Assembly (NCBI GenBank): GCA_035268685.1
Contig: DATFKK010000183.1
Location: forward strand, 1 to 33,815
Direction of reading: 5' to 3'
Length of the DNA: 33,815 bases
From: Candidatus Krumholzibacteriia bacterium
GTDB lineage: Bacteria; Krumholzibacteriota; Krumholzibacteriia; JAJRXK01
Position numbers and translations under genes: made by a program. How positions within the stretch are numbered: the first letter of the stretch is position 1; each line of letters begins with the position of its first letter. The notes under the pieces are model-generated. The model did no database searches. It saw only the letters and a program-made list of their open reading frames with translations, and was not told where the DNA came from. This document shows, piece by piece, positions 1-33,815 of the stretch.

Positions 1-1
1 C

Positions 2-1093
2 GACGGACGCCGCATGGGCCGCGACCACGGCGTGCGCGGGCTCGAGGCCCGCGGCCTCGACACGCTCGAGAGCGACGTCAAACTGATCTGGTCGGTCGCG
101 TCGAACATCCTCGCCAACCAGCACGGCGACCTCAACCGTACCGGCGAACTGCTGCGCGACACCTCGAAGGTCGAGTTCCTGGTCGTCCAGGACAACTTCC
201 TCACCCCGAGCGCGCGCTTCGCCGACCTGGTCCTGCCCGCCTGTACCCAGTTCGAGACCTGGGGCCTGGAGGACGGCTGGAAGTACGGCCAGGAGGTCAT
301 CCTGATGCCCCGGATCGTCGAACCGCTGGGCGAATCGAAGAGCGACTACCGCATCGCCGCCGATCTGGCGGAGCGCCTGGGTGTGGCCGAGGCCTACACC
401 GAGGGCCGCGACGAGCGCGCGTGGACGAAGTGGATCTTCGACCGCCACCGCGAGCGCTGGCTGCCCGACCTGCCCGACTTCGAGGACATGGTCGAAGGCA
501 ACGTCGGCGCGTGGTCCACACCGGTGACCGAACCGATCGTCGCCCTCGAGGATTTCCGCCGTGATCCCGAGGCGCATCCGTTGACCACACCGTCGGGGAA
601 GATCGAACTCTTCTCACTGGCCATGCACCACTTCGGCCGGCCCGACGTCGCGCCCGCGGTTCCCAAGTACGTCCAGGAATGGGAGAGCCCCTTCGGCGAC
701 GAGGCGGAACGGTATCCTCTGCAGTGCATCGCCAACCACACGCTGGCACGCGTGCACTCGACGCACGACAACAACGACTGGCTGAGGGAAGCCCATCCAC
801 AACGTCTGTGGATCCATCCGCTCGACGCCGAGACACGTGGACTGCACGACGGCGACGAGGCCCGTGTGTTCAACGATCGCGGCGAGACCCGTATCCCCTG
901 CGCGATCACCCGTCGCATCATGCCCGGCGTCGTGAACCTGCCGCAGGGCAGCTGGTGGACCCCCGACGAGAACGGGATCGACCGACGCGGCTCGGTGAAC
1001 GTGCTCACCTCCGAGCGCTGGACCCCCTACGCCTTCGGCGCCGCGCTGCAGACGGCCATGGTGCAGGTCGCGCCGGTGGAGGGCCGATCCTGA
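2..1093 (+). CDS. dmsA: DmsA-type molybdopterin reductase, C-terminal part (5' truncated by window)
   Basis: This is the C-terminal ~360 residues of a molybdopterin-bis-guanine-dinucleotide oxidoreductase of the DMSO reductase family; the gene begins before the window. Its usual role is anaerobic reduction of DMSO, TMAO or related S-/N-oxides as catalytic subunit of a membrane-bound respiratory complex. Visible DmsA hallmarks are the FADLVLPACTQFE stretch, GESKSDYRIAADLAERLG, HPLTTPSGKIELFS, YPLQCIANHTLARVHST, and the C-terminal cofactor-binding domain with DGDEARVFNDRGE, PQGSWW and VNVLTSERWTP. The stop (1091-1093) overlaps the ATG of the next gene in TGATG, indicating translational coupling with the electron-transfer subunit. 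The match to DmsA is closer than to polysulfide reductase or formate dehydrogenase, but the true substrate cannot be read from the sequence. The Fe-S N-terminus and any Tat signal lie outside the window. Confidence 0.9.
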   Translation, partial: DGRRMGRDHGVRGLEARGLDTLESDVKLIWSVASNILANQHGDLNRTGELLRDTSKVEFLVVQDNFLTPSARFADLVLPACTQFETWGLEDGWKYGQEVILMPRIVEPLGESKSDYRIAADLAERLGVAEAYTEGRDERAWTKWIFDRHRERWLPDLPDFEDMVEGNVGAWSTPVTEPIVALEDFRRDPEAHPLTTPSGKIELFSLAMHHFGRPDVAPAVPKYVQEWESPFGDEAERYPLQCIANHTLARVHSTHDNNDWLREAHPQRLWIHPLDAETRGLHDGDEARVFNDRGETRIPCAITRRIMPGVVNLPQGSWWTPDENGIDRRGSVNVLTSERWTPYAFGAALQTAMVQVAPVEGRS

Positions 1094-2556
1094 TGCGCCG
1101 GACGACCTTCTGGTTCGACGCCGCCACGTGCTCGGGCTGCAAGGCCTGCCAGGTGGCGTGCAAGGATCGCAACGGACTCGAGGTCGGCCGTCTGTGGCGC
1201 CGGGTGTCCGAGGTCTCCGGCGGTGGCTGGACCCGCGACGGCGGGGCCTGGCGACAGGACGTCTTCGCCTACCATCTGTCGATCTCCTGCAATCACTGCG
1301 AGAAGCCGATCTGCCTCGAGGGGTGTCCCGCAGGGGCGATCGTGCGACGCGACGACGGGATCGTGTTGATCGATCCCGAGCACTGCCTGGGCTGTGGCTA
1401 CTGCAGCTGGGTCTGCCCCTACAGCGCACCACAGTACAGCGGCACGCTCGGCACCATGAGCAAGTGCACCTTCTGCGTGGAGGACCTCGAGGAAGGCCGC
1501 GACCCCGCGTGTGTGGAGGCCTGCCCCGTGCGGGCCCTCGACGCCGGCGAGCCCGAGGATCTGACCGCGCGGCACGGAGCTCCCGACATGGCGGTCGGTG
1601 CTGCGCCGCTCCCACCGGTGGGGCTGACGGAGCCGGCCCTGCACCTTGCACCTCATGCGGCGAGTGACCGTTCGGGCGAGCCGGACACCGTGCTGGCCCC
1701 GAGCCCCGCCCGGGGTCTGCGCGAATGGTCGCTGGTGGCCTTCACCCTGCTGTCGCAGATGGCGGCGGGCATCGCTCTGGTGGCCGGCGTACTGCGGGCA
1801 GCGCTGGCCGGGGAGTCGACGAGCGACCTCGCGTTCGATCCCGCCGCCGTCGACCGCGTGGCCATGCCGGCGATCGCGCTGTTCCTGCTCGCCGCCCTGC
1901 TCACGTCGGCGGCGCATCTGGGCCGGCCCGTCCGGGCGTGGCGTGCGTTGCGGAACCTGCGCGCATCGTGGCTGAGCCGCGAGGTCCTGCTCGCCGTCGT
2001 CCTGCTGGTGACGGCAGGGGCGGCGACGATCACCGGCCACGGCATCCTCGCCTGGCTGACCGTCCCCGCCGCGGCCCTGTACCTGTTCGGCATGACCCGC
2101 GTCTACACCGTGCGCACCGTTCCGGTGTGGAACACGGCGATGACACCGGTGAACTTCACGGCAAGTGCCCTCGTGACCGGAGGGTTGGCCCTGCACGCCC
2201 TCTTGTGGTCTCGCGCCCCGGCCGCGTCCCTGCCGTCGTCGGCCGCCGTCACGCTGGCGCTGGGACTGGTGGCCCTACTGATCGTCGTATGGGTCGGTCT
2301 CCGCTTCGGTCTGGGACACCGCATGCGCCTTCGCCGCCCCTACGAAGACTCCACACGGGTGGGGCCCACACCCGCCGGCGCCGGCCTGGCGGCCGCGGCG
2401 ACGGTGACGCTGATCCTCGCGTCGCTTGGTGCCGTGGTCGCCTGGCCGAGCGCCGCACTGCTCTCCGCAGCGTGGGGTGCGTGGGCACTCGCCGTGGCGT
2501 CGGAGATCAGTGAACGACAGGCCTACTACGGAGCCTACCGGCGCGTCGGGGTGTGA
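1093..2556 (+). CDS. DmsB-DmsC fusion: four-cluster ferredoxin joined to membrane anchor
   Basis: A 487-residue protein carries electrons from the membrane quinol pool to the DmsA-type subunit. Residues 1-~165 are a DmsB-like ferredoxin with four cysteine groups: C13/16/19/23, C66/69/74/78, C98/101/104/108 and C125/128/140/144, the pattern for four 4Fe-4S clusters. A linker of about 45 residues leads to a DmsC/YnfH-like integral membrane domain (about 210-487) with roughly eight hydrophobic helices, starting near REWSLVAFTLLSQMAAG. In E. coli these are two proteins of about 205 and 287 residues; the fused length equals their sum. The start ATG overlaps the dmsA stop, so the two genes form one transcription unit. 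The 3' end overlaps the convergent PAP2 gene by 50 bp. No TorD/DmsD-type chaperone gene is visible downstream. Confidence 0.9.
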   Translation: MRRTTFWFDAATCSGCKACQVACKDRNGLEVGRLWRRVSEVSGGGWTRDGGAWRQDVFAYHLSISCNHCEKPICLEGCPAGAIVRRDDGIVLIDPEHCLGCGYCSWVCPYSAPQYSGTLGTMSKCTFCVEDLEEGRDPACVEACPVRALDAGEPEDLTARHGAPDMAVGAAPLPPVGLTEPALHLAPHAASDRSGEPDTVLAPSPARGLREWSLVAFTLLSQMAAGIALVAGVLRAALAGESTSDLAFDPAAVDRVAMPAIALFLLAALLTSAAHLGRPVRAWRALRNLRASWLSREVLLAVVLLVTAGAATITGHGILAWLTVPAAALYLFGMTRVYTVRTVPVWNTAMTPVNFTASALVTGGLALHALLWSRAPAASLPSSAAVTLALGLVALLIVVWVGLRFGLGHRMRLRRPYEDSTRVGPTPAGAGLAAAATVTLILASLGAVVAWPSAALLSAAWGAWALAVASEISERQAYYGAYRRVGV

Positions 2557-3424
2557 GGCGGCGCACCTGCAACCGCCGGTGCAACCACGAACCCAGCACG
2601 AAGGTCACGCCACACCACAGGATGCCGGCCAGCGAATCCACCAGGTAGTGGAAACCACCGTACACCGTCCCCACCGTGAGCAGGGTCACGAGAACGGCCA
2701 GGATCCATCGTGTGATCCGGGCCGTCCTCCACGCACACGCCAGCACGCAGCACGCCACGGCCACGTGGCTCGACGGAAACGCCGTTCCGATCGACGAACC
2801 GCCGCTGACCACGGCATTCACCAGGGGCGGGAAGAGCGAGCCCGGCGCCGGCGGATCGAGCGGGCCGAAGTAGTGGTACGGACCCGTGACCGGCACGAGC
2901 ACGAACCAGATCTGGCACGACCCGAAGGTCAACGCGAGCACGGTCAGGTACCATTCCAGTCCGGCCCACTCCCGCCGCAGCACCAGCACCACGAACAGGA
3001 GAGCGGGCAGCGCGTAGTAGGAGCCGTAGCCCAGATGCAGCAGCTCCGACACCCAGGTCCACGACCACGCCCGGGCGAAGACCTGCGAGGTGTCCACGCC
3101 GAACAGGGTCCGCTCGAGCGAGACGAGGTACGGGTCGAAGTAGCGCTCGCCCCAGATCACGTCGTTGAGGACGCCGATCTCGAGGTAGAAGAGAGGGCCG
3201 AGCACGAGCGGGAAGATGCGGCGGACGAAGGCGATGGCGACCGGTGCCCTCGAGCTCGTCCGGGCCATCAGGACGATCAGACCGACACCCACGAGATGGA
3301 GGGACAGCAGAAGGAACGGGTGCGGCAGGGTCCGAGCGCCGAGCAGCACCAGGATCGCCGTCACCACCAGGTAGACACACAGGACCCACTCGACGGGACG
3401 GAGGCCGGGTCCGAAGTTCCCCAT
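2507..3424 (-). CDS. PAP2_3/Aur1-like integral membrane enzyme, last gene of the sphingolipid cluster
   Basis: A 305-residue polytopic membrane protein of the PAP2 superfamily. The second PAP2 motif is AFPSSHVAV (215-223, His220) and the third is VYGGFHYLVDSLAG, with His259 and Asp263. The arginine found in third motifs of ordinary PAP2 phosphatases (SRxxxGxHxxxD) is absent; a Thr occupies that place. This fits the PAP2_3 branch that includes eukaryotic inositol-phosphoceramide synthase Aur1. The gene is co-directional with, and 17 bp after, the reductase gene; an in-frame GTG at 3445 overlaps that gene's stop (GTGA) and is an alternative start giving 312 residues. By context it may attach a phospho-headgroup to ceramide, or dephosphorylate a lipid intermediate. 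Family is confident, reaction is inference. Its 3' end overlaps the dmsB-dmsC fusion gene tail to tail. Confidence 0.8.
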   Translation of the reverse strand: MGNFGPGLRPVEWVLCVYLVVTAILVLLGARTLPHPFLLLSLHLVGVGLIVLMARTSSRAPVAIAFVRRIFPLVLGPLFYLEIGVLNDVIWGERYFDPYLVSLERTLFGVDTSQVFARAWSWTWVSELLHLGYGSYYALPALLFVVLVLRREWAGLEWYLTVLALTFGSCQIWFVLVPVTGPYHYFGPLDPPAPGSLFPPLVNAVVSGGSSIGTAFPSSHVAVACCVLACAWRTARITRWILAVLVTLLTVGTVYGGFHYLVDSLAGILWCGVTFVLGSWLHRRLQVRRLTPRRAGRLRSRPVVH

Positions 3425-3441
3425 CGCACGATCGATCCCGC

Positions 3442-4440
3442 TCACGGCAACCACCCGTGTTCGCGGTACCAGCGCACCGTCTCGTGCAGACCCTCGCGCA
3501 ACGTGACCGCCGGGCGGAATCCCAGCTCCCGCGCGATTCGCGCCGGTGAGCAGGTCCAGGCCTCGGCCTGCAGGTCGGCGAGTCGATCGGCCGGGAGGGG
3601 ACCCGGCCGTCGCAAGAGCTGGCCGATCATCGACGACATGCCGGCGGCCACCGGGAGCAACCCGGTCGAGACGGGGATCCGCCGCGGTCGACGCCGCAGC
3701 GTGTCGGCCATGACGTCGACGATCTCGTCCCAGTCGGTCGGCGCGGGGTCGGCCACGAACCAGGTACGTCCTTCGGCCCGGTGATCCCCGACGACGTCGA
3801 CGAGCACCCGCGCAAGATCGCGGACGTGCACCACCGACAGCGCCTGCGGCACGGAACCGATGCGCGGCACCCACCCCCGCTCCACCATGCGGGCCAGCCG
3901 CAGGAAGTCCCGGTCTCGCGGGCCGAAGACCGCGGGTGGTCGCAGGATCGACCACGCGAGGCGGTCCGACGCCGCCTCGCGCAGCACTCTCTCCGCCCGC
4001 AGCTTGCTCCGACCGTAGGCCGAGATCGGGCGCTCGGACTGCATTTCGTCACGCACCCGCTCCCGCGTGCTGGGCCCGGCCGCGGCCAGACTGCTGACCA
4101 GGACGAAGTGCCGGGGTGCTCCCGCCGGGCGAGCACAGGCCTCGGCCAGATCCCGCGTGGTCCGGACGTTCGCTCGCTCGTAGTCGTCGTCGGTGGCCGC
4201 GCGCGTGGCTCCCGCCACGTGGATGACGGCGCGTGCACTGTCGACCAACGGCTCGACCGCACCGCGCTCCTCGTAGTCCACGCGGCACACCTCGACACGA
4301 TCGACCGGCAGCGCGTCGATCCGACTGCTCCGCCGGACCGCGACCCGCACCGGCAGGTCACGGCGCAGCAGTTCGTCGACGACGTGCGAGCCCACGAAGC
4401 CGTTCGCTCCCGTCACCAACACCGGAGCGGTCGCGTCCAT
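3442..4440 (-). CDS. NAD-dependent epimerase/dehydratase-family reductase, candidate ceramide reductase (CerR-like)
   Basis: A 332-residue extended short-chain dehydrogenase. The Rossmann glycine motif is TGANGFVG (G11, G14, G17), the catalytic pair is Tyr142/Lys146 in YGRSK, and a VSS serine strand lies at 115-117, all intact. In Caulobacter an enzyme of this superfamily (CerR) reduces the 3-oxo group after N-acylation of 3-ketosphinganine. Here the gene lies in a tight operon after serine palmitoyltransferase and a GNAT acyltransferase, so the same step is the best guess. It starts 3 bp after the acyltransferase stop, with GGAGG 8 bp before the ATG inside the upstream gene, so translation is probably coupled. 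Nucleotide-sugar epimerase or dihydroflavonol-reductase-like activity remains possible on sequence alone. Confidence 0.85.
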   Translation of the reverse strand: MDATAPVLVTGANGFVGSHVVDELLRRDLPVRVAVRRSSRIDALPVDRVEVCRVDYEERGAVEPLVDSARAVIHVAGATRAATDDDYERANVRTTRDLAEACARPAGAPRHFVLVSSLAAAGPSTRERVRDEMQSERPISAYGRSKLRAERVLREAASDRLAWSILRPPAVFGPRDRDFLRLARMVERGWVPRIGSVPQALSVVHVRDLARVLVDVVGDHRAEGRTWFVADPAPTDWDEIVDVMADTLRRRPRRIPVSTGLLPVAAGMSSMIGQLLRRPGPLPADRLADLQAEAWTCSPARIARELGFRPAVTLREGLHETVRWYREHGWLP

Positions 4441-4443
4441 GTC

Positions 4444-5574
4444 TCAGCCTCCGACCGACATCTCGTAGAGGCGATAGGTCTTGTAGGGAAGAGCTCCCAT
4501 GGCGCCCTCGATGGGTTTGCGGATGCCGTGGTTGTCCTCGAGCACCCACGAGAGCTCCGCCCCGCGCAGTCCGACCTTCGCCGCATGATCGTACAGGTCG
4601 GCGTACAGGACCGCATCGAGCCCCCGTCCCCGGTAGTCGTCGACCACACCCAGGACGAGCACGCGCGCGGCGTCGATCCGACGGGAATGCCAGAGGATCT
4701 TCAGCAGGCCGAAGGGGAAGAGCCGACCGTTGGCGTGGCGCAGAGCCTGGTTCATGTCGGGCAGAGCGAGGGCGAAGGCCACCGTCCGGTCGCCGTGTTC
4801 TGCGATCCGGACGAGTCCGGGATCGAGGACCTGCCGCAGCGACGCGGCCATGTGGTCGATCTCGGAGTCGGTCATCGGGACGAAGCCCCAGTTCCGCTCC
4901 CACGCCGCGTTGTACACCGACTTGAAGCGATCGACCTCGGCGTCGAAGTCCTTCTTCCGGAAAGCACGGAAGGTGATCTCGGGATTCCGTGCCCGGGCGA
5001 TACGAGCCGCACGTTGCAGGCGCTCGGGTGCACCCTCCGGAGGAGCGTCGAGCCAGTACGCGAGCAGGTCCTTGGCCTTGCCAAGGCCGGCTTCCTCCAG
5101 GACACGGTCGTAGTAGGGTGGAGAGTGTGGCATGAGGACGGCGGGCGGGCTGTCGAAGCCCTCGACCAGTACACCACACTCGTCGTTGGTCGAGGGATTG
5201 ACCGGGCCGCGTAGCGTGCGCAGTCCCCAGTCGCGACAACGCACACGCGCCGCCTCGACCAACGCCGAGGCCACGTTCGGATCGTCGATCGACTCGAAGT
5301 AGCCGAAGAAGCCACAGCCGTCGTTCCAGGCGCGCTCGTGGTTGTGGTTACGAATGGCCGCAATGCGTCCTACGACCTCGCCATCGCTGCGGGCGAGCAT
5401 GGGCTCGATCTGGCCGTGCTCGAGGAAGGGATTGTGGGCGGGATCGAAGACCCGGACGGCGTCGCGGATCAAGGGCGGTACCCAGACAGGATCGTCGGCG
5501 TAGATCTTCCACGGCAGGCGCACGAAGCGCTCGAGTTCGGCACGCCCACGCGCCGGACGGACCTCGACGTTCAC
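4444..5574 (-). CDS. GNAT-fold N-acyltransferase, candidate bacterial ceramide synthase (bCerS-like)
   Basis: A 376-residue protein, about twice the length of a simple acetyltransferase, whose C-terminal half shows a GNAT-like core (VARVLVLGVVDDYRGRGLD-like strand/helix near residue 310, where RGRG would contact the acyl carrier). The N-terminal half has conserved features seen in large uncharacterised GNAT proteins of Gram-negative bacteria: WKIYADDPVWVPPL, a GFFGYFE stretch, and GPVNPSTNDECGVLVEGFD. In Caulobacter a GNAT-fold protein, bCerS, acylates 3-ketosphinganine to 3-oxo-ceramide. Its place between serine palmitoyltransferase and the reductase supports that role here (inference). The start is GTG, preceded by a purine-rich AGAGGGGG at a good distance, 37 bp after the spt stop. 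No acyl carrier protein or acyl-ACP synthetase is visible alongside. Confidence 0.75.
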   Translation of the reverse strand: MNVEVRPARGRAELERFVRLPWKIYADDPVWVPPLIRDAVRVFDPAHNPFLEHGQIEPMLARSDGEVVGRIAAIRNHNHERAWNDGCGFFGYFESIDDPNVASALVEAARVRCRDWGLRTLRGPVNPSTNDECGVLVEGFDSPPAVLMPHSPPYYDRVLEEAGLGKAKDLLAYWLDAPPEGAPERLQRAARIARARNPEITFRAFRKKDFDAEVDRFKSVYNAAWERNWGFVPMTDSEIDHMAASLRQVLDPGLVRIAEHGDRTVAFALALPDMNQALRHANGRLFPFGLLKILWHSRRIDAARVLVLGVVDDYRGRGLDAVLYADLYDHAAKVGLRGAELSWVLEDNHGIRKPIEGAMGALPYKTYRLYEMSVGG

Positions 5575-5611
5575 CTCGGCGCCCCCTCTCCACGCGGCAC
5601 GGGCGGTCGCC

Positions 5612-6844
5612 CTACCCGTCGATCATCCCGAATTCGCGCCCCACGGTGCGGAAGGCCGACAGCACCCGCTCGAGGTGCTCCTCGGTGTGGGTCGCCATGT
5701 ACGACGTGCGGATCAGGCCCCCGCCCTCGGGCACCGCCGGCGGTACCACCGGATTGGTGAACACGCCCTCGGCCAACAGTCGCTTCCAGAACATGAAGGT
5801 CCGGTCGCTGTCCCCGATCAGCACGGGGACCACGGGCGTGATCGAGCGTCCGGTGTCGAATCCCATGGCCCGTAGCTGTGCGTTCACGTAGTCGGCGTGC
5901 GTGCGAACACGGACCCGCCGCTCGGGCTCTTCGCGCATCAGCTGAAGGCACTTCAACACGGTGGCGATCGCGTAGGGCGGCATGCTCGCGCTGAACATGA
6001 GGCTACGCGCATGGTGCTTGACGTAATGGAGCACGTCCTCGTCACCGGCCACGAAACCGCCGATCGAGGAAAAGGCCTTGGAGAAGGTCCCGATCAGGAG
6101 ATCGACGTCGTCGACCACACCGAGCTCTTCGCTCGCTCCCACACCCGACTCGCCGAGGACGCCGACGGCGTGGGCCTCGTCGACCGCGATCCTCGCGCCG
6201 TGCTCCTGGCAGAGCGGGACGATCTCGTCGAGAGGGGAAAGATCACCTTCCATCGAGAACACCCCGTCGACCACGACGAGCTTGCCCGCTTCGGGTGGCG
6301 TCTTGATGAGGAAGCGGCGCAGGGCCTCGACGTCGTTGTGGTCGAAGCGATGGACGTCGGCGTACGACAGACGGCAGCCGTCGATGATACTGGCGTGGTC
6401 GAGCTTGTCGGTGAAGATCACGTCGCCGCGGCCGGCCAGGCTGCTGATCACGCCGAGATTCGTCTGGAAGCCGGTCGAGAAGACCAGGGCCGCCTCCTTG
6501 TCACAGAAGTCTGCGAGCTCGCGCTCGAGCTCCTCGTGCATGGACAGCGTACCGTTCAGGAATCGGCTTCCGGTGCAGCCCGTTCCCCACGTTCGCGCGG
6601 CCGACTCGGCGGCCTCGATCACCCGCGGGTCGTGGGTGTAGCCGAGATAGTTGTTCGACCCCGCCATCACCAGTTCGTGTCCGTCGATGTGGACCGTGTT
6701 CGCCGTCGAACTCGAGATGGCCTGGAAATACGGGTACAGGCCGGCCGCGATCGCTTCACGCGCGCGCGTGAAGCGGCGTGTCTTGTCGAAGACGTCGACG
6801 GTGACTCGCTGGGGAACGGCCTCGGAGTGTGCCAGTGGCTTCAT
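5612..6844 (-). CDS. spt: Serine palmitoyltransferase (PLP-dependent alpha-oxoamine synthase)
   Basis: A 410-residue fold-type I PLP enzyme of the alpha-oxoamine synthase family. It should condense serine with a long-chain acyl thioester to 3-ketosphinganine, the first step of sphingolipid synthesis. Key residues are His150 in LDHAS (stacks on PLP), Asp222 in VDEAHAVG, and the Schiff-base Lys256 in TFSKAFSSIGG. The GTGCTGSRFLNGTLSMHEELE-like region near residue 90 and DGVFSMEGDLSPLDEI near 193 are also typical. BioF (8-amino-7-oxononanoate synthase) and KBL are the alternatives; the neighbouring lipid genes and absence of any bio gene favour SPT. The ATG at 6844 gives the normal family length; the frame stays open upstream but that part looks non-coding. 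It leads the four-gene minus-strand cluster. Confidence 0.88.
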   Translation of the reverse strand: MKPLAHSEAVPQRVTVDVFDKTRRFTRAREAIAAGLYPYFQAISSSTANTVHIDGHELVMAGSNNYLGYTHDPRVIEAAESAARTWGTGCTGSRFLNGTLSMHEELERELADFCDKEAALVFSTGFQTNLGVISSLAGRGDVIFTDKLDHASIIDGCRLSYADVHRFDHNDVEALRRFLIKTPPEAGKLVVVDGVFSMEGDLSPLDEIVPLCQEHGARIAVDEAHAVGVLGESGVGASEELGVVDDVDLLIGTFSKAFSSIGGFVAGDEDVLHYVKHHARSLMFSASMPPYAIATVLKCLQLMREEPERRVRVRTHADYVNAQLRAMGFDTGRSITPVVPVLIGDSDRTFMFWKRLLAEGVFTNPVVPPAVPEGGGLIRTSYMATHTEEHLERVLSAFRTVGREFGMIDG

Positions 6845-7236
6845 GAGCGTCGATCCAGGGGCGGTGAGTGACAGAGCCCACGATGTGCAATGCACGGGTG
6901 CGGTGTCCATGGGGGCAACCCGGAGCCCTCGCACCTGACTGCGGAATCGAAACGATGACCGGCCAGTAGAACGAATGGGCTGAGACGCCACCATCGGCAT
7001 GCACCCCAGGTCGTGATCAGGGTATCCCCCATCCGCTGACGCCCGCATTGATGCAAGGCCATCACCGGACCGCGCCACGACATGATGCACGATCATCGTT
7101 TCCGGTGATCCGGTCGAGGACGTCACCATTCCGCAACACGGTGCATCATGCCGGAATTCCTATACTGGACGGCGACCGAGATGCGAGTGCTCCGCGCCCG
7201 CGCTGCGGAGTCCATCCGCCGAGCAGGGAGGCGACC
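6845..7236. promoter_or_regulatory. 392-bp divergent control region between spt and the hybB-like gene, rich in inverted repeats
   Basis: No gene is seen. ATGCAC occurs at 6890-6895, 6999-7004 and 7085-7090, and inverted at 7141-7146. GTGCAATGCAC (6885-6895) is a palindrome around one base. CATGATGCAC (7081-7090) is exactly inverted as GTGCATCATG (7141-7150). ATCACCGGA (7061-7069) is inverted as TCCGGTGAT (7101-7109). TGATG-N6-CATCA (7049-7064) has the geometry of a CRP/FNR-family site, and ATGAT-N5-ATCAT lies at 7082-7096. TATACT at 7161-7166 is a possible -10 for the hybB-like gene, without a good -35. A weak minus-strand pair, TGGACA with CATCGT (6909 down to 6880), could serve spt. Regulators are unknown. 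Confidence 0.5.
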
Positions 7237-8427
7237 ATGTCCGCGCATCAGCCCGAGGAGCAGGTCCACCGCTCCGTATGGACACCTGCGTACCAAGCCC
7301 TGATCGTCGTTGCCCTGATCGCGACCCTCATGGTCGCGGTCCGCTTCTTCGTCGGCCTGGGCCCCATGACCAACATGACCGACGTCTTCCCGTGGGGCAC
7401 GTGGAAGGTCTTCAACGTGATCGTGTTGACGGCCCTCGGCTCGGGCGGCTACGCCCTGGCCTTCGTGACCTACGTCCTGAATCACTACCGTTACCATCCG
7501 ATCGTTCGCCACGCGTTGCTGACCAGTGCGGTGGGTTACACCATCGGGATCATATCGTTGACCGCCGACATCGGACGCCCCTGGAACATCTGGCGGGTCT
7601 TCGTCTACTGGGGCGAGTGGAACCTCGACAGCGTGCTGCTCGAGGTCTCGCTGTGCGTCACTGCCTACGTGGCGGTCGTGTGGATCGAGCTGTCGCCGGC
7701 CTTCCTCGAGCGCTGGCGCAAGTCGGGCCGTAAGCGCCTCGCCGCGTTCTCCGAGAAGGCGCTGAAGGTCCTCCACGTGATCATGCCGTGGATCATCGCC
7801 ATGGGAATCCTGTTGCCGACCATGCACCAGAGTTCCCTCGGATCGCTGTACCTGCTGGCGGGCCACAAGGTCCATCCGCTGTGGTACACACCCCTGATCC
7901 CGGCCCTCTTCCTGGTGAGCTGCTGGATCATGGGCTACGCCATGGTGATCGCCACCTACATCCTGTTCAGTCGCCGCTACGGGCGCCCCAACTACGACGC
8001 GACCCTCACCCGTCTGGCGCACTTCATGGCCTACGTCATCCTGTTCTTCGGCGCGCTCCGCGTCGGTGACCTGATCTGGCGCGACCAGTTCCTGCGACTG
8101 TTCGACGGGAGCTGGCAGAGCTGGCTGGTGATCCTGGAGCTGGTCTTCGTGTTCGTCCCCGGCGTGGCGATGATCGTCGACAAGTCACGTCGTGAACGCC
8201 CGTCGTGCATGTTCCGCATGGCCTGCTTCATCCTCCTGGGTGGGGCCATGTACCGCATGGACGCCGGGTGGCTGGCCTTCGACGGTGGTATCGGTGCGGT
8301 GTACTTCCCCAGCGTGATCGAACTGATCGCCACGGTGGGCCTGATCGCCATCCAGGGGACGATCTACCTGCTGGTGATCAAGAACTTCCCGATCCTCACC
8401 GAGCCCGAGCCTCACGGTACGCCCTGA
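7237..8427 (+). CDS. HybB/NrfD-type integral membrane quinone-interacting protein
   Basis: A 396-residue polytopic membrane protein with about ten hydrophobic helices, matching the length of HybB (about 392), the membrane subunit of Ni/Fe hydrogenase-2 in the NrfD/PsrC superfamily. Typical traits are NMTDVFPWGTWKVFNV after the first helix, a glycine-rich second helix (ALGSGGYALAFVTYVLNHYR) and WNLDSVLLEVSLCVTAYVAV. Such proteins exchange electrons and protons with menaquinone or ubiquinone and bind no heme. The ATG is preceded by a strong AGGGAGG six bases upstream. No hydrogenase, Fe-S or cytochrome partner is adjacent, and a hairpin directly follows the gene, so it appears monocistronic. 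Its partner must be encoded elsewhere; whether it could work with the DMSO reductase genes 4.7 kb away is unknown. Confidence 0.85.
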   Translation: MSAHQPEEQVHRSVWTPAYQALIVVALIATLMVAVRFFVGLGPMTNMTDVFPWGTWKVFNVIVLTALGSGGYALAFVTYVLNHYRYHPIVRHALLTSAVGYTIGIISLTADIGRPWNIWRVFVYWGEWNLDSVLLEVSLCVTAYVAVVWIELSPAFLERWRKSGRKRLAAFSEKALKVLHVIMPWIIAMGILLPTMHQSSLGSLYLLAGHKVHPLWYTPLIPALFLVSCWIMGYAMVIATYILFSRRYGRPNYDATLTRLAHFMAYVILFFGALRVGDLIWRDQFLRLFDGSWQSWLVILELVFVFVPGVAMIVDKSRRERPSCMFRMACFILLGGAMYRMDAGWLAFDGGIGAVYFPSVIELIATVGLIAIQGTIYLLVIKNFPILTEPEPHGTP

Positions 8428-8431
8428 GAAC

Positions 8432-8465
8432 GCCGGCCGGAGACCACGACCGATCTCCGGCCGGC
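8432..8465 (+). terminator. Strong hairpin after the hybB-like gene
   Basis: A perfect 12-bp stem (GCCGGCCGGAGA at 8432-8443, TCTCCGGCCGGC at 8454-8465) with a 10-base loop starts five bases after the stop. No T-run follows, so it may terminate with assistance or protect the 3' end. A second smaller hairpin (CGGTTCC-N5-GGAACCG, 8495-8513) lies in the same gap before the next gene and might be an operator. Confidence 0.6.
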
Positions 8466-8620
8466 ACGACGATCCGCACCACGCACACGTCGACCGGTTC
8501 CGTACTGGAACCGCCGGGCCGTGGCGGCTACCCTCGGGCCTTCACCGATCTCGACCTCGGCGACCCGTCCCCGGACCTCGCGCACCGATCGCGCGGATCG
8601 CCCCACGAAAGGCCCTTCGC

Positions 8621-11600
8621 ATGCACCGGATCCCCTCGCTCGGCGTCCTGCTGTGCGCGCTCGTCCTGGCCCTGCCGGGTTCTGCACACGCTGCCGACGA
8701 AGAAGACACCAGGATGAACGCCGGCACCTTCACCGGCCTCGAGCTGCGCGGCATCGGCCCGGCCCTGATGAGCGGCCGGATCTCCGACATCGTCGTCCAC
8801 CCCGACGACACCGGCACGTGGTACGTGGCCGTCGGCAGCGGCGGCGTGTGGAAGACCACCAACGCCGGCACCACGTGGACGCCGATCTTCGACGACCAGA
8901 GCAGCTATTCCATCGGCTGCATCACGCTCGACCCCAACGACCCCGACACCGTGTGGGTCGGCACGGGCGAGAACGTGAGCGGCCGGCACGTGGGCTACGG
9001 CGACGGCGTCTACCGCAGCCGAGACGGCGGCCGCACCTGGGAACACATGGGACTCGAGGAGTCCGAACACGTCGGCATGATCCGGATCCGTCCGGGCGCG
9101 CCGAACGTGGTGTACGTCGCGGCGCAGGGCCCCCTGTGGTCGGGCGGCGGCCAGCGCGGTCTGTACATGAGCGAGGACGGCGGCGAGACGTGGAACAAGG
9201 TGCTCGGCGGCGGCGAGTGGACCGGCGTGAACGAGGTCCACCTCGATCCGACCGACCCCGACGTCATGTACGCCTCCACCCACCAGCGTCTCCGCACCGT
9301 CGCCGCGCTCATGAACGGCGGCCCCGAGTCGGGGATCCACAAGTCCGTCGACGGTGGCCGGACCTGGCGCGAGCTGACGACCGGGCTGCCACAGGAGGAC
9401 ATGGGCAAGATCGGCCTGACCGTCTCACCCCACGATCCCGACATCGTGTACGCCACCATCGAACTGGGCGACCGCGAGGGCGGCTTCTGGCGCTCGCTCG
9501 ACGGCGGCGAGAGCTGGGAGAAGCGCAACGACTACCTGAGCGGTGGCACCGGCCCACACTACTACCAGGAGATCTTCGCCGATCCCCACCACCGGCACAC
9601 CGTGTACCAGATGGACGTGCGGCTGCACCGCACCACCGACGGCGGCGAGACCTTCGAGGGCGTGAACGAGCAGTACAAGCACGTCGACAACCACGCCCTG
9701 GCCTTCGCCCCGCACGACCCCGACTACCTGCTGGCCGGCTGCGACGGCGGCGTGTACGAGAGCTGGGATCGTGGACAGTCGTGGAAGTTCGTGTCGAACC
9801 TGCCCGTCACGCAGTTCTACAAGCTCGACGTCGACTACGACGAGCCCTTCTACCACGTGGTCGGCGGCACCCAGGACAACAACACGCAGTACGGCCCGAC
9901 CACGACCGACAACGTGCACGGAATCCGCAACAGCGACTGGCGGATCACCATGTTCGGCGACGGCCACGAGCCGGCGATCGACTACAGCGACCCCGACATC
10001 ATCTACTCGCAGTGGCAGCAGGGGAACCACATGCGCGTGGACCGCGTCACCGGCGAGTACCTTTACATCCAGCCCCAGCCGGCCGAGGGCGAGCCCCACG
10101 ATCGCTGGAACTGGGACAGCCCGATCCTGATCAGCCAGCACGATCCCGCACGGATCTACGTGGCCAGCCAGCGCCTGTGGCGCAGCGACGACCGCGGCGA
10201 CAGCTGGCGCGCGCTCAGCGGCGACCTGACGCGCGACGAGGACCGTCTGACCCTGGAGATGATGGATCGCGTGTGGAGCATCGACGCGCCCTGGGACCTC
10301 TACGCGATGTCGATGTTCAACACCATCACCTCGATCGCCGAGTCGCCGCTCGACGAGAACCTGATGTACGTGGGAACCGACGACGGCCTGATCCAGGTGA
10401 CCGAGGACGGCGGCGAGACATGGCGCCGGATCGACGACTTCGGCGACGTGCCCGAGCGGGCGTACGTCAACGACATCCGCGCCGACCTGCACGATGTCGA
10501 CACCGTGTACGCGCTCTTCGACGCGCACAAGATGGGCGACTTCGCGCCCTACGTGTTGCGCAGCACCGACCGCGGCCGCTCGTGGGAGTCGATGAACGGC
10601 GATCTGCCCGACCGCCACGTGGTGTGGCGCATGGTGCAGGACCACGAGGATCCCGAGTTGTTCTTCCTGGGCACCGAGTTCGGCGTGTTCTTCACGCTCG
10701 ACGCCGGCGAACGCTGGATCGAGCTCAGCGGCTCACCCACCATCGCCTTCCGCGACCTCGTGATCCAGCGCCGCGAGAACGATCTCGTGGGCGCGACCTT
10801 CGGCCGCGGCTTCTTCGTGCTGGACGACTACGAGCCCCTGCGCGAGATCGACGAGGAGCTGCTCGAGTCGCCGGCACACCTGTTCGAGGTGGAGGACGCC
10901 GACTGGTACGTGCAGCGCCGCGTGCTCGGCGGCAGCCAGAAGGCCAGCCAGGGCGACGCCTTCTACGTGGCGCCGAACCCGCCCTTCGGCGCGGTGTTCA
11001 CCTACTACCTGCGCGACGCGCTGAAGACGCGCGAGCAGGAACGCCAGGAGCAGGAGAAGGAGATCGCGGCCGAGGGCGGCGACACGCCGTATCCCGGTTG
11101 GGACGCCCTGCGCGAGGAGGAACTCGAGGACGAACCCGCGATCCTGCTGACCGTGCGCGACGCCAACGGCAACGTGGTTCGTCACGTCGAGGGTCCGACC
11201 TCGGCGGGCATCCACCGCGTGGCCTGGGACCTGCGCTACCCGACGCACCGCGCCGAGACCGACGGGGAGGTGGACGAGGGCGACGGCTTCCTGGCCGCCC
11301 CCGGCTCCTACAGCGTGGAGCTGGTGCAGCGTCATCGCGGCGAGGTCACCGTGCTCGCCGGCCGCGAGAGATTCGATCTGGTTCCGTTGCGCGAACGCGG
11401 CCTGCCCGGCGCACCGCTCGGCGACGTGGCCGCCTTCCACCGCGAGCTCGAGGACGTGCAGGGACGCGTGAGTGCCGTGGGCTCGCTGCTCGACGACACG
11501 GCCGAGCGCATCGACGCGATCAAGGCCGCCCTGGCGCGGGCCCCCGTTCCGGTCGACGGCCCGAACGCGACCGCCCGCGCGCTCGAGCGGCAGGTCGAAG

Positions 11601-11887
11601 AGATGAAGGAGCGCCTGCGGGGCAACCGCCGGCGCGCGCGGTACAACGAAGAAGGTCCGATTTCGATCCAGCAGCGGATCGGCGTGGCCCGGACCGGCGT
11701 GTCGCGCTCGACCTACGGCCCCACACCCATGCACCGCGAGACCCTGCGCATCGGCGTGGAACGCCTCGAGAACCTGAGCGAGGAGCTGCAGACGATCGTT
11801 CGGACCGACCTGCCGGCCCTGGAGCGCGAACTCGACGCCGCCGGCGTGCCGTGGACGCCCGGTCGGGGAGTCCCCGACGGGCGTTGA
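8621..11887 (+). CDS. Large secreted Asp-box beta-propeller protein (sortilin/VPS10-like, glycosyl hydrolase BNR type)
   Basis: A 1,088-residue exported protein. Residues 1-24 form a signal peptide ending in AHA, cleaved before ADEED. Residues ~40-740 carry about eleven Asp-box repeats of the S/T-x-D-x-G-x-T/S-W type (for example SRDGGRTW, SEDGGETW, SVDGGRTW, SLDGGESW, TEDGGETW, STDRGRSW), which mark the sialidase/sortilin-like propeller. DxxTVYxx and DPDxVY strands precede each box. After residue ~770 come a charged segment, a beta-rich FlgD/Ig-like part (GIHRVAWDLRYPT) and a helical C-terminus rich in Arg and Glu. Related large proteins abound in Gemmatimonadota and other environmental bacteria and mostly lack an assigned substrate; some are called glycosyl hydrolases, but no catalytic residues can be named here. 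It stands alone, with the DinB-like gene 80 bp downstream. Confidence 0.88.
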   Translation: MHRIPSLGVLLCALVLALPGSAHAADEEDTRMNAGTFTGLELRGIGPALMSGRISDIVVHPDDTGTWYVAVGSGGVWKTTNAGTTWTPIFDDQSSYSIGCITLDPNDPDTVWVGTGENVSGRHVGYGDGVYRSRDGGRTWEHMGLEESEHVGMIRIRPGAPNVVYVAAQGPLWSGGGQRGLYMSEDGGETWNKVLGGGEWTGVNEVHLDPTDPDVMYASTHQRLRTVAALMNGGPESGIHKSVDGGRTWRELTTGLPQEDMGKIGLTVSPHDPDIVYATIELGDREGGFWRSLDGGESWEKRNDYLSGGTGPHYYQEIFADPHHRHTVYQMDVRLHRTTDGGETFEGVNEQYKHVDNHALAFAPHDPDYLLAGCDGGVYESWDRGQSWKFVSNLPVTQFYKLDVDYDEPFYHVVGGTQDNNTQYGPTTTDNVHGIRNSDWRITMFGDGHEPAIDYSDPDIIYSQWQQGNHMRVDRVTGEYLYIQPQPAEGEPHDRWNWDSPILISQHDPARIYVASQRLWRSDDRGDSWRALSGDLTRDEDRLTLEMMDRVWSIDAPWDLYAMSMFNTITSIAESPLDENLMYVGTDDGLIQVTEDGGETWRRIDDFGDVPERAYVNDIRADLHDVDTVYALFDAHKMGDFAPYVLRSTDRGRSWESMNGDLPDRHVVWRMVQDHEDPELFFLGTEFGVFFTLDAGERWIELSGSPTIAFRDLVIQRRENDLVGATFGRGFFVLDDYEPLREIDEELLESPAHLFEVEDADWYVQRRVLGGSQKASQGDAFYVAPNPPFGAVFTYYLRDALKTREQERQEQEKEIAAEGGDTPYPGWDALREEELEDEPAILLTVRDANGNVVRHVEGPTSAGIHRVAWDLRYPTHRAETDGEVDEGDGFLAAPGSYSVELVQRHRGEVTVLAGRERFDLVPLRERGLPGAPLGDVAAFHRELEDVQGRVSAVGSLLDDTAERIDAIKAALARAPVPVDGPNATARALERQVEEMKERLRGNRRRARYNEEGPISIQQRIGVARTGVSRSTYGPTPMHRETLRIGVERLENLSEELQTIVRTDLPALERELDAAGVPWTPGRGVPDGR

Positions 11888-11916
11888 CGTCATCGCGCCG
11901 AGGCGCTTCGATGACG
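11888..11916 (+). terminator. Hairpin immediately after the propeller gene
   Basis: CGTCATCG (11888-11895) pairs perfectly with CGATGACG (11909-11916); the loop contains a further small GC pairing. It begins at the base after the stop codon. There is no T-run, so termination efficiency is uncertain. Confidence 0.4.
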
Positions 11917-11967
11917 GGCGGTGCCAACCTGGTGCCGCCCGTTCGCTCGTCCCGCCCGGAGGTCGCC

Positions 11968-12468
11968 ATGCAGTCCCATCTCGAAGAAGCGCTCGATGCC
12001 TGGCGTGATGCCCGCAGCCTGGTGATCGGCGAAGCCCGCAACATCCCCGCGACGAAGTACGACTTCCGTCCCGTCGAGCAGGTCCGCAGCGTGGGCGAAC
12101 TGCTCGCGCACATCCTCGAGGTCAGTGAGCTGATGGTCGGCGAACTGTGCCGTCAGGACGGCGACTTCACGCGCAAACCCTTCGAGGAACTGCTCGAGGA
12201 ACACGCCGGCGACGTCCGGAACCTGCGCGAGAAGGACGAACTGGTCGAGGCCCTCGAGCACACGCTCGAGACGGGCATCGACCGCCTCCGCGGGACGGGC
12301 GAGGACCACATCCTCGCCGGCATCCTGCGCTTCGACGGCCAGCAGGGCAGCCGCCTGGCGTGGATGCACCACGGCATCTCGCAGGAGATGTACCACGGCG
12401 GCCAGCTCGCCCTGTACACGCGGCTCATGGGCGGCATCCCGGCGTTGACGAAGAGGATCCGGGGCTAG
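11968..12468 (+). CDS. DinB-family four-helix protein (putative metal-dependent thiol transferase-like)
   Basis: A 166-residue protein of the DinB/YfiT superfamily. The metal-binding histidine triad is readable: His48 in ELLAHILEVSE, His134/135 in AWMHHGISQE and His143 in MYHGGQLALYTRLMGG. The superfamily includes thiol-dependent transferases using mycothiol or bacillithiol as well as many proteins of unknown role, and no substrate can be assigned. The ATG has GGAGG seven to eight bases upstream. It is preceded by a hairpin and may be transcribed alone. The 3' end overlaps the convergent 1,099-residue protein gene by 44 bp. A longer open frame extends far upstream of this ATG, but the protein family starts here. 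Confidence 0.88.
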   Translation: MQSHLEEALDAWRDARSLVIGEARNIPATKYDFRPVEQVRSVGELLAHILEVSELMVGELCRQDGDFTRKPFEELLEEHAGDVRNLREKDELVEALEHTLETGIDRLRGTGEDHILAGILRFDGQQGSRLAWMHHGISQEMYHGGQLALYTRLMGGIPALTKRIRG

Positions 12469-15400
12469 GCCAGGCCGCGCGGCGGATCTGGTCGACGTCG
12501 TCGTCGTCGAGGACACCCGCTGCCGCGGCCTGCTCGATCACGCGCGCGGCCCGACGGTGGCGGCCGAGCCGACGCAGCAGGGGTACCTGGATCCACACGG
12601 AAGAGTGGGTCTCGTAGTCCTCGGGATCGGGGCGGCCCCGCTCCAACTCGCGGAGCAGACGGAATGCCCGGTACGGATCGATGTGGCCGAGCGCCGTCCA
12701 GGCGCTCGAGTGGTCCATGTACCCGGTCCGACCACTCTCCCGGAGGAGCGACACCAGGGGATCCCGCAGGCGCGCCGCCCGCTCCCCGTGTCCGGCCTCG
12801 AGCAGTTGCAGGGCGAGTCGGGCGAGGAACATCCGGTCGGACGGAAAGTCGTCGACGCCCACCGCGATCTCGAGACGTTCTTGGGTTTCGGGCAGTTCGA
12901 GGACCCGCGCCAGGTCCTCAGGGCGCGGCTCGGACCCGAGGACCCGTTCGATCAGGTCGCGCGGATCGTCGGTCTCCGCCAGGGCGCGACGAAAGTCCGA
13001 GTGGTCGTCGAACACGGGATCGGGTTCGGCCAGGGCCTGCGGACCGTCGTCGTACCAGGATCGCGCGACCAACGACTCGACCTCACCGCGGTCGACCACC
13101 GGCACGTCCAGCGCCTCGGCCAGCGCCATCACGTACTCGCGCAGGAGGGAACGGACGCGGGCGTCGTGTGCATACGGATGGAACGAGAGCAGACCGAAGC
13201 TGCGCGTCAGAGCCACCAGCACGCGACCGACGACCCGCCCACGCCCGTCGCGGGCGTAGACCACCTGTTTGTTGACGTCGGCGATGTTCGCGAAGACGGA
13301 GAAGTAGTTGGATTCGCTCGGAGCGAGACACGTGTCGAACCACCGCCCCATGTGGAGCAGTTGCAGGGGGTCGCGTTCGATCGTCACGCGGAGGGTCCCT
13401 CGGTGGCCCACGTCGACGACACGAACCGGCGCGCGGTCGACCCAGGGGTCCACGCGAACCCCGTGCGCCGCCGCCTCGCGCAGGAACCTCCGGTTCGCCG
13501 CGTGATCGCGCAGGTCCCACGGCGGCTCGCCCGCACGCACGGTGAGGATCCGCCAGGCCAGGTCACGCGCCGGCGACTCGAGAGACCGCGTCCCCGCGAT
13601 CCCGACCAAGACGTCGACGTCGTCGAACCAGTCGGCGCTCCGACCCAACCACCGCTCCAGACGTGCCTGCGTCGCTGCGCGTCGGTCGTCGATCCAGCGC
13701 CGCAGGAAGGCCCGGCACGTCGCGCGTTCGAACCTGGCCACGAGGTTGTCCACGCGCGCCTCGGAGATCGGGGGCGGATGTTCGAGGTGATGTCGCAATC
13801 GCTCGACGCGCCGGCGCTGCGCCTCGTTCAACGGAGCGCGGGCCTCCAGGGCCTCGATCCGGCGCCGCAGTTCGGCGGGGTCGGGCCGGTCCTTGCGCAG
13901 GATCCGACGCGCCGTCCGCGCCGCCTGCGGTTCCCACGCCGCCAGTGCGTCGGCGGCACGCCGTAGCCGATCCGGGAGGGCGACGCCCAGATCGACCGGC
14001 GGGGCCTGGTGGGCTTCGACACGAGCGTGGGTCGTGCCGACGAGGCGAGCCAGTGCCGCAGCGTGCTCGACCTCGCGATCGGTCGCCTCGGCGAGGGCGG
14101 GGATCGCACGTTCGTGGAAGGTCGACCCGTCGACCGTCCCGTGCAGGGCGCGGAGCAGGGCGACGGCTGCTGCCTCGTCGTCGGGACACGGCGCGCGCAG
14201 CAGCGCCCTCCAGCTGCGCGCGTTCTCACCGAGCAGGACTGCGGCGACGGCCCCGGTCTTCCAGCCCAACCAGTCGCCCCCGCGTGAACGGCCGGACGCG
14301 TCGATCTCCGGGAGGATCGACCGGGGCACGAACCGCGCGTGCCGCTCGATCCGAAGGAGTGCCTCTTCGGGGGGCAGCCGGTCCTGGGCGCGAAGGAGTT
14401 CGAGGCAGGACTCGAGTGTGGAAACCTCATCGAGGTACGAGGCCCAGTCCTCGGGACCCTCGTCGTCGGAGTCTCCGAGGTACGCGTCCCACCAGGGTTG
14501 CCAGCCGGGTGTCCGTCCACCGCTGGCGGCCGTCCACCGTTGCCACAGATCGGGGAGCGCCCGGATCCAGGTTTCCCCGAGGCGCACCGGGTCGGGCGAC
14601 CACGACGATCGGAACACGCCCACGAAGGCGGCGAACAAGGTCCACCGGAACCCCGCCGTACTCGGCACCGCCGACAGCGTACGGGTCATGGGTTCGAGCA
14701 GGGCCTCGAACTCGGTCGTGCCCAGAGCCTCGAAATGCTGCTCGAGATTCGTGAGCACCGGATTCGGGAAGCGCGCGGCTCGGTCGCGCAGAGCGTCGAG
14801 TGCCTCGGCTTCGGCCTCCGCCCACGGACCAATCGTGTCGTCGTCGGTTCCGTCCTCGGGTGTCAGCACCGCGAGCAGTCGCAGCAGTTGCTTGCGAGAT
14901 CGACGCGGCACGGCGGCCATGCGATCGAGCACCCGCCGCACGTCGGGCACGGTGCGCCGGCCGCGGGGACAGGCGACCGTGTCCGGGTCGCGCTGCAGTG
15001 CCTGGGCCTGGAAGACCGAGTCGAGGAATTCGCGGGCTTCGTCCGGGCGCCAGGGCATACGGCCGGGGTCGGCCAGGAGAGCGGCCACGGTGGTGGCGTG
15101 CTTGCGGCCGAGTTCCCGGGCCCACTGCGCCAGGCGCAGGATCCACACCGGGTCGTCGTCGGGCACCCGCTCACGGCTGCGAGTGAGCAGCGTGCGGTGG
15201 TTCAGGACCCATTTCCAGTGCGCCCGCGCCGCTCTCGGCTGCAGGACATGGCTCCACACCAGTGCGTCGTGGACGTCGCGCAGCGGGTCGTCGCCGGACG
15301 GTTCGGGGGCGAGCGGCGGGGCCAGCAGTTCGATCCGCCGACCCTGGCGGATGCCGTCGAGTGCCCTCAGCAGATCGAAGGTCGCGGCGCACCACGCCTC

Positions 15401-15724
15401 GGCGTCGCCCACGACCTTCGGCAGCGCGCGCGGGAACTCGTTGCGCAGCGACACCACGCGGGCCCGGGTCGTGCGCAGCGTTCCGTCGTCGAGGTCGATC
15501 GTCCGACTGGGTGCCGCAGGCGGCACCGTACACCAGCGGCCGTCGGCGGTGGGAAAACCGCGCAGCCAGCCGAGTTCGTCGCGCAGGATCCGCTCGACAC
15601 GTCGGACACCGGAGCGCTTCGGACGGAGTTTCTCGGGTCGCACGAACGCAGGTGTCTTCCGGGAGCACAGGCGATCGAAGGTCTGCCCAGTGTGCCCGAT
15701 CGGCCTGTCACCGTCGAGAGGCAC
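12425..15724 (-). CDS. Very large soluble protein of unrecognised function with a conserved core near residues 785-870
   Basis: A 1,099-residue protein that I do not recognise. No signal peptide or membrane segment is visible; it is Arg/Asp/Glu-rich and mostly helical, with a stretch at ~640-690 suggesting coiled coil. The most ordered part, about residues 785-870, holds HMGRWFDTCLAPSESNYFSV, then NIADVNKQVVYARD and GRGRVVGRVLVAL, followed by FHPYAHD and, further on, a SWYDDGPQAL motif. The order GxxxxTC, a short Asn/Ser-rich loop, then a K-x-VVYARD strand resembles the layout of PcfJ-like proteins, but only vaguely. The GTG start lies seven bases after the DoxX stop, so the two probably share a transcript; in-frame GTGs further in could also serve as start. 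The 3' end overlaps the DinB-like gene. Codon pattern and length argue for a real gene. Confidence 0.75.
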   Translation of the reverse strand: MPLDGDRPIGHTGQTFDRLCSRKTPAFVRPEKLRPKRSGVRRVERILRDELGWLRGFPTADGRWCTVPPAAPSRTIDLDDGTLRTTRARVVSLRNEFPRALPKVVGDAEAWCAATFDLLRALDGIRQGRRIELLAPPLAPEPSGDDPLRDVHDALVWSHVLQPRAARAHWKWVLNHRTLLTRSRERVPDDDPVWILRLAQWARELGRKHATTVAALLADPGRMPWRPDEAREFLDSVFQAQALQRDPDTVACPRGRRTVPDVRRVLDRMAAVPRRSRKQLLRLLAVLTPEDGTDDDTIGPWAEAEAEALDALRDRAARFPNPVLTNLEQHFEALGTTEFEALLEPMTRTLSAVPSTAGFRWTLFAAFVGVFRSSWSPDPVRLGETWIRALPDLWQRWTAASGGRTPGWQPWWDAYLGDSDDEGPEDWASYLDEVSTLESCLELLRAQDRLPPEEALLRIERHARFVPRSILPEIDASGRSRGGDWLGWKTGAVAAVLLGENARSWRALLRAPCPDDEAAAVALLRALHGTVDGSTFHERAIPALAEATDREVEHAAALARLVGTTHARVEAHQAPPVDLGVALPDRLRRAADALAAWEPQAARTARRILRKDRPDPAELRRRIEALEARAPLNEAQRRRVERLRHHLEHPPPISEARVDNLVARFERATCRAFLRRWIDDRRAATQARLERWLGRSADWFDDVDVLVGIAGTRSLESPARDLAWRILTVRAGEPPWDLRDHAANRRFLREAAAHGVRVDPWVDRAPVRVVDVGHRGTLRVTIERDPLQLLHMGRWFDTCLAPSESNYFSVFANIADVNKQVVYARDGRGRVVGRVLVALTRSFGLLSFHPYAHDARVRSLLREYVMALAEALDVPVVDRGEVESLVARSWYDDGPQALAEPDPVFDDHSDFRRALAETDDPRDLIERVLGSEPRPEDLARVLELPETQERLEIAVGVDDFPSDRMFLARLALQLLEAGHGERAARLRDPLVSLLRESGRTGYMDHSSAWTALGHIDPYRAFRLLRELERGRPDPEDYETHSSVWIQVPLLRRLGRHRRAARVIEQAAAAGVLDDDDVDQIRRAAWPSPGSSSSTPGCRP

Positions 15725-15731
15725 TCACCGA

Positions 15732-16145
15732 TCAGCCACCCTCGCCCGACGACGCCCGCGCCCCGTCGATGCTCGCCACGCCCGCGCCGCGTGACGCCAC
15801 GTACAGGAACACGAAGCAGTACAGCGCGGCCAGCTCGCCCTGGTTGACCACGGGGAAGAACGAGTCGTCGAAGCGGAACTTCCAGTGGAACTGGAAGTAG
15901 GCCACGGCCATCTGTCCGCTGGCGAGGAAGGCCAGCAGCGACGTGAACAGCCCGACGGCGATGCCCAGACCGCAGACGAGTTCGACCACACCGCCGATCC
16001 ACAACTGCGACCCCACCGGCGGCTGGCTCTCGGTGAGCACGCCGAAGAGCTTCTGCATGCCGTGCAACGAGAACATGAGCCCCGCCACGATCCGCAGGGC
16101 GGCGTAGATGGGTTCGGACCAGGGGGCGAGAAGTCGAGCGATCAT
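15732..16145 (-). CDS. DoxX-family small membrane protein
   Basis: A 137-residue protein with four hydrophobic helices and the DoxX-family pattern: an N-terminal RIVAGLMFSLHGMQKLFG segment, WIGGVVELVCGLGIAVGLFT in the second helix pair, and SGQMAVAYFQFHW before the third. DoxX proteins are linked to thiosulfate:quinone oxidation in Acidianus and to redox stress in mycobacteria, but most bacterial members have no proven role. The ATG is supported by a strong AGGAGG seven bases upstream. Upstream in-frame sequence is ignored because it lacks a ribosome-binding site and the family begins here. It is the first gene of a two-gene unit with the 1,099-residue protein. It lies divergent to the small membrane protein at 16312. 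Confidence 0.9.
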   Translation of the reverse strand: MIARLLAPWSEPIYAALRIVAGLMFSLHGMQKLFGVLTESQPPVGSQLWIGGVVELVCGLGIAVGLFTSLLAFLASGQMAVAYFQFHWKFRFDDSFFPVVNQGELAALYCFVFLYVASRGAGVASIDGARASSGEGG

Positions 16146-16311
16146 GGCGGCCTCCTGTTGGGACGCGGAAGGATCACCGGTCAGGCTCGGAGGTTCCGCT
16201 CGGGTCCGGAGTCGGGTCGTTCCCGAGACGAGGGGTCGGGGGCTCCCGCGTCGATGCAGACGCCCTCTCGCCGCACATTCACCGCGCAACTGCAGATCGA
16301 GGAGCCGAACC

Positions 16312-16728
16312 ATGTATCTTGGTGAATTCTTCTTCGTGTTCGTGCTCGCCAGTGTGCTGAGCCTGATCCTCGTGTCCGGACTGGGGTGGAGACATCCCCG
16401 CTCCGACGACGTCCTGGCGTCGCTGGCCTTCAGCTTCGTGCTGATCGGTCTGTTCGCGTGGCTCGCGTCGGCGTGGATCGGCCCGCAGGGACCCACTCTC
16501 TGGGGCGTGAGCTGGGTGCCGATGGCGGTGGTCAGTCTGCTCGTGGCACTGGTGATCCTGTCCCTGGCCGTCCCCCCGTCCGAACCGCCGGTGGGCGAGC
16601 GTCGTACGGCGCGCGAGGAGCAGCGCGCGGTCCGCTCGCAGCGACGGCTCTACACCTACGGTGTCGCCTTCTGGGTCCTGGTCGTCGCGACGATCACGGC
16701 GGCGATCTTCGGCGACACGATCCTGTAG
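16312..16728 (+). CDS. Small membrane protein of unknown function
   Basis: A 138-residue protein with four predicted hydrophobic segments: residues ~5-24, ~37-56, ~64-86 and ~115-136. A charged loop rich in Arg and Glu lies between the last two (PPVGERRTAREEQRAVRSQ). The ATG follows GAGGAG at a good distance. I do not recognise a family. It is 69 bp upstream of the membrane kinase gene on the same strand; the gap holds a hairpin with two bulged bases (16741-16770 region) overlapping a likely promoter, so the two genes may be transcribed separately. Confidence 0.75.
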   Translation: MYLGEFFFVFVLASVLSLILVSGLGWRHPRSDDVLASLAFSFVLIGLFAWLASAWIGPQGPTLWGVSWVPMAVVSLLVALVILSLAVPPSEPPVGERRTAREEQRAVRSQRRLYTYGVAFWVLVVATITAAIFGDTIL

Positions 16729-16732
16729 CGCG

Positions 16733-16761
16733 TTGACACCCGGGCGCGGACGGATCACGAT
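16733..16761 (+). promoter_or_regulatory. Candidate sigma70-type promoter for the membrane kinase gene
   Basis: A perfect TTGACA (16733-16738) is followed after 17 bp by CACGAT (16756-16761), which keeps the conserved A and T of the -10 box. The start would be about 30 bp before the GTG of the kinase. The same bases can form a hairpin that could end the upstream transcript. Confidence 0.4.
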
Positions 16762-16797
16762 CCTCCGCCCGCCGGCTCGCATCCCGAGAGGATCGGT

Positions 16798-18372
16798 GTG
16801 CTCCGTCCCGCCCGTCGACCGGACCCGTCCGACCATCCGGTCGAGGTTCATCAGCTCCGCGACCGGATCCGTCTGTACCTGCAGGTCATGCTGACGGTCG
16901 ACGTGGTCGCGCACCTGAGCGATCACGTCACGCCGTTGCTGTTCGAGGGCCTCGAGACGCCCGACTACCCGGCGGTGACCCTGGCCGTGCGCTGGGGCGT
17001 GACCGTGCTCATCGCCGCCGCGTGGGCGGTGACACGCTTCGTCCAGCCCGGGCGCACGGCACTCGTCGCCCTCGAAACGTCCGTGGCCCTCGGACTCGCG
17101 CTGGTGTACGTGCACATCGCGACCGTACACCTCGACGGCGAGTTCACCCCCTTCGGGCCGGTGTTCGCGATGTTCGGCGTGATGTTGTTGCTGGGTGTGC
17201 GGGCGGCACTGGTGCCGAGTCCCGTTCCGCGCACGGCAGCGATCGGTCTGGCCAGTGTGGCGTGTGTGTTCGTCTTCGGGGGCGAGGCCGTCCGCTCGCT
17301 CGACCCCACGATCCTCGAGGGGATCGTGTTCATCGGTGGTGCGTACGTGCTCGCCACGGCGGTGACGTCGCACGTGATCTACGGCCTCCGCCGCGAGGTC
17401 CGTGCGGCGCAACGTCTCGGGCAGTACACGCTCGAGGCGAAGCTCGGCGAGGGCGGGATGGGCACCGTGTACCGTGCGCGCCACGCGATGCTGCGGCGTG
17501 ACGCCGCGATCAAACTGATCCGGCCGGACGGCGACACCGACCCGGAACGCCGTGCCCAGACCCAGCGACGCTTCGAGCGCGAGGCCCACGTCACGTCCAG
17601 GCTCCAGTCGCCCCACACCGTCGAACTGTACGACTTCGGGCTCTCGGCGGACGGATCCTACTACTACGTCATGGAACTGCTCGACGGAATCGATCTCCAT
17701 AACGCGGTCACCCGGTACGGACCCATGCCGCCACCACGGGTGGTGCACGTCCTGCGTCAGATCTGCGATTCGCTCGAGGAGGCCCACGTCGCCGGCCTGG
17801 TGCATCGCGACGTCAAGCCGGCCAACGTGCTGCTTTGCCACCACGGGTTGCGGCACGACTTCGTCAAGGTGCTCGACTTCGGACTGGTCGCTCTCGAGGA
17901 GGAGGAGCGGGTCGCCGACCCGAAACTCACGATCGAGGGCATGGTCGGAGGGACTCCTGCCTACATGGCCCCGGAGATGGCCACCGACCCCGCAGCGGTC
18001 GACGGCCGAGCGGATCTGTACGCGGTGGGGTGCATCGCGTACTGGCTGCTGTCGGGGCGACCGCCCTTCGAACGCGACACCGCCATGGCCACGATCCTCG
18101 CCCATGTGAACGACGCTCCGCCCCCCCTGTCGCACGTGAGCGAGGTCGCGGTGCCCGCGGATCTCGGGACACTCGTGCTGGGGTGTCTGGCCAAGGAACC
18201 CTCCCGACGACCGGCCTCGGCCGGCGAGCTGTCGGGCCGACTGGCCGCGATCGTCGAGGTCGGAACGTGGACCGAGACCGACGCGTCGCGTTGGTGGTCG
18301 ACGCACCGGCCCTCGACCGTCGTCACTCCAGAGGAGTTCGAGCCGCTGAGCGTGACCCGCGTCGCTCCCTAG
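16798..18372 (+). CDS. Membrane Ser/Thr protein kinase with N-terminal membrane domain and C-terminal kinase
   Basis: A 524-residue Hanks-type kinase. Residues ~25-200 form a membrane domain of about six helices; the kinase domain runs from ~208 to ~480. All key elements are intact: glycine loop GEGGMGTVYRA (217-227), ATP-binding Lys239, catalytic loop HRDVKPANVLL (Asp338, Asn343), DFGL (360-363) and GTPAYMAPE (385-393). Common bacterial PknB-type kinases have the order kinase, helix, sensor; here the order is reversed and no large extracellular sensor is present, so signals may be sensed within the membrane. The GTG start is preceded by GAGAGG about eight bases upstream. No phosphatase or FHA partner is adjacent. 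Its stop codon shares bases with that of the convergent hydrolase gene. Confidence 0.92.
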   Translation: MLRPARRPDPSDHPVEVHQLRDRIRLYLQVMLTVDVVAHLSDHVTPLLFEGLETPDYPAVTLAVRWGVTVLIAAAWAVTRFVQPGRTALVALETSVALGLALVYVHIATVHLDGEFTPFGPVFAMFGVMLLLGVRAALVPSPVPRTAAIGLASVACVFVFGGEAVRSLDPTILEGIVFIGGAYVLATAVTSHVIYGLRREVRAAQRLGQYTLEAKLGEGGMGTVYRARHAMLRRDAAIKLIRPDGDTDPERRAQTQRRFEREAHVTSRLQSPHTVELYDFGLSADGSYYYVMELLDGIDLHNAVTRYGPMPPPRVVHVLRQICDSLEEAHVAGLVHRDVKPANVLLCHHGLRHDFVKVLDFGLVALEEEERVADPKLTIEGMVGGTPAYMAPEMATDPAAVDGRADLYAVGCIAYWLLSGRPPFERDTAMATILAHVNDAPPPLSHVSEVAVPADLGTLVLGCLAKEPSRRPASAGELSGRLAAIVEVGTWTETDASRWWSTHRPSTVVTPEEFEPLSVTRVAP

Positions 18373-19193
18373 TCCCGCGCCCGATCGAGCGAACCGAGGA
18401 AGTCCCCGATCGCACCCCGCACCGTGGGCAGTGACGAGCCGAACCCGTCGTTGTGGCCCCCGCGCAGGTCCACCCGTCGCTTCGGGGGCGCCGCGGCATC
18501 GTACAGGCGGGTGCCGAGTTCGTAGGGAATGACCTCGTCGTCGGGACTGTGCAGGAAGAGCTTGGGGACGTCGGTCGCGGCCACGGCCTCGGCGGCGTCG
18601 AAGCGGAAGCGCAGGAGCCGGCCCACGGGCAGCCACCCGTAGTGGCGCCGGGCGACGTCGATGGCGCGGTTGAAGGTCGACTCGACCACCAGCCCGCCGA
18701 CCCGGACCTGCCGGGCGAGATCGGCGGCGACGGCTCCTCCCAGCGAGCGGCCCCAGACCACGACGTGCTCCGGGGGAAGCCCTTCGTCCTCGACGAGGAA
18801 TCGCCACGCCGCCCGCGCGTCATCGTACAGACCCGACTCGCTCGGCGAACCCTCGCTCCGACCGTAGCCACGGTAGTCGAAGATCAGCACCGACAACCCG
18901 AGATCGTGCAGGACCTGCAGCGTGAACAGACGATCTGCGATGTCACCGGCGTTGCCGTGACAGAAGAGCACGGTGAAGCGTGCGTCGGGGTGCGGCACGA
19001 GCCAACCGTGGAGCGTGACGCCGTCCTCGGTGGTGAAGGTGACCTCGCGGTGATCGAGACCCACCACGCCGGGATCGGCGTCGAGCGTGCGGTCGGGGAA
19101 GTAGAGCAAGCGGTCCTGGAGTGCCCACGCCAGCAGGACCAGCACGGCGTAGGCCGCGCCCAGGGCGACGACGATCGACACGACGAGCGACAT
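18369..19193 (-). CDS. Membrane-anchored alpha/beta hydrolase (YfhR/BEM46-like)
   Basis: A 274-residue protein with an N-terminal helix (residues ~3-26) that anchors the enzyme, then an alpha/beta hydrolase fold. The oxyanion region is FCHGNAGDIADR, the conserved FDYRGYGRSEGSPSE follows, and the nucleophile elbow is WGRSLGGAVA with Ser in GRSLG. The acid lies in HSPDDEVIP and the catalytic histidine in RGGHNDGF near the C-terminus. This order is that of BEM46/YfhR-type hydrolases, mostly orphan esterases. The ATG at 19193 has GAGG seven bases upstream; a GTG at 19214 would add seven residues. The stop TAG lies within a CTAG palindrome used on both strands by this gene and the kinase gene. Confidence 0.9.
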   Translation of the reverse strand: MSLVVSIVVALGAAYAVLVLLAWALQDRLLYFPDRTLDADPGVVGLDHREVTFTTEDGVTLHGWLVPHPDARFTVLFCHGNAGDIADRLFTLQVLHDLGLSVLIFDYRGYGRSEGSPSESGLYDDARAAWRFLVEDEGLPPEHVVVWGRSLGGAVAADLARQVRVGGLVVESTFNRAIDVARRHYGWLPVGRLLRFRFDAAEAVAATDVPKLFLHSPDDEVIPYELGTRLYDAAAPPKRRVDLRGGHNDGFGSSLPTVRGAIGDFLGSLDRARD

Positions 19194-19527
19194 CCTCACG
19201 CCTCGGATCCTCACGGGCCGGGGGGCTCCTGCGTTTGTGCACCGCGAGCACGCCGGTGTCCAGTCCCGTCGGCCGGTTCCCGGTCTTCTCGACTCCCGAG
19301 GGGTCTGTCAGGACCCGCGCCGGTGGCATCCCGGTTCCCGTTCTCGCGACGAGAGGACCGAAACCAGCAACCTCCACACCGCCCGCGTGCCGGCTGGACT
19401 CACCGGAGTACCACGAACGGTCGTGGCTCACGCGCCTCCACGGAAGCGGTCGGCGGTCGAGCCTCCTAGACTGGGCAGAGTTCCGAGTTCCACAGTTTGC
19501 TCATTGATTCCCGAGGAGTTCTCTTCA
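19194..19527. other. 334-bp divergent intergenic region, no gene recognised
   Basis: It separates the hydrolase (minus) from the GltB-like gene (plus). TAGACT at 19467-19472 could be a -10 for the plus-strand gene but no -35 fits. A small inverted repeat CCACG-N6-CGTGG lies near 19420. No convincing operator, RNA or small gene is seen. Confidence 0.4.
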
Positions 19528-21129
19528 GTGGTCCGACGTTGGTTCTTCGCCGTCCTGATCGTCCTGGTCGTCATCGAAGCCGTACTCGCGATCATCTGGC
19601 CGCCTGGCCTCTGGTCACTCGTGGTGCTCGGCCCGCTCGCCCTGCTCGGCCTGCACGACGTACTGCAGACGAAACGCACGATTCTGCGAAATTTCCCCCT
19701 CATCGGTCACTTCAGGTATCTGTTCGAGGACATCCGGCCCGAGATCCAGCAGTACTTCATCGAATCGAACATCGATGCGCATCCCATCGAGCGTGAGATG
19801 CGGAGCATCGTCTACCAGCGAGCCAAGGGAGAACTCGAGACCAAGCCCTTCGGAACGGAGCGAGACGTGTACCGCCCGGGCTACGAGTGGGCGGGGCACG
19901 CACTCCAGGGCACCGACGAGGTCGACCGGGACGTTCGCGTCCGCGTGGGATCGGACAAGTGCGAAAAACCGTACGACGCGTCACCGTTGAACATCTCGGC
20001 AATGAGTTTCGGAGCCCTGTCCTCGGCGGCGGTCCGCGCACTGAACATCGGAGCCAGGGAAGGCCGGTTCGCGCACAACACGGGTGAAGGGGGCTTGTCG
20101 CAACACCACCTCGAACCGGGTGCCGACATCATCTGGCAGATCGGGACTGGTTACTTCGGCTGCAGAACACTCGACGGAGCGTTCGACCCCGACCGGTTCC
20201 GGGACAATGCACGGATCGAGCAGGTTCGCATGATCGAGGTCAAACTGTCACAAGGAGCCAAGCCCGGACATGGTGGGGTGCTACCGGCGTGCAAGGTGAC
20301 GCCGGAGATCGCGAAGTACCGTGGAGTGCCCAAGGGGAAGACCGTCATTTCGCCCCCTCGGCACACCGCGTTCGAATCCCCCGTGGAGATGCTCGAATTC
20401 CTAGCGCAGCTCCGCGAACTCTCGGGAGGCAAACCCGTCGGCTTCAAGATCTGCATCGGGGAGCGTGTCGAGTTCCTCGCACTGTGCAAGGCGATGCGGG
20501 AGACGGGCCTCACGCCCGATTTCATCACGGTCGACGGTGGCGAGGGAGGAACCGGGGCGGCGCCCCTCGAGTTCTCCAACTCCATGGGGATGCCGGCTCG
20601 CGAGAGCTGGAGCTTCGTACACAACGCGCTCGTCGGCTCCATGCTGCGAACGAACATTCGGGTGTTCGCGAGCGGCAAGATCTTCACCGGTTTCCACATG
20701 GTGCGCGCAATGGCATTGGGCGCAGATGCCTGCTACAGCGCGCGCGGTTTCATGCTCGCGCTCGGATGCATCCAGGCGCTCCGCTGCAATACGGACGCTT
20801 GCCCGACGGGAGTCGCCACCCAGAATCCCGCACTGGTGAAAGGGCTGGTCGTCGCGGACAAGTCGGAGAGGGTCCGGCGATTCCACGAGGGAACGATCAC
20901 GAGTTTCGTCGAGCTGCTCGGTGCAATGGGTATCGACTCACTCGACGGGATCACGCCGGACCGCATTCACCGCCGAGCGGACGACGGCCGCGTCCGCACG
21001 CTCGCCGAGTTGTCCGACTCCCTGGAGCCCGGGGCGCTCGTCGACGGGTCGGCACCCGATGATTGGCAACGTGCGTGGAACCGAGCGCAGGCATCCTCGT
21101 TCGCGCCCGCCTACGCGTCCCATTCCTGA
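19528..21129 (+). CDS. Membrane-tethered GltB-like FMN/3Fe-4S protein (FMN-binding glutamate synthase family)
   Basis: A 533-residue protein made of two N-terminal hydrophobic helices (residues ~4-22 and ~27-44) and the central FMN-binding/synthase domain of glutamate synthase. The domain shows NISAMSFGALSSAAVRALN, HNTGEGGLSQHH, GAKPGHGGVLP, VDGGEGGTGAAP, and the 3Fe-4S motif with the exact C-x5-C-x4-C spacing (within GCIQALRCNTDACPTGVATQ). The glutaminase domain and FAD/NADPH subunit are missing, as in other short family members, so it probably takes electrons from a ferredoxin; its natural reaction is unproven. The GTG start at 19528 has GAGGAG nine bases upstream; a TTG at 19504 is a weaker alternative. 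Codons end in A or T more often than in neighbouring genes, which may hint at a different origin. Confidence 0.9.
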   Translation: MVRRWFFAVLIVLVVIEAVLAIIWPPGLWSLVVLGPLALLGLHDVLQTKRTILRNFPLIGHFRYLFEDIRPEIQQYFIESNIDAHPIEREMRSIVYQRAKGELETKPFGTERDVYRPGYEWAGHALQGTDEVDRDVRVRVGSDKCEKPYDASPLNISAMSFGALSSAAVRALNIGAREGRFAHNTGEGGLSQHHLEPGADIIWQIGTGYFGCRTLDGAFDPDRFRDNARIEQVRMIEVKLSQGAKPGHGGVLPACKVTPEIAKYRGVPKGKTVISPPRHTAFESPVEMLEFLAQLRELSGGKPVGFKICIGERVEFLALCKAMRETGLTPDFITVDGGEGGTGAAPLEFSNSMGMPARESWSFVHNALVGSMLRTNIRVFASGKIFTGFHMVRAMALGADACYSARGFMLALGCIQALRCNTDACPTGVATQNPALVKGLVVADKSERVRRFHEGTITSFVELLGAMGIDSLDGITPDRIHRRADDGRVRTLAELSDSLEPGALVDGSAPDDWQRAWNRAQASSFAPAYASHS

Positions 21130-21205
21130 GATCCCGACACGGAGCCGTGGAATCGGGTCCCGAACTCCGAGCCATGTAGGAACACCTCGCGAAGGGAGAT
21201 CCACC

Positions 21206-22399
21206 GTGCCCCGCGCCCTTCTCCTCCCGCTCGCCCTGCCCCTGCTGCTCGTCGCCTGTGGCAGCGGTCAGGAGACCGACACTTCCGACGAGGCACAGGA
21301 GCCATCGATCGACGAACTCCGCTCGCTCCCGTATCTCGGCTTCACCGGCGAGGCCGACGAGGACGAGTCGGGGACCGTGCACTTCGACCCCGAGCGTTCG
21401 TCCCCCGGCTACAACCTCTACACGGTGCGCCAGCTCTCGATGGCCGAACTCGTCGATGCCCGCGGCGAGGTGGTGCGACGCTGGACCGGACCGCCGGGAC
21501 GCTGGGCGCGCGTGCAACTCCTGGACAACGGCGACCTGCTGATCGTGGGCAAGGACGACGTGCGCTACGTCATGCGGCAGACCTGGGGCGGCGAGGTCCT
21601 GTGGCGCCACGATCTCCCCTCGCACCACGACATCCGGCTCACACCCGACGGCCACGTGGCCACGCTCACTCTGTACGAACGCTCCCTGCCGGCGATCACC
21701 ACCAAGGTACCGGTGCGCGACGACGCGGTGACCGTCTTCGACGGACCCACCGAAGAGATCCTCGACGAGGCGTCGCTGTACGACGTCCTGCACGACGGCG
21801 GCTTCGACTTCCAGTTCGTCGCGCCCGATCCGAAGGTCGGCCACGTCGACCTCCTGCACGCCAACTCCGTGCGCTGGATGACCGATCCGGATCTCTTCGG
21901 GCGCGACCGGATCTACGAGGCCGGCAACGTGATCGTGAGCATCCGCCACCAGGACACCATCTCCATCTTCGACTTCGACGACCGCGAGCTTCTGTGGGCC
22001 TGGGGCCAGGGCGAGATCAGCGGTCCGCACGACGCCCACGTACTCGCCAACGGCAACCTGCTGATCTTCGACAACGGTCTCGGGCGGGACTGGTCGCGCG
22101 TGATCGAACTCGATCCGCTCCGGCGCGAGATCGTGTGGAGCTACCGCGCCCCACATCCCTACGACTTCTACACCCGTGGCCGCGGCTCGAACCAGCGACT
22201 GCCGAACGGCAACACGCTGATCACCGAGTCCGACACCGGCCGCGTGTTCGAGGTCACGCCCGACGGCGAGGTCGTCTGGGAGTACTTCAGCCCGCACTTC
22301 CGCAACGAGAAGCGCGCCACGCTCGTGCGTTGCTACCGGATCGGGACGGACCTCGTGGAGCGGTTGGTGGCCGAGCACCGTGAGACCGGCCGCCGCTGA
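21206..22399 (+). CDS. Arylsulfotransferase-like lipoprotein (ASST family propeller)
   Basis: A 397-residue predicted lipoprotein: signal peptide with lipobox LVAC (Cys18) then an acidic linker. The rest looks like a beta-propeller of the arylsulfotransferase family (PF05935/PF14269 type), with SHHDIRLTPDGHVATL, GPHDAHVLANGNLLIFDNG, DPLRREIVWSY, and a C-terminal block with QRLPNGNTLITESDTGRVFEV and GEVVWEYFSP. Bacterial ASSTs transfer sulfate between phenols in the periplasm through a histidine; several histidines here are candidates but I cannot assign the catalytic one, and many members are uncharacterised. The GTG start has AGGGAG about seven bases upstream. It lies 76 bp after the GltB-like gene and 107 bp before the PEBP gene, all on the plus strand. 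Confidence 0.8.
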   Translation: MPRALLLPLALPLLLVACGSGQETDTSDEAQEPSIDELRSLPYLGFTGEADEDESGTVHFDPERSSPGYNLYTVRQLSMAELVDARGEVVRRWTGPPGRWARVQLLDNGDLLIVGKDDVRYVMRQTWGGEVLWRHDLPSHHDIRLTPDGHVATLTLYERSLPAITTKVPVRDDAVTVFDGPTEEILDEASLYDVLHDGGFDFQFVAPDPKVGHVDLLHANSVRWMTDPDLFGRDRIYEAGNVIVSIRHQDTISIFDFDDRELLWAWGQGEISGPHDAHVLANGNLLIFDNGLGRDWSRVIELDPLRREIVWSYRAPHPYDFYTRGRGSNQRLPNGNTLITESDTGRVFEVTPDGEVVWEYFSPHFRNEKRATLVRCYRIGTDLVERLVAEHRETGRR

Positions 22400-22506
22400 C
22401 CGGTGTCCGGGATGCCATCACCCGGACGTCCGGCGACGCCCCGTGGACCGCATCCGTCCGAGGTCCTACACTTCCGCCCTCACGACCCGAGACCGAGGAG
22501 GAGGAC

Positions 22507-22986
22507 ATGGGATTCGCACCGTCGCCGATGAAGCTCGCCAGCACCGCGTTCGCCGATCGCGGAGCGATTCCGACCAAGCACAGCGGTGAAGGCGAGAACA
22601 CGTCGCCGCCGCTGACCTGGACCGACGCTCCCGACGGCACGAAGGCCTTCGCCGTGATCTGCCACGATCCCGACGCCCCGCTGGTGACCCCGAAGGGCCA
22701 GTACGGCTACGTGCACTGGGTGCTGTACGACATCCCCGGCTCGGTCACCGAGCTGCACGAGGGCACGCAGGACTACACCGCCGGCAAGAACGAGACGGGC
22801 GAGGCCGGCTACACCGGCCCCATGCCGCCCAACGGCCACGGCGTGCACCACTACTTCTTCTGGGTGCTCGCGCTCGACCAGGACGTCGAGCTGCCGGCCG
22901 GCCTGACGCTGTGGGAGCTGCTCGAGAAGATCGAGCCCCACGTGCTCGGCATGAACCGGCTGGTGGGGACGTACGAGCGGGACTGA
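22507..22986 (+). CDS. YbhB/YbcL-type PEBP (Raf-kinase-inhibitor-like) protein
   Basis: A 159-residue cytosolic-type phosphatidylethanolamine-binding protein. The anion-pocket signature CHDPDAP (residues ~50-56), the following VHWVLYDIPGS stretch, and YTGPMPPNGHGVHHYFFWV are diagnostic. The bacterial family has no firmly known function; the fold binds small anions. The ATG is preceded by a purine-rich GAGGAGGAGG. Length equals that of E. coli YbhB (158). A hairpin follows the stop. Confidence 0.93.
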   Translation: MGFAPSPMKLASTAFADRGAIPTKHSGEGENTSPPLTWTDAPDGTKAFAVICHDPDAPLVTPKGQYGYVHWVLYDIPGSVTELHEGTQDYTAGKNETGEAGYTGPMPPNGHGVHHYFFWVLALDQDVELPAGLTLWELLEKIEPHVLGMNRLVGTYERD

Positions 22987-23010
22987 TCGCGGTCTGTCGA
23001 TCTCGGCGCC

Positions 23011-23054
23011 GCACGGGGACGAGGATCGCGGCCGTCAGGTCTCGTTCCCCGTGC
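23011..23054 (+). terminator. Hairpin after the PEBP gene
   Basis: GCACGGGGACGAG (23011-23023) pairs with CTCGTTCCCCGTGC (23041-23054) with one bulged T and a 17-base loop. No T-run follows; it is 24 bases after the stop. Confidence 0.4.
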
Positions 23055-23180
23055 ACGCCGACTGTCGAGTCCGTCGACTTCCGCGACGGAAGTGGGAAGC
23101 CTGGGACTCAGCCGGAAGCGCATCACACCGCCGGCCCGACGATCGGCTCCCGCCACCCGACCACCGGGAGGTCCGTGCCC

Positions 23181-23776
23181 GTGCGTGCCGGTCCGATCCT
23201 GTCGCTGATCCTTCTCGTCCAGTCCGTGCTCGCGGGCACGGCCCCCGCCCAGGCGGCCTCGATGTGGAGGGACTTCGCTCCCACGACGGCGATCGCCATC
23301 GGCGAACTCGCGCGGGTCGACGAGTGGGATCTGCTGGTCCTGATGAGCGGTCACGACGGCGCCAGCAATGCGGACGACTGGGGCGGCGCACGGTGGGTGA
23401 ATGCGAACGTGACCGAGTGGCAGTTCGGCGGCAGCGCCGACGACATCGCGGGCCGAGAGCCCGATCCGAACATCATCGACCTCCTGGCCGTGCCCTGGGC
23501 AGGGAGCGAATCGGCGCCGGAGCAGTTCGAGCAGCTCCACTACCTCACGCCCGAGGCGCAGGCTCGCTTCACGAACGACCTCGATTCGGTCGAGCTCGCC
23601 ATGTCCGGGTCCGAAGCCGTGGCAATCGAAGGTCCCGTGTCGGACGACCCGGCGCCGGTCCGTCACCGGCTGGCGATCGAGTCGATCGCACCGAATCCCT
23701 TCAACCCGTCGACGACGATCCGCTTCCGCCTCGCGACGGACGGGTCCGCTCGGAGAAGATGGTGCTGCTGGAGTGA
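23181..23776 (+). pseudogene. Remnant of a secreted protein with a collapsed FlgD-Ig (T9SS-like) C-terminal domain
   Basis: The frame opens with a signal peptide (GTG at 23181, GGGAGG nine bases upstream; GTG at 23175 is possible) containing LSLILLVQSVLAGTAPAQA. About 145 residues without a recognised family follow. It then enters the start of a FlgD-Ig/type-IX-like sorting domain, IESIAPNPFNPSTTIRFRL (from about 23680). Normally 55-60 more residues follow before a terminal basic KMxLL-type end. Here only some 20 bases separate this start from RSEKMVLLE and a TGA (23774-23776), and that ending is in another frame. The parent frame runs on to 24008 into the opposing gene with no resemblance to protein. 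The simplest reading is an internal deletion with frameshift that removed most of the sorting domain, leaving a gene that is probably non-functional or wrongly sorted. Confidence 0.65.
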
Positions 23777-23783
23777 ACCTCGC

Positions 23784-23802
23784 CCCTCGTGCACTGCGAG
23801 GG
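23784..23802 (-). terminator. Small hairpin between the remnant gene and the YchF-like gene
   Basis: CCCTCG (23784-23789) pairs with CGAGGG (23797-23802) over a seven-base loop, extendable with a bulge to AACCTCGC/GCGAGGGTT. It sits between convergent genes and could serve either. Confidence 0.3.
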
Positions 23803-23862
23803 TTCGGCACGATCACCGCAAGGAGCTACCGAGGGACTCACGACCCACGGCGTGGCCTGCGC

Positions 23863-24900
23863 TCACACCGAGAACCGCACCTCGATCACGTCGCCGTCGT
23901 GCACGACGTAGTCCTTGCCCTCGAGCCGGTACACGCCCGCGGCCTTGGCGGCCTTCTCGTCACCGTACTTCTCGAGGTCTTCGAAGGCGACCACCTCGGC
24001 GCGGATGAAGCCGCGCTGCAGGTCGGTGTGGATCCGGCCGGCGGCCTCGGGCGCGGTGGCGCCCTCACGCACGCTCCAGGCCCGGCACTCGTCGGGCCCC
24101 GACGTGAGGAAGGAGATCAGACCCAGCCCGGCGTAGGCCGTGCGGATGAAGCGGTCGACGGCGGGCGTGTCGATGCCGAGGTCGGCCATGAACTCGCGGC
24201 GTTCTTCGTCGTCGAGTCCGGCGATCTCGGCCTCGATCGGAGCCGACAGCGCGCACAGCGCGTGGCCCGCCCGCTCGCAGGCGGCGGCCAGGGCGGGCTC
24301 GGGCTCGGCCCCGGCCCGGTCCTCGGCCACGTTCGCCACCACCACCACGGGCTTCAGCGACAGGAACTGGTAGCCGCGCAGGCGGGTGAGCTCGTCGTCG
24401 CCCAGGTCGAGCGTGCGCAGCGGCTGCTCGTCCTCGAGGTGCGCCTTCAGCTTCTCCATGATCCCGATCTCGGCCTCGGCCTCCTTCAGGCCGCGCTTGC
24501 GATCGGCGACCAGTTTCTCGAGCCGTCGGTCGACCAGGTCGAGGTCGGTCACCGCGGTGGCGAGTTCGAAGGACTCGAGGTCGTCGGTGTCCTCGCTGCT
24601 CCCGCTGAAGCGATCGAGCACCAGCACCAGGGCGTCGCAGTTGCGAAGTTCGGGCACGGCGAGCAGCGCGTTCAGGTCGGCGCCGGCGTGCCTGGGCTCG
24701 GCCCCCAGATCCGTGAACTCGAGATGGGCCGGCGTCGTCTTCTTCGGCTGATACTTCTCGGCGAGCCAGTCCAGGCGGGGATCGGGCACGGGAACCGTGA
24801 CCTCGTGGTCCTGCTTGCCCCGGCGCGCGCCCTCTCCCGCCATGAGCAGCGAGAAGAGCGAACTCTTGCCGACCTGGGGTTCGCCGACGATTCCGATCAT
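23863..24900 (-). CDS. Divergent YchF/Obg-family NTPase with TGS domain
   Basis: A 345-residue protein related to YchF, the Obg-family ATPase that binds ribosomes. The P-loop is GEPQVGKSSLF (residues 6-16), VPVPDPRLDWLAEKYQPKK follows as in YchF, and the base-specificity motif is VANVAE (NxxE, the ATP-preferring form). A coiled-coil insert at ~125-165 and the C-terminal TGS/DUF933 domain (GLGLISFLTSGPDECRAW, GRIHTDLQRGFIRAEVV, KDYVVHDGDVIEVRF) complete the layout. The switch II/G3 region is degenerate: canonical DIAGLVKGAS is replaced by DLGAEPRHAG, and the protein is shorter than usual YchF (about 363). It is therefore probably a paralogue rather than the housekeeping copy. The ATG has GTGAGG upstream. 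It lies divergent to the Rieske-like gene. Confidence 0.88.
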   Translation of the reverse strand: MIGIVGEPQVGKSSLFSLLMAGEGARRGKQDHEVTVPVPDPRLDWLAEKYQPKKTTPAHLEFTDLGAEPRHAGADLNALLAVPELRNCDALVLVLDRFSGSSEDTDDLESFELATAVTDLDLVDRRLEKLVADRKRGLKEAEAEIGIMEKLKAHLEDEQPLRTLDLGDDELTRLRGYQFLSLKPVVVVANVAEDRAGAEPEPALAAACERAGHALCALSAPIEAEIAGLDDEERREFMADLGIDTPAVDRFIRTAYAGLGLISFLTSGPDECRAWSVREGATAPEAAGRIHTDLQRGFIRAEVVAFEDLEKYGDEKAAKAAGVYRLEGKDYVVHDGDVIEVRFSV

Positions 24901-25075
24901 GTCAGTGGCCTCACGAAGAGGAGTTGAGCGTGGTCCGCGCGAGCCCCGCGCGACCGCACCATCCTACGGACCCGGCTGCGCATCCGCAAAGCGACCCCGG
25001 ATCCCGTCCCGCTTGACCGCGTCGACGCTTCCTCCGTATCGTCGACTTCCCGCCTCCCCCCCCGGAGCCCGGATC

Positions 25076-25540
25076 GTGAGCTCGATCACCCGTCGTCGCT
25101 GGATGCTCGCGACCGTCGCGATGCTGTTGGCGCGCCCGCTCGGCCTCGTTTCGGCCCTGTCGGGGTGTGCGTCGTCCGACGACGAGGAGACCGACCCCAT
25201 CCTGCGCGTGCCCGTCGCCGACGTCCCCACCGAGGGCCGGATCGAGCGCAAGCAGGGCCGCGTGGTCGTCGAACTGCGACGCGAGGACGGCGAGATCCGG
25301 GCGCGGTCCATGCTCTGCTCGCACCAGTTCTGCCGCGTGCAGTGGAAGCCCGACGAGAACCACTACCTCTGCCCCTGCGACGACGGCCTCTTCGCCGCCG
25401 ACGGCAGCGTCAAGTACGGCCGCGCGAGGCGGCCGCTGCGCGACCTCGAGTACCGGACGATGGGCGACGAGATCTGGATCGACACGCGGCAGGTGTACCG
25501 GCTGGCGCCACTGCCGGACGACCCCACCGGCACGGAGTGA
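25076..25540 (+). CDS. Rieske-like Tat lipoprotein with one metal-ligand histidine replaced by Asp
   Basis: A 154-residue exported protein. The N-terminus has a twin-arginine stretch (TRRRWM, residues 5-10), a hydrophobic segment and a lipobox LSGC (Cys31). The body is a Rieske 2Fe-2S fold: first ligand loop CSHQFC (Cys81, His83, disulfide Cys86) and second loop CPCDDG (Cys99, disulfide Cys101). Canonical Rieske proteins have CPCH there; Asp102 occupies the second histidine. The domain ends with RPLRDLEYRTMGDEIWID, as in Rieske proteins. It could still hold an altered cluster with an Asp ligand, or have lost it. GTG start with GGAG nine bases upstream. No cytochrome b partner is adjacent; the lipoprotein gene 80 bp downstream may be cotranscribed. 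Confidence 0.85.
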   Translation: MSSITRRRWMLATVAMLLARPLGLVSALSGCASSDDEETDPILRVPVADVPTEGRIERKQGRVVVELRREDGEIRARSMLCSHQFCRVQWKPDENHYLCPCDDGLFAADGSVKYGRARRPLRDLEYRTMGDEIWIDTRQVYRLAPLPDDPTGTE

Positions 25541-25620
25541 GCCGTCGTTCCGCCACGATTGCGCACACCGACGGCGTTCGACGCATCCCATGGTGCCCCC
25601 CTACGGGAAAGGAGGCCACC

Positions 25621-26598
25621 ATGCATCGGCTCCGCCGTCGAAGGCCGTCGACCGCATTTCGGTCGCTGACTCCACTGATCGCGACGGTCCTCTTGCTCGC
25701 CGCCTGTGACGACGACGACGCTCCCACGGCGCCGGGGGACGACGCGAACCTCGCCGTCCGCGATACCGTGCTCACCAGGCCCTGGTCCGAAGGGGACCTG
25801 TCGGCCATGGCGTACGACGCCGACCACGACGCGCTCTTCCTCCTGCAGGACGTCCACGCCGCCGACAACGTGATCCACCGTTGGAACTTCGGGGAAACGG
25901 GCCTGTCCGAGGTGTATCGCTACGAGAGCCAGCACGACTACGGCATGCGATGGTTCGACGGGGAACTCTGGATCGCGCGGACCTACGACCAGGCGGTGCT
26001 GCGGCTCGACAACCTCGCGGCTCCGTCTCTCGGCGTGGTCGTCGACCACGACCACGACGGCAATCCACTGGCGATCGAGATCGGCGACATGGCCCGTCTC
26101 GGATCCGACGTCGTGTACGTGGCGTGCAACACCCTCACGTCCGACCAACCCGATGGCGTGCAGGTCCTCCGTGCGCCCGCGTTCGACGATCCCGAAGTCC
26201 TGGTGTCGGAACGGCAGCTGGGATGGCCCATCCTGCAGAGCGCTCTCTGGCGCTCCGTGGTGGTGGTCGGCGATTCGACCGACGCGCGCATCGTGGCGAC
26301 CACGGGCCCCGCGGACGGCGATCTCGTCGTGTTCGACACCCAGGGGCGGGAGTCCTTCCGCGCACCTGGCTTCGGGAAGTCGTACCTGCAGACGGATTCG
26401 CAGGGCCGCGTGTATGCCACCGGGGAAGACCGCATCGTCCGGTGGAGCTCCGACTTCTCCGAGCGTGAGGACTTCGAGTACGAGCTGCCGAGCTGGTTGC
26501 GCTTCGTCCTGCGCGAGACGTCCCGTCACGTGGAGTTCGTGTATGGCGAATTCAGGAGTGAGGAACCGACCATCGGCCGTATCCGGCTACCGCGCTGA
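25621..26598 (+). CDS. Predicted lipoprotein of unknown function, propeller-like
   Basis: A 325-residue protein with a basic N-terminus (MHRLRRRR), hydrophobic segment and lipobox LAAC (Cys29), followed by an acidic stretch DDDDAPTAPGDD. The mature part has repeated strand patterns such as LSAMAYDADHDALFLLQD, GMRWFDGELWIARTYDQ and YLQTDSQGRVYATGEDRIVRW, reminiscent of SMP-30/NHL-type propellers, but I cannot assign a family. The ATG follows AAGGAGG at optimal distance. A strong terminator follows the stop. Confidence 0.8.
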   Translation: MHRLRRRRPSTAFRSLTPLIATVLLLAACDDDDAPTAPGDDANLAVRDTVLTRPWSEGDLSAMAYDADHDALFLLQDVHAADNVIHRWNFGETGLSEVYRYESQHDYGMRWFDGELWIARTYDQAVLRLDNLAAPSLGVVVDHDHDGNPLAIEIGDMARLGSDVVYVACNTLTSDQPDGVQVLRAPAFDDPEVLVSERQLGWPILQSALWRSVVVVGDSTDARIVATTGPADGDLVVFDTQGRESFRAPGFGKSYLQTDSQGRVYATGEDRIVRWSSDFSEREDFEYELPSWLRFVLRETSRHVEFVYGEFRSEEPTIGRIRLPR

Positions 26599-26611
26599 CG
26601 TCGCCCCCACA

Positions 26612-26651
26612 GACGAACACCCCGGTCGCATCCGCCACCGGGGTGTTCGTC
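26612..26651. terminator. Perfect 15-bp hairpin between convergent genes
   Basis: GACGAACACCCCGGT (26612-26626) pairs exactly with ACCGGGGTGTTCGTC (26637-26651) over a 10-base loop. It lies between the lipoprotein gene (plus) and the X25-like gene (minus). It could end transcription from both sides. The plus-strand tail CTTC is only weakly T-rich. Confidence 0.75.
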
Positions 26652-26684
26652 CTTCACGCGCGATCGCGATCCGATCTGTCCGAT

Positions 26685-27437
26685 CTAGCGGAACGACTCC
26701 TTCACCGCGCCCCACGAGGAATCGTCGGTGTCGACCGGTTCTTCGGCGAGCGCCCAGGTGATGCGGCCGCTGTTGGCGTCGAGCAGGAAGCGCAACGACA
26801 CGGGATCGGTCACCTCGATCTGCACGGTCGAGGCGTTGATGCTCGGACCGTCGGCGCCGAACTGCTCGGCCCAGTCGTTGTTCACCGCGACCTTCCACTC
26901 GTAGGTACCGGCGGTGGCGATGTCGCCGACGAAGGTGTACACGCCGTCGCCGGCGATGATGTCACCGTCGAGGCCGTCGTCGTGCATGACCAGGCTGCCA
27001 GCTGGATCCCAGTCGGCGCCGCCGAGTTCGTCGCCCAGGCTGCCGACCAGAACGTAGGGGTCGCCGCGCGTGTGGCTGCTGTGCGGGACGTTGCCGTCGG
27101 GCATCCAGCCGTCGCCGGGGACGTTCGCATCGAAGGTGAACAGGACGGTCTCGTTGTCGGTGCTGGTGATCAGCCAGCTGTTGCCGCTGATCGGCCACGA
27201 GCTGTCCCAGCTGCCGAACGCGGTGGCCTTCCATTCGTAACGACCCGCGGTGGGGATGACGATCTCCACACTGTGGATGCCGTCGCCGGCGACCATGTCA
27301 CCGTTGGTGCCGTCGTCGTACATCGGATTGCCGGCGTTGTCCCAGCCGTTGAAGTCGCCGGCCGCGTTGTACGTCTGGGCGAGCGCGGGGCTGGCGGTCA
27401 GGGCGACGAACGCCAGGAGCGTGAACAATGTCTTCAT
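26685..27437 (-). CDS. Secreted protein of two tandem X25/pullulanase-type beta-sandwich domains
   Basis: A 250-residue exported protein: signal peptide cleaved after ALA (residue ~20). Two related beta-sandwich domains follow. Both contain a DDG-x2-GD-x2-AGDG motif followed by a beta-strand: DDGTNGDMVAGDGIHSVEI in the first (near residue 42) and DDGLDGDIIAGDGVYTFVG in the second (near residue 153), each followed by TAG-x-YEWK. This resembles the X25 module found in amylopullulanases and the calcium-binding-like loops of starch-handling proteins. No catalytic domain is attached, so it may bind a polysaccharide or be a surface structural protein. ATG with GAGAGG upstream. The palindrome at 27512 lies 75 bp upstream. 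Confidence 0.75.
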   Translation of the reverse strand: MKTLFTLLAFVALTASPALAQTYNAAGDFNGWDNAGNPMYDDGTNGDMVAGDGIHSVEIVIPTAGRYEWKATAFGSWDSSWPISGNSWLITSTDNETVLFTFDANVPGDGWMPDGNVPHSSHTRGDPYVLVGSLGDELGGADWDPAGSLVMHDDGLDGDIIAGDGVYTFVGDIATAGTYEWKVAVNNDWAEQFGADGPSINASTVQIEVTDPVSLRFLLDANSGRITWALAEEPVDTDDSSWGAVKESFR

Positions 27438-27511
27438 GGTGTCGATCCTCTCGGGTCCCGCTGGGGGTACAGGGACCGGTCCGTGCGTCGCAACGCCACC
27501 GGGAGGGACCG

Positions 27512-27529
27512 ATCCGGAACATTCCGGAT
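27512..27529. promoter_or_regulatory. 18-bp palindrome, operator-like, upstream of the X25-like gene
   Basis: ATCCGGAA-CA-TTCCGGAT is a perfect inverted repeat of 8-bp arms. It lies 75 bp upstream of the minus-strand X25-like gene, in a 333-bp divergent region (27438-27770) that also serves the DUF2089 gene. The core TCCGGAAC recurs in CGTTCCGGAACG at 29701-29712, upstream of another minus-strand exported protein gene. Confidence 0.5.
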
Positions 27530-27698
27530 GATTTTCTCACGTCCGGGGGTCCGTAAGCAACTGCACGCGGTCTGGACGCAGCGATCGGCCCGGTGCCGGG
27601 TCGGGTCTGGTCGGGTCTGCGAGCCGGCAAGTCGACGGCGCGCCCGAGTCCGCCCCCCGTCCTCGGCCTTCCCAGGAAGGCAAAGACGAGCCGCGGTG

Positions 27699-27733
27699 TT
27701 GATATAGTCAATCTAACTATTGATTTTATTGAT
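27699..27733 (+). promoter_or_regulatory. AT-rich promoter with interlocking TTGA/TCAA repeats upstream of the DUF2089 gene
   Basis: This is an AT-rich island in a GC-rich window. TTGA-N5-TCAA (27699-27711) shares its right half with TCAAT-N6-ATTGA (27708-27723); TTGAT recurs at 27720 and 27729. TATAGT (27703-27708) matches a -10 box at five of six positions and lies inside the first repeat. No good -35 is seen. A dimeric repressor of MarR or PadR type would fit this geometry (inference). Confidence 0.55.
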
Positions 27734-27741
27734 ACTCTGAT

Positions 27742-27764
27742 CTACCTTTCTCACCGAAAGGTAG
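27742..27764 (+). promoter_or_regulatory. Hairpin that sequesters the ribosome-binding site of the DUF2089 gene
   Basis: CTACCTTTC (27742-27750) pairs perfectly with GAAAGGTAG (27756-27764) over a five-base loop. The right arm carries most of the Shine-Dalgarno sequence AAGGTAGGA, six bases before the ATG at 27771. Folding would hide the ribosome-binding site, so translation may respond to temperature, a ligand or a protein. Confidence 0.5.
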
Positions 27765-27770
27765 GATTCC

Positions 27771-28124
27771 ATGGACATCTCCAAGGCCCGTTGCCCCGAG
27801 TGCGAACGCTCCATGGCGGTGGCCCGCATGGTGTGCGATCGCTGCGACGTGCAGCTCGAGGGCGAGTTCGAGGTCCCGCCGCTGGCGCGGCTGCCGCTCG
27901 AGGACCAGGCCTTCGTCATCGCGTTCATCCGCAACCACGGGCACATCAAGAAGATGGAAGGCCTGTTCGGGATCAGTTACCCGACCGTGAAGAACCGCCT
28001 GAACGCGATCGCGGCGGAGCTCGACGCCACCTTCGACGCTCCGTCGGACAACGAGCTCGTGCTCGACCGGCTCGCCCGCGGCGAGATCTCGGTCGAGCAG
28101 GCGCTGGAGAGGTTGGAACCATGA
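27771..28124 (+). CDS. DUF2089-family protein: zinc ribbon plus helix-turn-helix
   Basis: A 117-residue protein. The N-terminus has a zinc-ribbon cysteine set, CPEC (Cys8, Cys11) and CDRC (Cys22, Cys25). Residues ~56-80 match the DUF2089 helix-turn-helix, HIKKMEGLFGISYPTVKNRL, and the C-terminus has LDRLARGEISVEQALERLE, a SHOCT-like short helical motif. The family is regarded as a transcription regulator and is commonly found next to SHOCT/YvlB-like genes, as it is here. Its promoter region carries overlapping inverted repeats that it or another factor may bind. The stop overlaps a possible 24-codon frame in ATGA. Confidence 0.9.
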   Translation: MDISKARCPECERSMAVARMVCDRCDVQLEGEFEVPPLARLPLEDQAFVIAFIRNHGHIKKMEGLFGISYPTVKNRLNAIAAELDATFDAPSDNELVLDRLARGEISVEQALERLEP

Positions 28125-28195
28125 GGCCCGCGCTCGGCCCCGGCGTCGACCTCGACACCACCGACCGCACGTGCACCCACGTCCGTTCTTCCTGA
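28121..28195 (+). CDS. Possible 24-residue small ORF coupled to the DUF2089 gene
   Basis: An ATG overlapping the DUF2089 stop (ATGA) opens a 24-codon frame that ends at 28195, 27 bp before the next gene. GGAGAGG lies at a suitable distance upstream, inside the end of the DUF2089 gene. The peptide is basic to neutral, with one Cys, and shows no hydrophobic helix or known motif. It may be a leader peptide, coupling element or chance frame. Confidence 0.22.
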   Translation: MRPALGPGVDLDTTDRTCTHVRSS

Positions 28196-28222
28196 GCTCC
28201 CACCGGAAGGGAAGGAGTCGTC

Positions 28223-28630
28223 ATGTCCCGCGAACGAGAGAAGATCCTCCGCATGGTGGCCGACGGCACGATCACGCCCGACGAGGCCGAGCAGCTGTTG
28301 AACCGGCTCGACCCCAGGGCGCCGACGGCCGTGGCCGAACCCTCCACCGAACGGGGTGAACGGCCGCCCGGACCCATCAAGTACCTGCGCGTCGTGATCA
28401 ACGGCGGTGACGACAAGGTCAACGTGCGCGTGCCGATCGCGCTGATCCGCACGGGCATCAAGCTGAGCACGCTGATGCCCAACGATGCCAGCGAGCACCT
28501 GCGGCAGAAGGGCATCGACCTGGGCCGTCTGAACGAGCTCGACGGCGACGAACTCATGGACGCCCTGCGCGAGCTGTGGGTCGAGGTCGAGTCGGAGGAC
28601 GGCGACACCATCCGCGTGTTCTGCGAATAG
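28223..28630 (+). CDS. SHOCT-like protein, partner of the DUF2089 protein (YvlB/LiaX-like N-terminus)
   Basis: A 135-residue soluble protein. Its N-terminus, EKILRMVADGTITPDEAEQLL, is the SHOCT-like helical motif typical of YvlB/LiaX-type proteins that accompany envelope-stress genes. After a Pro/Glu-rich linker comes a domain with KYLRVVINGGDDKVNVRVPIALIRTG and a C-terminal strand (DGDTIRVFCE), similar to the short proteins found beside DUF2089 genes. Function is unknown; envelope stress or membrane remodelling is a guess from family context. The ATG has AAGGAG nine bases upstream. It is the last gene of the unit; the opposing lipoprotein gene ends 21 bp away. Confidence 0.82.
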   Translation: MSREREKILRMVADGTITPDEAEQLLNRLDPRAPTAVAEPSTERGERPPGPIKYLRVVINGGDDKVNVRVPIALIRTGIKLSTLMPNDASEHLRQKGIDLGRLNELDGDELMDALRELWVEVESEDGDTIRVFCE

Positions 28631-28651
28631 CCCGCCGTCCTCCGCCGGCGG

Positions 28652-29548
28652 TCAGTTCCACTGGGATTCCGGCACCAGGAATCCCTGGAAGCTGAAGGTG
28701 ATCGACCGCACGTGCAGGTCGCCACCGCAGAATCCCTGCTGGTCGGTGCCGATGCCCACGGTGTGACCGCCCCCGGCCACGCCGTAGGTGTCCGACCAGG
28801 TGTCGCAGCCGGTCTGGTTCTCGTAGCGGAACTCCTCGCCGTCGACCTCCACGAGCATCTGCGTGCAGTCGCTCTCGGCCTCGCGGAGCATCGACACGCC
28901 GATGCCCGTCACGCTGGACGGGAGCGGGAAGGTGAAGTCCACCTTGCTCTCGGAGATGCCGTTGCCGTTGAAGATCCACTTGGCCGTGGAACCGCAGCGG
29001 ATCCAGTCGGGCGATGCGCCGTGCGACCGGCCGGTGCCGTAGGAGATGGTCACGCCACCGTCGGCGAAGGGTGCGTAGTTGGTCCGCGTGACGGCGCCGC
29101 TCACCCCGTCCGGGTCGACCTCGAAGTAGGCCGGGGCGGAGCTGAAGCCCCGTAGGGGCAGCGTGACCCCACCGACATCGAACTCGACGGCACCGGACGA
29201 GACCCGCCCCGCCCCCGGCGAGGAGTAGGTCACGCCGACCGATCGTGACTCGCCCGGTGCCAGCGTGAAGTCGCCGCCGCCCATGGTCACGCTGAAGTCG
29301 CCGCTCGAGCCCTCGGCCAGGGCGATCGATCCGCTCACGTCGCCTTCGTTGTCGGCCGCGGCCTCGATGGTGAAGGAACGCTCGTCGCTCGAGTTCTCGA
29401 ACACGGTTCCGTAGTCGAGCTCGGTGACGGAGAGTTCGATGTCGCCCGCAGCGGCGCTCGGGCCGGTCGGATCGTCATCGTCGCCGCAGCCGACGAGGGG
29501 GAGTAGCAGCAGGGCGCACAGTGCGGGGATGAGATCGCGAGTGGACAC
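28652..29548 (-). CDS. Predicted lipoprotein with Ig-like (choice-of-anchor D/DUF1573-like) domain
   Basis: A 298-residue exported protein: signal peptide with lipobox LVGC (Cys21) followed by GDDDDPTGPS. Residues ~35-130 form an Ig-like domain of the choice-of-anchor D/ASPM-Hydin type, seen in ELDYGTVFENSSDERSFTI, TLAPGESRSVGVTYSSPGAG and the following GAVEFDVGGVTLPL. The C-terminal half (from ~140) is an unrecognised beta-rich domain with four or five cysteines (CGSTAKW, ESDCTQM, TGCDTW, GFCGGD) that may form disulfides. GTG start with GGAGGA upstream. It is likely a surface protein of unknown role. The palindrome at 29701-29712 lies upstream. Confidence 0.8.
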   Translation of the reverse strand: MSTRDLIPALCALLLLPLVGCGDDDDPTGPSAAAGDIELSVTELDYGTVFENSSDERSFTIEAAADNEGDVSGSIALAEGSSGDFSVTMGGGDFTLAPGESRSVGVTYSSPGAGRVSSGAVEFDVGGVTLPLRGFSSAPAYFEVDPDGVSGAVTRTNYAPFADGGVTISYGTGRSHGASPDWIRCGSTAKWIFNGNGISESKVDFTFPLPSSVTGIGVSMLREAESDCTQMLVEVDGEEFRYENQTGCDTWSDTYGVAGGGHTVGIGTDQQGFCGGDLHVRSITFSFQGFLVPESQWN

Positions 29549-29700
29549 GGGCGTCCTCCGTCCGGAGTGGGTCGTGGTACTGGGGGCTGATCCGGCATGC
29601 GAGAAACCGGCACCGATCGCGCAACGCGTCGAGAGGAAACCGGCTGACGCGCGCGAGAAGAAACGAAGAACACGGGCGATCGAACTGCGCGGGGACGATT

Positions 29701-29744
29701 CGTTCCGGAACGTGCAACCCCGCCTCCCGAGCCGGGAGACGGGG
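29701..29744 (-). terminator. greA terminator hairpin, with an adjacent palindrome
   Basis: In the minus-strand direction, 34 bp after the greA stop, the arms 29718-29729 and 29733-29744 form a 12-bp stem with one mismatch over a three-base loop. The perfect palindrome CGTTCCGGAACG (29701-29712) follows; it may extend the terminator or act as an operator for the lipoprotein gene downstream. A short GGAGCC/GGCTCC hairpin (29772-29783) also encloses the greA stop codon. Confidence 0.5.
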
Positions 29745-29777
29745 TCCGACACGAAGCTCGAACGGTGTTCGGGAGCC

Positions 29778-30254
29778 TCAGGCTCCGTCGTGGAACCGGA
29801 AGTCGAGGATCTCCAGCCGGCGTGTTCCCGCGGGAAGCTCGGCCTCGACCACGTCGCCCTTCTTGTGGCCGATGAGTGCGGCGGCAATGGGAGCCGTGTA
29901 GCTGATCACACCGTCGTCGAGGTCGGTGTCTCCGTCGCCGAGGATCGTGTAGGACTCCGTTTCGCCGGTGTCGACGTCCTTGATCTCGACCTGCTTCAAC
30001 AGCGTGACGATGTCGTCGGGGAAGTCCCGCTTGCTCACGACCTCGGCCTGGCGCACGCGATCGCGCAGTTCGCGCAGGCGTGACATCGACAGGGCCTGCT
30101 TCTCCTTGGCCGCCGCGTACTCGGCGTTCTCACGCAGATCACCGTGGGCGGCCGCCGCCTGCAGATCGCGCGGAATGTCCACCTTGATCAGGCGCTCGAG
30201 ATTCTCGATCTCCTTGCGCAGCCTGCGGAGACCTTCCTCGGTGAAGAGACCCAT
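29778..30254 (-). CDS. greA: Transcription elongation factor GreA
   Basis: A 158-residue protein, the standard GreA length. The N-terminal coiled coil includes GLRRLRKEIENLERL and the conserved tip region GDLRENAEYAAAKEKQ, whose acidic residues (Asp and Glu of GDLRENAEY) are essential for stimulating transcript cleavage by stalled RNA polymerase. The C-terminal FKBP-like domain shows SYTAPIAAALIGHKKGDVVEAELPAGTRRLEIL. It rescues backtracked polymerase in the cytosol. The ATG has GAGGGTGAT upstream. It is divergent from katG. TATACT on the minus strand (30338-30333) is a possible -10. A hairpin terminates the gene. Confidence 0.97.
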   Translation of the reverse strand: MGLFTEEGLRRLRKEIENLERLIKVDIPRDLQAAAAHGDLRENAEYAAAKEKQALSMSRLRELRDRVRQAEVVSKRDFPDDIVTLLKQVEIKDVDTGETESYTILGDGDTDLDDGVISYTAPIAAALIGHKKGDVVEAELPAGTRRLEILDFRFHDGA

Positions 30255-32865
<2,611 letters not shown>

Positions 32866-33170
32866 AACCGTTCCGTCGCGGGCTCGGGCCCGTGATGGTG
32901 GATGGACGACGGGCGGGAGGCATGGTCCTCCCGCCCGTTCTTCGTGGGTGGTGGTGTCGGAGTGGGTCGACATCGGCCTCGCCGTGACGCGTGCCCCGAG
33001 GCAGAGGACCCGGGACCGGCCCGCGGTTCCGACGGCTCACCTCCAGTGCCCCGATTCCCGGACGCGCGGCGCCTGTCTGCTGCCGTTCTCCACGCGCACA
33101 CGTCGCGAGGACGTGTACAATCCGAGCCATTCGTTCACGGCAAAGCCCCTTCTCCCGGGCGGATGACCGC
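32866..33170. other. 305-bp gap between katG and the patatin gene
   Basis: It holds the katG terminator. TACAAT (33116-33121) is a possible -10 for the patatin gene, without a good -35. No small gene or RNA is recognised. Confidence 0.4.
32909..32938 (+). terminator. Rho-independent-type terminator of katG
   Basis: ACGGGCGGGAGG (32909-32920) pairs perfectly with CCTCCCGCCCGT (32927-32938) over a six-base loop, followed by TCTTC. It is 43 bases after the stop. Confidence 0.75.
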
Positions 33171-33815
33171 ATGGCTCCTTCGACCGATGATCACTTCGCC
33201 CCCACTCCTCCCAAGCGCATCCTCTCTCTCGACGGAGGCGGAATCCGCGGTGTGTTGTCGCTGCAGATCCTCCGTCGCCTCGAGGAACTCTTCGGTTCGC
33301 CACTCAGTGATTCCTTCGACCTGATCGGCGGCACGTCGACGGGGTCGATCATCGCGACGGGGCTGGCGCTGGGATGGTCGGTCGATCAGCTCCAGGAGAT
33401 GTACCGTGAGCTCGGACACGTCGTGTTCCGCCGGCACCCGCTGCGCATCGGCTTCCTGAATGCGAAGTTCCCGCGGGAACCGCTCGAGCGCGCACTCGTC
33501 GATGCGTTCGGTGACACTTGCCTGGGTGACGAAGCCGTGCGCACTGGACTCGCGATCGTCTGCAAACGGCTCGACACCGGGAGCCCCTGGGTTCTGCACA
33601 ACAATCCGCGCGGAAAGTTCTTCGAATCGGAGGACCCGGCGGCGCACGCCCCGAACCGGGCGTACCGACTGCGGGAACTCGTCCGCGCGAGCACGGCCGC
33701 GCCCTACTACTTCGACCCCGAGCACATCGAGGTGGCCGAGGGTGAGGTCGGTCTCTTCATCGATGGTGGCGTGAGCCCGCACGACAATCCGGCACTGCAG
33801 CTTCTGCTGCTCGCG
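33171..33815 (+). CDS. Patatin-like phospholipase (3' end beyond window)
   Basis: The first 215 residues of a patatin-family lipid acyl hydrolase are present, open at the window end. The oxyanion-hole motif is DGGGIRG (21-27), the nucleophile is Ser56 in GTSTG, and the catalytic Asp is in DGG (198-200), so the Ser-Asp dyad is complete. No signal peptide is present; this is the cytoplasmic type. Family members hydrolyse acyl chains from membrane phospholipids; some (CapV-like) are effectors of anti-phage systems and others are housekeeping lipases. The stretch KRLDTGSPWVLHNNPRGKFF is shared by a large group without assigned role. ATG at 33171; an ATG at 33163 is in another frame. Whether a cyclase or other defence gene follows cannot be seen. 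Confidence 0.9.
   Translation, partial: MAPSTDDHFAPTPPKRILSLDGGGIRGVLSLQILRRLEELFGSPLSDSFDLIGGTSTGSIIATGLALGWSVDQLQEMYRELGHVVFRRHPLRIGFLNAKFPREPLERALVDAFGDTCLGDEAVRTGLAIVCKRLDTGSPWVLHNNPRGKFFESEDPAAHAPNRAYRLRELVRASTAAPYYFDPEHIEVAEGEVGLFIDGGVSPHDNPALQLLLLA

Follow-up and report, generated by a model that had tools for sequence, protein, structure and literature searches.

A conserved four-gene operon of a Krumholzibacteriia bacterium joins putative ceramide synthesis genes to the gene of an Aur1-like membrane protein

We analyzed a window of 33,815 nucleotides, which is the whole stretch of DNA considered here, from a Candidatus Krumholzibacteriia bacterium. It contains four closely spaced genes on the minus strand, which encode, in the order of reading, a serine palmitoyltransferase (SPT, Spt), a GNAT protein (bCerS), an extended SDR reductase and a PAP2_3 membrane protein (Table 1). 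The order given in a preliminary description of the locus is reproduced, and so are its intergenic gaps of 37, 3 and 17 bp if the ATG at position 3424 is taken as the start of the PAP2_3 gene. A GTG in the same frame, at position 3445, produces a 4-bp overlap with the stop codon of the SDR gene, and since the same SDR/PAP2_3 overlap is found in many relatives, this GTG may be the start. The start of the SPT gene is also uncertain, since its frame is open upstream to position 7129. On one side the operon adjoins a DmsA/DmsBC-like locus in convergent orientation, the last ORF of which ends at position 2556 and overlaps the 3' end of the PAP2_3 gene. On the other side there is a divergent NrfD-like gene.

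Table 1. Genes of the operon and their positions in the window.
Gene product	Position	Strand	Remarks
Spt	5612..6844	minus	410 aa, ATG start at 6844
bCerS, tandem-GNAT N-acyltransferase	4444..5574	minus	376 aa, GTG start
CerR-type extended SDR reductase	3442..4440	minus	332 aa
Aur1-like PAP2_3 membrane transferase (candidate)	2507..3445	minus	312 aa (GTG 3445) or 305 aa (ATG 3424)

The genome of the host comprises 4.59 Mb in 202 contigs and is 99% complete. In an rpoB tree, the host and the relatives of its class are sister to the Eisenbacteria (support 96/96), and the surrounding group also includes Gemmatimonadota, Zixibacteria, Latescibacterota, Calditrichota and Bacteroidota. Judged by this marker sequence, the host is a member of the FCB group beside Eisenbacteria and lies outside the Proteobacteria, in agreement with the preliminary description. 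Together with the make-up of our genome set for the phylum, this points to Krumholzibacteriota.

The first gene product scores best with the NCBIfam model SerpalmtaseCFB (499.6 bits, cut-off 640). The other curated SPT models yield 423.8 bits (cut-off 500) and 339.8 bits (cut-off 670), so that the protein stays under the cut-off of every curated SPT model, cut-offs that were set for narrower subgroups; the bioF model likewise stays under its own. The best match in the PDB is the SPT of Sphingobacterium (E 4e-121). H150, D222, H225, K256 and R379 of the window protein align with residues of this enzyme, and the PLP lysine, the PLP-stacking histidine and the carboxylate-binding arginine of SPT are all present. 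We also built a phylogenetic tree from the window protein, the SPTs of S. parapaucimobilis and Sphingobacterium, 21 other cluster-encoded SPTs, Kbl and BioF of E. coli, and three paralogues from the host genome. The window protein falls within the SPT clade (95/90), together with the Sphingomonas and Sphingobacterium SPTs and to the exclusion of Kbl, BioF and the host paralogues. The outgroup branches of this tree are long, which makes its exact branching unsure, but the split between SPT and Kbl/BioF is clear.

The GNAT protein aligns with the bCerS of S. parapaucimobilis over residues 1–370 of its 376 residues, with 34% identity and an E value of 8e-72. This reference was identified through synteny and annotation, not by assay: it is encoded at a plasmid locus with an annotated SPT-type enzyme, an ACP, an NAD(P)H-binding protein and an N-acetyltransferase, which are arranged like the ceramide genes of sphingomonads. 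The window protein is the sole match of its kind in the host genome, and its predicted structure (AlphaFold, pLDDT 87.5) has a tandem-GNAT fold. A GTDB-wide scan detected relatives in at least 581 genome stretches from many phyla. A transfer of bCerS between phyla was considered and rejected: although the window protein shares more identity with bCerS of other phyla than with that of a family of its own class (f5), a tree constrained to unite the class passes the AU test (p 0.067).

The SDR protein matches the CerR of S. parapaucimobilis over residues 7–331 (32% identity, E 3e-30, 103 bits), whereas the second-ranking SDR in the host genome reaches an E value of 2e-11 and 57 bits. It contains the motif TGxxGFVG at position 10 as well as Y142xxxK146, and its N-terminus leads straight into the nucleotide-binding fold. 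In a phylogenetic tree it groups with other cluster-encoded SDRs, apart from most of the sugar-epimerase paralogues, with moderate support (90/89). One long-branch paralogue falls within this group, and the cluster SDRs of Streptomyces and Myxococcus lie outside of it. Thus, the identities that the preliminary description had proposed for the first three gene products, an SPT, a bCerS and a CerR-like reductase, are all supported, and neither of the two results that it had named as counter-evidence, a grouping of SPT with BioF or KBL and an incomplete alignment of the GNAT protein with bCerS, was obtained. Moreover, the genes follow the biochemical order, as it had claimed, since their succession equals the reaction order Spt, bCerS, CerR proposed for Caulobacter, in which bCerS is cytoplasmic, CerR is periplasmic and acylation precedes reduction (PMC11087976).

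The four-gene arrangement is not confined to the window. Our genome set for the phylum consists of a single class with 80 species in eight families, and bCerS is present in 34 of these species, namely the majority of those in family f5 and two of the four in another family, f1. The order SPT-GNAT-SDR-PAP2_3 is kept in those class relatives with contigs long enough to show it, although in G044 the SPT gene lies approximately 1.6 kb further upstream. Gemmatimonadota and Eisenbacteria contribute ten further named loci of the same order, with protein identities of roughly 30–56%, and three loci of Acidobacteriota have the order SDR-PAP2_3-GNAT-SPT. In several Myxococcota the ceramide genes are accompanied by a PAP2_3 gene a few kb away on the other strand. 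Altogether, 23 of the 80 named loci have a PAP2_3 match no further than approximately 6 kb from bCerS, compared to about 1.1 expected, a rough estimate from the PAP2_3 density of the host genome. The recurring order and this excess rule out that the four genes are adjacent by chance, and we regard the conserved four-gene operon, whose predicted function is the synthesis of a phosphosphingolipid, as real.

The fourth protein belongs to the Pfam family PAP2_3 (PF14378, E 8e-18). When a profile of 23 family members is searched against the PDB, the best match is yeast Aur1 (E 6.6e-8, profile positions 67–287). The predicted structure (pLDDT 89.6) also retrieves Aur1 entries as the top fold matches, namely 9vj4 (E 2.1e-5) and 9ivc (E 4.5e-5), followed in third place by human SMSr, a ceramide phosphoethanolamine synthase (E 0.045), whereas phosphatase structures have E values above 0.1. 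Catalysis by Aur1 proceeds through a His-His-Asp triad. H227, H266, Y267 and D270 are invariant in all 23 members, and the His-His-Asp spacing of 39 and 4 residues equals that of the aligned Aur1. The phosphatase motifs KX6RP (C1) and SRX5HX3D (C3) are found in none of the 23. By these sequence comparisons and the structural model, the protein is Aur1-like and not phosphatase-like, and the possible headgroup enzyme of the preliminary description becomes a candidate Aur1-type transferase; we consider headgroup transfer of this kind to be its likely function. The likeness to fungal AUR1 lies in the shared fold (TM 0.62/0.68 to 9vj4), and the identity is about 19%. Fungal Aur1 works together with Kei1; no partner gene was seen within the operon. 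Finally, with NF052609, the model for phosphoinositol dihydroceramide (PI-DHC) synthases of the BT_1522 type, the window protein scores 21.5 bits, below the cut-off of 480.

The host genome encodes one myo-inositol-phosphate synthase (MIPS) and two detected CDP-alcohol transferases, both of which score best with inositol-phosphate-type models. The better one reaches 137 bits with PIPSynth (cut-off 170), compared to 35 bits with PgsA, and matches PDB entry 6h53 (E 1e-21). A PIP phosphatase of the PgpA type was not found in the host genome. Since the host encodes MIPS and an enzyme of the PIP-synthase type, inositol phosphorylceramide is the product that we favour. Within the class, the presence of MIPS was discarded as a test of this assignment, because it is nearly universal there (54 of 58 relatives, with or without the operon). 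Among named genomes from other phyla, MIPS was detected in 14 of 15 that have PAP2_3 beside the ceramide cluster versus 9 of 17 that do not (Fisher p 0.018, a value that ignores, and is weakened by, shared ancestry, many of these genomes being Gemmatimonadota). Phosphoinositol as the headgroup is further supported by the Aur1 homologue BT_1522, on which PI-DHC of Bacteroides depends, and by Myxococcus xanthus, which is reported to make ceramide phosphoinositol (cited in PMC9246714); Myxococcus relatives in our data carry a PAP2_3 relative near the ceramide cluster.

Alignments, trees and structures establish the family assignments; from these we infer which reactions take place, which lipid is the donor and what is formed. 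Spt would make 3-ketosphinganine from serine and an activated fatty acid, bCerS would N-acylate this to 3-keto-dihydroceramide, and the CerR-type SDR would reduce the latter to dihydroceramide. That the first three genes serve ceramide synthesis is very probable. The Aur1-like protein would then transfer phosphoinositol from phosphatidylinositol to the C1 hydroxyl of the ceramide, by means of His266, which would be activated by Asp270, together with His227, and the end products would be inositol phosphorylceramide and diacylglycerol. The model as a whole, in which the operon produces a phosphosphingolipid with phosphoinositol as the headgroup, is one that we hold with moderate confidence. The low score with the BT_1522-type model, the failure to find a PgpA-type phosphatase and the SPT scores under the curated cut-offs count against it.

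There is a modest chance that the first three genes make ceramide as proposed and that the Aur1-like enzyme adds another headgroup, such as phosphoethanolamine or phosphoglycerol, from another phospholipid. The third-ranking fold match to SMSr would fit this, as would the weak similarity to the model of the Bacteroides phosphoinositol enzyme, and the sequence does not reveal the donor specificity. However, Aur1 is the clear top match in both sequence and fold, and the two CDP-alcohol transferases that were found prefer inositol-phosphate-type models, which argues against this alternative. We also considered that the PAP2_3 protein might be a co-transcribed lipid phosphatase, acting for example on ceramide-1-phosphate or undecaprenyl diphosphate, so that no headgroup would be added. 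Its membership of the PAP2 superfamily and weak matches of some family members to phosphatase models speak for this reading, but it has little probability and we reject it, since the phosphatase motifs are absent and Aur1 is the better fold match; moreover, the operon lacks a kinase that could supply ceramide-1-phosphate. Finally, it is highly improbable that Spt uses alanine, glycine or cysteate in place of serine to yield a 1-deoxyceramide or a sulfonolipid, as might be suggested by its scores under the curated SPT cut-offs and by the Spt-like enzymes making 1-deoxyceramides discussed in PMC11334938, since it clusters with serine-using SPTs and an Aur1-type enzyme needs the C1 hydroxyl that 1-deoxyceramide lacks.

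Transfer of phosphoinositol to ceramide, the reading that we prefer, can be compared with several known systems. With the pathway of Caulobacter and Sphingomonas (Rhodobacteria), the locus shares homologues of all three ceramide enzymes, which align over their full length with the S. parapaucimobilis proteins. However, acpR and aasR, the dedicated neighbours of spt in the Rhodobacterial locus, are absent: the operon consists of four ORFs, and its neighbours are the DmsBC-like and NrfD-like genes. Moreover, the Rhodobacterial headgroup genes comprise the kinase CpgB and others, whereas here there is a single Aur1-like gene. The plasmid clusters of Actinomycetota (Streptomyces NBC_01001 and Rubrobacter radiotolerans) have the same SPT-GNAT-SDR order but no adjoining Aur1-like gene; the downstream gene belongs to the LTA-synthase family in Rubrobacter and encodes a condensation-domain protein in Streptomyces. 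In Bacteroides thetaiotaomicron, the Aur1 homologue BT_1522 is required for PI-DHC (PMC9246714). Like the enzyme proposed here, it is an Aur1-homologous member of the PAP2 superfamily that acts on dihydroceramide, and MIPS and a PIP synthase are present in the same organism (PMC9246714), as are MIPS and an enzyme of the PIP-synthase type in the host. The sequence similarity between BT_1522 and the window protein is very weak, however, and whereas BT_1522 adjoins inositol-lipid genes and not spt, the reverse holds for the window gene.

Thus, ceramide pathways were already known outside Proteobacteria, and so were Aur1-like enzymes in bacteria. The preliminary description had placed the pathway, on the basis of its lineage inference, in a group where little has been reported. 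We came across no paper that deals with sphingolipids of this lineage, but the novelty is overstated, since Spt-like proteins are known from MAGs of 38 phyla, with genes that are often clustered (PMC11334938), and the Streptomyces plasmid has the same three-gene order. The less described part is the joint operon: in the literature covered we found no paper that reports a ceramide pathway and an Aur1-like enzyme in one operon. It has been stated that bacterial cerS is always found in an operon separate from the de novo genes, which served to suggest a role in salvage. The locus described here and many of its relatives contradict the generality of that statement, which rests mainly on Rhodobacteria.

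The operon is compact and could be moved as a whole into a laboratory host, which would allow a joint test of the ceramide pathway and the Aur1-like enzyme. Should inositol phosphorylceramide prove to be the product, the range of phosphosphingolipids, which are mostly associated with fungi, plants and some Bacteroidetes, would widen to several phyla that have received little study. A still broader proposal, which we consider doubtful, is that a family of bacterial Aur1-like enzymes, encoded beside ceramide genes in several phyla of the FCB group and its neighbours, produces inositol phosphorylceramide in amounts that make it a significant membrane lipid, and that this family may be kin to the ancestor of eukaryotic Aur1.

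The four genes of the ceramide operon are present in G002, a genome of the host's family whose PAP2_3 protein is 41% identical to that of the window, but bCerS is absent from G001 (host's genus) and G003 (host's family). Thus, the operon is patchy within the host's family. In Acidobacteriota loci the same four genes are found in an altered order. Moreover, three-gene clusters are carried by Actinomycetota plasmids, of which that of Streptomyces sp. NBC_01001 was typed as mobilizable. The LTA-synthase-family gene that follows the Rubrobacter radiotolerans cluster is possibly a different headgroup enzyme.

For both CDP-alcohol transferases found in the host genome the nearest models are of the inositol-phosphate type, and PgsA is the closest model for neither of them. 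PI may be a main host phospholipid, or further CDP-alcohol transferases may have been missed.

The gene for the host's second alpha-oxoamine synthase overlaps an acetoacetate-decarboxylase-like gene. Finally, the PAP2_3 gene and the 3' end of the DmsB/DmsC-like ORF, which lie on opposite strands, overlap by 50 bp.

Coordinates of the features (L-handles denote loci with their own coordinates)
Feature	Source	Position
SPT, GNAT (bCerS), SDR and PAP2_3 genes	G002	L120:5422-9735
SDR-PAP2_3-GNAT-SPT	Acidobacteriota	L036:4117-8330; L059:4123-8360; L103:4156-7565
SPT-GNAT-SDR, then LTA-synthase-family gene	Rubrobacter radiotolerans plasmid	L117:4704-10296
SPT-GNAT-SDR, then condensation-domain protein	Streptomyces sp. 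NBC_01001 plasmid	L116:3769-8295
CDP-alcohol transferases (two)	Host genome	L188:2943-3545; L187:4314-5294
Second alpha-oxoamine synthase, scoring below all curated cut-offs	Host genome	L187:6976-9002
DmsB-like 4Fe-4S part and DmsC-like anchor fused in a single ORF	Window	679-2556
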